NCBI RefSeq assembly: GCF_028735875.1
Contig: NZ_CP117834.1
Location: 434,001 to 498,000 of the forward strand
DNA length: 64,000 bases
Reading direction: 5' to 3'
From: Shouchella hunanensis
GTDB taxonomy: Bacteria > Bacillota > Bacilli > Bacillales > Bacillaceae_D
Made by a program: the position numbers and the translations under genes. Shown piece after piece: positions 1-64,000 of the stretch (positions are counted from its first letter, which is position 1; each line of letters starts with the position of its first letter). The notes under the pieces were generated by a model that saw only the letters and a list, made by a program, of their open reading frames with translations, did not search any database and was not told where the DNA came from.

Positions 1-60
1 ATAGATATCTTTACCTTGTACTTCATATGGCCAAGTGTGACTAAATGGTAAAGGGTGCAC
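1..60 (-). CDS. Partial CDS, first 20 codons, product unknown
   Basis: Reading leftwards from a GTG at 60, twenty codons are open to the window edge and give VHPLPFSHTWPYEVQGKDIY. An AGAGGAGGAG Shine-Dalgarno (about 64-73) lies 5-6 nt upstream, which is what supports this as a real gene start. I do not recognise the family from 20 residues. It follows yuzB on the same strand with a gap of about 40 nt, so it may be co-transcribed with it. Confidence 0.55.
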   Translation of the reverse strand, partial: MHPLPFSHTWPYEVQGKDIY

Positions 61-103
61 AGTTCTCCTCCTCTATTGCTTGTTCAATACTCACTCAAAC
101 ACG

Positions 104-334
104 TTATGTTAAAGTAAAACATATCTTATTTATCTTTTCTAGTAATTGAGCTGGTGTCTCACCAGCAACATACGTATCATTAATGAACAGAAAATGCTCT
201 TGGTTACACACTCCACACTGTGTTAAACAGCCATATTCTACTATTTCAACGTGTGGAAGTGACAGTAAGGAGTTAATGACTTCATCTGTCCCATTATGTA
301 CATTGTTCATGCAGCACTCAATCAACATCTTCAC
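104..334 (-). CDS. yuzB: YuzB family (DUF1450) small cysteine-rich protein
   Basis: 76-residue cytosolic protein of the DUF1450/YuzB family; biochemical role unknown. The conserved pattern is visible: an N-terminal I-E-C-C segment, the central E-Y-G-C-L-T-Q-C-G-x-C cluster with three cysteines, and the G-E-T-P-A-Q-L-L motif near the C-terminus. Two GTG codons compete as start: the one at 343 lies inside the GAGGTGAAC Shine-Dalgarno, so the GTG at 334 (8 nt after GAGG) is preferred. As in B. subtilis it sits next to yutJ and yuzD. The cysteine cluster suggests metal or thiol chemistry, but this is inference. Confidence 0.85.
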   Translation of the reverse strand: MKMLIECCMNNVHNGTDEVINSLLSLPHVEIVEYGCLTQCGVCNQEHFLFINDTYVAGETPAQLLEKINKICFTLT

Positions 335-426
335 TTCGTTCACCTCTTTTTTATGCTACTTTGTCACTACTGTAAAGTCAATCTGAATCAAACGTATTGG
401 TAAAAGAAGAAAGTATAAATTTTGGG

Positions 427-455
427 TTGTCGAATGAAAGCACAATCGGTATAAT
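427..455 (+). promoter_or_regulatory. Sigma-A promoter for the TetR-YutJ gene
   Basis: TTGTCG at 427-432 and a perfect TATAAT at 450-455 are separated by 17 nt. The next gene on this strand is the TetR-YutJ reading frame starting at 542, giving a leader of about 80 nt. Confidence 0.7.
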
Positions 456-461
456 CAAAAC

Positions 462-473
462 TGACCAGAGTCA
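462..473. promoter_or_regulatory. Palindromic operator at the predicted +1
   Basis: TGACCAGAGTCA is an inverted repeat (TGAC/GTCA arms) beginning 7 nt downstream of the -10 box, so it covers the predicted transcription start. Its position and the TetR-type DNA-binding domain encoded just downstream suggest autoregulation. The assignment to this regulator is inference. Confidence 0.5.
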
Positions 474-498
474 TTTTTAGTTCCAATCACTCGTAACC

Positions 499-541
499 GA
501 GGTGAAAAAACAAACCGTATTCTTTAAACGGTTTTTAAAAA
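499..541 (+). promoter_or_regulatory. Leader with remote Shine-Dalgarno and hairpin before the TetR start
   Basis: The only Shine-Dalgarno-like sequence before the ATG at 542 is GAGGTGA at 499-505, 36 nt away. Between them lies an inverted repeat, AAACCGT (512-518) and ACGGTTT (528-534). Folding the repeat would bring the two within about 13 nt. An in-frame TAA at 536-538 prevents any longer start. Translation of the TetR part is therefore expected to be weak or structure-dependent. Confidence 0.4.
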
Positions 542-2167
542 ATGAATCAATCGAAAAAAAACCGAACACGATCTGCCATACTTCAATCTGCACATACCTT
601 ATTTTATGAAAAAGGGTTTGAAGAAACAACGGTTGCAGAAATTACAAAAGGAGCACATGTAGCGAAAGGTACATTCTTTAACCACTTCCCTACAAAAGAA
701 TCCATTTTACACGCTCTATTTGAGAAACAATTGTTAGAGCTATTAAATCAACAGCAAGAGAACCTTTCTTCAGAAACAATCTTAACGCAAATTCGTTCAA
801 GCTTACTTTATTTACTAAAGGATTATGATATTCATCCTAGCCTAACGATTCAAACTTGGAAACATGTAATTGAAAATGAAAAGCGCTTGCACACCTATTG
901 GGTTGAGCTGTTAGAAAAAGCTTACGAAACACTTTCGTTAGCAGAGAGAGAGCATTACGCTCATATTATTAACAGCCATATTGCCTATACGATGAGTGCT
1001 TTCCATCAAGAATCCACAAGAATAGGACTTGTTCATCGAGCGATGTCCTTAATTGAAACTAGTTTTAACGCAATTTCGCTTAAAAGGAGATCTCTACTTA
1101 TGAAGAAACTCGTTGTACTTGGAGCAGGTTATGGTGGTATGCGCGTCTTACAAAGACTGCTACCAAATGACTTACCAAAAGACTGGGAAATTATTCTCGT
1201 TGATGAAATGCCTTATCACTGTCTAAAAACTGAATACTATGCACTTGCAGCTGGAACCGCATCAGATCACCATTTACGAGTTACCTTCCCAGAAGATGCT
1301 CGTCTACAAATTAAATACGCAACTGTCACTGCTATCCACGCTGAAGACCACTCTATCCAGTTGAACAACGGTGAAACCCTTGCCTTCGATAAACTTGTTA
1401 TCGGTTTAGGCTGTACAGACAAATATCACGGCGTACCTGGTGCGGATACATATACGTATAGCATCCAAACGATGAGTGCGACTCGCCGCACGTATGAAGC
1501 GCTAAATAATGTTAGACCAGAAGGCGTCGTCTCCATTGTAGGTGCTGGCTTGAGTGGCGTTGAATTAGCAAGTGAGCTACGCGAAAGTCGACCTGACCTC
1601 TCAATTAAACTATTTGATCGCGGCGAATCTGTTATGAGTCAGTTCCCTAAGAAATTAAGCGCATATGTTCAAAATTGGTTTGTAGAGCACGGAGTTGATG
1701 TCAGCAACAATTCAAACATTACGAAAGTAGAACCCGGCGCACTTTACAATCATGATGAACGAATTGAAAGTGATGCAGTCATTTGGACTGCTGGTGTCCA
1801 GCCTGTTCGTGTCGTACGCGATCTAGATGTAGAAAAAGATCGATCTGGACGTATCATTTTAACACCACAACATTTTATCCCCAATCATCCGGATATCTTT
1901 GTCGTTGGTGATTGTGCGAGCTTACCTCACGCACCAAGCGCACAGCTTGCGGAAGGGCAAGCGGAACAAATCGTTACCATCTTAAAACATCAATGGAAAG
2001 AGGAACCTCTTCCTGAAGAAATGCCTCGCATTAAGCTAAAAGGGGTTTTGGGCTCACTAGGAAAGAAACATGGTTTTGGTATGATGGGCGAACGTCCACT
2101 AACAGGCCGTGTAGCGCGAATCTTAAAAAGTGGAGTGCTTTGGATGTATAAGTACCACAGTGGCTGA
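542..2167 (+). CDS. TetR-type regulator fused in frame to YutJ dehydrogenase
   Basis: 541-codon open frame joining two complete modules. Residues 1-about 185 are a TetR-family repressor: the N-terminal helix-turn-helix reads T-V-A-E-I-T-K-G-A-H-V-A-K-G-T-F-F-N-H-F, followed by an all-helical ligand domain of normal length. Residues 187-541 are a full-length YutJ FAD-dependent NADH dehydrogenase-like protein. No stop codon separates them, yet an AAGGAG Shine-Dalgarno encoded in the TetR tail precedes the YutJ ATG at 1100. Either one fused polypeptide is made, or YutJ is also made from the internal start. A lost stop codon at the end of a separate tetR gene is the simplest origin. Confidence 0.7.
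   Translation: MNQSKKNRTRSAILQSAHTLFYEKGFEETTVAEITKGAHVAKGTFFNHFPTKESILHALFEKQLLELLNQQQENLSSETILTQIRSSLLYLLKDYDIHPSLTIQTWKHVIENEKRLHTYWVELLEKAYETLSLAEREHYAHIINSHIAYTMSAFHQESTRIGLVHRAMSLIETSFNAISLKRRSLLMKKLVVLGAGYGGMRVLQRLLPNDLPKDWEIILVDEMPYHCLKTEYYALAAGTASDHHLRVTFPEDARLQIKYATVTAIHAEDHSIQLNNGETLAFDKLVIGLGCTDKYHGVPGADTYTYSIQTMSATRRTYEALNNVRPEGVVSIVGAGLSGVELASELRESRPDLSIKLFDRGESVMSQFPKKLSAYVQNWFVEHGVDVSNNSNITKVEPGALYNHDERIESDAVIWTAGVQPVRVVRDLDVEKDRSGRIILTPQHFIPNHPDIFVVGDCASLPHAPSAQLAEGQAEQIVTILKHQWKEEPLPEEMPRIKLKGVLGSLGKKHGFGMMGERPLTGRVARILKSGVLWMYKYHSG
1100..2167 (+). CDS. yutJ: NAD(P)/FAD-dependent oxidoreductase YutJ (internal start)
   Basis: 355 residues from the ATG at 1100, the same length as B. 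subtilis YutJ. AAGGAG (1085-1089 region) lies 9-10 nt upstream. It is a type II NADH dehydrogenase-like flavoprotein: the FAD-binding V-V-L-G-A-G-Y-G-G-M motif is at residues 4-13, the second Rossmann motif I-V-G-A-G-L-S-G-V-E at about 160, and the C-terminal FAD motif V-V-G-D-C-A-S-L-P at about 280. Such enzymes pass electrons from NAD(P)H to quinone or another acceptor at the membrane; the substrate of YutJ is not established. It is also the C-terminal part of the longer TetR-YutJ frame from 542. Confidence 0.85.
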   Translation: MKKLVVLGAGYGGMRVLQRLLPNDLPKDWEIILVDEMPYHCLKTEYYALAAGTASDHHLRVTFPEDARLQIKYATVTAIHAEDHSIQLNNGETLAFDKLVIGLGCTDKYHGVPGADTYTYSIQTMSATRRTYEALNNVRPEGVVSIVGAGLSGVELASELRESRPDLSIKLFDRGESVMSQFPKKLSAYVQNWFVEHGVDVSNNSNITKVEPGALYNHDERIESDAVIWTAGVQPVRVVRDLDVEKDRSGRIILTPQHFIPNHPDIFVVGDCASLPHAPSAQLAEGQAEQIVTILKHQWKEEPLPEEMPRIKLKGVLGSLGKKHGFGMMGERPLTGRVARILKSGVLWMYKYHSG

Positions 2168-2172
2168 TAGTA

Positions 2173-2208
2173 AAAAGCGTTAAAGGAGTAGGTTCCTTTA
2201 ACGCTTTT
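2173..2208. terminator. Bidirectional terminator between yutJ and yuzD
   Basis: Perfect 15-bp stem: AAAAGCGTTAAAGGA (2173-2187) pairs with TCCTTTAACGCTTTT (2194-2208) across a 6-nt loop. A/T tracts on both sides let it serve the convergent yutJ and yuzD; it overlaps the yuzD stop codon. Confidence 0.85.
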
Positions 2209-2539
2209 ACTTGTAGAAAGAGGCAGAAAGAATGGCTTCTACTCGTTGTGTAACCACTTTCAAACTAGGATTTCCTTCCGCAAGAATTTCTCCGTTTACT
2301 ACCAATAATGGATAGAAATACTCTTCATTTAAAATGGCTTCTGCTAGCTCTTTTTCTCGTTCGGTATTTGGGGACTCTATATCGACATAGTGAAAAGATA
2401 AATTTTCGTGAGGGAATTTCCGGGTTAATGCTGCTTCTAACCAATCTTTTGTCTCTAATGCGCTTGGCAAATGTACACAAGAAGCGCACTTTTGCTCTGC
2501 TCCATAAACCGTAAACTCAATTTTTTGCACCCACCTCAT
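2207..2539 (-). CDS. yuzD: YuzD family (DUF1462) thioredoxin-fold protein
   Basis: 110-residue protein of the YuzD/DUF1462 family, predicted thioredoxin-like fold. The C-A-S-C motif near residue 18, in the context V-Y-G-A-E-Q-K-C-A-S-C, resembles a redox-active CxxC; the C-terminal Y-F-Y-P-L-L-V-V-N-G-E segment resembles the cis-proline part of thioredoxins. Disulfide exchange or Fe-S delivery is plausible but unproven; the neighbour nfuA fits the latter. The start is uncertain because ATG at 2539 and GTG at 2530 both lie close to the GAGG stretch. Confidence 0.85.
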   Translation of the reverse strand: MRWVQKIEFTVYGAEQKCASCVHLPSALETKDWLEAALTRKFPHENLSFHYVDIESPNTEREKELAEAILNEEYFYPLLVVNGEILAEGNPSLKVVTQRVEAILSASFYK

Positions 2540-2791
2540 CCTTTCAATGCTCTTTCCTATTAGCTTACATGAGAACCGTGCTAGAAGCTATAAAAAAGAT
2601 GCTTCCTTCTTTCTTCTCCTTCTCTCTCCATTCCTAATAAACCCTGTGAAACACCTTCAGAAGTCATTTTAATAAGAACGATGCATTAGTTAAACAAGGA
2701 GAATGGCCATTGTTCGCTTAATGCACGTCTTATCGTCTGAACGAATCTAAAATAATTGAGCAGATGCATGGATTTTTTTCATCTAGGCGAT

Positions 2792-2797
2792 TATAAT
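2792..2797 (+). promoter_or_regulatory. Probable -10 box of nfuA in the yuzD-nfuA gap
   Basis: The 286-nt space between the divergent yuzD and nfuA contains a perfect TATAAT at 2792-2797, 28 nt before the nfuA start. The -35 region is not well conserved. I see nothing else identifiable in this gap. Confidence 0.45.
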
Positions 2798-2825
2798 GAG
2801 AGTATGATGAAAGGAGTGATTCCTA

Positions 2826-3065
2826 ATGGAAACAAGCACAGATATGATGGAGCAAGTGCAAGAGGTATTGGATAAGCTTCGTCCGTTTTTGCTACGTGAT
2901 GGCGGAGACGTTGAACTTGTTGATGTGGAAGACGGGATCGTAAAAGTACGCTTACTAGGTGCTTGCGGATCTTGCCCAAGCTCTACAATTACGTTAAAAG
3001 CTGGGATTGAGCGTGCCCTTTTAGAGGAAGTACCAGGGGTAGTTGAAATCGAGCAAGTATTCTAA
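2826..3065 (+). CDS. nfuA: NifU C-terminal domain Fe-S scaffold/carrier protein
   Basis: 79-residue single-domain Nfu protein (YutI in B. subtilis). The conserved [10 protein letters not shown] core is followed by [11 protein letters not shown], whose C-x-x-C (about residues 49-52) holds a [4Fe-4S] cluster at the dimer interface. Its family function is to carry clusters to apo-enzymes; in this window LipA is an obvious client and sufCDSUB the source. The start has GGAG 9 nt upstream. Confidence 0.95.
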
Positions 3066-3079
3066 TCACCAGTCTATTC

Positions 3080-3110
3080 AGCAGTAAAGCATTGGCTTTA
3101 CTGCTTTTTT
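3080..3110 (+). terminator. nfuA terminator
   Basis: AGCAGTAAAGC (3080-3090) pairs with GCTTTACTGCT (3095-3105) over a 4-nt loop and is followed by a T tract to 3110. Confidence 0.9.
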
Positions 3111-3164
3111 GTGTACATAGTTTTCTTCTTTTGTAGAACACTTCTACTAAAGGAGGGTGACAAC

Positions 3165-3386
3165 ATGATGGCGAATGACGATAATCGTAGCGACAACGCA
3201 AGACAGATTCAATCCATTATTGAAGACACGAAGAAACGAATGCACGAGGCTGAAAGGTATAAGACTGAGCATGCTGCAGAATTGCATCCTGACGAAAAGC
3301 GAGCGCTGATTGAAAAGAAGCGTAACCGAGAAATGAGTCTCAACGCGCTTGAAAAGGAAAAAGAGGAAGAAAAGAAAGAGCGTTAA
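3165..3386 (+). CDS. tlp: Small acid-soluble spore protein Tlp
   Basis: 73 residues, very hydrophilic and charged, with the Tlp family signature D-D-N-R-S-D-N-A-R-Q-I-Q near the N-terminus and an E/K-rich helical tail. Tlp is a minor small acid-soluble protein of the dormant spore core made in the forespore. The start at ATG 3165 is chosen because AGGAGG lies 8 nt upstream; the frame is open further upstream but without initiation signals. A forespore sigma promoter would be expected, but I cannot point to a convincing one. Confidence 0.85.
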   Translation: MMANDDNRSDNARQIQSIIEDTKKRMHEAERYKTEHAAELHPDEKRALIEKKRNREMSLNALEKEKEEEKKER

Positions 3387-3394
3387 TACTTTAG

Positions 3395-3428
3395 AAGGAG
3401 AAGGGTTGCTCAGACCCTTCTCCTTTTC
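3395..3428 (+). terminator. tlp terminator
   Basis: AAGGAGAAGGGT (3395-3406) pairs with ACCCTTCTCCTT (3414-3425) over a 7-nt loop, with a short T run. It may also act for the convergent gene ending at 3432. Confidence 0.8.
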
Positions 3429-3431
3429 TCT

Positions 3432-3653
3432 CTACATCATGTATTGGTTATACACTTGCTCTGCATCCTCATAAGAAGCAAAAACCGCATCATCTTCTTC
3501 TAATGTATGATAATAATCGTATACAACAACCGACGTTCCGAGTGCGTCAACCGATATATATCCTTCCTGTATTGTTGCAACAGTGGGTGTGTGGGGATTA
3601 CTATAAATAACAAAAACCGACTGACCATCTTTCAATTCATTTACTTGTAGCAT
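3432..3653 (-). CDS. SplA-like small regulator
   Basis: 73 residues. The segment G-Q-S-V-F-V-I-Y-S-N-P-H-T-P-T-V-A-T-I-Q resembles the N-terminus of SplA, the repressor of the B. subtilis spore photoproduct lyase operon splAB, and the acidic tail with D-D-A-V-F-A-S-Y-E-D-A also fits. The match is from memory. There is no splB (photoproduct lyase) next to it, so its target is unknown. The start ATG at 3653 has GGAGG 8-9 nt upstream. A perfect 7-bp inverted repeat lies just before the gene. Confidence 0.6.
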   Translation of the reverse strand: MLQVNELKDGQSVFVIYSNPHTPTVATIQEGYISVDALGTSVVVYDYYHTLEEDDAVFASYEDAEQVYNQYMM

Positions 3654-3671
3654 AGCATTCGCCTCCTTTTC

Positions 3672-3690
3672 ACAGTAGTATGCCTACTGT
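3672..3690. repeat. 7-bp inverted repeat upstream of the SplA-like gene
   Basis: ACAGTAG (3672-3678) and CTACTGT (3684-3690) are perfect complements around TATGC. The repeat sits 10-30 nt beyond the Shine-Dalgarno in the thrB to SplA-like gap and could be a DNA operator or an RNA hairpin. Confidence 0.4.
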
Positions 3691-3698
3691 TACAAAAG

Positions 3699-4589
3699 CT
3701 ATGCTTGCACTACGGATAGTGCTGTTCCAACTGTAGCTGGTCTTACAACTTCAGCTTGATAATATGGAAAACGACGTTGAATCTCTTTTGCGAAGCGTTT
3801 GCCGCTACCTTGCTCCACAAAACACAATACCGTTGGACCCGCGCCACTTAAAGCAGCGCCATAAGAAAAGCGATGCTCATTTACAAAGTTCATGACGTCA
3901 GACCAATGCGGGATAAGGTGTTTGCGGTACGGTTGGTGGTACAAGTCTTCCATCATTAATTCACCGGCAAGACTCCAATTATCCGCTAGTATAGCAGCTG
4001 TCATAACATTTGACACAGCGCTTGTCTGGATAGCTTGTTTGAATTGAAGCTGCTTTGGTAAAATACCTCTTGCTTTTTTCGTTTCCAAAATTTCTGGCGG
4101 AATAAGTGCGACTAACTCTACTTTTGGCTCTGAAACGTGAATAATGTCCGTACGATGATCTCGATGAGCCCCTACAATCAAACCACCATATATTGAAGGG
4201 GCAACATTATCTGGGTGCCCTTCAAAAAGGGATCCAATTCGTACTTTTTCTTTTTGAGACACGTTACGATCAGCACAATAGCAGGCAATTTCAATTCCAG
4301 CAACAATTGCTGCCGCACTTGATCCAAACCCCTTTGAGAGCGGGATATCATTTTTCATCGAAACACGACAAGGAAAAAGCGTCGTCTCCAAATGGTTTGC
4401 TGTAAATGCTGCCGCTTGATAAATTAAATTGTTCGGTCCTAAGTTTTCAAGTCCAGGGCTATCACAGTGAAAGGACCATGAGTCGCTTCGCTCTACATCT
4501 ACGTGAAGATAGCGGTCTAACGCCATGCCAATTGAATCAAAGCCTGGTCCTAAGTTTGCTGTACTCGCTGGGATTGTCATTGCTAACAT
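3699..4589 (-). CDS. thrB: Homoserine kinase
   Basis: 296-residue GHMP kinase that phosphorylates L-homoserine with ATP, the penultimate step of threonine synthesis. Visible motifs: substrate-side P-A-S-T-A-N-L-G-P-G-F-D at residues 7-18, the ATP-binding P-L-S-K-G-F-G-S-S-A-A-A loop near 86-97, and the C-terminal A-L-S-G-A-G-P-T motif. The start lies 2 nt after the thrC stop with GGTGGTG as a possible ribosome binding site, so the genes are translationally close. hom, which heads this operon in B. subtilis, is absent. Confidence 0.95.
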   Translation of the reverse strand: MLAMTIPASTANLGPGFDSIGMALDRYLHVDVERSDSWSFHCDSPGLENLGPNNLIYQAAAFTANHLETTLFPCRVSMKNDIPLSKGFGSSAAAIVAGIEIACYCADRNVSQKEKVRIGSLFEGHPDNVAPSIYGGLIVGAHRDHRTDIIHVSEPKVELVALIPPEILETKKARGILPKQLQFKQAIQTSAVSNVMTAAILADNWSLAGELMMEDLYHQPYRKHLIPHWSDVMNFVNEHRFSYGAALSGAGPTVLCFVEQGSGKRFAKEIQRRFPYYQAEVVRPATVGTALSVVQA

Positions 4590-4591
4590 TG

Positions 4592-5653
4592 TTACACCAC
4601 CATTTCTTTTCCATGCAGATACGCTTTAAACGCTTCATTTGTTTGATCTAATACCACTCGCTCTGATGGTGATACATCCATAGCCGTGATAGGATCTTTC
4701 AACCCATTTCCAGTTAAAACAGCAACCACTTTTGATCCTTTAGAAAGTTGACCATTTGCAACAGCCTTTTTAATTCCTGCGATCGAAGCACATGATCCTG
4801 GTTCAGCAAAAATACCTTCGTTTTTCGCCAGTTCTTGGTATGCTTCTATAATTTCTTCATCCGACACCATATCAATCAACCCTAGTGACTCTCTCGCTGC
4901 AAGGGTTGCTGTTGACCAACTTGCAGGGTTACCGATGCGAATGGCTGTCGCAATTGTCTCAGGATTGTCGACGACTTTATTTCGAACAATCGGCGCTGCC
5001 CCTTCTGCTTGAAAGCCAAATAGTTTAGGTAAGCCGGTTTGAAATCTTTGATGGTATTCTTTAAAGCCTAACCAGTATGCAGAAATATTCCCTGCATTTC
5101 CTACTGGAATAGCCAGCACATCTGGGGCAGAACCTAATTGATCACAGATTTCAAATGCGCTTGTTTTTTGACCTTGCAATCGATATGGATTAACAGAGTT
5201 TACAAGTTCAATGGACGAATCCTCAGTCACTTCTCGTACAGTTTTTAATGCTTGATCAAAGTTCCCTTCCACTTCAATCACTTCAGCACCTAACATCACC
5301 GCTTGAGCCAGTTTCCCTTGAGCAATTTTCCCTTTAGGAATAACAACAAATACCTTTAGTCCTGCTTTCGCCCCATATGCTGCAGCCGATGCAGCTGTAT
5401 TTCCTGTTGAAGCACACATAATGGCGGTTTTCCCTTTTTCAACGGCTTTTGCTACTGCCATGACCATGCCTCTATCTTTAAACGAGCCTGTTGGATTAAC
5501 CCCCTCATGTTTTCCGTATAACTCGATGCCCAACCGTTCAGATAAACGCTCAAAATGAACGAGTGGTGTATTCCCTTCTCCAAGAGAAAGCTTAGGTGTT
5601 TGATCTTGCACAGGTAAATAAGCCTTATATTCTTGCAATAATCCCTTCCACAT
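4592..5653 (-). CDS. thrC: Threonine synthase
   Basis: PLP enzyme converting O-phosphohomoserine to threonine. The PLP lysine lies in [11 protein letters not shown] near residue 60; the C-A-S-T-G-N-T and phosphate-binding P-V-G-N-A-G-N-I segments are also clear. Length (353 residues) matches the short bacterial class. The frame extends to TTG codons at 5656 and 5659, but ATG 5653 gives the family N-terminus M-W-K-G-L. It is the first gene of a thrCB operon transcribed from the promoter at 5741-5769. Confidence 0.95.
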
Positions 5654-5720
5654 CAACAACTACCCCACTCCTTATCCCCCTGGTCTCGGCTCAAACCAAT
5701 AAGTCTTTCCCAGAAGAACT

Positions 5721-5743
5721 AATGTCTTTATATAATGGACATT
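5721..5743. promoter_or_regulatory. Inverted repeat at the thrCB transcription start
   Basis: AATGTC (5721-5726) and GACATT (5738-5743) are complementary arms around an AT-rich spacer. The right arm overlaps the -10 box and the left arm covers roughly +10 of the leftward thrCB transcript, a typical operator position. The regulator is unknown. Confidence 0.4.
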
Positions 5744-5769
5744 ATATCGTCAGTTGCGATGGTTTTCAA
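5741..5769 (-). promoter_or_regulatory. Sigma-A promoter of thrCB
   Basis: On the minus strand TTGAAA (5769-5764) and TATAAT (5746-5741) are separated by exactly 17 nt, a near-consensus promoter lying between the yutH stop and thrC. A separate promoter here means thrCB does not depend on an upstream hom gene. Confidence 0.8.
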
Positions 5770-5778
5770 GAGAAAAAA

Positions 5779-6825
5779 TTAAATTTTTTGACCAATAATC
5801 CAATCTAATTCTGGAATAGACTGGTAGCGATGAAGTTTGGCTTCTTCTGCCAGCTCATTTAAGAAAGCACCATTTTCTTTTTCTTTGTCGAGAAACGACT
5901 CAATTTTGGAAGCAAATTGAAGCTGCTCCTGCGGCATTTGCGCTCTGTAATATTGTTCTACTAGTTCAAAATAATAAAGCGGGAAGAGCAATCGAGCATA
6001 CATGAGCTGCCAAGAGTAGCGTGACAAAACTTGTGTTTCTTCATAACCTCTTAAAAAAAGGGAAATCTCTTGTTTCATTTGTCGATGTCTTTCCTCTGGC
6101 TGGACACGCCGATCGCGGATCCACTCAGCTAAGTCACGGGCTGGATGGTCAAACAAAAACGTTGTTGGCAGCTTAATAATTTGACCACTCTCTGATACTT
6201 TTAACCACGATGTGTCTTTAAAACGACTATGACAGATCGTACCACTATCCCGTGGCTCCATTGGGATATCTAGCTCTGTATCTACAGCGTACTGAATGGC
6301 ATTTTCTGTTACGCCCATAAAGTAAGGATACGTATATAAAAACACTTCATCCGTTATCGTTGTCGGCCCCGTTGCTCGTTTTTGCGCATACCAATTTTCA
6401 AGTTGTTCTAAACGCTGTTCCCAAATAGTTGGCCAACGCCCAGCTGTCAGCGCCGTCCAGTTCGCAGCCCCTTGTTGGCCTTTTACATGCCAGTCTCGTA
6501 GTTGCCCTCCTAAATCTTGAGTAGAACGAATGCGTACACTGCGATCTTCTCGTACAGTTGGAATTTTAAATATATACACCTCGGAACCATCGATAAGAGT
6601 CGATGGTTGGTTTGAACGGTTTTGAACAAGCTCAAGGACAGAATAATCGCCAACACTTCTCATATAATCAGAGAAGGCAAGCATTTGCGACTCCTCCATC
6701 TGCAGTTCATCCTTTGGAATGATCAAATACGATTCTTGGTTAGCCTGAAACCCTTCAAAGTCTCCAATTGAAAACCGTTCCGTACAGTACAATTTATAAT
6801 GATCGTACAAATTGCGTTCAAGCAT
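5779..6825 (-). CDS. yutH: YutH family spore coat-associated protein
   Basis: 348-residue protein of the YutH/CotS-like family, related to aminoglycoside phosphotransferase-fold kinases. In B. subtilis YutH is a spore coat component. I see the kinase-like D-H-P-A-R-D-L-A segment near residue 225 but no convincing full catalytic set, so enzymatic activity is doubtful. Of two in-frame ATGs, that at 6825 is chosen because GGAGG is 7 nt upstream; the ATG at 6831 directly abuts the Shine-Dalgarno. It has the same neighbours as in B. subtilis (thr genes and yutG). Confidence 0.8.
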   Translation of the reverse strand: MLERNLYDHYKLYCTERFSIGDFEGFQANQESYLIIPKDELQMEESQMLAFSDYMRSVGDYSVLELVQNRSNQPSTLIDGSEVYIFKIPTVREDRSVRIRSTQDLGGQLRDWHVKGQQGAANWTALTAGRWPTIWEQRLEQLENWYAQKRATGPTTITDEVFLYTYPYFMGVTENAIQYAVDTELDIPMEPRDSGTICHSRFKDTSWLKVSESGQIIKLPTTFLFDHPARDLAEWIRDRRVQPEERHRQMKQEISLFLRGYEETQVLSRYSWQLMYARLLFPLYYFELVEQYYRAQMPQEQLQFASKIESFLDKEKENGAFLNELAEEAKLHRYQSIPELDWIIGQKI

Positions 6826-6942
6826 GAACATGCCTCCTTCTCTTATGTAGTCTTACTAGTCTATGACCTAATCGCATAAAATGTGTATGGCAACGTAAAC
6901 TATAAGGAACGATTTATTCACGCAAGAGAGATGGGGGATCAT

Positions 6943-7425
6943 ATGGATTCTGTCGAAAGAACAGCTCGGGATCTTTTAGTAGAACGAGGAGTTCCAATAG
7001 AGGAAATCGCAGAACTTGTTTATGAGCTACAAAGCCATTACCATCCTGCTTTAACGATTGAAGCATGTATTGAAAATATTGATCGGGTTTTATCAAAAAG
7101 GGAGGTTCAGAATGCCATTATCACTGGTATTCAACTTGATAAATTAACGGAGAAGAAACTGCTCGATGAACCACTTCAATCGATTTTAGCAAGAGATGAA
7201 GGTTTATACGGAATTGATGAAATCATTGCCCTATCCATTGTAAATGTTTATGGATCAATCGGCTTTACTAACTATGGTTACGTGGATAAAATGAAACCTG
7301 GCATTATTAAAAAGTTAAATGATAAGCATTCACCCTTATGTCACACCTTTTTAGATGATATTGTTGGTGCTATAGCCGCAGCAGCATCTAGCCGTTTAGC
7401 CCATCGAAAGGCAAACACGGAATAA
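6943..7425 (+). CDS. yutG: YutG, phosphatidylglycerophosphatase A family
   Basis: 160 residues from ATG 6943 in the PgpA/YutG family. The conserved A-R-D-E-G-L-Y-G-I-D-E-I-I-A segment, the S-I-V-N-V-Y-G-S-I-G-F-T-N-Y-G run and the C-terminal F-L-D-D-I-V-G-A-I-A-A-A are present. Unlike E. coli PgpA it lacks obvious membrane helices, and its substrate is uncertain. ATG 6931 and 6883 are also in frame; 6943 has GGGGGA 4 nt upstream and matches the B. subtilis N-terminus best. Confidence 0.8.
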   Translation: MDSVERTARDLLVERGVPIEEIAELVYELQSHYHPALTIEACIENIDRVLSKREVQNAIITGIQLDKLTEKKLLDEPLQSILARDEGLYGIDEIIALSIVNVYGSIGFTNYGYVDKMKPGIIKKLNDKHSPLCHTFLDDIVGAIAAAASSRLAHRKANTE

Positions 7426-7464
7426 AAGAAACGACGCATACGTCCCGGAGTATTCAATGCAAAA

Positions 7465-7503
7465 AAAAGACGATTCCTCAACTCGTAGAGCGAATCGTCT
7501 TTT
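7465..7503. terminator. Bidirectional terminator between yutG and yutF
   Basis: AAAAGACGATTC (7465-7476) pairs with GAATCGTCTTTT (7492-7503), with A and T tracts at the ends; the two flanking genes converge here. Confidence 0.85.
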
Positions 7504-7525
7504 CCTCATGTCTTATACATTTTGT

Positions 7526-8290
7526 TTAAACCTCTTCCAATTGCCAGCGATCTAAAGAGGAAATTGAAAAGGTTGGTTGGTTTTCATAGGTAGAACAATC
7601 GAGGGTGACACCTGTCTTTACGTGCAAGGTGGACATACCAGCGTCAATACCTGTCCTAATATCTGTTTCATAATTGTCGCCAACTAAAATGGTTTTGTCT
7701 TTTCGAAACTGGAGTTGCTCTAATGCCATTGTGATGATTTCTTTATTTGGCTTTCCAATTGTTACTGGCTCTTTCTGCGCAGCATATGAAATAGCAGCAA
7801 CAATTGCGCCATTTCCACACACAAGCCCATTTGAAGATGGCAACATGCGATCTGGATTCGTGGCAATAAAAAGAGCTCCCTCTTTTACTAAACGCGCGGC
7901 TTGGCTCATCTTCTCATATGTGATGTGTCGATCAAGGCCAACAATGACTGCATCCGGCTGCGTTTCATCTTTAACAAACGTTGAAAAAGCCGTTTCTAAC
8001 CCTTCTTCTCCAACGATAAACACGCGAGCTTTTTTTATCTTTTTTTTAACATATAGTGCTGTTGCTAAAGCAGATGTTACAATTTGATTTGTTTCAACAT
8101 AAAGTCCAAATTTGCGAAGCTTATCCGCTACCTGTTCTGGTGTTTTTGTTGAATTATTTGTAATAAATCCATACGGAATGCCCTGCTGATTCAGTTTAGT
8201 AATAAACGAAATGGCACTATCAATTGGTTTTTCTCCATTGTAAACAGTGCCATCCAAATCAAATAAATAACTTTCATATTGACTGAGCAT
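7526..8290 (-). CDS. yutF: HAD-IIA family sugar-phosphatase YutF
   Basis: 254-residue HAD hydrolase of the NagD-like IIA subfamily. Motif I is D-L-D-G-T at residues 11-15, motif II is the F-I-T-N-N-S-T-K run near 42-49, and motif III/IV are K-P-N-K-E and G-D-N-Y-E-T-D near 180-210, with the cap domain between II and III. The family dephosphorylates small phosphometabolites; the substrate here is not determinable. yutF starts 3 nt after the yutE stop, indicating an operon with yutE. Confidence 0.9.
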   Translation of the reverse strand: MLSQYESYLFDLDGTVYNGEKPIDSAISFITKLNQQGIPYGFITNNSTKTPEQVADKLRKFGLYVETNQIVTSALATALYVKKKIKKARVFIVGEEGLETAFSTFVKDETQPDAVIVGLDRHITYEKMSQAARLVKEGALFIATNPDRMLPSSNGLVCGNGAIVAAISYAAQKEPVTIGKPNKEIITMALEQLQFRKDKTILVGDNYETDIRTGIDAGMSTLHVKTGVTLDCSTYENQPTFSISSLDRWQLEEV

Positions 8291-8292
8291 CT

Positions 8293-8739
8293 TTATTGTT
8301 CCTCCGGGATAAAGGCCGTAATGACACCTAGTTCATTTTTTAAATACGCGCGTACAGCAATTGGAAAGCGTTTTACTCCAGTTAGCTGTTCTGTTATCGT
8401 TTGATAAAGATGCTGATGATCAATTGTCGTATATTCGTACGCCAGTGTTTTTCGTAATTGGACGATTTTTTTCAATTCATCACATTCTTGGACAGTAATA
8501 ACGTTTTCATCCTCGAGTATATCAATAATATCTTCATACCCTCCAGGATCACGCATAATAAAGCCATCAATGAGCTGATTCCCTACATCAATGATGGATT
8601 CAATTAAAACGGCTACGGCACGCTCAAGAGCAAGTCCACTTTTTTTATCTGTTTGTAAAGGTTCGACCTCTAAAAATTGCGTTACCTCTTCCATGTATGT
8701 AAGAACTTGTTCAATCCGTTTTCTGTCAACAAAATACAC
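8293..8739 (-). CDS. yutE: YutE, DUF86/HepT-like HEPN protein
   Basis: 148 residues of the DUF86 family, whose HEPN fold is shared with HepT toxins. The family arginine-to-tyrosine motif appears as L-R-K-T-L-A-Y-E-Y near residue 97, where HepT-type RNases have R-x4-6-H or Y. No MNT nucleotidyltransferase antitoxin gene is adjacent, so this is the solitary chromosomal type conserved in bacilli rather than an evident toxin. The GTG start at 8739 (7 nt from AGGAGG) gives the expected Y-F-V-D-R N-terminus; the ATG at 8745 overlaps the Shine-Dalgarno. Confidence 0.85.
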   Translation of the reverse strand: MYFVDRKRIEQVLTYMEEVTQFLEVEPLQTDKKSGLALERAVAVLIESIIDVGNQLIDGFIMRDPGGYEDIIDILEDENVITVQECDELKKIVQLRKTLAYEYTTIDHQHLYQTITEQLTGVKRFPIAVRAYLKNELGVITAFIPEEQ

Positions 8740-8809
8740 AATCATTCCTCCTGATCGTTTTATGTTTTCTTTCGCTTCTGGGCATAATGTTCTTAAAGGA
8801 GGAGATCGA

Positions 8810-9055
8810 ATGGCAAAAAAAGACGACTACCATGACTTCAAAAATGTAGAAGCTTCTCATCAATATATTGTTCCAGAAGCAACCCCTGAAGGGCCTTACG
8901 GTTCACCCATTCATAAAGATACTCCAGTTGAAAATAAATCAACACCGTGGGAAAAGGATCAGCGAGAATACAGTGCTTTTAACTACAATGACAAAGACCA
9001 ACACGCTCATCAGCCACGAAAATATCCAAGCCATCACCCAACCCATGATGAATAA
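8810..9055 (+). CDS. Small hydrophilic protein of unknown function
   Basis: 81 residues from ATG 8810, with AAAGGAGGAGA 5 nt upstream. No signal peptide, membrane segment or cysteine. It is rich in D, K, H, P and Y, with E-G-P-Y-G-S-P-I in the middle, then T-P-W-E-K-D-Q-R, and a histidine/proline-rich tail ending H-H-P-T-H-D-E. It looks intrinsically disordered, as many small spore or stress proteins do. I do not recognise it; a distant relation to the DUF3905 family is only a guess. It is divergent from yutE and followed by its own terminator. Confidence 0.75.
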   Translation: MAKKDDYHDFKNVEASHQYIVPEATPEGPYGSPIHKDTPVENKSTPWEKDQREYSAFNYNDKDQHAHQPRKYPSHHPTHDE

Positions 9056-9062
9056 AATGTAC

Positions 9063-9089
9063 AAGCTTGTCGGCTAAGTCGATGAGCTT
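9063..9089 (+). terminator. Probable terminator after the 81-residue protein gene
   Basis: AAGCTTGTCG (9063-9072) pairs with CGATGAGCTT (9080-9089), including two G-U pairs, followed by a T-rich stretch. Confidence 0.55.
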
Positions 9090-9094
9090 ATTTC

Positions 9095-9370
9095 TTAATT
9101 ATTTACTCGTTTTACAACAAAATAGGCACAGCCAAAATTACAGTATTCATACAAATAATCCGGTAGCGTACTTATTTTTTTATCAAACGTTGATTTTTTA
9201 TTTTTGTCTTCGAAAAAACCACGAAGACGAAGTTGATTGTAACCCCAATCACCGACAATGTAATCGTATTTAGTTAAGACATCACTATAACGCGCTTTAA
9301 AAGCTTCTTCGTCCCAGCCTTCTTTTTCGTCTTGAACAACTTCATAATGTTGCCCACAAATGGTTAACAT
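9095..9370 (-). CDS. yutD: YutD family (DUF1027) protein
   Basis: 91 residues with the characteristic DUF1027 core: A-R-Y-S-D-V-L-T-K-Y-D-Y-I-V-G-D-W-G-Y followed by Q-L-R-L-R-G-F-F and the C-terminal Y-L-Y-E-Y-C-N-F-G-C-A-Y-F-V. Function unknown; conserved in bacilli next to lipA. ATG 9370 has GAGGTGG about 6 nt upstream. Confidence 0.9.
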   Translation of the reverse strand: MLTICGQHYEVVQDEKEGWDEEAFKARYSDVLTKYDYIVGDWGYNQLRLRGFFEDKNKKSTFDKKISTLPDYLYEYCNFGCAYFVVKRVNN

Positions 9371-9540
9371 CTAAACCACCTCAATTCACTTCTTCAAAAA
9401 GTTATAGCCTTAGTTTAACATATTTGCTCACATTTCTCTGTAGTCTTTCCTCTTTCTCAACCCATTATTTGTTACCACTAGTTTAACGACCCATGTGGAA
9501 TAGTAAAAGAGCAAGACTATTTATCAAATGGGGGATGATC

Positions 9541-10146
9541 ATGAGAATTATCATGACGCTACTTGTTGCCGTCAGTATGTTAACGGCATGTAATCAAACG
9601 TCACAACAAGGCATGTACCAGACAAATGAAGCACAGCAAACCGCACGTGGGACAGAATATGATTCAAATCTAATGGAGCGTGGCTACGGTTTTTCTCGCC
9701 ACACTTACGAAGAGATGCAGCATAATAACGACCAAGCAGGCGCTTTAGTCGTGAACCGTGATATGTTAGCGGAAGGCATCTCACGAATGATTGTTGACAA
9801 CCCTGCCATTGAGGAAGCAGCCGTACTTGTTACTGATAAATACGTGCTTGCAGTGTATGAGCAGCAAAATAACCAAAAAGATAACATGGTTGCGGATCAG
9901 GTGAAACGTACTGCGCTATCCGTCGTGCCTAGCTTTTACGATGTGTATGTGTCTAATGATCCTACGCATATAAAGGATATTGAACGTTATCAGAATATGA
10001 CTGCAGGCAATGCGGATTATGCATCCTTATTAGAAGATACGATTGAAGAACTTAAGCAAGACCCTCAAGGTGATGTTGATCTAGGCATGGATGAAGATAT
10101 GGATATTATGCGGGACAAGCAAAAAGCCTTACGCGAACAACATTAA
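9541..10146 (+). CDS. YhcN/YlaJ-type sporulation lipoprotein (YutC position)
   Basis: 201-residue lipoprotein. The signal peptide is M-R-I-I-M-T-L-L-V-A-V-S-M-L-T-A-C, with lipobox L-T-A-C and the lipidated cysteine at residue 17. The mature part carries the YhcN/YlaJ features, including I-E-E-A-A-V-L-V-T-D-K-Y-V-L-A-V and the S-V-V-P-S-F-Y-D-V-Y-V-S-N-D segment. Family members are forespore-membrane or spore lipoproteins involved in germination or outgrowth. The start at 9541 is chosen over in-frame upstream codons because GGGGG lies 6 nt away and it gives a normal signal peptide. B. subtilis yutC occupies the same position. Confidence 0.8.
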   Translation: MRIIMTLLVAVSMLTACNQTSQQGMYQTNEAQQTARGTEYDSNLMERGYGFSRHTYEEMQHNNDQAGALVVNRDMLAEGISRMIVDNPAIEEAAVLVTDKYVLAVYEQQNNQKDNMVADQVKRTALSVVPSFYDVYVSNDPTHIKDIERYQNMTAGNADYASLLEDTIEELKQDPQGDVDLGMDEDMDIMRDKQKALREQH

Positions 10147-10147
10147 G

Positions 10148-10176
10148 AAAGAACCATGCTTTCCGCATGGTTCTTT
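10148..10176. terminator. Terminator between the lipoprotein gene and lipA
   Basis: AAAGAACCATGC (10148-10159) pairs with GCATGGTTCTTT (10165-10176) across a 5-nt loop; it serves the convergent genes. Confidence 0.8.
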
Positions 10177-10185
10177 GTTAGCAAT

Positions 10186-11112
10186 TTAATTGTGAATGTG
10201 TGTTTCATTTTGAACTTTTTTTGCTTCCATGTTAACTTGCGCTTGGTTTACTTGCTCATCGGCATGATAAGAAGAACGCACTAGCGGGCCAGCTTCACAA
10301 TGACTAAATCCCTTACTTAACGCAATCTCTTTTAATTCAGCAAACTCATCAGGATGGTAATATTTAATTACGTTAAGGTGTTTTTTGGTTGGTTGTAAGT
10401 ATTGACCAATTGTTACTATATCAACATCATTTGCACGCAAATCATCCATCGTTTCAATGATTTCTTCTTTTGTTTCACCAAGACCAATCATAAGGCTTGA
10501 CTTCGTAGGAATATCTGCATGCATCGCTTTTGCTCGACTTAAAAATTCTAATGTGCGATCATACTTTGCTCGAGCACGTACTTTTGGTGTTAGGCGGCGA
10601 ACCGTTTCTATATTATGATTCATAATGTTTGGTCTAGCGTCCATTAACGTTTGTAAACTTTGTTCATTTCCAAGCATATCCGACGGTAACACTTCTATTG
10701 TGCAGAAAGGATTTTTGCGACGAATCGCTCGAACTGTCTCCGCAAATACAAATGCTCCACCATCCTTTAGGTCGTCACGAGCAACTGCAGTGATGACGAC
10801 ATGCTTAAGGCCCATTGTTTCCACTGAATCTGCTACACGTTCCGGCTCTTCTAGGTCTAATTCTGTCGGTAGGCCCGTTTTAACCGCACAAAAACGACAA
10901 CCTCGTGTGCAAATATCTCCTAATATCATAAATGTCGCTGTTTTTCGTACAGCCCAACACTCATGAATATTGGGACAACGCGCTTCTTCACAAACCGTAT
11001 GTAGCTTCTTTTCTCGCATCATCTTTTTTAAACCTGTATACGATTCATTGGTATTGAGTTTAATTTTTAACCAATCTGGTTTACGGACATGCGTATCGTT
11101 TTTTTCTGCCAT
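10186..11112 (-). CDS. lipA: Lipoyl synthase
   Basis: 308-residue radical SAM enzyme that inserts sulfur at C6 and C8 of protein-bound octanoyl groups. Auxiliary cluster cysteines are C41, C46 and C52 ([12 protein letters not shown]); the radical SAM cluster uses C68, C72 and C75 (C-T-R-G-C-R-F-C). The C-terminal R-S-S-Y-H-A-D-E motif supplies the auxiliary-cluster serine. The reaction consumes Fe-S clusters, linking it to nfuA and suf in this window; GcvH is one target. Confidence 0.97.
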
Positions 11113-11285
11113 TCAAAAACGTCCCTTCTTTGGGAAAATTCTTTTTTTCAAATTAATCGTAACATGATTTTCCATCATTGACCAATGGCGATTAGCAAAA
11201 TTTCTACACAAAATGGCAAGTTTTTGTTGTAATTTTTTTCTTCGACAGTAGGAAACTAAGCAAAAGCCTACGAAGGAGGATGCAA

Positions 11286-12281
11286 ATGGCTACTTTTCGA
11301 TCCACAATAAGTATCGTACTTGTGCTTGTCTTTTGTTTTCATACGATAAGTAGTGAAGCTCATGCGGAAGATACAGTCAATCCATACACGGAACGCGAAG
11401 CGTTATATCATAAAATGGAAACCATCACAAATGTACCTTGGTATTATTTAGCTGCAGTTGATTCATATGAACGAGGATTACGAAAAGCAAGGCGAGACCG
11501 AGCAGATGCAGATGGCTTTATCTCTATTTATTATGCTAAAGAAGATTGGGTTGGTCCTTTAAACCCTAATCAAGATGACGAAAGTCCAGACACAATAAGC
11601 CTATTTGAAGGCATCGGCTTAGATGGAAACGGTGATGGCAAGGCACTTTTGACAGACGATGAAGATGTTCTATACACACTTGCTCGTTATTTAGAATCGT
11701 ATGGTTTAACGGAAGAAGATTTCCGAATAGCATTATGGCATTTTTATCAACGAGAACAGAGCGTTAATATTGTAGCTGGTCATGCAAAAGTATACCAGCA
11801 TTATCAAACGTTAGACCTTCATAAACATGCGTTCGTTATGCCTCTCCATCACAATTATAGTTACCGGAGTACTTGGGGAGATAGACGAGGTTGGGGTGGT
11901 AGACGTATCCATGAAGGAACGGACATTTTTGCTAATTACCAAGTCCCAATTCAGTCTTCATCTTATGGCATTGTTGAAACGATTGGCTGGAACCCTTATG
12001 GCGGTTGGCGTGTCGGTATTCGCGATTTAGATAATATATATCATTATTACGCTCATTTAAGTGGATTTGAAAAAGGAATTGAAAAAGGTTCCATTATAGA
12101 GGCTGGTCAACTAATCGGTTATTGCGGTTCATCTGGTTATGGAAAACCCGGTACACAAGGGAAGTTTCCACCACACTTGCATTATGGTATGTATCGAGAT
12201 AATGGTATTACAGAATGGTCGTTTGACCCATTCCCATCATTAAAACAATGGGAGCGAGCAGCTAAACAAGCAAAAAAATAA
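11286..12281 (+). CDS. lytH: LytH-type M23 peptidoglycan endopeptidase
   Basis: 331 residues with an N-terminal signal segment (hydrophobic stretch about residues 5-22). The C-terminal M23/LytM domain has the zinc ligands in H-E-G-T-D-I-F near residue 210, H-Y-Y-A-H near 257, and H-L-H-Y-G near 302. In B. subtilis LytH (YunA) trims L-alanine side chains on spore cortex muramic acid. ATG 11286 is preferred because GGAGG is 6 nt upstream; ATG 11280 touches the Shine-Dalgarno. It is divergent from lipA, as in B. subtilis. Confidence 0.88.
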   Translation: MATFRSTISIVLVLVFCFHTISSEAHAEDTVNPYTEREALYHKMETITNVPWYYLAAVDSYERGLRKARRDRADADGFISIYYAKEDWVGPLNPNQDDESPDTISLFEGIGLDGNGDGKALLTDDEDVLYTLARYLESYGLTEEDFRIALWHFYQREQSVNIVAGHAKVYQHYQTLDLHKHAFVMPLHHNYSYRSTWGDRRGWGGRRIHEGTDIFANYQVPIQSSSYGIVETIGWNPYGGWRVGIRDLDNIYHYYAHLSGFEKGIEKGSIIEAGQLIGYCGSSGYGKPGTQGKFPPHLHYGMYRDNGITEWSFDPFPSLKQWERAAKQAKK

Positions 12282-12307
12282 AAGCAAAGCGCATGCGCTT
12301 TGCTTTT
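12280..12307. terminator. Bidirectional terminator lytH / lysW
   Basis: AAAAGCAAAGCG (12280-12291) pairs with CGCTTTGCTTTT (12296-12307) around CATG. It overlaps the lytH stop codon and abuts the end of the convergent transporter gene. Confidence 0.85.
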
Positions 12308-13924
12308 TTATGAGGTCGCTGTTTCTTTTTTACTTATGCGTTGTAAAATAAAGACGGTAACAGCAAGCAGTATACCAACTACTATCCAGGCAACAACTGC
12401 TCCAAGAAAACCAAGGATAAAGAAGGCAATTGTTGCAAGAACAGCTGTAAGAATAGCATAAGGCAGCTGAGTGATGACGTGATCCATATGATGAGCACCT
12501 GAACCTGCCGCTGATAGAATCGTCGTGTCGGAAATAGGTGAAATATGGTCTCCAAAAATGGAACCAGCTAATACCGCCGCAAGCATAGGAATGAGCATAG
12601 TTGGCTCAACAACAACCGCAATTTGAGCTGCAATTGGAAGCAGCATCCCAAATGTTCCCCATGAAGTACCTGTGGCTAATCCCGAAAAGGCAGCAACTAA
12701 GAATAGTAAAACAGGTAAAAATCCTGGATGAATCGATTGATCAATTAAGGAAGCTAGGTAATTTCCTGTGCCTAATAAGCCAATCATTTCAATCGTTGTC
12801 CAGGCAAGCACTAAAATGCCAACTGCAGGTAACATCGATTGAATACCTGCCATTACAGCTTTACCGAAATCACTCTTTTTCGGTCGCGCCATAACGGTCA
12901 TTCCGATGGTTACAGCCAGTCCAATGACACTTCCAATTAATAATGATAAGCCAATATCCGTATACTCCATGACTGTTAAGATTGTAACATCTAAACCATC
13001 ACTACTTGCTCCTTGAGCTCCTGTATAAAGCATCATCCCAATCGTTGCTATAACGAGTACAAGAATAGGAATAAACAGCTGGGAGACACGACCGTTAGCC
13101 ATTGCTAAATCGGCTGATAAGCTACCAGGAACCTCTCCTTTAGTTGGATCTGTTAACTGATTTTCTTTTTTGGCTCGGTCTTCATGTTTTTTCATTGCGC
13201 CAACATCAATATTAAAGACAATAACAAGTATGATAAAAATAAGAGCAATTAACGCATAAAAATTGATAGGGATCGTGTAAATAAATGCTTGTAAAGGACT
13301 AAATTCTATAATTTGATTCGCCGCAAAAATGGAAGCGAAAATCCCAATAATATACGCTCCCCAGCTTGACATTGGTGCAATGACACAAATTGGAGCTGAA
13401 GTGGAGTCAACAATATAGGACAATTTTGCTCGAGAAACACGGTAACGATCGGTTAAAGGTCGACTTGTGTTTCCTACTGTTAATGCATTAAAATAGTCAT
13501 CAATAAAAATAACAAGGCCTAAAACAAATGGTAGGAACAACGAACCTTTTCTCGTTGTAATTCGCTTTTCTGCCCAGTGGCTAAAGGCTTGTCCACCACC
13601 AGAAAAGGTAATAAGACTTGCAACAATACCTAAAAAGACGAGAAACAGCATAATATACAGTTCCCAATCATTAATGGAAACGCCATTTTCCGCCATTGAT
13701 TCAATAACCCCAGCAAAGCTTGGTTGATCGAGTGTCTCAAACGAAACAAAGAACGAAACAACCGTTTGGAAGATACCTGCGAATGCTTGCATGATGCCCT
13801 CATACGCAATAAAAGCACCTATTAAGATGGCAATCCCTAAGGATATAAACACCTTCCTTGTTAAAATCACTAGCGTTAACGCCACAATCGGCGGGACAAG
13901 TGATAACCAACCTATATGTTCCAT
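12308..13924 (-). CDS. lysW: NhaC-family transporter, probable lysine importer LysW
   Basis: 538-residue polytopic membrane protein with about 11-12 hydrophobic segments. It has NhaC superfamily hallmarks: V-I-F-I-D-D-Y-F-N-A-L-T-V-G near residue 140, the T-G-T-S-W-G-T-F-G-M run near 424, and G-D-H-I-S-P-I-S-D-T-T near 465. By homology alone it would be called a Na+/H+ antiporter, but the leader carries a lysine riboswitch, the arrangement from which the NhaC-type lysine transporter LysW was predicted in Firmicutes. Sodium- or proton-coupled lysine uptake is therefore the better call. AAGGAG is 8-9 nt before ATG 13924. Confidence 0.82.
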   Translation of the reverse strand: MEHIGWLSLVPPIVALTLVILTRKVFISLGIAILIGAFIAYEGIMQAFAGIFQTVVSFFVSFETLDQPSFAGVIESMAENGVSINDWELYIMLFLVFLGIVASLITFSGGGQAFSHWAEKRITTRKGSLFLPFVLGLVIFIDDYFNALTVGNTSRPLTDRYRVSRAKLSYIVDSTSAPICVIAPMSSWGAYIIGIFASIFAANQIIEFSPLQAFIYTIPINFYALIALIFIILVIVFNIDVGAMKKHEDRAKKENQLTDPTKGEVPGSLSADLAMANGRVSQLFIPILVLVIATIGMMLYTGAQGASSDGLDVTILTVMEYTDIGLSLLIGSVIGLAVTIGMTVMARPKKSDFGKAVMAGIQSMLPAVGILVLAWTTIEMIGLLGTGNYLASLIDQSIHPGFLPVLLFLVAAFSGLATGTSWGTFGMLLPIAAQIAVVVEPTMLIPMLAAVLAGSIFGDHISPISDTTILSAAGSGAHHMDHVITQLPYAILTAVLATIAFFILGFLGAVVAWIVVGILLAVTVFILQRISKKETATS

Positions 13925-13956
13925 AACTAACCTCTCCTTAAGAGACTGTTTTCAAC

Positions 13957-13993
13957 AAAAAAAGACAATCATGGTATACATCCATTATTGTCT
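13957..13993 (-). terminator. Attenuator terminator of the lysine riboswitch
   Basis: On the minus strand a 12-bp stem with one mismatch (13993-13982 with 13974-13963) is followed by seven T (13963-13957). It lies between the aptamer and the transporter start, where lysine binding would favour termination. Confidence 0.85.
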
Positions 13994-14015
13994 CAAACAA
14001 TTAACAGTCCCATCC

Positions 14016-14185
14016 ATAGTAGTCCTCCACAGTTACCTGTGACAGTCCGCCATTTATTCAATGACGACCCAGCTAAAAAGAACTGAACATTTCTTTTCGC
14101 TTCGGCAAAAAAGCCTTTCCACACCGTTCATTGCTGTTCTAGCTCCAAATGTGTACTGATTTTTTTTGCGCCTCTACCTCATCAA
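14016..14185 (-). promoter_or_regulatory. Lysine riboswitch (L-box) aptamer
   Basis: The minus strand shows conserved L-box elements in order: GAGGTAGAGGCGC at the 5' side (about 14180-14168), an AGTA element, the GCCGAAGCG loop (about 14107-14099), GCTGGGTCG, GACTGTCACAGG, and the 3' segment GTAACTGTGGAGGACTACT (about 14035-14017). P1 can form between AGGTAG and CTACT. Binding of lysine should lower expression of the downstream transporter through the adjacent terminator. Confidence 0.92.
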
Positions 14186-14217
14186 GCAGATGAGGTGTTC
14201 TATTCAATTCGTACTCT

Positions 14218-14246
14218 ATCTTACCACACGATTCTTTAACAAACAA
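14218..14246 (-). promoter_or_regulatory. Sigma-A promoter for the lysine riboswitch leader
   Basis: Minus-strand TTGTTT (14246-14241) and TAAGAT (14223-14218) with a 17-nt spacer, about 30 nt before the riboswitch. Confidence 0.65.
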
Positions 14247-14267
14247 TGACAAATTACGACATTTTTA

Positions 14268-15014
14268 CTAATCCTGCTTTATTTCTTCTTCTCCAATAAC
14301 AGGATAACCAAAACCACCCTGACCGCCGTAAAATTGAGGCACTGGTCCAGCTACATAAGCAAAACCAGCCGGTAGTTCGACCGAAATCGTCTCTGATACC
14401 TCTGAAAACGGCAAGATGACATCCATATTAACATCAATGTTGACATAAAAAGATAAACGCGTGTTGTTTATACCAAGCGTCTCTGCCTCGTCCCGCATCT
14501 GTACTTTCGCATCGCCCATTAAAGCAAACCGGATTGGAATACCGGGTCCTACATCGGTTAAAAGCGCATTATTTAGCGCTCTACCTAAAGGAATAGTTGC
14601 AACGATCGGGTTATCATCGCCATAGCTATTCACTTCCCCACGCTGTACTTGATTAATGACCTCATGAACACGGGTTTGTACTCTTCCCATTAACTCATTA
14701 TACTTTTGAGTGTTGACATCAAGAAAAACGACAAGTCCATCATTATTCGTTTCTTTAATAAAAATCTCACTCATATCCATTTGGGATAGCTCTTCTGCCA
14801 TCGCTTGTTCAATCGTATACGTAGCGACTCGCTCCATTTCACGCTGGGCAATTTGTGAAATAATTGGTCTTAATTGAGAATCAACAAACCAAAGCCCTTG
14901 TATTGAAAGAATTGCAAATAAGACGAATGACAACAGGAGCACATAGCGAAAAGGTAACGGAGCTTGTGATTGCTTAGAGCCTTTAATTGGTTGAAATCGA
15001 TAACGTTTACGCAA
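14268..15014 (-). CDS. yunB: Sporulation protein YunB
   Basis: 248 residues, one transmembrane segment near residues 26-44 (Y-V-L-L-L-S-F-V-L-F-A-I-L) with a basic cytosolic N-terminus, then an extracytoplasmic domain. The family resembles YlmC/YjfA-free sporulation proteins required for full spore formation in B. subtilis; the molecular role is unclear. The first codon is TTG at 15014, preceded by a GGGGGTGGG run. It is the last gene of the yunC-thyA-dfrA-yunB set. Confidence 0.82.
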   Translation of the reverse strand: MRKRYRFQPIKGSKQSQAPLPFRYVLLLSFVLFAILSIQGLWFVDSQLRPIISQIAQREMERVATYTIEQAMAEELSQMDMSEIFIKETNNDGLVVFLDVNTQKYNELMGRVQTRVHEVINQVQRGEVNSYGDDNPIVATIPLGRALNNALLTDVGPGIPIRFALMGDAKVQMRDEAETLGINNTRLSFYVNIDVNMDVILPFSEVSETISVELPAGFAYVAGPVPQFYGGQGGFGYPVIGEEEIKQD

Positions 15015-15075
15015 AAATAGCCCACCCCCTCTTATAGATTTCTATGCAAGAGGGACTAGGCTTCGAACTAAAAGT

Positions 15076-15558
15076 TTATCTCTTTCTTACGTACGTACGG
15101 TATTCATGGGGGTAACGATTTTTTTCGTCCATTGTTCCAGCAATGGCTTCTACGAGCTCCCACTCATCCTCTTCCAATGCAGGAACGAACGTGTCTGCAT
15201 CAAATGTATCCTCAATAACGGTAACAATTTGTTTATCACAATGATTCCAAAACAATTTAAAGATTTCTGTACCACCGATGACGAAAATCTCTTGTTCTTT
15301 ACTGAGCGCTAATACGTCATCCACCGAATACACAACATCTGTATCTGGTGCAGCAAAGGAGTGATTTCTCGTCAAAACGATGTTGCGACGATTTGGCAAA
15401 GGTCCATTCATGGAATCAAATGTCTTTCTTCCCATCACAATCGTCTTACCCGTTGTCGTTTGTTTGAAATGTTTTAAATCGGCAGGAAGATGCCAAGGCA
15501 TGTCATTGTTCTTTCCAATGCCATGCGCTTTATCACGAGCATATACGAATGTAATCAT
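15076..15558 (-). CDS. dfrA: Dihydrofolate reductase
   Basis: 160 residues. The NADPH/folate-binding features are present: [16 protein letters not shown] near residues 13-28 with the catalytic acidic residue in [14 protein letters not shown] near 41-50, and the V-I-G-G-T-E-I-F motif near 93-100. It regenerates tetrahydrofolate from the dihydrofolate made by ThyA. Its start overlaps the thyA stop by 4 nt (ATGA), indicating translational coupling. Confidence 0.96.
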
Positions 15559-16349
15559 ACAGACACCTCTGCTTTTATATGCGGATGCGCTTCATACCCA
15601 ACAAGTTCGAAATCATCAAATGTAAACGAGAAGATATCGTTCACTTCTGGGTTCATTTTCATTGTTGGCAATGGATGTGGCTCTCTTGAAAGTTGCAATT
15701 TTGCTTGTTCAATATGATTGGAGTAAAGGTGTGCATCACCAAACGTATGAACAAATTCACCCGGCTCTAAATCACATACTTGCGCAATCATCATTGTTAA
15801 TAACGCGTAAGAGGCAATATTAAACGGCACCCCTAAAAAGACATCGGCGCTCCGTTGATAAAGCTGGCAGGAAAGCTTTCCATCTTGAACATAGAATTGA
15901 AAGAGACAGTGGCATGGCGCCAGTGCCATATCATCAATTTCTGCAACGTTCCATGCATTTACAACGAGGCGTCGCGAATCAGGGTTCGTTTTTATTTGCT
16001 CCACCACTTCTTTTATTTGATCAACTGTTCTTCCGTTTGCTCCTTCCCACGAACGCCACTGTTTTCCGTAAACAGGTCCTAGATCACCAGTTTCATCTGC
16101 CCATTCATTCCAAATGCGCACACCATTATCTTGTAAATACTTTATATTCGTATCACCTTGTAAAAACCACAGGAGCTCATGGATAATTGAGCGCAGATGC
16201 ACTTTTTTTGTTGTTACAACTGGAAAACCTTCTTGTAGATTAAATCTCATTTGATATCCAAACGTACTAATTGTTCCAGTGCCTGTCCGATCTGATTTTT
16301 GCGAGCCGTGTGTTAGCACATGCTCGCATAGCTGTAAATACTGCTTCAT
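15555..16349 (-). CDS. thyA: Thymidylate synthase ThyA
   Basis: 264 residues from ATG 16349, the usual ThyA length. The catalytic cysteine is in [11 protein letters not shown] near residue 146, followed by [16 protein letters not shown]. It methylates dUMP to dTMP using methylene-tetrahydrofolate. An in-frame ATG at 16361 abuts GAAGGG and could be used instead; 16349 gives the family N-terminus M-K-Q-Y. In B. subtilis yunB and yunC are adjacent, so thyA-dfrA is an insertion relative to that order. Confidence 0.95.
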
Positions 16350-16365
16350 TGTTTGCTTCATCCCT

Positions 16366-16677
16366 TCACTCTGCTTGTTTCATTTTTAAAAGCGCTTCTT
16401 TACCAATTGTCCCTTTTGTTATGCCTAATTCTTCGCATTTAAACGTGACAGATTCAAGTGGCGCATCTAACAACTGTTCAATCGTACGGACACCTACTGC
16501 TCTAGCAGCAAGAATCCCACGTTCTTTTAACTTTTCATTTAACAGTGCGACGTCTAATGCTCCGCACATAATATAGCCTGCATCACATGTTACTGCCATA
16601 AAGTTGGTCTTTGGCAACTTAACGGTAATCGCCAAGAACGTTTCTCCTTCAATGCTAATAGGATCAACATTAATCAT
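16366..16677 (-). CDS. yunC: YunC family (DUF1805) protein
   Basis: 103 residues matching the YunC family: [15 protein letters not shown] and the [16 protein letters not shown] segment are conserved. Structure-based function is unknown. AAGGAG lies about 12 nt upstream of ATG 16677. thyA begins 16 nt downstream. Confidence 0.88.
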
Positions 16678-16715
16678 GGAACAATCGCTCCTTTTTCAAT
16701 TCATTTCTTCACACA

Positions 16716-18071
16716 TTATGAAAAAGTAAGCTTGTTTGTTCCTGTCTGCAATAATTTTGCCAGAATATCACGTAAAAACTCTGGTAGTAAATAGTGCTTC
16801 ATTTCCGCATTGGCAATATGGGGAAACAAAAAACCAAACGTGTACATATCAAGTGTTGCCAACCGATAAAGCTTCGTTTCAGCAATGGTTTGTCCGTTTA
16901 CAAGGATCCCTGTCGGCGTAATGGTAATACCAGTAAACAGCATTAGACCTAACACTTTGCCACGAAATCCAAAGCCTTTTAGCTCTAGCTTTACAATATC
17001 ATCTGTCTGTGCCCGACGTATAGTCTCGATTAGCTGCTTCCCTGTTAACTCAACGATGCAAGGATTGATCGGGTGTGGACAAATACGATGAATATCACCA
17101 TATGTCACATCCCCCATTGGTAAACTCTCCATTAATACACCAGCATTCATCATTCCAATTTCTTCTTCACACCATTCTGTTAAGGCATCACATAAGGCTT
17201 GTGTTGCAACCGATGGCTCGAACCATTTTACTTCAAAAGGTTTAACAAGCGAAACGATTGGTTGTGATAGTGCCTCCACAGCCTCTTGATTTAATGATTC
17301 TAAAAGCTGTTTACTCCCTTTGTCTTCTTTACAACTTGTCGGGTCAATTAATGTTGGCTGAACGCTTATAACATCCTTGTTTTCAAATACTAACGTTAGC
17401 TCCCCTAAAAAAATCCCATGTTTCCCTGCTTGGGTTATCCATGTATCTTTCACTTTTAACCCATTTTGTAAACTATGGTGTGTGTGTGCACCAATGATCG
17501 CTGTAATCCCTTCGACTTCATTGGCAATTTGTTCGTCTTTAGGAAGCCCTAAATGAGACAGAAGAATTACTGCATCTACTTTATCTTTCAATTGATTTAC
17601 ATGTGCTTGAATTCCCTCAATGGAATAAGACACATCCCAACCAAGCTGTTCATAAAAATGCGTCATCGCGGATGTATAGCCAATATACGCTATTTGTAAC
17701 CCTGCAATTGTATCGATTTGGTGTGGAACTGCCCAGCTCGGACGCAAACCAGTTTTCCGGTCAAACAAGTTTGCAACAATAACGTTAAAGTCTGCTTCAC
17801 TGTACATATCATCTAACATTTTTTGCGAGAACGTAACCCCTTCATTATTACCAATGGTAGCAAAGTCTACATTCGCTTCATTTAGTAACTGAATGTTTCC
17901 AATACCTCCTGTTGCTTCTGTCATTGGGTTTGCTCGATCCGCATGGTCTCCTAAATCCACGTAACGGACGTTCTCGTTTTGGTTACGTTTTATATGCCCA
18001 ACGATATTTGCCCAATGTTGAAAACCACTGTGAATATCGTTTGTATGATAAATGGTTATAGTCGTTGTAAT
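16716..18071 (-). CDS. yunD: YunD metallophosphoesterase/5'-nucleotidase, apparent ATT start
   Basis: 451 residues if initiated at the ATT at 18071. The metallophosphoesterase domain begins with Y-H-T-N-D-I-H-S at residues 8-15 (metal ligands D and H), continues with D-L-G-D-H-A-D-R near 38, G-N-N-E-G near 60 and G-A-H-T-H near 200; a 5'-nucleotidase C-terminal domain follows. The nearest ATG/GTG/TTG in frame is GTG 17960, which would delete the first metal motif. AAGGAGG (18086-18080) is 8 nt from ATT 18071 and 5 nt from ATC 18074, and an in-frame stop lies further upstream, so a non-canonical start is the best reading. Members hydrolyse nucleotides or related phosphoesters; this one has no signal peptide. 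Confidence 0.8.
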   Translation of the reverse strand: MTTTITIYHTNDIHSGFQHWANIVGHIKRNQNENVRYVDLGDHADRANPMTEATGGIGNIQLLNEANVDFATIGNNEGVTFSQKMLDDMYSEADFNVIVANLFDRKTGLRPSWAVPHQIDTIAGLQIAYIGYTSAMTHFYEQLGWDVSYSIEGIQAHVNQLKDKVDAVILLSHLGLPKDEQIANEVEGITAIIGAHTHHSLQNGLKVKDTWITQAGKHGIFLGELTLVFENKDVISVQPTLIDPTSCKEDKGSKQLLESLNQEAVEALSQPIVSLVKPFEVKWFEPSVATQALCDALTEWCEEEIGMMNAGVLMESLPMGDVTYGDIHRICPHPINPCIVELTGKQLIETIRRAQTDDIVKLELKGFGFRGKVLGLMLFTGITITPTGILVNGQTIAETKLYRLATLDMYTFGFLFPHIANAEMKHYLLPEFLRDILAKLLQTGTNKLTFS

Positions 18072-18099
18072 GATGGTTTCCTCCTTGAAGCAAGCTGGT

Positions 18100-18918
18100 T
18101 TACATGATGCCTTGAATGATTAGTTGAATGGCAAGAGCAATAAAGACAATTCTCATTACAATGATAAGTATGTTTGATTGTAAACGGCGGTTAAGCCAAG
18201 CACCACATTTTGCCCCGAAATAGGCGCCTGGAATAAGGGCCAGAACAAGTAACCATTCAACATGCCCCCCCAAAGCATAAGCACCCGTTCCAACAATCGC
18301 TGAGAATAAGACAAGTAACATAGCAGTGGCAGTAGCAATCTTTATTGGAAAACCGAATAAAAGCATCATAACAGGAACCATGATCGCCCCACCACCAACA
18401 CCAAATAAACTCGATAAGAAACCGACAACAACGCTAATGATAATGGCAGTTGGGTAAGAAAATCCATAAGCATACGGCTTTCCTGTGTCATCAATACCTG
18501 TACGCCAGTAAGCTTTCTCTACCTCTTTTTCTTTATGCTGCTGAGGTCGAAAAAACAAGCTTAACGCAATAAGCAGCATAAAAAAGCCGAAATAAATAAG
18601 GAATGCATCAGTGGGTAGGAGTCGACTTACAAAAGTCCCTAGTATCGCTCCAGGCGCTATACCAATGAGAAAGATAAACCCACTTTTCACATCCATTGTT
18701 CGCTGTTTCCCATAAGCGATTACGGAAGAAATGCCAGTAACAATCATTGTCGCGAGAGACGTTCCCGCCGCCGCTTGCGACGTTAGGCTAGGTACATCAG
18801 CTAACACCATTGGCAATAGTAATAAAGCGGGAACGACAATAACGCCACCACCAAGGCCGAGCAGACTTCCAAAAGCGCCTGCTATAAAACCTACAATAAG
18901 AAAAAGGATAATAAACAC
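18100..18918 (-). CDS. yunE: TSUP family (TauE/SafE) anion exporter YunE
   Basis: 272-residue membrane protein with about 8 hydrophobic segments and the duplicated TSUP motif: G-S-L-L-G-L-G-G-G-V-I-V-V-P-A-L near the N-terminus and S-S-L-F-G-V-G-G-G-A-I-M-V-P near residue 170. The family exports sulfite, sulfoacetate or other organosulfonates; the substrate is unknown. GTG 18918 has GGAG 9 nt upstream. The stop codon lies 28 nt before the inferred ATT start of yunD. Confidence 0.88.
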   Translation of the reverse strand: MFIILFLIVGFIAGAFGSLLGLGGGVIVVPALLLLPMVLADVPSLTSQAAAGTSLATMIVTGISSVIAYGKQRTMDVKSGFIFLIGIAPGAILGTFVSRLLPTDAFLIYFGFFMLLIALSLFFRPQQHKEKEVEKAYWRTGIDDTGKPYAYGFSYPTAIIISVVVGFLSSLFGVGGGAIMVPVMMLLFGFPIKIATATAMLLVLFSAIVGTGAYALGGHVEWLLVLALIPGAYFGAKCGAWLNRRLQSNILIIVMRIVFIALAIQLIIQGIM

Positions 18919-18936
18919 AAATCATTCTCCTAGCTT

Positions 18937-19782
18937 TTAAAATAAATCAAGCTGTCGCGATGCTAAGTCTTTGTATGTGATATTCATATTTCCGATTAGC
19001 GACCGGGCGTTGCTAGCCGCATGACCACCAGAATTGTTATTGAATACAACAAACACATCATCCACTTTCTGCGACAAGCGTTGCAAGTTTGCTTCCCATT
19101 CCTTTAATTCTTGCTGATTGTAATCGTAGAGATAACGAACATCACGCCAGTTCTCACCGTTTCGAGGACCATTCCAACCGTGACGATTGCGCCCGTGAAA
19201 TCGCACAAGCGTTTTTTCTTTTGTAGTCGGTTCTAAAATGGTAGGGACGGAGCCCGGACCAGCTTGAGGTTCATCACAAATACTATGTATCCAATCATCT
19301 TCTCGCATATACTGTAACGTCTTCTCTTTATACGGAGCATCAAACCATGAATGATGACGAAACTCAAGGGCTGTCGGAAAATCTCTAAGCTTTTCACGAA
19401 CAAATCGTAACGCATGGACATGTTTTGTCGTAACATCAAACCACGGTGGAAATTGACATAAAACCATTGCTAATTTATTCGCCTGTATTAATGGCTCTAA
19501 CGAATCTTTAAACGCTTCATACATTTGATCTCTAGATGAAAAAGGCGATTCACCACGTTGGTGCCCCGTAATGTCTTGATAAGCTTTCACAATAAATTTA
19601 AACGAATTGGGTGTTTCCCGAATCCATTTCTCCATTGATGCTCTCGATTGCACAGCATAAAAGCTAGAATCCAATTCAACAATAGGAAAATAACCAGCAT
19701 AAGTCTCTAGTTTCTGATGAGGTTTAACCCCTTCATATAATGAATAATGGTCGCCCCACCCGGTTAAACCAATGTATATCAC
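18937..19782 (-). CDS. yunF: DUF72 family protein YunF
   Basis: 281 residues of the DUF72 family, a TIM-barrel fold. Conserved elements are G-L-T-G-W at residues 5-9, V-E-L-D-S-S-F-Y near 36, F-K-F-I-V-K near 60, the L-E-F-R-H-H-S-W segment near 138 and V-F-N-N-N-S-G-G-H near 248. Function uncharacterised. GTG start at 19782 with GGAGG 8 nt upstream. It heads the yunF-yunE-yunD run. Confidence 0.88.
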   Translation of the reverse strand: MIYIGLTGWGDHYSLYEGVKPHQKLETYAGYFPIVELDSSFYAVQSRASMEKWIRETPNSFKFIVKAYQDITGHQRGESPFSSRDQMYEAFKDSLEPLIQANKLAMVLCQFPPWFDVTTKHVHALRFVREKLRDFPTALEFRHHSWFDAPYKEKTLQYMREDDWIHSICDEPQAGPGSVPTILEPTTKEKTLVRFHGRNRHGWNGPRNGENWRDVRYLYDYNQQELKEWEANLQRLSQKVDDVFVVFNNNSGGHAASNARSLIGNMNITYKDLASRQLDLF

Positions 19783-19821
19783 ATTCTGTTCCTCCAGAGA
19801 TGTTTTTTTCTATTTTAACGT

Positions 19822-19847
19822 AAAAAAGAGAGAAATGCGATTCTCTC
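19822..19847 (-). terminator. Hairpin plus T tract upstream of yunF
   Basis: Minus strand GAGAGAA (19847-19841), loop, TTCTCTC (19834-19828), then six T (19827-19822). It is about 70 nt downstream of the sufB terminator and 40 nt before yunF. It is either a backup terminator for suf or an attenuator in the yunF leader. Confidence 0.5.
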
Positions 19848-19914
19848 GTCTAGCTAAAACTAGAACCCTTCTAACTAGCTATTGGCAAAAGCTGATCAAA
19901 CATCTTTTCCCATA

Positions 19915-19947
19915 AAAAAGAGAAGAACGGCATTCGCTCTTCTCTTT
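19915..19947 (-). terminator. suf operon terminator
   Basis: Stem AAAGAGAAGA (19917-19926) with TCTTCTCTTT (19938-19947); on the minus strand it ends in a T tract, 19 nt after the sufB stop. Confidence 0.8.
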
Positions 19948-19965
19948 CTATCAAAAGGTTTTAGA

Positions 19966-21363
19966 TTACCCAATTGAACCTTCCATCTCAAACTTGATTA
20001 AACGATTCATTTCAACGGCATATTCCATTGGAAGTTCTTTCGTAAATGGCTCAATGAAGCCCATAACGATCATTTCTGTTGCTTCTTCTTCACCAAGACC
20101 ACGGCTCATAAGATAGAACAATTGATCCTCAGATACTTTTGATACCGTTGCTTCATGCTCAAGTGTAATGTTGTTATTGAGAATCTCGTTATAAGGAATC
20201 GTATCAGACGTAGACTCATTATCCATGATGAGCGTATCACACTCAATCTTAGATTTTGACCCATCTGATTTACGTCCGAAGTGGCAAATTCCACGGTATG
20301 TTACTTTACCACCTTGTTTTGAAATGGATTTCGATACAATGGTAGACGAACAGTTTGGTGCAAGATGCGTTACTTTTGCACCAGCATCTTGATGTTGGCC
20401 TTTTCCTGCAATCGCAATGGAAAGAACTGTACCTTTCGCGCCTTCTCCACGCATAATAACGGCTGGGTATTTCATTGTTAATTTAGAACCGATGTTTCCA
20501 TCTACCCATTCCATAGTTGCGCCTTTGTCAGCAACCGCACGCTTTGTTACAAGATTAAATACGTTTGGCGCCCAGTTTTGAATCGTTGTATAACGGCAAT
20601 ATGCGTTATCCTTTACGATGATTTCAACAACTGCACTGTGAAGTGAGTTTGTTGTATAAACTGGGGCTGTACAACCCTCAACGTAATGTACGGAACTGTC
20701 TTCATCCGCAATAATTAATGTTCGCTCAAACTGCCCCATATTCTCTGAGTTAATTCGGAAATATGCTTGAAGTGGCGTTTCCACTTTTACGCCTTTAGGC
20801 ACATAGATAAATGAGCCACCAGACCATACAGCTGAATTTAATGCAGAGAACTTATTGTCAGCTGCAGGAATGACAGAAGCAAAATGTTCTCTAAAGATGT
20901 CTTCGTTTTCTTTTAAAGCAGAATCTGTATCTTTAAAGACAACACCAAGCTTTTCTAGATCTTCCTGCATGTTGTGATAAACGACTTCGGATTCATACTG
21001 AGCCGACACACCTGCAAGATACTTTTGCTCTGCTTCAGGAATCCCAAGCTTATCAAACGTATTTTTAATTTCTTCCGGAACTTCATCCCAAGAACGCTCT
21101 GTTTTATCTGAGGCTTTAACGTAATACGTAATGTCATCAAAGTTTAACTCTGAAAGGTCGCCACCCCACTGAGGCATTGGCATTTTATAAAATTGTTCAA
21201 GTGATTTTAAACGGAAGTCTAACATCCACTTAGGTTCGCTCTTCATACGCGAGATTTCTTCAACGATCTCTTTTGTTAATCCACGTCCAGAACGGAAAAT
21301 GGATACGTCACGATCCGAAAACCCGTATTTGTATTCACCGATATCAGGCATTTTTTTTGCCAT
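19966..21363 (-). CDS. sufB: Fe-S cluster assembly protein SufB
   Basis: 465-residue subunit of the SufBCD scaffold. The parallel beta-helix core of SufB/SufD is evident, with the [10 protein letters not shown] segment near residue 228 and the C-terminal helical region [12 protein letters not shown] that contacts SufC. SufB receives sulfur from SufS/SufU and assembles a nascent cluster with SufC and SufD. It is the last gene of sufCDSUB; ATG 21363 has AGGAGGG 7 nt upstream. Confidence 0.97.
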
Positions 21364-21382
21364 TCGGAATCCCTCCTAATAG

Positions 21383-24343
<2,961 letters not shown>

Positions 24344-24394
24344 ACAATACCATCCTTTGCTGTTTTATCGTTAAAAGCAGTTTTGTTAACTGAA

Positions 24395-25186
24395 TTACGC
24401 TTCTTGACCAGCGTCAACTCGCTCATCTTCAATTCCAAGCTCTTCTTTAATCCAGTCATATCCTTCTGCCTCAAGACGCTCAGCAAGCTCTGCTCCACCA
24501 GATTTTACAATACGACCTTGCATCATAACGTGTACTTTATCTGGCGTGATGTAGTCAAGCAAACGTTGATAGTGAGTAATAATTAAGCAACCGAAGTTTT
24601 CACCACGCATTTGGTTTACACCTTCAGATACAACTTTTAACGCATCAATATCTAAACCAGAATCAATCTCATCCAGGATCGCGATGCGCGGCTCTAACAT
24701 AAGCAATTGCAGAATTTCATTACGCTTTTTCTCACCGCCTGAGAAACCTTCGTTTAAGTAACGCTGCGCAAAAGATTGATCCATGTCAAGAACATCCATT
24801 TTTTCGTCCATTTTACGGATGAATTTCATCAAAGATAGCTCGTCGCCTTCCTCACGGTTTGCATTAATCGCTGAACGCATAAAGTCCGCATTCGTAATAC
24901 CACTAATCTCACTTGGATATTGCATCGCTAAAAACATACCAGCGCGAGCACGCTCGTCCACTTCCATTTCAAGTACATCTTCGCCATCCATTGTGACAGA
25001 ACCGCTCGTAATTTCGTATTTAGGATGACCCATAATGGCAGAAGCAAGTGTTGATTTACCTGTTCCGTTAGGTCCCATAATGGCGTGGATTTCTCCACCG
25101 TTAATTTCTAGATTAAAATCCTTTAAGATTTCCTTATCGTCAATAGAGACGTGTAAATTCTCAATCTTTAAGTTAGGTACAGACAT
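24395..25186 (-). CDS. sufC: SufC ABC ATPase
   Basis: 263 residues from ATG 25186. The Walker A motif is G-P-N-G-T-G-K-S-T near residues 36-44, the signature F-S-G-G-E-K-K-R near 145, and Walker [13 protein letters not shown] near 168. It powers conformational change of SufBD. The frame extends upstream to 25201 but GGAGGG sits within that extension, 7 nt before 25186. It is first in the operon, behind the promoter at 25275-25303 and a Fur-like box. Confidence 0.96.
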
Positions 25187-25243
25187 GTGTATTCCCTCCA
25201 TGAATTAAGCAAGCCTGCTTATTCAAACAGACTTGCATGCTTT

Positions 25244-25258
25244 TTTTAATGATTATCA
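25244..25258. promoter_or_regulatory. Candidate Fur box in the suf leader
   Basis: The 15-mer TTTTAATGATTATCA matches the 7-1-7 consensus TGATAATNATTATCA at 12 of 14 defined positions. It lies 16-30 nt downstream of the -10 box, a repressing position. Binding by Fur is inferred; no experiment can be cited from sequence alone. Confidence 0.5.
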
Positions 25259-25274
25259 ATCTATTCTCATTCTA

Positions 25275-25303
25275 ATTTTATAACAAATACTCCTATACTT
25301 CAA
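25275..25303 (-). promoter_or_regulatory. Sigma-A promoter of sufCDSUB
   Basis: Minus-strand TTGAAG (25303-25298) and TAAAAT (25280-25275) with 17 nt between. The leader of about 80 nt also carries an imperfect hairpin between 25208 and 25240. Confidence 0.65.
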
Positions 25304-25339
25304 GAAGACCGAGTTAGAAATATCAACCTCATTTAAAAC

Positions 25340-25368
25340 AGAGCCTTACGCGGAAAGCATAAGGCTCT
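25340..25368. terminator. Hairpin in the yurZ-sufC gap, possible terminator
   Basis: AGAGCCTTA (25340-25348) and TAAGGCTCT (25360-25368) form a perfect 9-bp stem with TTTAAA on the right and AAAA on the left. It follows a possible 57-codon frame on the minus strand and precedes the suf promoter. Confidence 0.6.
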
Positions 25369-25388
25369 TTAAATTCGTGTTATGGCTA

Positions 25389-25562
25389 TTAACTTGTGTG
25401 TGACTGGATAGACTGAACAAGCTGATTACACGCATCATGTTCTTTTGTTCGCTCTCGTTCGATTTGCAGGCGTTTGTCTAAGCTGCTTTCATACTCGGCG
25501 TAGCTAACACCATGTCTTTGTTGTAATCCTTTTTCCATTTCACTTGTGTAGGAAAGTCGCAT
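25389..25562 (-). CDS. Possible small protein, 57 residues, weak start signal
   Basis: Open frame from ATG 25562 in the otherwise empty 548-nt yurZ-sufC gap. The product is charged and helical (E, K, R, Q, H rich), beginning M-R-L-S-Y-T-S-E-M-E-K-G and ending Q-S-I-Q-S-H-T-S, with one cysteine near residue 45. It is bounded by a terminator on each side, which suggests an independent transcription unit. No good Shine-Dalgarno precedes the ATG; a second minus-strand frame (53 codons from about 25639, GAGGAAGA upstream) overlaps it. I cannot tell which, if either, is translated. Confidence 0.3.
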   Translation of the reverse strand: MRLSYTSEMEKGLQQRHGVSYAEYESSLDKRLQIERERTKEHDACNQLVQSIQSHTS

Positions 25563-25653
25563 GTTCGAAATTGTCTCTCATCCTCTCTTGTTTTAAAACG
25601 GTTTCTCTTTTTACCCGATAGAATAAGTGTACCAATCATTGTCTTCTTCCTCA

Positions 25654-25683
25654 AAAGAAAAAGAGTAGCAAATTGGCTACTCT
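25654..25683 (-). terminator. yurZ operon terminator
   Basis: Minus-strand AGAGTAGC (25683-25676), 6-nt loop, GCTACTCT (25669-25662) followed by a T-rich run to 25654. Confidence 0.75.
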
Positions 25684-25749
25684 CCCTTCGTATTCCCGGT
25701 TCCATTCAAATCAAACATCTCCATCTTAGAAATGCTACTGTTTTCTTCC

Positions 25750-26115
25750 TTATTGTACTTGATTATCAAGTTCACGATAGGCTTCTTGAACAAGTGTCGC
25801 TCCTTGACTTAGCGCCGCCCCACTACCAAATGCCGTTGCAACCGAAACCGCTTCAAGTAACTCCTCTTCACTACAACCGTTATCGATACATCCTTTTGTA
25901 TGATAAATAATGCAATATTCATCTTGAGCATGAATACTCATTGCAAGGGCCATTAGTTGCTTATGTTTTTTTGAAATAGCCCCTTCTTTAAAGCACTGCT
26001 CTGTAAAGTCATTATACTTTTCAGCAAAGATTGGCATCTTCTCTTCAAATGATCCCACGCCTTTTTTATAAACCATCATATGATGTTCCGTTGATGTATG
26101 TCCTTGTCGATTCAC
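25750..26115 (-). CDS. yurZ: AhpD-like carboxymuconolactone decarboxylase family protein YurZ
   Basis: 121 residues from GTG 26115, which has AAGGAG 8 nt upstream; the longer frame to 26175 has no initiation signal and would be atypically long. The AhpD-like helical core and the C-I-I-Y-H redox-type motif near residue 60 are present, followed by A-F-G-S-G-A-A-L. Family members act as peroxidase partners or decarboxylases; YurZ itself is uncharacterised. yurZ beside suf is the B. subtilis order. Confidence 0.82.
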   Translation of the reverse strand: MNRQGHTSTEHHMMVYKKGVGSFEEKMPIFAEKYNDFTEQCFKEGAISKKHKQLMALAMSIHAQDEYCIIYHTKGCIDNGCSEEELLEAVSVATAFGSGAALSQGATLVQEAYRELDNQVQ

Positions 26116-26178
26116 GTCATTCGCTCCTTTATTTGTTATAAAGGTAGTATGAGCGGAATCATAAAAGGCATACACATT

Positions 26179-27090
26179 TTATTCAAACGCTTCAGGATAA
26201 GCGGTTTCGGCTAAAACTCTTGTTGCTTCTGCGATTCTCGGACCCGGACGATCCATAATATCCGGCGGCATCTGTTCTAATTGATCTTGTTGAATGGCTT
26301 CAATCGTACTCCAACCATCCCGCTGGCGAATGTCTTCAAGTGGATCGTCGGTATAATTCACAGTTGTATAAATAAGTTCTGGATTTCTTTCAACAACTTC
26401 TTCGTCACTAATACTCGTCCAGCCTTCAACGTCCGAAAATACATTTTCTAACCCTGCGATTTCAAGCATCTCATGTTGAAATGTACCTGCACCTAGCGTC
26501 CAAATATCTGGAGATGGACTTATTTCAAAATAAACAGAACGCTTCTCAACATCTGCAACGGCTTCAGCGATTTTATCAAATTCAGCTTTCATTTCTGCAA
26601 TTAATCGTTCTCCTTCTTCAGGAACAGCAAGCACATCAGCAATGGTTTGAATATCTTCAAAAATGTCAGCCATCGTTTGTGCGGAATCAATAGCAAAGGC
26701 AGGTAAGCCGACATCATTTAGCTGTGCCATCTCATTTGAACCATAGTCATACCCAATAATAAGATCAGGGTCCAGTTCAAGCATCCGTTCAACATATGGA
26801 TTTTCATACTCAGCAACGACTTCTATTTCAGTCACTTCTTCCGGATAAACATCTGTATCCGATACACCAATCACTTTATCTCCTTGCCCTAAAGCGAAAA
26901 TAATTTCTGTGTTACTAGGCAAAATTGAAATAATCGTTTCAGGAGGCACATCAAACGTCAATTTCATTCCACGTGCATCTTCCACTGTATAACCTGTCTC
27001 TTCTTGTTGTTCACTTTCCTCGTTTCCAGAATCATTGCAACCCGTTAACACAAAAGTGAATGCTATTGTTGAATATAGCCATTTTCTCAT
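26179..27090 (-). CDS. BtuF-like cobalamin ABC transporter substrate-binding lipoprotein
   Basis: 303 residues with lipobox L-T-G-C (cysteine 18), an acidic linker, then a class III helical-backbone binding fold. I-I-S-I-L-P-S-N-T-E-I-I-F-A-L-G is characteristic of BtuF/YvrC, as is the V-Y-F-E-I-S-P-S-P-D-I-W-T-L-G-A-G-T-F segment. Corrinoid binding is the likely role; ferric siderophores cannot be excluded. No permease or ATPase genes are adjacent, so it must use components from elsewhere. It overlaps the preceding adenosyltransferase-like gene by 4 nt (ATGA). Confidence 0.82.
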   Translation of the reverse strand: MRKWLYSTIAFTFVLTGCNDSGNEESEQQEETGYTVEDARGMKLTFDVPPETIISILPSNTEIIFALGQGDKVIGVSDTDVYPEEVTEIEVVAEYENPYVERMLELDPDLIIGYDYGSNEMAQLNDVGLPAFAIDSAQTMADIFEDIQTIADVLAVPEEGERLIAEMKAEFDKIAEAVADVEKRSVYFEISPSPDIWTLGAGTFQHEMLEIAGLENVFSDVEGWTSISDEEVVERNPELIYTTVNYTDDPLEDIRQRDGWSTIEAIQQDQLEQMPPDIMDRPGPRIAEATRVLAETAYPEAFE

Positions 27091-27623
27091 TCTTTACGTC
27101 CCCTTTTTTTTGGATAAGATTGACTCGTAAACGGTATTTCCTTTACGCCTTCTTTTTTGTTTATGTAAACAGCTAAAAGAAATAAGACATTTGCTAGTAG
27201 GTGTGTGTAATCCATTAATAACGTCGGCACGTCTCTTTCTAAGCGAACAAAGTGAAGTGCCCGAACAGACTTCTTCGCTTCACTTCTTGCAATGTGAAGC
27301 GCACTTGCCGCTCGTGATCCTTGCGGTAGTAAAAACTGTTGAATCTCTTCTCGAACCTCTATCTCATATTGATCATATACATCACTTAACCACCGCAACG
27401 CTTCTTCCCCAATGGCTTGATCGCCACGAACAGATCCATTTAAATGATACGCATATTCAGTTAATTGAAGTAAGAGCTCTTTTACGTTAGGGTACGAATC
27501 GACTAGTCCCGCTGCTTGTCCAATTCGTACAGCCAGCGAATCAGTGCGAATTTCAAAATCAACTAAACTTCCTTTTTCACGCATGTACGGGTAGCATAAA
27601 AACCGCATATCTTTTTTGGTCAC
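27087..27623 (-). CDS. Degenerate PduO-type cobalamin adenosyltransferase homolog
   Basis: 178 residues. The C-terminal half aligns with PduO/YvqK-type ATP:cob(I)alamin adenosyltransferases: F-L-L-P-Q-G-S-R-A-A-S-A-L-H-I-A-R near residue 100, then Y-T-H-L-L-A-N-V-L-F-L-L-A-V-Y-I-N near 140. However the N-terminal T-G-D-x-G-x-T ATP loop is missing, the catalytic R-R-A-E-R is K-K-S-V-R, and the N-R-L-S-D motif is lost. It is probably inactive as an adenosyltransferase, perhaps retaining corrinoid binding. GTG start with AGGAGG 7-8 nt upstream; coupled to the BtuF-like gene. Confidence 0.72.
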   Translation of the reverse strand: MTKKDMRFLCYPYMREKGSLVDFEIRTDSLAVRIGQAAGLVDSYPNVKELLLQLTEYAYHLNGSVRGDQAIGEEALRWLSDVYDQYEIEVREEIQQFLLPQGSRAASALHIARSEAKKSVRALHFVRLERDVPTLLMDYTHLLANVLFLLAVYINKKEGVKEIPFTSQSYPKKRGRKE

Positions 27624-27680
27624 CGTTTTTCCTCCTCTTCCCCCTGCTAATCATACAAACAAATAGGAGGCTAAAGCAAT

Positions 27681-27716
27681 TAAAAAAAGCCCCCATGAGA
27701 AATTGTCATGAGGACT
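27681..27716 (-). terminator. metNPQ terminator
   Basis: Minus-strand AGTCCTCATGA (27716-27706) pairs, with G-U pairs, to TCATGGGGGCT (27698-27688) followed by seven T; it starts 9 nt after the metQ stop. Confidence 0.8.
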
Positions 27717-27724
27717 TTACTTTG

Positions 27725-28570
27725 TTATTCAGCAGGAATAACTGCTCCATTATATGTTTCTTCAATAAATGACTTGATGTCATCTGATCTTAAAACATCA
27801 ACAAGGGCTTGAATCGCTTCATCGTTCTCATTTCCACTTTGAACAACAATTAAGTTTACATACGGATTATCTTCGCCTTCAATGGCAATAGAATCTTCTG
27901 TTGGCGAAATATCAGCGCCTAAAGCATAGTTTGAATTAATTGCCACCACTTCTGCTTCATTTGTTTGGTACGCTTGAGGCAAGAATTCTGCATCTGGACT
28001 CATGTCAAACACTAGATTTTTCGGATTTTCCACAATGTCTGCTTCAGTTGCATCAACAGAAACGCCTTCTTCAAGTGTGAGTAACCCATTTTCTTGAAGC
28101 AACGAAAGGATTCTCCCTTGATCGGCAACAGAATTACTCATCATCACCGTCGCGCCATCTGGAATGTCATTTAAGTTATCGTAGTCTTGCGAATAAAGCC
28201 CGATTGGCTCAACATGGATTGCACCAGCTTCGGCGAAATCAAAATTTTCATTTTCTGCCATTTGATCTTCTAAATAAGGACGGTGTTGAAAGTAATTCGC
28301 ATCAAATTCGCCATCTGCTAACCCCATATTCGGTAAAATATAATCTTGAGCAACTTGAATATCAAGAATGATACCTTGCTCTTCTAAGATTGGCGCTGCT
28401 TCTTCTAAAATTTCTGCATGAGGAATATTTGAAGCACTAATACGAATCGTTGTTTCTTCTTCGTCTCCACCATTCTCTCCTGTGTTCGTGTTCTCTTCAT
28501 CACCTGATCCACAAGCGACTAAAGCAAACGATACGCTTGCAATCCCTACTGTTTTCAAAAATGTCTTCAT
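27725..28570 (-). CDS. metQ: Methionine-binding lipoprotein MetQ
   Basis: 281-residue NlpA family lipoprotein: lipobox L-V-A-C (cysteine 20), a very acidic linker, then I-P-H-A-E-I-L-E and the family motif D-A-N-Y-F-Q-H-R-P-Y-L near residue 92. It captures L- and D-methionine for MetNP. The strongly acidic mature protein fits a wall exposed to alkaline or saline conditions. AAGGAG is 8-9 nt before ATG. Confidence 0.95.
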   Translation of the reverse strand: MKTFLKTVGIASVSFALVACGSGDEENTNTGENGGDEEETTIRISASNIPHAEILEEAAPILEEQGIILDIQVAQDYILPNMGLADGEFDANYFQHRPYLEDQMAENENFDFAEAGAIHVEPIGLYSQDYDNLNDIPDGATVMMSNSVADQGRILSLLQENGLLTLEEGVSVDATEADIVENPKNLVFDMSPDAEFLPQAYQTNEAEVVAINSNYALGADISPTEDSIAIEGEDNPYVNLIVVQSGNENDEAIQALVDVLRSDDIKSFIEETYNGAVIPAE

Positions 28571-28591
28571 TCTAAACCTCTCCTTTTTTGT

Positions 28592-29260
28592 TTATCTTTT
28601 ATCTAAACGATTGACCAAGAAATCGCCGATCATTTGAAATATAAATACAATCGCTAAGATGACGATCGTCGCCATAATCATGACATCCGTATTTGTCCGT
28701 TGAAAGCCTTGTTGGAACGCTAAGGTACCAAGACCCCCTGCACCAATTGTACCAGCCATTGCGGTATACCCAATTAAAGCCACCGTTGTGACAGTGATAC
28801 CTGAGATTAAAGCAGGCATGGATTCTGGCAACAACACTTTAAAGATAATATGTCCATTCGAAGAACCCATTGCTTGTGATGCTTCCACAACCCCTTTATC
28901 AACTTCACGAAGCGCAATTTCTACCATTCGTGCATAAAAGGGCGCAGCACCAATAATAAGAGCTGGTAAAGCGGCACTTGGACCAAACATGGTTCCCACT
29001 AGAGCACGAGTAAATGGAATAAGCAGGATAATTAAGATAATGAATGGAATCGAGCGGGAGATATTCACAACAGCACCTACAAAGGTATAAAAGAAACGGT
29101 TTTCCCAAGGATTTCCTTTTGCAGTCAAATAAAGAAATAAACCAAGTATAATGCCTAGAAAGAATGTGGCAATAGCTGCAATGACAGTCATATAAACCGT
29201 TTCATAGGTGGCTAACCAAAGATTTTCCCAGACAACATTTGGAAAGAGTCGATCAAGCAT
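28592..29260 (-). CDS. metP: Methionine ABC transporter permease MetP
   Basis: 222-residue membrane protein with five predicted helices and the permease cytoplasmic loop E-A-S-Q-A-M-G-S-S-N-G-H-I-I-F-K-V-L-L-P near residue 130, the EAA motif contacting MetN. It starts 8 nt inside the 3' end of metN, showing coupling. Confidence 0.95.
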   Translation of the reverse strand: MLDRLFPNVVWENLWLATYETVYMTVIAAIATFFLGIILGLFLYLTAKGNPWENRFFYTFVGAVVNISRSIPFIILIILLIPFTRALVGTMFGPSAALPALIIGAAPFYARMVEIALREVDKGVVEASQAMGSSNGHIIFKVLLPESMPALISGITVTTVALIGYTAMAGTIGAGGLGTLAFQQGFQRTNTDVMIMATIVILAIVFIFQMIGDFLVNRLDKR

Positions 29261-30275
29261 GCTTCAACACCTCCACTTCCACTTGCTTACTGCGTATCCA
29301 TTCTAGTGCCTTCACGATTGTTTCCTGTTCTCCTGCAACTCGTAAATATAGCTTTCCGTACGAGCCTTGCTGTAACTTTGATATATTTCCTTGTAATATT
29401 GAAATGTCGATCGGAAAAGAGCGAATTAGCTCCGTCACAAGTTGATCTTCTGCTGGATTCCCAATAAACGTTAGTGCAAAGATTTGCTCACCTTCTTGAA
29501 GGGTAACATCATCTAGCATTAGCTCATCCGATTGAACATGGGCAACTTGCTTAACGAATTCCTTCGTCATTGCTTCTTTTGGACGACGAAACACATCAAT
29601 AACTGGTCCTTGCTCGACAATTTTTCCATCACTCATTACAGCCACTTCATGACAGATCTTTTGGATCACGTGCATTTCATGGGTGATGAGCACAATGGTT
29701 AAGTTGAGCTTCTTATTAATATCTGTTAACAAATCTAAGATGGATTCCGTTGTTTTTGGGTCAAGGGCAGACGTTGCCTCATCACACAACAACACTTTTG
29801 GATTGTTGGCTAAAGCCCGAGCAATTCCAACACGTTGCTTCTGACCACCACTTAGTTGTGCTGGATAATTATCTTCTCGTCCACGTAGCCCAACAAGATC
29901 AATTAATTCTTCAATTCGCTTTTTCCGCTCAGCTGCTGGTACTTTCGCAACTTCTAACGGAAACGAAATGTTTTCTTTCACTGTTCGAGACCATAGTAAA
30001 TTAAAATGTTGAAAGATCATGCCTATCTTTTGACGTTCTTCACGTAACGCTTGTTTTCCAAGGGTAGCTAAATTAACTCCGTCTAACAGAACCTCTCCAG
30101 TAGTCGGTCTTTCTAGTAAGTTTAACAATCGTACGAGCGTACTTTTTCCTGCACCACTATAGCCAATAATACCAAACACATTCCCTTTGCTAATATGCAG
30201 ATCTACTTGATCGACAGCATGGACAGTCGTTGTTTTTGTCGCATATGTTTTACTGATTCCCGTTAACGAAATCAA
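29253..30275 (-). CDS. metN: Methionine ABC transporter ATPase MetN
   Basis: 340 residues. Walker A G-Y-S-G-A-G-K-S-T near 38-46, signature L-S-G-G-Q-K-Q-R near 141, Walker B V-L-L-C-D-E-A-T-S-A-L-D near 161, and a C-terminal NIL domain (about 265-340) that binds methionine for transinhibition. The start codon is TTG at 30275 with GGAGGG 7 nt upstream. Expression is controlled by the SAM riboswitch directly upstream. Confidence 0.96.
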   Translation of the reverse strand: MISLTGISKTYATKTTTVHAVDQVDLHISKGNVFGIIGYSGAGKSTLVRLLNLLERPTTGEVLLDGVNLATLGKQALREERQKIGMIFQHFNLLWSRTVKENISFPLEVAKVPAAERKKRIEELIDLVGLRGREDNYPAQLSGGQKQRVGIARALANNPKVLLCDEATSALDPKTTESILDLLTDINKKLNLTIVLITHEMHVIQKICHEVAVMSDGKIVEQGPVIDVFRRPKEAMTKEFVKQVAHVQSDELMLDDVTLQEGEQIFALTFIGNPAEDQLVTELIRSFPIDISILQGNISKLQQGSYGKLYLRVAGEQETIVKALEWIRSKQVEVEVLKHA

Positions 30276-30293
30276 GTCATTCCCTCCAATTAT

Positions 30294-30327
30294 AAAAAAA
30301 CCTTCCTGTAAGATGTCAGGAAGGTTT
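30294..30327 (-). terminator. Attenuator terminator of the SAM riboswitch
   Basis: Minus-strand AACCTTCCTG (30326-30317) and CAGGAAGGTT (30308-30299) with a T tract to 30294, positioned between the aptamer and metN. Confidence 0.9.
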
Positions 30328-30339
30328 ACCTATGATCAT

Positions 30340-30443
30340 CTCATCTTTCAAAGCTTATGGCTTTGCAGGATTTAGCACCTTCAAACGTTACGTTTGCGGT
30401 TGCCGGGTTTCAACGGGCCAGTCCCTCCACCACTCTGGATAAG
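30340..30443 (-). promoter_or_regulatory. SAM-I riboswitch (S-box)
   Basis: The minus strand has the S-box elements in order: CTTATCCAGAGTGG, TGGAGGGACTGGCCC, TGAAACCCGGCAACC, GGTGCTAAATCCTGC and AAAGATGAG. P1 forms between CTTATC and GATGAG. SAM binding should promote termination ahead of metNPQ. Confidence 0.97.
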
Positions 30444-30469
30444 AATTATTCTTTTAATATAATAAGGGC

Positions 30470-30498
30470 ATCATAGCACGATGGGTTCCAGCCGTCAA
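30470..30498 (-). promoter_or_regulatory. Sigma-A promoter of metNPQ
   Basis: Minus-strand TTGACG (30498-30493) and TATGAT (30475-30470), spacer 17 nt, about 25 nt before the SAM riboswitch. Confidence 0.75.
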
Positions 30499-30513
30499 TC
30501 CCTTTGTCTATCG

Positions 30514-31788
30514 TTATAAGTCCAGTTGCTTTTTCGTATCCAGCGTATTCAATTGTTCATATTCTGCTACCTTTTTTTGAAAAACAAGGAAAAAATAAAT
30601 GGAACCAATCACATAAAGCGCTGCAGTAATACAGAATACAATAGCATAACCTGTGTAAGCACCATATACTGCCACAATTCCCATTGAAACTGGACCCATT
30701 AGTGCCCAACCTAGTTGAAACACCATTTGTGTGACTGAGTTCGCAGTCCCCCTCATCTGAGGATGAATTAATCTCATTACAAGTGCCGCTTGAATGGGAT
30801 TACCTGCATTCATTAACGCTTGCCTAAAGAGGAAACCGATGATGGCGAACCAAATGACATTTGTAAATGCTGTCATGAGTAAAAAAGGAATAGAGCCCAT
30901 TTGTAGTAAAAATACTGCACGAACTTCCCCTACACGGTCAACGACTTTTGGTCCAATTAACATGGCAATAACTGTCATGGCTTGGCCTAGCGATAACACA
31001 AGACCGATTGTCGAGTAGTTTAAATGGAACCGATCGTTGAAATAAAGATTCAAGTATGGAATAACTAGTCCTGAACCAAATCCAATTAACAAACTAGAGA
31101 AGGCGAATAAACCAATGAGCTTCCATTCTCTTCTTTTAGGTATGTACGATTTCGCAACAGCTAGTTCTTGTACGCTGTTTACTTTTTGTGATTCTTTTAC
31201 CTTTAATAAGGGAAAAAATGCGACACACGCTAACACACAAGCACTAAACAGAGTCACTTGAATCGCTTGAAGCATCGTTAATGATGTCCATGCAAACAAT
31301 CCATCTGTCATCATGCCGCCAAATAAATGGCCAAAAACATTTGCTGCCATCATTAAGGCAGCATGGAGGGAGAATAACTTTACTCGCTGTTTTTCTTTTG
31401 AGTGCTCTGCTAATAAAGGAATAGCAGACACTTGTAAGAAAGCGAAGAAAAATCCAGTTACACCTGCTCCTACTACTAACAACCATTCAGCGGTTCCTAC
31501 TGATCGAATAAAAAAACTGACCGCTAACATACTTGCGCCAATTAACAACATGTTCTTACGTCCAAAGCGGTCACCAATTATGCCAGCCGGTAATAGCGCT
31601 ATTGCTGTTGCAGCTGCTTGACAGGCTATAATCGAGCCATTTAGTTGATCATCATAACCTAATTCCCGAACAAAAAATGGGTACATGACGATAAAAATCC
31701 CCATAGCTGTATTGAAGCAAAGCGACGAAAGAAAAAAAGAACGAACAGTCTGATTATAAGGATGAAACAACTTAGTTATTACTTTCAT
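30514..31788 (-). CDS. MFS transporter, substrate unknown
   Basis: 424 residues with about 12 hydrophobic segments. The MFS loop 2-3 motif appears as G-I-I-G-D-R-F-G-R-K-N near residue 70. An internal repeat is suggested by G-P-K-V-V-D-R-V-G near 278. It resembles drug or sugar exporters but I cannot assign a substrate. The gene lies upstream of metN on the same strand but metN has its own promoter, so it is a separate unit. GGGGAC is the likely ribosome binding site. Confidence 0.85.
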   Translation of the reverse strand: MKVITKLFHPYNQTVRSFFLSSLCFNTAMGIFIVMYPFFVRELGYDDQLNGSIIACQAAATAIALLPAGIIGDRFGRKNMLLIGASMLAVSFFIRSVGTAEWLLVVGAGVTGFFFAFLQVSAIPLLAEHSKEKQRVKLFSLHAALMMAANVFGHLFGGMMTDGLFAWTSLTMLQAIQVTLFSACVLACVAFFPLLKVKESQKVNSVQELAVAKSYIPKRREWKLIGLFAFSSLLIGFGSGLVIPYLNLYFNDRFHLNYSTIGLVLSLGQAMTVIAMLIGPKVVDRVGEVRAVFLLQMGSIPFLLMTAFTNVIWFAIIGFLFRQALMNAGNPIQAALVMRLIHPQMRGTANSVTQMVFQLGWALMGPVSMGIVAVYGAYTGYAIVFCITAALYVIGSIYFFLVFQKKVAEYEQLNTLDTKKQLDL

Positions 31789-31862
31789 ATCAACGTCCCC
31801 ATTTAGCGGTTATTTCGTCTCTCTAAGTAATTATACGAAATCCCCGCTAATAAGGGTAGCGT

Positions 31863-32084
31863 TTAATGCCAACTATCCTCAATAAACGAAGTTACTTCAT
31901 TCCAACCTTCATTCTGCGCTTGAAAGATTTGCTCATTATCAAAGATATAGCCAGAATTCATATGATGTTGAAGGCCTTGACTTGTCTCAATGACTTCCCC
32001 GATCATTGCACCATCGACATAAAGCTTTAGTCGACCTCCGTCATACTTTGCGACAACTTTTTGAGTGATATTTACGTTTTCCAT
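31863..32084 (-). CDS. yusG: YusG-like small protein (DUF2553)
   Basis: 73 residues, acidic, without cysteine or membrane segment; assigned to YusG mainly by position next to gcvH, as in B. subtilis, and by similar length. The pattern N-I-T-Q-K-V-V-A-K-Y-D-G-G-R-L-K-L-Y-V followed by I-G-E-V suggests a small beta-rich domain. AAGGAGG is 6-7 nt before ATG 32084. Confidence 0.65.
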   Translation of the reverse strand: MENVNITQKVVAKYDGGRLKLYVDGAMIGEVIETSQGLQHHMNSGYIFDNEQIFQAQNEGWNEVTSFIEDSWH

Positions 32085-32168
32085 AAATTCCTCCTTGGGC
32101 CTCTCCGCCTACCATTATCGTATGTGCGAGAGCATGCTCCTATCCGAGGGAAGATCAGCCAAATAAAA

Positions 32169-32191
32169 AAAAGCCTGTTAAACAGGCTTTT
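32169..32191 (-). terminator. gcvH terminator
   Basis: AAAAGCCTGT (32169-32178) and ACAGGCTTTT (32182-32191) form a 10-bp stem over TAA; on the minus strand it is followed by T residues. It begins within the last codon of gcvH. Confidence 0.8.
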
Positions 32192-32579
32192 ACTCTTCTT
32201 CATTAATCATGCTACTATATTCACTTGGAGACATGAGCTTGTCCAGTTCACTTGAATCTGTTGGCTCTACAACGATCATCCATGCTTTTTCATACGGTGA
32301 CTCATTGACAAACTCTGGTGAGTCATCTAAGTCTTCGTTCACTTCAACGACTTTTCCGCTTACTGGCGCATACAATTCTGACACAGTTTTCACTGACTCT
32401 ACACTACCAAACGGTTCATTTGCTTCAATTTCATCCCCAACTTCAGGTAATTCAACAAAAACAATATCGCCTAATTCAGATTGCGCAAAGTCCGTAATCC
32501 CAATTCGTACGTTTCCATCTTCCGTTTTTACCCATTCGTGTTCTTCAGAATACTTTAGCTCTTGTGGTAATTTACTCAT
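32190..32579 (-). CDS. gcvH: Glycine cleavage system H protein
   Basis: 129 residues. The lipoylated lysine is in the conserved context [10 protein letters not shown] near residue 64. GcvH carries the aminomethyl group between GcvP and GcvT, and in Bacillus it is also the obligate carrier for lipoyl relay to other complexes, so it is a substrate for the LipA encoded at 10.2-11.1 kb. GGAGGGG is 5 nt before ATG. Confidence 0.97.
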
Positions 32580-32663
32580 GTCGTCCCCTCCATCGTTACG
32601 GTCTCACCATCATCATACATGAAAATGACTGTTCCGAAAAGAAGAACTTATTTGAACGTATCC

Positions 32664-33020
32664 TTAAGCCCAGTTCGTTTCAAATTGTTCTTCTTTAAAG
32701 CCCAAGGTAACCTTCGTGCCATCCGTTACAATTGGTCGCTTAATCAACATTCCGTCGGACGCCAACAATTCATATTGCTCTTGCTCTGACATATGTGCTC
32801 GCTTATTTTTCAAGTCTAGTTCACGGTATTTTTTTCCACTTGTATTAAAAAATGCCTTGAGCTCTAAACCACTTTTTTGATGTAGCTCTTTTAACTCCTC
32901 GGCACTAGGTGGGTTTTCCACAATATGAATGGCTTCATATGAAACACTTTGTGCATCCAACCACTTCTTCGCATTACGGCATGTACCACATTTCGGGTAT
33001 TCATATAGTGTTACACTCAT
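32664..33020 (-). CDS. yusI: ArsC/Spx family protein YusI
   Basis: 118 residues of the ArsC-like thioredoxin fold. The N-terminal C-G-T-C (C11 and C14 in K-C-G-T-C-R-N) matches the redox site of Spx/YusI proteins, and K-R-P-I-V-T-D-G near residue 94 is the family C-terminal motif. It could be an arsenate reductase-like or regulatory thiol protein. Same place as in B. subtilis between gcvH and fadE. Confidence 0.88.
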   Translation of the reverse strand: MSVTLYEYPKCGTCRNAKKWLDAQSVSYEAIHIVENPPSAEELKELHQKSGLELKAFFNTSGKKYRELDLKNKRAHMSEQEQYELLASDGMLIKRPIVTDGTKVTLGFKEEQFETNWA

Positions 33021-33075
33021 TTTTTGTCCTCCTCCTGTATCGTTTCGTTACTCACGGACATTTTACCATAATTGA

Positions 33076-33104
33076 AAAGGAAACAGCGAATCGCTGTTTC
33101 CTTT
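33076..33104. terminator. Long perfect hairpin in the fadE-yusI gap
   Basis: AAAGGAAACAGCGA (33076-33089) and TCGCTGTTTCCTTT (33091-33104) are complementary. It is the probable terminator of the fad operon. Between it and the fadE stop lie two weaker hairpins (GAGG/CCTC arms around 33150 and GGAG/CTCC arms around 33110). Confidence 0.75.
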
Positions 33105-33177
33105 CTGAGGAGAACACTCCTTGCGAGAGGAGCATTTATTTTTTTTTGAGGAATTACCCTCAAAAGTGTTACTCTTT

Positions 33178-34962
33178 TTACACTACGAATTTCTTTTCAG
33201 CAATGACTGCTTTGGCAATCTCTCGCTTCTTTCCTACAACGTTAATCGGTGTATGTCTTGTTAATTTCTTTAACATTGACAGCATTGTGCGAAGTGTATC
33301 ACCCTCTTCAACGTGAACGAGTGCTTTTTTCGCATTTGCTTCAATACGATTAATCGCTTCTTGTGCAAATACTTGTGTCATTAATAATTTTTGATTTTGT
33401 GCGTCGACTGAAGACTTCTGAATGGCCTTCTCAGTGCGCAAAATGACAGACTCTAATGAATAAATATCGTTCACAATATCAGCAACAACCGCTAGAATTT
33501 CTTGTTCCTTGTCGAGTTCAGGGCCATATTTTTGCGCACCAGTTCCAGCAATCATCAAGAATATTTTCTTTGCCATTCCTAATAAATACTTTTCTTGTTC
33601 AAGAGGCTCATCGCCTACTTCTTGCGGCATTAACATCATTAATTCTTCTTGAAGCGCTGTTGCCTTTTCAAGAAACGGTAGCTCCCCTTTCATCGCTTTA
33701 CGCAAGAGAGTACCAGGAACAAGCATACGGTTAATTTCATTTGTACCTTCGAAGATTCGATTAATACGAGAATCACGGTAAATACGCTCTACTTGATATT
33801 CAGCCATAAACCCATAACCACCATGAATTTGAACCGCTTCGTCAGCGACGAAATCCAGGGTTTCAGAGCCATCAAATTTATTTAAGGAACATTCAATTGC
33901 ATATTCCGCTATGGCATTCGCTACCGCACGACCATCTTTTTGTTCTTCTTCAGAAAGACTTGCAAATCGATCTTCAATTAAGCCACCTGTTCGATATATG
34001 GCACTCTCTGACGCGAAAATTTCTGTTGCCATCGACGCGAGCTTCTCTTGGATTAAACGGAAGGAAGCAATAGGTGTTTTAAATTGTTTACGCTCGGTTG
34101 CATAAGTTGCTGCAAGTTCTAGTGCAACTTTTGCACCACCAATGCACCCTACACCTAACTTATAACGTCCAATATTTAAAATGTTAAACGCGATAATATG
34201 GCCTCGACCAATTTCACCTAGTACATTTTCTACAGGAACGTTTGCATCCTCTAATACTAGTGTACGTGTCGATGACCCTTTAATACCCATTTTCTTTTCT
34301 TCAGGGCCAGTAGATACGCCATTAAATTCTTTTTCCACAATAAAAGCTGTAAATTTCTCACCATCAATTTTTGCATAAACAACAAATACATCTGCAAAAG
34401 CAGAGTTTGTAATCCACTGCTTTTCTCCATTTAGTACATAATGTGTTCCTTCTTCGTTTAAAACAGCAGTTGTTTTAGCTCCTAAAGCATCTGAGCCTGA
34501 GCTTGGCTCCGTTAGGGCATAGGCAGCAAATTTTTCACCTGTCGCAAGAGCCGGTAAATATTTTTTCTTCTGTTCATGCGAACCAAAGAACACAATTGGC
34601 AGCGTACCAATTCCTACGTGAGCGCCATGACTTAAACCAAATGCTCCGACTCGACTAAAGCGCTCTGATATAAGAGATGAGCTAATCTTATCTAGCCCAA
34701 TACCACCATATTCTTCTGGCACATCCGCTCCGAGTAAGCCAAGCTCGCCTGCTTTTTTTAGTAATCGTGTTGTGTGTTGGAATTCATGATTTTCAATTGC
34801 GTCTACATACGGTTTCACATCTTTTTCAATGAAATCCTCTGTTGTCCGGGCAATCATCAACTGCTCTTCTGTAAAATCTTCCGGTGCAAAATAGTGTGAT
34901 GCATCAATATCTTCTAGTAAAAAGCTGCCACCTTTTAATAAATTCCCTGTTGCTTCACTCAT
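33178..34962 (-). CDS. fadE: Acyl-CoA dehydrogenase FadE
   Basis: 594 residues from ATG 34962, the family length; GGAGG is 8 nt upstream and the frame's upstream TTG overlaps that site. It is an FAD enzyme for the first step of beta-oxidation. Visible features: F-A-A-Y-A-L-T-E-P-S-S-G-S-D-A near residue 160 (FAD/substrate binding), and V-Q-I-H-G-G-Y-G-F-M-A-E-Y near 390 with the expected catalytic-side region, plus the long C-terminal helical extension typical of FadE/VLCAD-like enzymes. Third gene of fadNAE. Confidence 0.95.
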   Translation of the reverse strand: MSEATGNLLKGGSFLLEDIDASHYFAPEDFTEEQLMIARTTEDFIEKDVKPYVDAIENHEFQHTTRLLKKAGELGLLGADVPEEYGGIGLDKISSSLISERFSRVGAFGLSHGAHVGIGTLPIVFFGSHEQKKKYLPALATGEKFAAYALTEPSSGSDALGAKTTAVLNEEGTHYVLNGEKQWITNSAFADVFVVYAKIDGEKFTAFIVEKEFNGVSTGPEEKKMGIKGSSTRTLVLEDANVPVENVLGEIGRGHIIAFNILNIGRYKLGVGCIGGAKVALELAATYATERKQFKTPIASFRLIQEKLASMATEIFASESAIYRTGGLIEDRFASLSEEEQKDGRAVANAIAEYAIECSLNKFDGSETLDFVADEAVQIHGGYGFMAEYQVERIYRDSRINRIFEGTNEINRMLVPGTLLRKAMKGELPFLEKATALQEELMMLMPQEVGDEPLEQEKYLLGMAKKIFLMIAGTGAQKYGPELDKEQEILAVVADIVNDIYSLESVILRTEKAIQKSSVDAQNQKLLMTQVFAQEAINRIEANAKKALVHVEEGDTLRTMLSMLKKLTRHTPINVVGKKREIAKAVIAEKKFVV

Positions 34963-34983
34963 CTTTATTTCCTCCTCCAACGT

Positions 34984-36162
34984 TTAAATAAGTTCAAATA
35001 CCCCTGCAGCACCCATTCCGCCACCAATACACATTGTCACAACACCAAACTGCTGACCGCTTCGCTTCATTTCATGGGCTAACGATAAGGTAAGTTTAGA
35101 CCCTGTACATCCAAGTGGATGACCAAGTGCAATTGCGCCACCATTTACATTTACTTTGTCATGATCAAGACCAAGTGTGCGAATAATGGCTAGTGACTGG
35201 GATGCAAATGCCTCATTTAATTCAAACAAACCAATATCCTCTAACTGTAAACCAGCTTGACGAACGGCTTTCGGAATTGCTTCAATCGGTCCAATACCCA
35301 TGACTTCCGGAGCTACACCTGCAACAGCGAAGCTTCGAAATGCAAGGAGTGGTGATAGTCCTCGCTCAAGGGCTTCTTCTTTTTCCATTAATAAAACGGC
35401 CGCTGCTCCGTCACTCATTTGGGAAGAGTTTCCTGCTGTAACTGTTCCTTTCAATTGAAACGCTGGTTTAAGCTTTGCAAGCCCCTCTATTGTTGTATCT
35501 GCTCTTACGCCTTCATCAACAGCCACCATTCGATCAAGGACACTTACTTTTCCATCTTCACCAAGTACGTGCTCTTCCACATGAACGGGTACGATTTCGT
35601 CGTCAAAATGTCCATTTTTCATCGCAATCGCAGCTCGACGGTGACTTTCAGTTGCAAATGCGTCTTGATCGGAACGACTAATATCGTATTGCCGAGCGAC
35701 TTCTTCCGCTGTATACCCCATCGACATATAATATTCAGGCGCTTCATCAATTAGCTTCGGGTTTGGCTTCACAACGTGACCACCAATTGGAATCATACTC
35801 ATTGATTCAGCTCCGCCAGCTACAATAATTTTACTTTGACCGAGCATAATACGCTCTGCACCGTACGCAATCGTTTGAAGTCCTGATGCGCAGTAACGAT
35901 TAATGGTGACAGCAGGTACCGACTGCGGAATACCCGCTAACACACTTAAGTTACGCGCCATATTCATTCCTTGTTCTGCTTCAGGCATGGCACAACCAAT
36001 AATGACATCTTCTATTTCATTCAGTTCTACGTTTCCAGCTCTGCGTATTGTCTCCTTTACTGCGGTGGCTCCTAGATCATCTGAACGTACATGGGCAAAT
36101 GCACCTCGCTTCGCCTTTCCTACAGGCGTACGCGCACCTGACACAATGACAGCTTCTTTCAC
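34984..36162 (-). CDS. fadA: Acetyl-CoA C-acyltransferase (3-ketoacyl-CoA thiolase) FadA
   Basis: 392 residues. The nucleophilic cysteine is in N-R-Y-C-A-S-G-L-Q near residue 90; the C-terminal catalytic motifs are G-G-A-I-A-L-G-H-P-L-G-C-T-G near 343 and C-I-G-G-G-M-G near 380. It cleaves 3-ketoacyl-CoA with CoA to acetyl-CoA. The start is GTG 36162 with GGAGGG 7 nt upstream. Confidence 0.96.
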   Translation of the reverse strand: MKEAVIVSGARTPVGKAKRGAFAHVRSDDLGATAVKETIRRAGNVELNEIEDVIIGCAMPEAEQGMNMARNLSVLAGIPQSVPAVTINRYCASGLQTIAYGAERIMLGQSKIIVAGGAESMSMIPIGGHVVKPNPKLIDEAPEYYMSMGYTAEEVARQYDISRSDQDAFATESHRRAAIAMKNGHFDDEIVPVHVEEHVLGEDGKVSVLDRMVAVDEGVRADTTIEGLAKLKPAFQLKGTVTAGNSSQMSDGAAAVLLMEKEEALERGLSPLLAFRSFAVAGVAPEVMGIGPIEAIPKAVRQAGLQLEDIGLFELNEAFASQSLAIIRTLGLDHDKVNVNGGAIALGHPLGCTGSKLTLSLAHEMKRSGQQFGVVTMCIGGGMGAAGVFELI

Positions 36163-36174
36163 GCACTATCCCTC

Positions 36175-38544
36175 CTAATTACGTAATGGCTTTCCTTTAG
36201 CAAGCATATACTGCATACGTTGCTGCGATTTCGGCTCTCCGATCAAGCTAAGAAAAGCTTCTCGTTCTAAATCAAGTAAATACTGTTCATCCACAAGTGT
36301 TCCTTCTTTTAAACGACCACCAGAAAGAACGAAAGCAAGCTTCTTCGCAATCTTTAAATCATGTTCCGATGCATAGCCGCCCCACTTCATCATTTCTGCT
36401 CCTAGCATTAACGTTGCGTAACCAGCCTCTCCTGTAACAGGAATTTTCTTTTTCACTGGTGCTTTATAGCCACTGTTGTAAAGAGAAATCACTTTTTGCT
36501 TCGCTTCTTCATTTACAAAAAGATCATTCATCACAATGCCGTCCCGATAATTCATGAACCCATTTTCCCTTGCTTCGGCAGCAGATGTGGATACTTTTGC
36601 TGTTGCAATCGTTTCAAAGGTTTCGCGTACAGCTTTTTGTAGTTGAGCAGGCGTTTCCCCAAAGCGCTCTATGTTTCTCAGATACAACTCTTTGTTACCA
36701 CCGCCTCCTGGGATAAGACCAACGCCAACTTCTACAAGACCCATATAGGTTTCATGGCTTGCTTGTATACTTGCAGCTGGTAAGCTAATTTCAGCGCCTC
36801 CTCCAAGAGTCATTTGAAATGGTGCTGTCACAACAGGTACATTGGCATAACGAATGTTCGCTGTTGCTTGCTGGAATTGTTTCACGACTAAATCCAGTTC
36901 AAAGAAGTTATCATCTTGTGCTTCCATAAGCATCATCATTAAATTGGCGCCAACGCAAAAGTTCTTGCTTTCATTTCCAATAACAAGGCCTTTAAAATTC
37001 TTTTCCACTTCTACAATCGATTTATTAATCATTTGAATGACATCAAGACCAATGGAATTATTAGGAGAAGTGAATTTCAATAAGGCTACATCGTCTCCAA
37101 CATCAATTAAAGAAGCGCCTGTATTTTTTAAAACTGTATTCGTTTTCACTAAATGATGAAGCGACAAATATTTTTCGTGCTGACGGATTGGTGTGTGTTG
37201 CCCTTCATGAAGAAATTGACCTTCTTCATAAAAGCCTTCTTTGCCATTGTTATAAAGGTCTTCAACCCAACTCGGAATCGAGCGGTTTTCCTCCTTCATT
37301 CTTTCAACGGTTTGTCTAAAACCAAGGGCATCCCATAGTTCATATGGCCCCATACTCCAGCCAAAGCCCCAGCGCATGGCTTCATCAACGGCTAGAACGT
37401 CATTCGCAATCTCATACGTTTTTTCAGCTGTGTAAAGTAATACAGGACTAATAATATTCCAAAGCAATTCACCTGCTCTGTCATTAGCAAAAACAACGGC
37501 TTGGATTTTTTGATTCTTGGATGTTAGCGTTTTCGTTTTCTCAATTGAAGGTGCTTTTAGTTTCTTTCGTTCTTGATACTCCATTGTTTCAGGGTTTAGC
37601 TCATAAATCACACCGTCTTTTTTTTGAAAGAACCCTTGCCCTGCCTTTGCACCAATCCAACCTTTATCCGCCATTTCTCGCATAAAACCAGGAGGATCAA
37701 ACATCCTTTGCTCATCCCCTGTTGCAACATCGTGGACATTTTTCGCTACATGTAAAAATGTATCTAGACCAACTACATCTAACGTCCGGAACGTCGCACT
37801 TTTAGGACGACCTATTAGCGTACCCGTAACAGAATCTACCTCACCGACTGAGTAACCACCACGAAGCATTTCATGAACCGTTACAAGTAAACCGTACGTA
37901 CCGATACGGTTTGCAATAAAATTCGGTGTATCTTTAGCCTCAACTACACCTTTCCCTAAAGACTGTTCAGCGAAGGAACGCACAAACTCTATTACTTCCT
38001 GTTTTGTTTCCTCTAGCGGGATCACTTCAAGAAGTTTTAAGTAACGTGGAGGGTTAAAGAAGTGTGTCCCAAGAAAATGTGCTTTGAAGTCCTCACTACG
38101 TTCCTCCGCCATTGCTTTAATTGAAATCCCAGATGTATTTGAAGACACAATAGTACCTTCTTTTCTAACACGATCAATTTTCGCAAATAATTCTTTTTTC
38201 GCTTCTAGATTTTCAACGATGACTTCAATAATCCAATCGACATCCTTCAAGCGATGCAAATCATCTTCCACATTGCCAGTTTCAATTAAATTAACATTCT
38301 TTTTTGAAGCAAGTGGTGCTGGCTTTTGTTTTAACAGCTTTTTAACTGCAGTATCGGCTAAATGATTACGGGCGCGTTTTCTCTCAGCGGTTGCAACACT
38401 CGCTGATGCCCCTCCTGCTTCTTTTTCTTTTGGAACAATATCAAGAAGTAAAACAGGAATTCCTGCATTTGTTAAATGAGCGGCGATACTTGCCCCCATA
38501 ACACCTGATCCAATGACAGCTGTTTTTTTTATGTGACGTGACAT
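36175..38544 (-). CDS. fadN: FadN 3-hydroxyacyl-CoA dehydrogenase / enoyl-CoA hydratase
   Basis: 789 residues from ATG 38544, equal to B. subtilis FadN. N-terminal NAD-binding A-V-I-G-S-G-V-M-G-A-S-I near residues 8-19, dehydrogenase motif H-F-F-N-P-P-R near 140, and a C-terminal crotonase domain with N-F-C-V-G-A-N near 530 and L-G-G-G-A-E-I-S near 590. It performs hydration and 3-hydroxyacyl oxidation in beta-oxidation. ATG 38556 directly follows GGAGG and is an alternative start. It heads fadNAE. Confidence 0.95.
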   Translation of the reverse strand: MSRHIKKTAVIGSGVMGASIAAHLTNAGIPVLLLDIVPKEKEAGGASASVATAERKRARNHLADTAVKKLLKQKPAPLASKKNVNLIETGNVEDDLHRLKDVDWIIEVIVENLEAKKELFAKIDRVRKEGTIVSSNTSGISIKAMAEERSEDFKAHFLGTHFFNPPRYLKLLEVIPLEETKQEVIEFVRSFAEQSLGKGVVEAKDTPNFIANRIGTYGLLVTVHEMLRGGYSVGEVDSVTGTLIGRPKSATFRTLDVVGLDTFLHVAKNVHDVATGDEQRMFDPPGFMREMADKGWIGAKAGQGFFQKKDGVIYELNPETMEYQERKKLKAPSIEKTKTLTSKNQKIQAVVFANDRAGELLWNIISPVLLYTAEKTYEIANDVLAVDEAMRWGFGWSMGPYELWDALGFRQTVERMKEENRSIPSWVEDLYNNGKEGFYEEGQFLHEGQHTPIRQHEKYLSLHHLVKTNTVLKNTGASLIDVGDDVALLKFTSPNNSIGLDVIQMINKSIVEVEKNFKGLVIGNESKNFCVGANLMMMLMEAQDDNFFELDLVVKQFQQATANIRYANVPVVTAPFQMTLGGGAEISLPAASIQASHETYMGLVEVGVGLIPGGGGNKELYLRNIERFGETPAQLQKAVRETFETIATAKVSTSAAEARENGFMNYRDGIVMNDLFVNEEAKQKVISLYNSGYKAPVKKKIPVTGEAGYATLMLGAEMMKWGGYASEHDLKIAKKLAFVLSGGRLKEGTLVDEQYLLDLEREAFLSLIGEPKSQQRMQYMLAKGKPLRN

Positions 38545-38574
38545 CGTTCGTGTCATCCTCCTCTCATACTAAAA

Positions 38575-38592
38575 CGAATGAATACTCATTCA
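38575..38592. promoter_or_regulatory. FadR operator
   Basis: CGAATGAATACTCATTCA matches the Bacillus FadR consensus TGAATGANTANTCATTCA except at the first base. It lies in the fadN leader, downstream of the -10 box, where FadR (derepressed by long-chain acyl-CoA) would block transcription. Confidence 0.88.
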
Positions 38593-38635
38593 TTTTTTGA
38601 GCTAAAAAAAACGCTCGTGACATAAGCTTTCTTTC

Positions 38636-38664
38636 ACTATACCGAATAATGATAGCGTTTGCAA
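38636..38664 (-). promoter_or_regulatory. Sigma-A promoter of fadNAE
   Basis: Minus-strand TTGCAA (38664-38659) and TATAGT (38641-38636), spacer 17 nt. Confidence 0.7.
38650..38664. promoter_or_regulatory. Candidate cre (CcpA) site over the fadN -35 box
   Basis: Minus-strand TTGCAAACGCTATCA fits the cre consensus WTGNAANCGNWNNCA at every defined position and includes the -35 hexamer, so CcpA would compete with RNA polymerase. CcpA control of fad genes is known in B. subtilis; this site itself is predicted. Confidence 0.6.
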
Positions 38665-38757
38665 TACCATTTTTCTACAGATTCATCATTATTTTTGTAT
38701 AAAACAAGCTCATTACAAAATACTAACAGTGATTGTTATTTCTTAAGGAGGTACATG

Positions 38758-39033
38758 ATGGACCAACAACAACAGCAGTTTCAACAACAACCAACAGCTC
38801 AAACAACGATGCAAGAAGCTCCGGCTGTCATTACAGGCAAAGATTTAAATTATATTAACGATATGATGGCCTGGAATTTAACAGCAGCCAAAAAAGCTCA
38901 TGCATTTGCACAAAGCTGCCAAGATCAAGACATTAAGCAAGCGATTGATCAAGCTGGTCAAATGCACCAACGTCATTATGAGCAGTTTTTACAATTGCTG
39001 CAAAGTCAAAATCAACCACCCACTTATCAATAA
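38758..39033 (+). CDS. CotF-like spore coat protein, glutamine-rich
   Basis: 91 residues from ATG 38758 (AAGGAGG 6 nt upstream; ATG 38755 is adjacent). The glutamine-rich N-terminus is followed by a helical ferritin-like coat F segment: D-L-N-Y-I-N-D-M-M-A-W-N-L-T-A-A-K-K-A-H-A-F-A near residues 30-52 and a Q/H-rich tail. Such proteins belong to the CotF/YusN coat family. It is paired with the next gene, 12 nt downstream, and divergent from fadN; B. subtilis yusN is found in the same place. Confidence 0.8.
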   Translation: MDQQQQQFQQQPTAQTTMQEAPAVITGKDLNYINDMMAWNLTAAKKAHAFAQSCQDQDIKQAIDQAGQMHQRHYEQFLQLLQSQNQPPTYQ

Positions 39034-39045
39034 GGAGGCTATCTC

Positions 39046-39369
39046 ATGAATCAACAGCAACATGTTCAGAATCCAAAGATTCAAATTCCGACTACATCAG
39101 CAATGACGGACCAAGATTATATTACGGATATGCTTTCAACAGAGAAGTACATCACTGTCTCATATTCAATTGCAGAGCATGAAGCAAGTCATGAAGCGTA
39201 TTATCAAACGATTCATCAAGCAAATAATGAGGCTTCGCAAATGCAACGCTCTCTTTACGAGACAATGTTTCGTAAAGGACTTTATGGTTTAACACCAACG
39301 CAAGATACACAAATCCAGCAAAGCTATCAACAGCACACAACGGATAAGGCACAGTTACCGTATCAATAA
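39046..39369 (+). CDS. CotF/YusN-type spore coat protein
   Basis: 107 residues. The coat F domain is clear: D-Q-D-Y-I-T-D-M-L-S-T-E-K-Y-I-T-V-S-Y near residue 22, then a helix with H-E-A-S-H-E-A-Y-Y, and the C-terminal M-F-R-K-G-L-Y-G-L motif. It is expected in the spore coat. AAGGAGG is about 7 nt before ATG 39046. Together with the preceding gene it probably forms a two-gene mother-cell operon. Confidence 0.85.
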   Translation: MNQQQHVQNPKIQIPTTSAMTDQDYITDMLSTEKYITVSYSIAEHEASHEAYYQTIHQANNEASQMQRSLYETMFRKGLYGLTPTQDTQIQQSYQQHTTDKAQLPYQ

Positions 39370-39377
39370 TAAATAGA

Positions 39378-39413
39378 CGCTAGGCGCAACATCCAATCAA
39401 GGTTCGCCTAGCG
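39378..39413. terminator. Hairpin between coat gene and katE
   Basis: CGCTAGGCG (39378-39386) pairs with CGCCTAGCG (39405-39413). The T-rich side is on the minus strand, so it mainly serves the catalase gene, though it may act both ways. Confidence 0.6.
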
Positions 39414-39436
39414 CTCTGATTACGAAACACGACCTC

Positions 39437-41470
39437 TTATGTTCGCGCAAAAAAACGCTGCTTCCCAAGAGCAGTAAGATAATTTTGGAGAAAGTCTTCG
39501 TTCTGATTAACCAATACACCTTCTTTTCCTACAATGCCTAGTTTCATCAAAATAGGCTCTACATTTTTTGCAACTCCTATTGGCTTATAATGGACAAATT
39601 GTTCTCTTATAAAATATTCCATTTGACCAACAGAATACGCATCAGGATTCTTTCCTCCTGCAACATAAATAGAATCATATAGTAACGGTGAACCAGTGAG
39701 AAAGCTTGCATCAGGAATAAATGAGATCTGATTCGTTCCATCCACTTTTGCCTGTTTTTCACTTAAATATTCTACTTGAACCCCTTCACTTTTTAGTCGG
39801 TCCACAACACGTTTTGTCCCTGGTCCGTCGAAGCCCTCTGTCAACAGTACTCCTACCTTTAACCATTGCACCGTTTCTGGTTGGTTTGCCATACTTAGAG
39901 CCGGAGAAATTCTTCTCTCTTTTGACTCTGTTGTCGTTGGTGGATTAACACCAATTTGATTGGCGACAACCGTAGCAAGTTCCGTGCTTACGCGACCAAT
40001 TTGATTAATCATTTGTTTCCGAACCGATTTACTCATCACTTTCCCTAATTCAAAGCTAAACGCGTTTGCAATATGGTCTCTTTCCCAGCTGCTCATACTA
40101 TTCCAAAACAGTCGGGCTTGTGAATAATGATTTAAAAAGCTTTGCGCTGTCTTGCGAATCTTAACACCTTTCACTTTCTCTGGATACGTCACGAAGCCAC
40201 CTTTATTTGGATCCACTTCATAAGGTGTATTATTCCACAGTGAATTTTTATGGTAATTCACTTTTCCTTTATCAACAATATAACGCATGGCCCCATCACG
40301 TTGATTGTTGTGGAATGGACAAATAGGGCGATTAATTGGCAAGTCTTGATGATTTGTACCAACGCGGTACAACTGTGTGTCTGTATAGGAGAACAGCCTC
40401 GTTTGTAGCAGTGGATCATCTGTAAAATCAATTCCTGGAACAATATTTCCTGGATGCAAGGCCACTTGCTCTGTTTCCGCGAATACATTTTCCACATTAC
40501 GGTTTAAGCGCATTTCACCAATTATGCGAACCGGTATCTCTTCTTCGGGCCATAGCTTCGTTGAATCCAAAATGTCAAAGTCAAATGAAAACTCATCCTT
40601 TTCTTCAATCACTTGTATACCTAGCTCCCATATTGCCTCTCCACCAGCTTCAATGACGTTCCATAAGTCCCGTCGATGAAAATCAGGATCAACGCCGCTT
40701 AGTTTTTGCGATTCATCCCACACAAGGGAATGAAGGCCAGCTTTTGGTTTCCAATGGAATTTCACAAAATGGGCTTTGCCCGCTTCGTTTACAAGACGAA
40801 AGGTATGTACTCCGAATCCTTCCATCGTCCGAAAACTCCTTGGAATTGTTCGATCACTCATGATCCACATCATCATGTGGGCAGACTCTTCGTTATTTGC
40901 GATAAAATCCCAAAAATTATCATGTGCGGTTGATGCTTGTGGAATTTCATTATTTGGCTCTGGTTTGACAGCATGAATTAAATCTGGAAATTTAACCCCA
41001 TCTTGAATAAAAAAAACAGGAATATTATTACCAACTAAATCAAAGTTTCCTTCTTCCGTATAAAATTTCAGTGCAAATCCACGCACATCTCGAACGGTCT
41101 CTGCAGCTCCTTTTGAACCAGCCACCTCAGAAAAGCGAAGAAATACAGGCGTCTCCATGCTAGGATCTTGCAAAAAGTGAGCCTTTGTCAGCGCTTTTTG
41201 TGATTCATATACGCGAAACGTTCCATACGCTCCATAGCCCCTAGCATGAACAACTCTTTCCGGTATTCGTTCACGATCAAAATGAGATAACTTTTCCCGC
41301 ATCATAAAGTCTTCAAGTAAACTAGGGCCCCGCTCTCCTGCTTTTAATGTATTCTCATCATTCGCAATGTTGATTCCCTGATTAGTCGTCAATGGTTTAT
41401 TGTAATTATTGCGAGAATACTGTTCGACTTGCTCCGCTTTGCGATTTGGTCTTTTCGGCCTCCGTTCCAC
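39437..41470 (-). CDS. katE: Large-subunit catalase (KatE type)
   Basis: 677-residue monofunctional haem catalase of clade 2. Catalytic histidine H75 lies in R-V-V-H-A-R-G, the asparagine in D-L-V-G-N-N-I-P near residue 148, and the haem-ligand tyrosine in R-L-F-S-Y-T-D-T-Q near 363. The C-terminal flavodoxin/GATase1-like domain (about 530-677) starts K-V-G-V-L-L-T-E-G-F. It decomposes hydrogen peroxide. GTG start with GGAGG 8 nt upstream. In B. subtilis KatE is under general stress control; I found no clear sigma-B promoter here. Confidence 0.93.
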   Translation of the reverse strand: MERRPKRPNRKAEQVEQYSRNNYNKPLTTNQGINIANDENTLKAGERGPSLLEDFMMREKLSHFDRERIPERVVHARGYGAYGTFRVYESQKALTKAHFLQDPSMETPVFLRFSEVAGSKGAAETVRDVRGFALKFYTEEGNFDLVGNNIPVFFIQDGVKFPDLIHAVKPEPNNEIPQASTAHDNFWDFIANNEESAHMMMWIMSDRTIPRSFRTMEGFGVHTFRLVNEAGKAHFVKFHWKPKAGLHSLVWDESQKLSGVDPDFHRRDLWNVIEAGGEAIWELGIQVIEEKDEFSFDFDILDSTKLWPEEEIPVRIIGEMRLNRNVENVFAETEQVALHPGNIVPGIDFTDDPLLQTRLFSYTDTQLYRVGTNHQDLPINRPICPFHNNQRDGAMRYIVDKGKVNYHKNSLWNNTPYEVDPNKGGFVTYPEKVKGVKIRKTAQSFLNHYSQARLFWNSMSSWERDHIANAFSFELGKVMSKSVRKQMINQIGRVSTELATVVANQIGVNPPTTTESKERRISPALSMANQPETVQWLKVGVLLTEGFDGPGTKRVVDRLKSEGVQVEYLSEKQAKVDGTNQISFIPDASFLTGSPLLYDSIYVAGGKNPDAYSVGQMEYFIREQFVHYKPIGVAKNVEPILMKLGIVGKEGVLVNQNEDFLQNYLTALGKQRFFART

Positions 41471-41535
41471 CTACAACACCTCCAATGATTATCGTATTCA
41501 TCTAGTGCTTCGTATATGTTTGTAAAAATGCTCAA

Positions 41536-41577
41536 ACAAAAACACACTCTCGCTCTTTTAAGTCGAAAGTGTGTTTT
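41536..41577 (-). terminator. Terminator of the glycosyltransferase gene
   Basis: Minus-strand stem 41577-41564 with 41552-41539 (AAAACACACTTTCG with CGAGAGTGTGTTTT, one G-U pair) and a T-rich run to 41536; it overlaps the last codons of the gene. Confidence 0.75.
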
Positions 41578-42223
41578 TCCATAGATGAAATTGATGAACA
41601 TATGTGGCATAAGCAAAGCTGTCGAATTCTTCTCCACATTCGTGCATAATCCACGGGTGTGGTTGATGGGCAATACCTACTTCATAACCATGGTGCACAA
41701 AGAGCACACTTTGGCTAACATCGTAAAAATGCCAGCCATCAAACTGCTCTTCCCATGGAAGGTCATACTGGGTAGCCATCATCACCCCGTCAATAACTGC
41801 TGCGCTTTGAAATGCGTAATCAGCCTCAATAAATGATAAATAACCATACGTTTCACGTTTTTCTAGTATTTTGCCCGCTTTCTGTTCGCTTTCCCACCAG
41901 ACGCTATTTTCCGGTAACTCCTTCGAGCCAATCACACCAAACATCCCTAAACTTGGGTGATTTTCGAACAGAAACAGTAAATCATGAAGAAACATCCGAT
42001 TAATAATCATTGTATCTTGGTGAAGATACACTTTGTACTTCGCATTCGACTGCTGAAGCGCCTCATTATAGCCACTGGTCATACTTTTCGCATTTCGAAT
42101 GGCAATTTTTTCTACGGTATAGCCTCTTGGCAAATACAACATGTCAATGTGACTAACTGAACGTCGGTAAAGCACTTCATCATTGACGCACGTTATAAAG
42201 CAAATCTTCGTTTTATTCGTCAT
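41558..42223 (-). CDS. Glycosyltransferase-like protein (StrF/GT2-type domain)
   Basis: 221 residues from ATG 42223. The fold looks like the nucleotide-sugar binding GT-A domain found in StrF-type proteins: K-I-C-F-I-T-C-V-N-D near the N-terminus, S-G-Y-N-E-A-L near residue 52, and Y-K-V-Y-L-H-Q-D-T near 66, where H-Q-D replaces the usual DxD. A W-x-W-E-x-E segment and a C-terminal histidine-rich region follow. No other cell-surface or polysaccharide genes are adjacent. The frame extends to 42277 but without a better start. Confidence 0.75.
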   Translation of the reverse strand: MTNKTKICFITCVNDEVLYRRSVSHIDMLYLPRGYTVEKIAIRNAKSMTSGYNEALQQSNAKYKVYLHQDTMIINRMFLHDLLFLFENHPSLGMFGVIGSKELPENSVWWESEQKAGKILEKRETYGYLSFIEADYAFQSAAVIDGVMMATQYDLPWEEQFDGWHFYDVSQSVLFVHHGYEVGIAHQPHPWIMHECGEEFDSFAYATYVHQFHLWKNTLST

Positions 42224-42305
42224 AGTAGGCCACTCTCCTAACCACCCTATCAGGAGCAGTATATTCAAGATAGCCAAAGTCGTGCCTATGATTTTGTCAT
42301 ACCGT

Positions 42306-43586
42306 TTACTTCAAACGTTGAAGTGCTTTTCTTAACTTCACTAACCCTTCATCAATTTGTTCTTTCGTAATGGTGAGCGGCGGAATCATACGAAGAACCT
42401 CACCTTCATTTCCACAAAAATAAAACAGTACACCTTCTTCAAGTGCAAGGTCAAGAATCTGAGCAGCTCGATCGCCATCTTTTCGACCTGTCTCAGGATC
42501 AACGATTTCAATACCAAACATCATGCCCAAATGACGGATCGAACCAATACAAGGAAATGCCTGTTGAAGTTTAGTCAGTTCCTGAGCGGCGTAACTCCCT
42601 ACTTCTTTTACATTCGCAAGCAAGTTTTCTTCTTTAATTATCTGAAGTGTCGCTCGAGCAGCGGCACAAGCTATTGGATTACCGCCAAATGTCGTTGCAT
42701 GACTTCCTAACGGCCACTGCTGCATGAGTGTGTGGTTCGCTACAGTTGCACTAAGAGGTAACCCTGAAGCAATTCCTTTTGCGACCGCCATTATATCAGG
42801 GATAACGTCAAAGGATTGTGCTGCGAACCACTCACCAGTTCGTCCAAATCCCGTTTGAACTTCATCGAAAATAAGTAAGATTCCATGCTTATTGCATATC
42901 TCCCTTATTTGCTGAAGCCACTTAGCAGGTGGCACGATATAACCGCCTTCACCAAGCACTGGTTCAATGATAAAACAAGCCACTTCTTCTGGTAACGTAT
43001 AGTGAGCAAACATCGTCTCGCATGCCTTTTCGAGTTTTGCAATTGCTTCGTCTGCGCTTTCTCCCGGCTGATAATAAGGAAGCTGATAGACTTGATTTTG
43101 AGCAGGTTGGTAAGCTCTATATTTTGCTTTTGATGTACTGACGCTCATTGCGCCAAGGGTTCGTCCGTGAAAACACCCAGTAAATGAGACCACATTCGGA
43201 CGATTTGTCACATGTCTCGCAAGCTTTAAAGCACCTTCAATGGCCTCAGTACCACTGTTTCCAAAGAAAAAGCAATCCAGATCACCTGGCATGACATCAG
43301 CTAATTCATTCGCCAATTTTAGAATAGATTCATATTGAATAACGCCAATAGGGCCATGCGTGAATGAATCAGCTTCTTGTTTTATTGCTTCAACGACTTT
43401 TGGATGACGGTGACCCACATTCGTTACGGCAATACCAGATGTGAAATCTAAATACGTTTTCCCATCGACTCCATAGTAATAGCACCCCTCTTCTTTCACT
43501 ACAGGTAAATTTGGATGGTCTTTTGCCATACTCGGTGCAAGACGATATGGAATGGTTTCTTGTAGTTCGTTCCAACTTTGTGACAT
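42306..43586 (-). CDS. Class III PLP aminotransferase (4-aminobutyrate type)
   Basis: 426 residues. PLP lysine in [12 protein letters not shown] near residue 267; [15 protein letters not shown] near 232 is the class III signature; N-S-G-T-E-A near 108 binds phosphate. The GabT/ornithine aminotransferase-like group is most likely, but the amino donor cannot be set from sequence. AAGGAG is 9 nt upstream. It starts 15 nt after the YjiH-family gene and is likely co-transcribed with it. Confidence 0.88.
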
Positions 43587-43601
43587 TCTAGATGACTCCT
43601 T

Positions 43602-44990
43602 TTAAAAAATAATAACGTGGGCAATCAATACGACGACTGGAATAGCAATAATTGTACGTTGAATAAAAATAACAAATAGCTGCCAAAATGAAATGGGGAT
43701 ACTAGAGCGCATAAGCATAACACCAATCTCGGACATATAGACGAGTTGGATTAACGATACCGCTCCAATGACAAAGCGAGTAAGCTCACTCTCAATCCCA
43801 GCACCTAAAATAGCTGGCAAAAACATGTCTGCAAATCCAACGAGTAGTGCTGGTGCTGCTTGTGCTGCCTCAGGAATATTCATCCATTCTAATATAGGCA
43901 CAAGCGGATAAGACAAATACGTAAATATTGGCGTGAATTCAGCAATAACAAGGGCAATGGTCCCAATTGCCATAACAAGCGGTAACATGCCAAACCAAAT
44001 ATCAAGAGCATTAAACGCTCCTTTTTTTAACACAGAGGTCGTTTTAGGGGCATGTGCCGCTTTCTCAACACCTCTTTGGAATGCTTGACTCCATAATGAC
44101 CCCTTAGCTGCAGTCTCATTAATAACTCCAGGCTCGTCTCCAGCATACGTATGCTTCATTTTTGATAATGGTGGAATACGGGGACAAATAAAAGCGGCGA
44201 TAAACACACCAGCAAGCACTGTTAAATAAAATGGAACAAAGCGATCACTTAAGTCTAAGATTTTCGCAATGATTAAACTAAATCCGATTGATGTAATGGT
44301 AAAGTTCGTGACAATAATGGCTGATTCGCGCTTTGTATAGTAGCCATTCTCATATTGATTAATCGTAATCAAAATACTCATCATGTTATTACCCATCCAA
44401 GATGCCAACGAATCTACAGAAGCACGACCCGGTAAATTAAATAACGGTCTCATAATTTTTTTCGCAAGTGTACCCAACCACTCCATTAAACCATATTCAA
44501 GCAATAGTGGCATTAATAAACCCATCACTACTGACCACACCGCAAGCACCGGAAGCAATTCAGTGAAAATGGTTCCACCTGTTGCAGGGCTATAGACAAT
44601 AGAGAAACCAGATTGTGTCATCACCATTAACGCGAAGAGTGCACCGAGCACACGTATCATCGTCCATGGAAGACTTGTGTAGAATAGCGCTTTTAATGCT
44701 TGTCTTTCCATGATAAAAGCAGGCTTTACTACCCAAGCAAGTAATGTGAGTACACCAGATAATAGAATAATAGCTAGTAAAAACATCGGTAACATTGCTG
44801 AAAGAGACCGTTCAATCGTTCCAGCTGCATAACCAATAAGTACAGTCCAAGTATCGTTTATTTTAAAGGGAACAAGAAACAGAAGTGCTCCTAATAGAGA
44901 GGGTATAAGAAACGTAAGAATAGACTTTTTAGTTGGTACTTTTTCAGAATAAGTGTTTGTATCTTGTTGTTGTTCGTTTAATTGCTCCAT
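43602..44990 (-). CDS. YjiH family membrane protein (nucleoside-recognition gate domain)
   Basis: 462 residues with about 11 hydrophobic segments. The Gate domain motif N-M-M-S-I-L-I-T-I-N-Q-Y-E-N-G-Y-Y-T-K-R-E-S-A near residue 200 and S-E-I-G-V-M-L-M-R-S-S-I-P near 432 are typical of YjiH. Substrate unknown. Its operon partner is an aminotransferase, which suggests an amino acid or amine substrate. AGAAGGAG is 6-7 nt before ATG 44990. Confidence 0.85.
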   Translation of the reverse strand: MEQLNEQQQDTNTYSEKVPTKKSILTFLIPSLLGALLFLVPFKINDTWTVLIGYAAGTIERSLSAMLPMFLLAIILLSGVLTLLAWVVKPAFIMERQALKALFYTSLPWTMIRVLGALFALMVMTQSGFSIVYSPATGGTIFTELLPVLAVWSVVMGLLMPLLLEYGLMEWLGTLAKKIMRPLFNLPGRASVDSLASWMGNNMMSILITINQYENGYYTKRESAIIVTNFTITSIGFSLIIAKILDLSDRFVPFYLTVLAGVFIAAFICPRIPPLSKMKHTYAGDEPGVINETAAKGSLWSQAFQRGVEKAAHAPKTTSVLKKGAFNALDIWFGMLPLVMAIGTIALVIAEFTPIFTYLSYPLVPILEWMNIPEAAQAAPALLVGFADMFLPAILGAGIESELTRFVIGAVSLIQLVYMSEIGVMLMRSSIPISFWQLFVIFIQRTIIAIPVVVLIAHVIIF

Positions 44991-45064
44991 GTTGTTCTCC
45001 TTCTAATGCATAATAAAACTAATTTATTTATAATTATACATATAGAAAGACTTGTTGACTAGCT

Positions 45065-45625
45065 TTATTTTTTCTTCCAAACGTTTGTACATGAGAGCAT
45101 TGTGTGTTTCTCTATTAGCATTTGATACACATCTGGCATCTCAAGCTGTTGCCAAAACATATAATCATAACGAGAATGGAAGTAACCTAACAACAGTGCT
45201 AGTATATTCCCATGTGTAGAGATGACAATGGATGCAAAGTCATTCTCTTGATCTAGAATCTTCCAAAGTCCATTAACAGCTCTTTTTCTTGCGGTTTTAT
45301 TTGACTCTCCTCCTGGATGAGTAAACGTCTCATCTTTCCAAACCGCGTTGATTGCTGATTCAAAATGAGGCATAGACGTTGCCGCCAGCACCCTCTCCTT
45401 AAATGCATCTTCGGTCTTAATGGGTAGCTTTTTTCGCCTCGCTGCCTCCTCTATTGTCTGTATAGCGCGCTTATAAGGGCTCGAGATAAACCGATCAACG
45501 TGCACAGTATCTAAAAAATCGGCCACACGCTTTGCATCCTCAAAACCGTTCTCTGAGAGCGGACGTCCCCACTCATCTGGCGTGTAAGGAGAATGAGCGT
45601 GCCGTACGAGATATATAGTATGCAT
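45065..45625 (-). CDS. Histidine phosphatase family protein
   Basis: 186 residues of the phosphoglycerate mutase-like superfamily. The catalytic L-V-R-H-A-H-S motif at residues 6-12 supplies the phosphorylated histidine, S-S-P-Y-K-R-A near 55 the arginine, and S-T-H-G-N near 138 the second histidine. Likely a small-molecule phosphatase. AAGGAG lies about 11 nt before ATG 45625. It follows ssrA, from which it is separated by a terminator. Confidence 0.88.
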   Translation of the reverse strand: MHTIYLVRHAHSPYTPDEWGRPLSENGFEDAKRVADFLDTVHVDRFISSPYKRAIQTIEEAARRKKLPIKTEDAFKERVLAATSMPHFESAINAVWKDETFTHPGGESNKTARKRAVNGLWKILDQENDFASIVISTHGNILALLLGYFHSRYDYMFWQQLEMPDVYQMLIEKHTMLSCTNVWKKK

Positions 45626-45671
45626 GGAAGATGAACTCCTTTTTTTAAAATACTCTGACTAAAAAGGGTAT

Positions 45672-45707
45672 AAAAAAACTCGAAGCAATATAGTGCTACT
45701 TCGAGTT
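45672..45707 (-). terminator. ssrA terminator
   Basis: Minus-strand AACTCGAAG (45707-45699) and CTTCGAGTT (45685-45677) followed by T residues to 45672. Confidence 0.85.
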
Positions 45708-45719
45708 CTTGTCCCAATA

Positions 45720-46070
45720 TGGAGACGGTGGGAATTGAACCCACGTCCAGAGATAACGACACTTACGCTTCTACGAGCGTAGTCTTTGTATTAGCATTTC
45801 GCTAACACATCGGCCCAAAGACAGGCTTCCGTGTAGCTAGCCTGATTAATCTCTTCCAACTCCCTCAGGCGGAGGGAGTAAGGCGTATCCCACTATAAGT
45901 GAGTCTCAACCACTCCACATGGGCGATGGAGAGGAGAGACCGCTTAGCTTATGCAGCTAAAGCGAAGTTATTGTTTTCTTTGCCAGTTATAGGCTAATGC
46001 GTTTTAACGAGGCCGCACCTCGACTCGCAACGTAAGCTCGACCTATCCCTGTCGAATCCAGAACGTCCCC
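45720..46070 (-). ncRNA. ssrA: Transfer-messenger RNA (tmRNA)
   Basis: The 5' end GGGGACGTTCTGGATTCGAC at 46070 pairs with the 3' acceptor strand CGTCTCC near 45721-45727, and the T-arm GGTTCAATTCC precedes it. The tag frame reads G-K-E-N-N-N-F-A-L-A-A then TAA (near 45990-45955), with the expected C-terminal A-L-A-A degron. The CCA end is not encoded: after the discriminator A comes TAT. It works with SmpB, encoded 78 nt upstream, to rescue stalled ribosomes. Confidence 0.97.
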
Positions 46071-46147
46071 GTATAAAAAAATATACAAGGCTTAACGCCT
46101 AGATTTATTATTATACTAAATCTGTGTTAAAAAGCAAGTGAAGCGAA

Positions 46148-46615
46148 TTAGCCCTTCATTCGCTCTCTTATCGCTCGATCCATTTCTCGCTTAGCATCTT
46201 TTTGCTTCAAGGTTTCTCGTTTGTCGTAATTCTTTTTCCCTTTTGCTAATCCAATTAATACTTTGGCAAACCCGTTTTTAATATACACTTTTAACGGGAC
46301 AACTGAATATCCTTGTTGCTGCGTCTCACCGATGAGCTTATCAATTTGCTTTTTATGCAACAACAATTTTCTCGCTCTAGTTGGCTCATGATTATACCGG
46401 TTTCCCTGTTCATATTCACTAATGTGTGCATTATGCAAATAAGCTTCACCGTTTTTTATCCGAGCGAATGAATCCTTTAAATTCATTCTTCCTGCGCGAA
46501 TCGATTTAATTTCTGTACCGGTAAGAACGATTCCTGCTTCATAGGTTTCTTCAATAAAATAATCATGACGGGCTTTTTTATTTTGTGCCATCACTTTACT
46601 TTCTGTTTCAGCCAC
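46148..46615 (-). CDS. smpB: SsrA-binding protein SmpB
   Basis: 155 residues. Conserved [18 protein letters not shown] near residue 22 and [12 protein letters not shown] near 122, with the basic C-terminal tail that enters the mRNA channel. It binds tmRNA and delivers it to stalled ribosomes. The first codon is GTG 46615; GTG ATG at codons 8-9 is an alternative, but the longer form aligns with B. subtilis SmpB. It lies just upstream of ssrA and downstream of rnr. Confidence 0.97.
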
Positions 46616-46648
46616 ACATACACCTACTTCCTCACATGTAACGGATGA

Positions 46649-47062
46649 TTATCTTCTCCCAAATCGCTGACGCTTCTTTTTCTTTGCTACTAACCCATCA
46701 ACAGCCATAAAGTGGGACCCATTGATAACAAATAAAAGTAGTACAGCAAACAATAATAGATCGAATTCAAAACCTCCAATAAAGCCTTGATCGAACTTCA
46801 CCATATAAACAGCACCAATCATCACAATCATTAGAATAGCACTCATCAAGCGTGTCAGCAAACCTAAGAGAAGCGCAAGACCTGCAATGATCTCAACTAA
46901 AGCTACCACAACTGCCATTATATCAGGTGATGGAATTGATATGCTCTCAAAAAACGCTACAGTCCCTTCAATACCACCATTAAATTTATCTAAGCCGTGG
47001 GCGATAAAGATCACCCCTACAACAAGTCTTACGAATGCAATACCAACTTCTGTTTTCATCAT
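46649..47062 (-). CDS. DoxX family membrane protein
   Basis: 137 residues, four hydrophobic helices, with the DoxX N-terminal motif F-V-R-L-V-V-G-V-I-F-I-A-H-G-L-D-K-F near residues 10-27 and a strongly basic tail. DoxX proteins are thought to act with redox or thiol homeostasis at the membrane; function here is unknown. GGAGG is about 8 nt upstream. It is inserted between rnr and smpB, which are neighbours in B. subtilis. Confidence 0.88.
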   Translation of the reverse strand: MMKTEVGIAFVRLVVGVIFIAHGLDKFNGGIEGTVAFFESISIPSPDIMAVVVALVEIIAGLALLLGLLTRLMSAILMIVMIGAVYMVKFDQGFIGGFEFDLLLFAVLLLFVINGSHFMAVDGLVAKKKKRQRFGRR

Positions 47063-47172
47063 TTTTGTTCCTCCTTCACCTTATTAGTGTAAAGAGGAAC
47101 AAAATAAGACTCAAGCAGGCACCTTTAGGAAACCGACGGATGTCTTCAGCCAAAAGGGCTACAAAACGGTCA

Positions 47173-49512
47173 TTATGAACGCTTTTTTCTGCGACCTTTT
47201 TTGCGCTTTACACTCGGTGCATTTTCGTAAAACGGCTTCTTTTTGCGCTTCCCGCTTTTAGGTTGTCCATCTTTTTTAGGGTCACCTGTTAAACGTGGAC
47301 GATCTTTTTTCTGCTGTTTATTGACACGTTTACCACCATCAATGACTTTTGGACGATCTTTGCCTCTTTGAGGTTTTCTTTTCTTCATCCCGACAATTTC
47401 AAAATCAACGGACGCTTCCTCTGTATTAACTGATACCACTCGAATTTCGAGCTCATCCCCAATACGAAAGACATTCCCACTTCGTTCTCCGATCATGGCA
47501 TAATGTTTTTGATCGTACCGGTAATAATCATCGGTTAAATAGCTTACATGCACGAGACCTTCAACTGTATTTTCCAACTCAACAAATAAGCCAAAGTTGG
47601 TAACACCACTAATCATGCCCGTATAGACTTCACCAATTTTATCTTCCATATACTGTGCTTTTTTCACATTATCGGTATCACGTTCAGCATCAACTGCACG
47701 TCGTTCCATATCCGAGGCATGCGCTGTTAAGCCTGGTAGCTTTTCTTGCCAATGACCAGTCGTTTTCGCATCTGTTTTTCCTTGAATGAGGTACGTTCGA
47801 ATTAATCGATGGACAAGTAAATCTGGGTACCGACGAATAGGCGATGTGAAATGTGTATAAAATTCTGCGGATAAGCCAAAGTGTCCAACTGAATTCACAT
47901 CATATTTCGCCTGCTTCATGGAACGTAGCATGATTCGGCTAATAATGGTTTCCTCAGGCTCACCATGGATCTCTTTTAATAACGATTGCAATGCCCGTGG
48001 ATGAATGGTGTTCGCTGTTCCTCTGACAACGTAACCAAAGCCGGTAATGAACTCAAGAAATGAGTTTAATTTCTCTGCATCTGGATCTTCGTGGATTCTG
48101 TATACAAACGGTAACTTCATCCAATGGAAGTGTTCTGCTACTGTTTCATTTGCTGCTAACATAAATTCCTCAATCAACTTCTCTGCAACGGATCGTTCTC
48201 GTAACACAACATCTTCAGGAGTACCTTCACTGTTTACTAACACTTTTGCTTCTTTAAAATCAAAATCAATTGCACCACGACCAAAACGCTTGTCTCTTAA
48301 AATTTGCGCAAGTTTTTCCATTTCTTCAAACATCGTTACGAGTGTGCTGTATCGTTCTCTCAATGCCTCGTCTTTGTTTACTAAAATGTCATTGACATCG
48401 CTATACGTCATTCGTTCCGTTGTATTGATCACACTTTGGAAAATGTCATGCTTCACAACGCCGCCATTTTGATCAATTTCCATTTCACAAGAAAGGGTTA
48501 AACGGTCAACTTGTGGATTTAAACTACAAATGCCGTTTGATAATCGATGCGGAATCATTGGTATGACACGATCAACTAAGTAAACACTCGTCGCTCGTTC
48601 AGATGCCTCTTTATCGATTGGGCTTCCTTCTTTCACATAGTGAGAGACATCAGCAATATGCACTCCTAGAAGATAATGTCCATTTTGCAACTTTTTCACT
48701 TGAACCGCATCATCTAAGTCTTTCGCGTCGGCTCCATCAATGGTTACAATTTGCTCGTCACGTAAGTCTCGACGTCCATTTAAATCATTTGGATCAATGA
48801 CATCTGGAACATTTTCCGCTTGTTCCAATGTGTCGTCTGAAAAACTTTGTGGGATGCTGTATTTATAAATAATTGACAAAATGTCCATACCAGGGTCATT
48901 TTTATGACCGAGAACTTCTTTAATTTCAACTTCTCCACCGAAGCGCCCTTCTGGATACTGAGTAATAGTGGCAATCACCTTATGACCGTCAACTGCACCC
49001 TTTTCTTTCCCTTTTATAACAAGGAAATCGGCGCTGATCCGCTTATCGTCTGCTACAACGAGGGCGTACGATTTAAACTCTTTGTATTCACCAACAATTT
49101 CAGTCACTTTGCGCTCAATAATTCGAATGACCTTTCCTTCCGCTCTTGAACCGTTAGCCCGTTCATCAATTCGTACAAACACAATATCACCGTTCATAGC
49201 GCCAGATAGTGACCCTTGAGGTACATATACATCTTCATCACCATCGTCTGGAATAATGAAAGCAAACCCTTTAGAGTGACCTTGCACTCGGCCACGAATT
49301 AAATTTAGTTTTTCAGGGATTCCATAGCGATTCGTTCGAGTACGAATCACTTCCCCTTCTCCTTCAAGTTCATTAAGCATCGTAATTAACTGTTTGAATG
49401 CCTCACTTGATGTTATTTGGAAACGTTCCTCTAGATCTTCTACAGAAACAGGTTTCGTTGCTTCTTCTTTAAAGTACTGTATGAGTTCTTCTTTATTTAT
49501 TTGGTCAGACAT
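47173..49512 (-). CDS. rnr: Ribonuclease R
   Basis: 779-residue 3'-5' exoribonuclease. Domain order: N-terminal winged helix (about 1-70), cold-shock OB domains, RNB catalytic core with [14 protein letters not shown] near residue 262 (metal-binding aspartates) and H-I-A-D-V-S-H-Y-V, then S1 domain near 640-720 ([13 protein letters not shown]) and a lysine-rich tail. It degrades structured RNA and non-stop mRNA together with tmRNA/SmpB. AAGGAG is 7-8 nt before ATG. Confidence 0.96.
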
Positions 49513-49536
49513 TGTTTCACTCCTTTTCGTTCTATT

Positions 49537-50283
49537 TTAGTTTGACCATTCTAGTTCATTTAAAAACGACAGAATATCTTGGTGAAGTGTTTCTTTTTCA
49601 TCTCCTAATGTGATGACATGAGTAGACTTTTCATACCATTTTATTTCTTTGTCGTCTGTTTCAATTTCTTTGTAAATCATGTTTGCACTTTCAATATCAA
49701 TCATCTCATCATGCCTTGCTTGTACAATAAGAGCTGGAGCATAAATAAGATCTAACTCTTTTCGAACGTCGTCCATTAAACCACGTAATTGATACAACGT
49801 ATTCATTGACGTCTCCTTTAAAGCACGGACGTCCTTATCGATTTCTTCTTCCGTCTTTTTCTCTAATTGTTTATATTCTTTGGCGTATTTTAGAAACCCT
49901 TCTTTAATCGCTTCTTCTGTTCTCGGTCGAACAGGTGCACACATTGAAACGATCCCTTTTACAGGTTTAGAAAAACCAAGTTTTAATGTGAATACGCCGC
50001 CTAAGGATAACCCACAAACTGCAATCTCGTCATAGCCTTCACTTTGAAGATGCTCATATGCAGCTTCAACATCCTCCCACCAATCTTCCGGGCTATATTG
50101 AACAAGCTCTTCTGGAGGAACGCCGTGGCCACGGTAGAGTGGCGCATGGCACGTATAGCCTTCATTTTGCAAAAAACGGCCAAGCATCCGCACATCTGCT
50201 GTTGTACCTGTAAAGCCATGCAGCAGCAGGACAGCTCGCTTTCCCCCTTTAAATGTAAATGGTTTCGGTGCAACGATCTTCAT
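49537..50283 (-). CDS. est: Carboxylesterase (Est/YvaK type)
   Basis: 248-residue alpha/beta hydrolase. The oxyanion region is L-L-L-H-G-F-T-G near residues 19-26, the nucleophile serine is in C-G-L-S-L-G-G near 91-97, the acid in A-R-H-D-E-M-I near 193, and the histidine in S-T-H-V-I near 222. The family hydrolyses short-chain and monoacylglycerol-type esters. It lies between secG and rnr, as in B. subtilis, and overlaps the following hydrolase gene by 4 nt. Confidence 0.92.
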
Positions 50284-51014
50284 GTTGTTTTCTTCCTCTC
50301 TTGGCTAGTTTCCAATAGAAAGTCTTTAATTTGATTAATGACTTCTTCTGCTTCATAACCATGAAAGATCATATGTCTTGACCGCTTCATGGCAATTAAT
50401 TCTTTTTCATCCGATTCTATAATATCATAAAGGTGGTAAGCCGATTTCATGGGAACAAGCCCATCCATTTCTCCTTGGATAATTAACGTGGGCACACGAA
50501 TTTTACTTGCGTAAGGCTTTGTTTTTTGCACAAGTTGTAAAAACTGGGCTAAAGCTGCAAAAGGAGTTTCTCTAAACTTTTTCTCGTAAAGATCAATAAG
50601 CTGATCGTCCTCTTGAGTCCCAGTAAGGTGATAGCGAACCGCCGCAATCATATCTTTTAGAAACTGTTTCGGGTTAAAGTAGTAGGCTGCGGCATTTAAC
50701 AGCACTAATTTTTTAACTGAATACCGTGCCGCAATGTAAGTCGCAAGCATTCCGCCCATTGAAAAACCAATGACATAGACATCGGTACAGCGCTTTTGTA
50801 ATTCCTCAAAAGCTACTTCCACTGTATAAACCCACTCTTCATAGGTTGCACCCTTCAGAGCACTTAATTCTTTGCCGTGACCAGGAAGTACAGGACTATA
50901 AACAAGCCAGCCGTCCAGCTTTTGTAATTCTTGACAAATTGGCTCTACTTCCCAAGGATCGCCAGTGAAACCATGAATACATAGACAGCCAATCAAATCC
51001 ATCGCCTCTTTCAT
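50280..51014 (-). CDS. Alpha/beta hydrolase, paralog of Est
   Basis: 244 residues with the same catalytic plan as the adjacent Est: C-I-H-G-F-T-G-D-P near residue 12, nucleophile in G-F-S-M-G-G near 93, acid in Q-G-E-M-D-G-L near 196 and histidine in S-R-H-M-I near 223. Sequence similarity to Est suggests tandem duplication followed by divergence. Start overlaps the upstream monooxygenase stop (TAATG) and its own stop overlaps est (ATGA), so three genes are coupled. Confidence 0.88.
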
Positions 51015-51970
51015 TAGGATGACATTATCGTAGCTAAGCGTTCAAAGGATTTTACTTTTTCTTGATTATCATAGATATTCGTTAACACAAGAAATTGATC
51101 CGTTTGTGTTCGTTCAGCTAATTGTTCTAATTTAGAATGAACGGTTTCTTTCGATCCAATGATCATACGCGAACGGTTTTGCTGAATCACTTCCGTTTCA
51201 CGAACGGTTAAATCCCTTTTTAAGTGAATAGGAACACGACTGTCGATCCCCTTCTCCGTTTGCAGCAACCACAGATCTTGTTGCTCTGCAAGGAGATGCG
51301 CATGCTCATTATCCTCGCCACAAATAACAAAGACCGCTGTTAAAGCATTCTGGCTGTCTTTCGTTACACGTTGATATGCTTGATGGGCTTCTTTTACACG
51401 ATTAGGCTGAATGAAATAGCCATGAACAAACCCTAGATGCTTCTCTCCAGCAATACGTGCGCTTCTTTCTCCTAATCCCAATATATAAAGAGAAGGACTT
51501 GTAAGAGGTAACGGCGATGCTGTCATACCTCGAAAGCTCCGTTTCGTTGTCCACTCTATCACTTCATCTACTTTTTCCCAAAAGCGATGCACTTCACTCT
51601 CTTTTCCATTCGCAAGTGCCTCTCGAATCCGCTCATTTCCACCTGGAGAGCGCCCTATTCCTCCATCAATTCGATTAGGAAACATCACTTCGAGTTGATT
51701 AAAAAGGCTTGCCACTTTATAGGAGCTATATTGAGGGAGTAACACACCACCCGATCCTATTCGAATGTGAGACGTTCGCGCAGCAGCTGCTGCCATCCAG
51801 ATTTCTGGTGAGCTTGAGAGCATCCCCTTCGTACCATGATGCTCTGCAAACCAATAACGTTCATAGCCTAATGCCTCTGCTTTCTCTACAAGGTTTATCG
51901 TTTGACTTGCCGTTTTTTCTGCTGTATGACCAATGGAGACAGGGACTTGATCTAAAATACTAAGCCGCAC
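51014..51970 (-). CDS. Luciferase-like flavin monooxygenase
   Basis: 318 residues of the bacterial luciferase-like (LLM) TIM-barrel family, MsnO8-type. Typical elements: S-I-L-D-Q-V-P at the N-terminus, A-L-G-Y-E-R-Y-W-F-A-E-H-H near residue 35, I-G-S-G-G-V-L-L-P near 72 and G-G-I-G-R-S-P-G-G near 104. Such enzymes use reduced flavin and O2; substrate unknown. GTG start with GAGGTGATC upstream. It is coupled to the two hydrolases, suggesting a small oxidation-plus-hydrolysis pathway. Confidence 0.88.
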   Translation of the reverse strand: MRLSILDQVPVSIGHTAEKTASQTINLVEKAEALGYERYWFAEHHGTKGMLSSSPEIWMAAAAARTSHIRIGSGGVLLPQYSSYKVASLFNQLEVMFPNRIDGGIGRSPGGNERIREALANGKESEVHRFWEKVDEVIEWTTKRSFRGMTASPLPLTSPSLYILGLGERSARIAGEKHLGFVHGYFIQPNRVKEAHQAYQRVTKDSQNALTAVFVICGEDNEHAHLLAEQQDLWLLQTEKGIDSRVPIHLKRDLTVRETEVIQQNRSRMIIGSKETVHSKLEQLAERTQTDQFLVLTNIYDNQEKVKSFERLATIMSS

Positions 51971-52028
51971 GGAACGATCACCTCTTCATGCCCAGTTTTC
52001 CTCTTTTTGTCCTTTTTCAAACACAAAA

Positions 52029-52058
52029 AACGCCTGGAGTGAATCATGCCCAGACGTT
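52029..52058 (-). terminator. secG terminator
   Basis: AACGCCTGG (52029-52037) with CCAGACGTT (52050-52058), followed on the minus strand by a T tract. It lies 10 nt after the secG stop, so the monooxygenase-hydrolase genes depend on read-through or a promoter of their own. Confidence 0.75.
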
Positions 52059-52067
52059 TCGTTCTAC

Positions 52068-52298
52068 TTATAGGAAATACGCATTTGCTGCTGTTAATAT
52101 GAAAAACAATACAGCCAACACAATAGTCGCTCGATGCAAAACCGCCTCAAGACCTCGCGCTTTCTGTTTTCCAAGTAACTGCTCTGCTCCACCAGATATC
52201 GCGCCGGCTAAACCAGAACTACGACCTGGTTGTAATAAAACGACCGTTACAAGTAAAACAGATACAATAATTAACGCAATCATTAAAAACAGTTGCAT
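52068..52298 (-). CDS. secG: Preprotein translocase subunit SecG
   Basis: 76 residues, two transmembrane helices (about 3-22 and 55-75) joined by the conserved loop L-Q-P-G-R-S-S-G-L-A-G-A-I-S-G-G-A-E-Q-L-L-G. It assists SecYEG translocation. GGAGG is 7 nt before ATG. It begins the secG-est-rnr-smpB-ssrA block. Confidence 0.96.
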   Translation of the reverse strand: MQLFLMIALIIVSVLLVTVVLLQPGRSSGLAGAISGGAEQLLGKQKARGLEAVLHRATIVLAVLFFILTAANAYFL

Positions 52299-52364
52299 CC
52301 CTACACCTCCGTAAACACATTCAGTGTTTCTATCTTAACATAGTGAATAGGTGTAGACAAGGGG

Positions 52365-52811
52365 TCATTTTTTCAATAGCTTATGCTTCATAGACCACTG
52401 TTGTACGGTTTGGTGTTCCTCTTTAAGTCGACATTGTACACTTGATACAATCGTTGCATAAGGCGCTTCATCGACTTTCACCTGTTTGAGCGCCCCTTCA
52501 AATATCACTTGTCCTGCTTCGGTTCTAACGTACGTTACCGTCAACTGAAGGTCATACGCAGTTGGCGGTAAAACAAGAAAGAGTGCTGCTTTCTTTGATT
52601 GTTTTGTAAACGATGCCGATTTAGAATGCTCCCAAAGCGCAATGCGAAGAGTTGTCTCATCTAAAGCTACTACTTCACCAACACTTATCATTGCTTTATA
52701 AGGAAAGCCTTCATTATCTAACGTCACAAAGTACATCGCCATTTCTTTTTTTTGATCGAGATCCGATCCATCCAAGAACGCCTGCACTTGTTCAGGCAAA
52801 GAACTACTCAC
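52365..52811 (-). CDS. FMN-binding split-barrel (PNPOx-like) protein
   Basis: 148 residues resembling pyridoxamine-phosphate-oxidase-like split barrels: M-A-M-Y-F-V-T-L-D-N-E-G-F-P near residue 25 and I-A-L-W-E-H-S-K-S-A near 57 are consistent with flavin binding. Substrate unknown. GTG start at 52811 with GGAGGG 8 nt upstream. Its first 8 nt overlap the end of ubiX, so the two are translationally coupled; UbiX makes a modified flavin. Confidence 0.72.
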   Translation of the reverse strand: MSSSLPEQVQAFLDGSDLDQKKEMAMYFVTLDNEGFPYKAMISVGEVVALDETTLRIALWEHSKSASFTKQSKKAALFLVLPPTAYDLQLTVTYVRTEAGQVIFEGALKQVKVDEAPYATIVSSVQCRLKEEHQTVQQWSMKHKLLKK

Positions 52812-53370
52812 CTTTCAAGCCCTCCCAGCGCTTGTTCCATTGATGATCAATTCCAAATTGATCGAGAGCACGGTAAACAAGATGGTCGATTAGGTCATCT
52901 ATGGATTGGGGTTGGTTATAAAAAGCAGGCATCGGTGGAAAGATGGTTACCCCCATCCTTGAAAGTTCCGTCATATTTTCTAAATGAATCGTATTGAATG
53001 GCGTTTCTCTCGTCATTAATAGTAACGGTTTACGTTCTTTTAACATCACGTCTGCCGCTCTGGCCACAAGATTGTCTGCTAATCCTACTCGTATAGCTGC
53101 CAAGGTTTTCATGGAACAGGGTACAATCATCATTCCATCCATTCGCTTAGAGCCACTTGATATGGCTGCTGCTTGATCTTCACTACTATAGGAATAATCA
53201 GCTAACGCTTTCACATCCTGCACACTATAGGACGTCTCCTGAGAAATTGTCACTGCTGCCCATTTGGATAGCACAAGATGCGTTTCGATTTTTAATTCTT
53301 TTAGTGTCTCGAGTAATCTAATTGCGATTGGTGCTCCTGTCGCCCCTGTTACGCCAATAATTAATTTCAT
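52804..53370 (-). CDS. ubiX: UbiX-type flavin prenyltransferase
   Basis: 188 residues of the UbiX/Pad1 flavoprotein family. G-V-T-G-A-T-G-A-P-I at residues 6-15 binds the FMN phosphate, S-S-G-S-K near 70 and P-C-S-M-K-T-L-A near 84 are active-site segments, and R-E-T-P-F near 119 completes the fold. UbiX prenylates FMN to the cofactor of UbiD-type decarboxylases. No ubiD gene is adjacent; its partner here is a split-barrel protein. Confidence 0.92.
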   Translation of the reverse strand: MKLIIGVTGATGAPIAIRLLETLKELKIETHLVLSKWAAVTISQETSYSVQDVKALADYSYSSEDQAAAISSGSKRMDGMMIVPCSMKTLAAIRVGLADNLVARAADVMLKERKPLLLMTRETPFNTIHLENMTELSRMGVTIFPPMPAFYNQPQSIDDLIDHLVYRALDQFGIDHQWNKRWEGLKGE

Positions 53371-53563
53371 TCTTATTCTCCTATATAATTCAGCTTCTTC
53401 TTTCTATTATAACGTGAGCTAGAAGGAAGAAAAAGCGAGACACATTACGAACTAAAAGTGAAATTCCAGACAATTTTACCTAAGTAGGGATTGAGCAGTT
53501 ACGATCTGTATGAAACAGTTGGTCTTGTATTATTAAAGATCGCATTGACTAACTTAGTTAATT

Positions 53564-54817
53564 TCATTTAAATTCCATTTCCCGCCATGCAGATGGGTTA
53601 CCTGTACTTGGAACAACCCGACTATACACCTCTGCATGAACAACAGAATTCCTAACGAGCAATTGATGACATCCATAGTTTATTCCTGAGCCACTGTCTC
53701 CACCAGAGACATATAACCACCAGCCTGCAACATTTTTCTTTGGATGGTCAGATAGGGTATTGCCTTCAACAGTAGTCATATAATATGAACCTGGTTCTCT
53801 TATTTGGGAGATTGAAGTAACACGATTCATATCAAAACGTTTCGCTTTATTATCGTTTCTAGTTAAAGGTACTCTTTGTACACTTTCTCCAGCAAGTCCA
53901 AGAAACTTCTGTACACCGATATTACTCGAAAGTGCAAATAAACGTTGTCTTCTTCGACCAGCTAAATCACCAACAATAACCGTTAATAGTGTTTTATATT
54001 TAGTAAATGGATCCGTATACAGATAAAGGCCCTCAGGCTCTCCAAATCCTCTTACATATTCCCCATCTGGTGAGTGGCCAATCGCGTGCTCGAATTCTTC
54101 CATGATTGTACCGTTACTTAAGTTAATACGATACAAATGAAAATCATGTGCGCTTTGTCCAAAAGTAACATAAAAGTGATTATTATCAATTGCTAGACCT
54201 TGTAAAACTTGGCTGTTCATTTCAGGTGTAAAAGAAAAAGAATTTATTAGATTCCCCCATCGTTGATTCTTTGCATCATTTACTTTGTAAACTTCAATTC
54301 TCGTAGCTAACTTACCTGAAATTCGCTCAGAAATACGTAACGCCAACAAATTATTTTTTGAATCAGAAAACGGCGTTTGATAAATATTCGGGTTAGGGAA
54401 CTCTTTTATTCTCTGTACACTTGAATGATGAATGTCTATCGTCGTATTAGCAACATATGGTACTCTACAAAGCCACTGTGTCCGTATTTGATCATTACGA
54501 TCAACTTCTATCATATTCGTCCATAAATAGGTCCTTCCACTTTCTTTGTCTATACCAATTGAGGTACCGTGCCCACCGTTACGAAAAATCATCTGATCTT
54601 TAAATTTCCCGCCTAAAGAAGTTCTACTTACGATAAAACTTTCCTGTTTCCCATTGAACCCATTATAAACTTGAGTAGCAAACATAACCCCAAATTCCTC
54701 ATCAATTGTTAACCCTTGATTTACTGTTACATTAGCTAACTCCAGATCAAATAAATATAGCTCCTGTGCTTCCTCTACTGTAAATTTTTTTTGAACTAAA
54801 CTATTCGTCTCATCCAT
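53564..54817 (-). CDS. Orphan TagC/phage receptor-binding-like beta-propeller protein with knob-like tail
   Basis: 417 residues from ATG 54817 (AGGTGAGGTG a few nt upstream; GTG 54826 is possible). No signal peptide. Residues about 20-330 look like repeated beta-propeller blades of the TagC/DinC and phage P68-type receptor-binding family, e.g. M-I-F-R-N-G-G-H-G-T-S-I-G-I near 77-88 followed by Y-L-W-T-N. Residues about 340-417 resemble a pyocin-knob-type module: I-S-Q-I-R-E-P-G-S-Y-Y-M, a W-W-L-Y-V core and C-terminal A-W-R-E-M-E-F. Assignments are from memory of the families. The gene is AT-rich, stands alone between ubiX and eno, and no phage structural or lysis genes are near. Possible roles: phage remnant, wall-binding or bacteriocin-like protein. 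Confidence 0.6.
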   Translation of the reverse strand: MDETNSLVQKKFTVEEAQELYLFDLELANVTVNQGLTIDEEFGVMFATQVYNGFNGKQESFIVSRTSLGGKFKDQMIFRNGGHGTSIGIDKESGRTYLWTNMIEVDRNDQIRTQWLCRVPYVANTTIDIHHSSVQRIKEFPNPNIYQTPFSDSKNNLLALRISERISGKLATRIEVYKVNDAKNQRWGNLINSFSFTPEMNSQVLQGLAIDNNHFYVTFGQSAHDFHLYRINLSNGTIMEEFEHAIGHSPDGEYVRGFGEPEGLYLYTDPFTKYKTLLTVIVGDLAGRRRQRLFALSSNIGVQKFLGLAGESVQRVPLTRNDNKAKRFDMNRVTSISQIREPGSYYMTTVEGNTLSDHPKKNVAGWWLYVSGGDSGSGINYGCHQLLVRNSVVHAEVYSRVVPSTGNPSAWREMEFK

Positions 54818-54952
54818 TACATGCACCTCACCTTATTGTATTAAGCTAAAGAGCTTAATTTAATAATAACGGTTCTTTTAAGAAACCAACCTGCCAATAC
54901 ATTGCCAAGGTTCCACCATTCAAGTGTGTTCCTAATTTTACATATACAAAAA

Positions 54953-54986
54953 AACCTCTTAACTCCATTTAGGGAGCTAAGAGGTT
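54953..54986 (-). terminator. Terminator of the glycolytic operon after eno
   Basis: Minus-strand stem formed by 54986-54973 and 54966-54953 (AACCTCTTAGCTCC with GGAGTTAAGAGGTT) with a 6-nt loop, followed by T residues. Confidence 0.9.
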
Positions 54987-55002
54987 CATAAGAACAAAAC
55001 TC

Positions 55003-56310
<1,308 letters not shown>

Positions 56311-56320
56311 TTAAAATAGT

Positions 56321-58629
<2,309 letters not shown>

Positions 58630-59814
58630 TTACTTATCTGTTAAAGCAATGACGCCTGGAAGATCTTTACCTTCCATAAACTCTAGGCTTGCTCCTCCAC
58701 CAGTAGAAATATGGCTCATTTTTTCAGCTAAACCAAATTTCTCAACTGCAGCAGCAGAGTCTCCACCACCAATAACAGAATAAGTTCCTTCTGCTTCAGC
58801 TAAAGCATGTGCAATTGCTTTTGTTCCATTTGCGAATGAATCAAGTTCAAATACTCCCATTGGTCCGTTCCAAATCACAAGCTTTGATTCTTTTAACACG
58901 TTTGCATATGTGTTGGCTGTTTTTGATCCAATATCGAGCGCTTCCCAATCTGCTGGAATCTCAGAAATGGCAACTTCTTTCTTGTTTGCGTCATCTGAGA
59001 AATCATCGGCAACAATAACATCTTCCGGCATGTAGAAGTGAACACCTTTGTCTTTTGCTTTTTGCATAAATTGCTTCGCCAAGTCAATTTTGTCTTCTTC
59101 TAACAAGGATTTCCCAACCTCATGACCTTGTGCTTTAACAAAGGTATACGCAAGACCGCCACCAATAATAAGGTTGTCAACTTTGTCTAATAAGTGATCA
59201 ATCACACCAATTTTGTCTTTAACTTTCGCTCCACCAATAACGGCTGTGAAAGGGCGTTCTGGTGTTTCAAGAGCTTTCCCTAAAACATCAAGCTCTTTCT
59301 CCATTAAAAAGCCAGCCGCCGATGGTAAGTATTGTGCAATGCCTTCAGTAGACGCATGCGCACGGTGAGCCGCACCGAATGCATCATTTACATAAAGGTC
59401 TGCTAGACTTGCAAATGCTTTCGCTAGTTCTGCATCATTCTTTTCTTCGCCTGGATAAAAACGGACATTTTCAAGCACTGTAATATCGCCATCGTTCATC
59501 GATGCCACCGCATGCTCTACTTCTGAGCCGTAAGCTTCTTTCACTGCTTTTACGTCTTGTCCTAATAAATCACCTAAGCGTTTTGCCACTGGCGCTAAAC
59601 GTAATTCTTCAACCACTTCACCTTTAGGACGACCGAGATGACTCGCAAGAAGAACTTTTGCCCCTTGTTCTTTTAAATATTGAATCGTCGGAATAGCTGC
59701 TTTAATTCTTGTTTCATCTGTAATTGCTCCGTCTTTCATTGGCACGTTAAAATCTACGCGACAAAAAACGACTTTTCCCTGTAATTCATAATCATGAAGG
59801 GTTTTTTTATTCAT
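58630..59814 (-). CDS. pgk: Phosphoglycerate kinase
   Basis: 394 residues. F-C-R-V-D-F-N-V-P near residue 17, S-H-L-G-R-P-K-G near 57, the hinge D-A-F-G-A-A-H-R near 161, and the C-terminal nucleotide loop G-G-G-D-S-A-A-A near 369. AGGAGG is 8 nt before ATG. Separated from gapA by a strong GC hairpin. Confidence 0.98.
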
Positions 59815-59852
59815 GAGATAAACCTCCTAGTAAGTCTTACAGACAGCGCAAA

Positions 59853-59877
59853 GGAGGGAGGCAACGAGCCTTCCTCC
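59853..59877 (-). other. GC-rich hairpin between gapA and pgk
   Basis: GGAGGGAGGC (59853-59862) pairs with GCCTTCCTCC (59868-59877), one mismatch, 5-nt loop. There is no long T tract, so it is more likely a partial terminator or 3' stabiliser of a cggR-gapA mRNA than a full stop. Confidence 0.6.
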
Positions 59878-59898
59878 TCTCACTTGTCTATTTTAAAC

Positions 59899-60909
<1,011 letters not shown>

Positions 60910-60952
60910 TCATTTCCTCCTAGTCATTTATGAAAAAGGGAATCCCTTTTTT

Positions 60953-61975
60953 TCAAGCTTTGTGTTGCAAAAGTTCCTTAGCAGCTGCTTCATCAGTAAC
61001 AAGAACATCACTCGGTCGATGCTTCATAAATGCATGAATCGCATTCGCCTTTGACTTGCCACCAGCAACGGATATGACATGTTTCCCTTCTAACTCGTTC
61101 AGCTGAAGACCGATTGTTCGCTGTTTATAGATGATTTTCCCAGCAGCATCAAAGTAGTAGCCAAATGCTTCTGCTACCGCTTCTTCCCGCTCAAGCGTTT
61201 CAATAAACAGGTCTTTTGAATGACGTCTTGTAGCCATTCGTTGTGCATCACCAATACCGTGTATAACAACCGCTGAAGATTTAATCACTTCTAGAATATC
61301 CTTTACGGTTGGTTCTAATACAAGAGAATGGTACGCATCTTCACTTAGCTGATCTGGAACATGTAACAATCGATAGGCTGCACCAGTTCTTCTGGCAAAT
61401 TCAGCGCTAATCGTGTTTGCTTGTATTTCCACTTTCTCACCAAGCCCACCTCTAGCAGGAACAAAGATCGTAGAAGCAAGGGTTTCATTTCGCTCTGCCA
61501 TGTTCGCTACCGCAGCAAGAGTTGTGCCGCCCATAACAGCAAGTACATCATTTGCCTTTGCAATAGCTTGTATTTCTTTCATACAGGCTCTACCAAGCTC
61601 TTGTTTCACCCATTCTTCTTCATCACTATTTCCAGCTACAACAATGACAGTTGCAACGCCAAGATGAGCGGATAACCGATCTCCCAACTGACTTAAACCA
61701 AGTAATTCAGAAACGACTTCCTCTAATTCAAGAAAAACCGCTTCTCCGTGAGTGGTTAGTGTCATACCAGCTGTACTAAGGTCAATCAGCCCTTGGTCTC
61801 TCAAGAAAGTGACCTCACCTCTTACAATTCGCTCTGACAGCTGCATGTTTGTCGCTAATCCACGTCTCCCGATCGGCTGCATTAACCGAATGGATTGCAA
61901 GAATCGATATCGTTTTAACATCGTCTGCATGAGATCAGGTACTAGATGTTGCTGTAATTTTAGTAACGAACGAAT
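60953..61975 (-). CDS. cggR: Central glycolytic genes regulator CggR, probable ATT start
   Basis: About 340 residues if begun at ATT 61975; 349 if begun at ATG 62002. SorC/DeoR-type repressor: winged helix near residues 25-75 (P-I-G-R-R-G-L-A followed by L-S-E-R-I-V-R-G-E-V), then a sugar-phosphate-binding domain with V-T-D-E-A-A-A-K-E-L-L at the end. A perfect GGAGGTGAT (61987-61979) is 7 nt from the ATT, and this position coincides with the B. subtilis CggR N-terminus; the longer form would encode the Shine-Dalgarno as G-V-G-G-D. Fructose-1,6-bisphosphate is the inducer in the family. It represses cggR-gapA-pgk-tpiA-gpmI-eno. Confidence 0.9.
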   Translation of the reverse strand: MRSLLKLQQHLVPDLMQTMLKRYRFLQSIRLMQPIGRRGLATNMQLSERIVRGEVTFLRDQGLIDLSTAGMTLTTHGEAVFLELEEVVSELLGLSQLGDRLSAHLGVATVIVVAGNSDEEEWVKQELGRACMKEIQAIAKANDVLAVMGGTTLAAVANMAERNETLASTIFVPARGGLGEKVEIQANTISAEFARRTGAAYRLLHVPDQLSEDAYHSLVLEPTVKDILEVIKSSAVVIHGIGDAQRMATRRHSKDLFIETLEREEAVAEAFGYYFDAAGKIIYKQRTIGLQLNELEGKHVISVAGGKSKANAIHAFMKHRPSDVLVTDEAAAKELLQHKA

Positions 61976-62015
61976 GAAATCACCTCCAACACCGGGACGC
62001 ATTCAGTCCACCTGT

Positions 62016-62031
62016 GACATATTATGTCCCG
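62016..62031. promoter_or_regulatory. CggR operator half-element
   Basis: Minus-strand CGGGACATAATATGTC matches the CGGGAC-N6-TGTC element of the B. subtilis CggR operator. It lies between the promoter and cggR, about 25-40 nt after the predicted +1. A second upstream copy is not clear. Confidence 0.75.
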
Positions 62032-62062
62032 ACAAGGGTAAAAAAATATCACTTACGCTTGT

Positions 62063-62091
62063 ATTTTAACAAGGAAGTGATAATTAAACAA
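62063..62091 (-). promoter_or_regulatory. Sigma-A promoter of the cggR-gapA operon
   Basis: Minus-strand TTGTTT (62091-62086) and TAAAAT (62068-62063) with 17-nt spacer. It lies in the gap after the glutaredoxin-like gene. Confidence 0.7.
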
Positions 62092-62101
62092 GTTAAAGCA
62101 C

Positions 62102-62350
62102 TTATTTTTCTTTTTCTATTTGTTTAAAACTCTCTTCTAGTTCATCTGCACTTAGTTGACCAAACCCGAGCTCATGGCTTTCATAATAGACAACCGGAAT
62201 CATTAGATGAAACTTTTCCAATAACGTGTCATCTGAATAAATATCGACCTTTCTAATGGAAAGCTCATATTCCTTAGCAAAAGTTTCTACTTCTCGGTAC
62301 CCTTTGTCACATAGGGGACAATGTTCTTTTGTGTAAAACGTTACTATCAT
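62102..62350 (-). CDS. Glutaredoxin family protein
   Basis: 82 residues with a thioredoxin-fold core: V-T-F-Y-T-K-E-H-C-P-L-C-D-K-G at residues 3-17 with C-P-L-C as the redox site and I-P-V-V-Y-Y near 52 as the cis-proline segment. Likely disulfide reductase. Its ATG overlaps the rpoN stop (TAATG), so it is translationally coupled to sigma-54. Confidence 0.85.
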   Translation of the reverse strand: MIVTFYTKEHCPLCDKGYREVETFAKEYELSIRKVDIYSDDTLLEKFHLMIPVVYYESHELGFGQLSADELEESFKQIEKEK

Positions 62351-63666
62351 TAGCCAATCCTTTCGTGATCGTCGTATCGCTTTCGTTTCACAGACGATAA
62401 AATGCCAAGTTCATCCCGATATTTTGCTATTACCCTTCTCGAAAGCGAAATCCCTTCATTGGTTTTTAGCAATTCAACAATTTGTTGATCAGACAATGGC
62501 TTTTCTTTGTTCTCTATTTCAATCATTTGTTTGAGCAAAGACTTTACAGATGAATTCGAAATGCTTTCATTTATCGCTGAAGCACGTGCAGAAAATAATG
62601 ATTTTAATTCAATTAAACCACGTGGAGTCTGTGCATATTTATTTGCCGTTGCTCGACTTACAGTTGATTCATGAATATCAAGCTCAGTAGCAATCATTTG
62701 TAAGGTCATTGGCTGTAGCTGGCCTTGCTTCGACATAAAATAAGGCGCTTGAATGTAACTAATGACTTCGGCTACTTGCAAGATTGTCTTCTCTCGTTGT
62801 TTCAAACTCGTTAATAACCATTCGATTTGTTGTTCTTTCTCATTACAATAACGTCGTGTTTGTTGATCAAGCTGGAGAAGCTCTTTGTATTCGTTATTTA
62901 CTTCAATAGTTGGCACAATCGTTGAACTTGTTGACACAAGAATTTCACCATTAAATAGTGTAAAGTGAACGTCAGGTTCTATATAAACAGTCGGTTCAGT
63001 ATAAAACGATATTCCTGGCCGAGGTTGGAGCGTTCGGATCACATCATAAATTTCCTGAATATCAAGCATTGCAACTCGATACGTTTTAGACAGCTCTTTC
63101 CACTTTCTCGCTGCTAGCTTCTCTAAGTCGTTCAGTATAATGGCTTTAGTGACTGGATGATCTAGCCCCTGTCTTATCACTTGCAAATATAAGCACTCCG
63201 CTAATGAAAAGGCTCCTACCCCAGCGGGCTCTAATGATTGTAGTATTTGAATTCCCTCTTGCAGTTCTTCTTCTGAACACTCTAACCAGTCACAATAAAA
63301 AGCGAGCGATTCCGGGAAATAACCATCTTCATTCAAGCTTTCAATCAAAAAAGCAAGTCGCTTTTTTTGTCTGGTTGTTAGCGACAGATCAACAAGCTGT
63401 TGTCTCACATACTCTTTTAACGTACCGTTTACATTCGGTGTATTTTCTAATGCTTTATGTTTTTCATCACTTTTCCTGTTAATTAGTTTAGGATGATTGT
63501 CTTTCTGATTCGTTTTCTTCAACTCTAATAATGGATTTTCTAATGCTAATTCCTCTAAATAAGAGCGAACATCTAACGTTGAATATTGTAATAAGTGGAT
63601 GGCTTGCCGCAGTTCATGGGTCATGATTAAGCTTATTGTTTGTTTTTGAAAAAGACCTAGCTCCAT
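62350..63666 (-). CDS. rpoN: RNA polymerase sigma-54 factor
   Basis: 438 residues (SigL in Bacillus). Region I is the Q/L-rich N-terminus L-F-Q-K-Q-T-I-S-L-I-M-T; the core-binding region follows, with the DNA-binding helix-turn-helix near 340-360; the RpoN box appears as S-R-R-V-I-A-K-Y-R near residue 408. It directs transcription at -24/-12 promoters with activator proteins. GGAGG is 10 nt before ATG. A cre site lies upstream. Confidence 0.96.
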   Translation of the reverse strand: MELGLFQKQTISLIMTHELRQAIHLLQYSTLDVRSYLEELALENPLLELKKTNQKDNHPKLINRKSDEKHKALENTPNVNGTLKEYVRQQLVDLSLTTRQKKRLAFLIESLNEDGYFPESLAFYCDWLECSEEELQEGIQILQSLEPAGVGAFSLAECLYLQVIRQGLDHPVTKAIILNDLEKLAARKWKELSKTYRVAMLDIQEIYDVIRTLQPRPGISFYTEPTVYIEPDVHFTLFNGEILVSTSSTIVPTIEVNNEYKELLQLDQQTRRYCNEKEQQIEWLLTSLKQREKTILQVAEVISYIQAPYFMSKQGQLQPMTLQMIATELDIHESTVSRATANKYAQTPRGLIELKSLFSARASAINESISNSSVKSLLKQMIEIENKEKPLSDQQIVELLKTNEGISLSRRVIAKYRDELGILSSVKRKRYDDHERIG

Positions 63667-63716
63667 ATCTGATCTCCTCCTCCAATTATCATATCATAAA
63701 ATCATTGCTTTTTTGT

Positions 63717-63730
63717 TGTAAACGCTTACT
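63717..63730. promoter_or_regulatory. cre site upstream of rpoN
   Basis: TGTAAACGCTTACT matches the palindromic cre consensus at 13 of 14 positions, 51 nt upstream of the rpoN start. In B. subtilis CcpA represses sigL by a roadblock at a cre in the same kind of position. Confidence 0.7.
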
Positions 63731-63836
63731 TTTTTACTTCTTTTTTCTTTAGGTTTATAACCGCTTTAATTAGGCTATGATGAAAGCAGACTAAATACTT
63801 TGTTTCCACCACTCTTTACATACGTCAAACAATTAA

Positions 63837-63853
63837 TTTGACCTTAATTGACC
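63837..63853. promoter_or_regulatory. CtsR operator
   Basis: TTTGACCTTAATTGACC (reverse strand GGTCAATTAAGGTCAAA) fits the CtsR heptad direct repeat GGTCAAANANRGTCAAA. It overlaps the -35 box of the clpP promoter, consistent with heat-shock control. Confidence 0.85.
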
Positions 63854-63866
63854 ATTAGGTTAAAAT
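63838..63866 (+). promoter_or_regulatory. Sigma-A promoter of clpP
   Basis: TTGACC (63838-63843) and TAAAAT (63861-63866), spacer 17 nt, about 55 nt before the clpP start. Confidence 0.8.
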
Positions 63867-63922
63867 GGACTTAGAGTAGTGAAGTACTACTATACTATGA
63901 CGAAAACGAGGAGGAATCACAC

Positions 63923-64000
63923 GTGAACTTAATTCCTACTGTAATTGAACAAACAAACCGCGGTGAACGAGCATACGATATTTATTCTCGCCTTTTGAAA
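63923..64000 (+). CDS. clpP: ATP-dependent Clp protease proteolytic subunit (partial)
   Basis: The first 26 codons from GTG 63923 give the ClpP N-terminus, beginning [11 protein letters not shown] and including [18 protein letters not shown] lies about 8 nt upstream. The rest runs off the window. The CtsR box supports the call. Confidence 0.95.

Follow-up and report, generated by a model that had tools for sequence, protein, structure and literature searches.

Results

The yunD locus

The window, a stretch of 64,000 nucleotides from a 4.06-Mb single-contig genome (G000), carries a yunD-like gene on its minus strand at 16716..18071. Read from an ATT codon at 18069..18071, the coding sequence comprises 451 residues, and its stop codon ends at 16716. 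A Shine-Dalgarno sequence, AAGGAGG, lies at 18080..18086 with a spacer of 8 nt to the ATT, and a TAA in the yunD frame lies further 5' at 18120..18122; both were read directly from the sequence and agree with the initial annotation. The same-strand neighbours are sufB, a DUF72 gene, a TauE/SafE-family gene, yunD, a DUF1805 gene, thymidylate synthase, and dihydrofolate reductase. According to the list of open reading frames and a domain search, the TauE/SafE-family gene upstream (18100..18918, minus strand), which we take to be yunE-like, ends 28 nt before the yunD ATT, and the DUF1805 gene downstream (16366..16677, minus strand) is presumably yunC-like. Scanning 14200-22000 for promoters gave 12 promoter-like sites (19.7 in shuffled sequences); the minus strand had none from 18071 to 19000. 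A frameshift from yunE into yunD was considered and rejected: the two frames differ, the in-frame TAA at 18122 comes before the yunE stop, and the ATT has its own Shine-Dalgarno sequence.

The ATT product contains two Pfam domains in one chain, PF00149 (Metallophos, 38.4 bits against a cut-off of 21.5) and PF02872 (5_nucleotid_C, 41.6 bits against 23.6). Among solved structures, the closest by sequence is 3ivd, named Nucleotidase (E 1.1e-23), and the NCBIfam search matched 10 models, all below their own cut-offs. An HTND-x-H motif, found in this or a close variant form in most homologues read, occurs near the N-terminus as YHTNDIH (18030..18050, minus strand); we take it to be the metal-binding motif of calcineurin-like phosphoesterases. 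The domains and the motif suggest that the product is a YunD or 5'-nucleotidase-like metallophosphoesterase, that is, a putative nucleotidase. The name yunD, given in the initial annotation, presumably fits YunD of B. subtilis. In PMC10454023, the latter (O32133) is an uncharacterised metallophosphoesterase; it is placed in the same family as the window gene by name and domain content.

The start codon

On the minus strand, no ATG, GTG or TTG was found in frame from the TAA (18122-18120) to the GTG at 17960 named in the initial annotation. The ATT (18071-18069) and the YHTNDIH motif (18050-18030) are separated by 18 nt, and the motif is present only if translation starts before GTG 17960. The PF00149 match begins at residue 6 of the ATT product, likewise before this GTG. 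That GTG (17958..17960, minus strand; codon 38 from the ATT) is the first in-frame codon of canonical type, and a mechanical lister of open reading frames limited to ATG, GTG and TTG opens yunD there, which bears out the warning that gene callers would truncate the protein. GTG also occurs at the equivalent position in one congener, G005. Translation from GTG 17960 would yield a shorter protein of 414 residues lacking YHTNDIH, a motif that most homologues read retain in similar form. In S. oshimensis (G003), however, this codon is GTT, and the first canonical codon past the ATT is an ATG at codon 50. The predicted Shine-Dalgarno duplex with the 16S tail is also weak at GTG 17960 (-3.0 kcal/mol) compared with that at ATT 18071 (-11.2 kcal/mol); the pattern of the tail used was found 7 times in the genome. 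Finally, the codons between ATT and GTG 17960 are under purifying selection, although it is looser than in the whole gene: against S. oshimensis, dN is 0.098 and dS 0.635 for codons 2-37, compared with 0.036 and 0.525 for all of yunD, so that dN/dS is about 0.15 in the N-terminal segment (36 codons only) and about 0.07 overall. Against G005, dS is saturated (3.6). We thus consider a start at GTG 17960 highly improbable.

Three other non-canonical codons, ATC 18074, ATA 18059 and ATT 18053, are all in frame, and ATC 18074, which the initial annotation had offered as an alternative start, would be served by the same Shine-Dalgarno sequence with a 5-nt spacer. This ATC is not conserved: G005 has GTC at its place, while G001, G004, G008, G010 and G011 have either TTT or CTG; the GTG starts of these last five genomes align instead with ATT 18071. 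ATA 18059 is replaced by GTA in G005, and neither it nor ATT 18053 has a Shine-Dalgarno sequence (duplex energies of +2.4 and 0.1 kcal/mol, respectively). A start at one of these codons is very unlikely.

The same ATT is found in S. oshimensis, S. miscanthi AK13 and G005, which argues for a genuine ATT and against a sequencing slip. The window, S. oshimensis and S. miscanthi AK13 have the same sequence all the way from the in-frame stop codon up to this ATT, and the yunD of S. miscanthi AK13 as a whole is practically identical to the window copy. The lack of any canonical start 5' of the motif could also mark a decaying gene that has lost its start and is not properly translated. Yet the whole-gene dN/dS of yunD against S. 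oshimensis is low, no internal stop was found in the yunD match of the four genomes with ATT, and the Shine-Dalgarno sequence is retained in the ATT relatives (in G005, AAGGAGG lies 7 nt 5' of the ATT). Decay is therefore scarcely credible. Given that the window species has no canonical alternative, that relatives share the ATT, and that GTG 17960 has a weak Shine-Dalgarno sequence and is GTT in S. oshimensis, ATT 18071 is very probably the start codon of yunD.

A role of RNA structure was considered and rejected: in the predicted RNA fold at the yunD start (window z-score 0.17), the start codon is unpaired; the initiation region of G005 is partly paired in its predicted fold. The G005 frame is also open upstream, with TTG at 50 and 58 codons and ATG at 69 codons 5' of the motif histidine, so that a longer YunD product would be formally possible in that genome.

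yunD starts in relatives

The yunD search covered 60 genomes, 59 of which gave a match, and the start was read in 50 (30 from matched loci and 20 from separately fetched stretches). Starts were left unread in G036, G042, G044, G045, G047, G049, G052, G053, G058 and, for want of a match, G050. Three additional records (L033, L034, L079), which duplicate or nearly duplicate genomes already included, were kept out of the tally. At two loci (L017, L030), TTG and ATG were both present and TTG was scored; at three others (L014, L087, L096), the start was taken by eye directly from the sequence. By eye, the 50 starts comprised 26 ATG, 11 TTG, 10 GTG and 3 ATT (G000, G003, G005). Non-ATG codons thus account for 24 of 50, nearly half, and the yunD family may tolerate or prefer weak initiation.

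Within the genus, 13 genomes were tallied, including G060, which is marked as the same species as G000. Four start with ATT (G000, G060, G003, G005), seven with GTG and two with ATG; the alignment proposed in the initial annotation thus contradicts a sequencing error. A tree of 20 sequences groups the four ATT rows in a single clade (100/100), and the neighbouring row, at a fork supported by 85/91, has GTG. Most simply, the ATT would have arisen once, from a canonical start, in the ancestor that S. miscanthi, S. oshimensis and G005 share. YunD of S. oshimensis is 93% identical to the window protein and that of G005 only 78%, so the ATT has persisted through considerable divergence.

infC and the initiation machinery

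The gene infC has a known unusual ATT start and is autoregulated. In all 14 genomes searched, its start reads GGAGGTGGCTC or GGAGGTGGCCC, then ATT ATT, after GGAGG. An in-frame ATG follows five codons past the ATT in 13 of the 14 genomes and six past it in G002, and the assignment of the infC start to ATT therefore follows the literature. An altered initiation machinery was considered as the cause of the ATT and rejected. By eye, IF3 of the ATT genomes showed nothing unusual; the 14 IF3 sequences are alike save for scattered changes, one of them confined to G000, and a C-terminus that diverges in G006. All 13 genus genomes carry the initiator-tRNA core with its CAT anticodon.

Survey for further ATT starts

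The genome was surveyed for ATT after AAGGAGG or AGGAGG. The bare patterns were not enriched over their backwards controls: AAGGAGG-N5-10-ATT occurs at 96 sites (control 125) and AGGAGG-N6-8-ATT at 116 (control 140). A filter was then applied that demanded an in-frame stop upstream and excluded sites with a competing canonical start 4-13 nt past the Shine-Dalgarno sequence. The AAGGAGG set comprises 97 combinations of site and spacing, 33 of which open at least 60 codons, and only three sites pass: yunD, a carbonic anhydrase gene and a 73-codon frame. Since so few sites pass and the yunD frame is by far the longest, the yunD ATT site exceeds chance. The AGGAGG pattern added an aldose-epimerase-like gene among the 100 of 116 sites listed; the other 16 are covered where they are shared with the AAGGAGG set. 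In a codon control, 5 of 47 ATT cases (4 sites) passed the filter, compared with 7 of 316 cases for other codons (4 sites), a rough guide only, because the stretches had been picked for ATT and different spacings at a given site depend on each other. Of the other codons in these stretches, ATC passed in 0 of 5 cases, ATA in 0 of 8 and CTG in 0 of 8. Across the window, non-canonical starts with a strong Shine-Dalgarno sequence are limited to the ATC and ATT of yunD, an ATA at 37080 (plus strand, 79-codon frame) and a CTG at 3413 (minus strand, 88-codon frame); neither of the latter two frames looks gene-like by eye.

Besides yunD, the likely ATT starts in this genome are those of infC, a small protein gene beside sda, the carbonic anhydrase gene and the aldose-epimerase-like gene. 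The small gene (L169, 1504-1719; G000:C1:3121697 on; homologues L170-L180 and L262-L291) is the 73-codon frame of the survey and encodes a putative membrane protein of 65-72 residues with one hydrophobic stretch, for which no Pfam or NCBIfam match was found at E up to 1. It adjoins an sda-like motif at each of the 12 loci checked, and in G000 the neighbour is Sda by PF08970. Within the genus it begins with ATT in 12 of 13 genomes, the exception being G002 with ATG. The family search matched 39 of 41 genomes, 26 of them outside the genus; there, 17 starts were read: 16 are ATG at the homologous position, while G017 has TTG with an ATG two codons before it. In five congeners (G011, G004, G010, G008, G007; L175-L179), an out-of-frame ATG lies 7 nt 5' of the ATT, and the two codons would compete there for one ribosome-binding site.

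The carbonic anhydrase gene (PF00194; L147, G000:C1:3486415, minus strand; L158-L160) matches in 9 of 13 genus genomes. It has ATT in G000, G060 and G003, directly followed by a signal-peptide-like N-terminus, and ATG in G004, G008, G010 and G011. It occurs only in pieces in G009 (L166) and G006 (L165, L167, L168), where it is broken or truncated or the assembly is at fault. The 12 genus matches of the epimerase-like gene (PF01263; L234/L248, G000:C1:2690361) start with ATT in G000 and G060, ATC in G003, ATG in five genomes and GTG in four. G003 and G005 also have an ATG in the same frame, 8 codons upstream of this position, which makes the ATC start of G003 less sure.

Discussion

In this study, yunD was found to have a probable AUU start. 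Translation would begin at AUU 18071, with the ribosome recruited by the strong, well-spaced Shine-Dalgarno sequence. The initiator tRNA would read AUU as fMet with a third-position mismatch, for which the strong Shine-Dalgarno sequence would compensate. With AUU, translation of yunD probably falls to a fraction of the ATG level, and YunD protein is thus probably kept scarce. We infer the use of AUU in the cell from the sequence, and weak initiation at yunD from published AUU starts. One close parallel is infC, with the same codon in the same genome. However, autoregulation has been described for infC, which has an ATG a few codons on, whereas we know of no autoregulatory loop for yunD.

In S. 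aureus, cvfC1 starts with AUU and ccpN with AUA; in poor medium, these starts, with extended Shine-Dalgarno sequences, reach about 10% of AUG (PMC13009471). In rich medium, ccpN rises to 30%, whereas the AUU site of cvfC1 was unaffected by the medium (same source), so that a weak start need not be regulated. Like yunD, both are Firmicute genes with an AUH start, a strong extended Shine-Dalgarno sequence, and a start conserved among relatives. Their starts were mapped by Ribo-Ret and measured with reporters, whereas that of yunD is predicted from sequence; in addition, cvfC1 encodes a protein of 61 residues and ccpN a regulator, while yunD encodes an enzyme-family protein of 451 residues whose ATT was seen in a single clade. 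In E. coli, pcnB is likewise an enzyme gene with an AUU start, and is limited by it (cited in PMC9410913 and PMC13009471); it differs from yunD in organism and enzyme, and its case was shown by experiment. AUU is also cited as one of the seven codons that initiate most strongly in E. coli (PMC12350097). The literature match on Shouchella start codons concerns MraW and cmpA, another gene (PMC13317604); it states that AUU initiation in E. coli goes up when MraW is lost. The statement of the initial annotation that ATT starts are essentially confined to infC is therefore out of date: AUU starts outside infC have already been published (pcnB, cvfC1), and yunD would add a new gene to this set.

The purpose of the ATT start may be regulation by the level of IF3 instead of a constant low setting. 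Throttling of this kind is possible by analogy with infC autoregulation and Streptomyces sigR, whose GTC start is repressed by IF3 (PMC5472188). The sigR gene shares with yunD a non-canonical start, an extensive ribosome-binding site, a miss in annotation, and restriction to a lineage; it differs in its codon and in that the IF3 effect was demonstrated for sigR (PMC5472188). The ATT of infC in the same genome and the non-ATG starts in 24 of 50 yunD genes, which may mean that weak starts are tolerated or preferred, also speak for such regulation. However, cvfC1 AUU did not respond to medium (PMC13009471), and the remaining 21 non-ATG yunD genes begin with GTG or TTG, codons that IF3 accepts according to PMC5472188. 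As a refinement of the AUU start, IF3-level regulation is a tentative reading that we consider rather unlikely.

The genus-wide ATT set is more interesting than yunD alone. Together, infC, the sda-side gene, yunD (in one clade), the carbonic anhydrase gene and the epimerase-like gene could form an AUU regulon that co-varies with initiation stringency, set by the IF3 level or by 16S C1402 methylation. We regard this as improbable; if true, Shouchella would have a regulon defined by its start codon. With or without it, yunD offers a clear, tree-placed case in which a gene of an ordinary enzyme family traded a canonical start for ATT and retained it. As yunD shows, gene callers limited to canonical starts can lose a catalytic N-terminus, and the small sda-side protein would be hard for them to see. 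The set of yunD, infC and the other likely ATT genes may thus provide a natural test of whether a weak start is a constant setting or responds to IF3.
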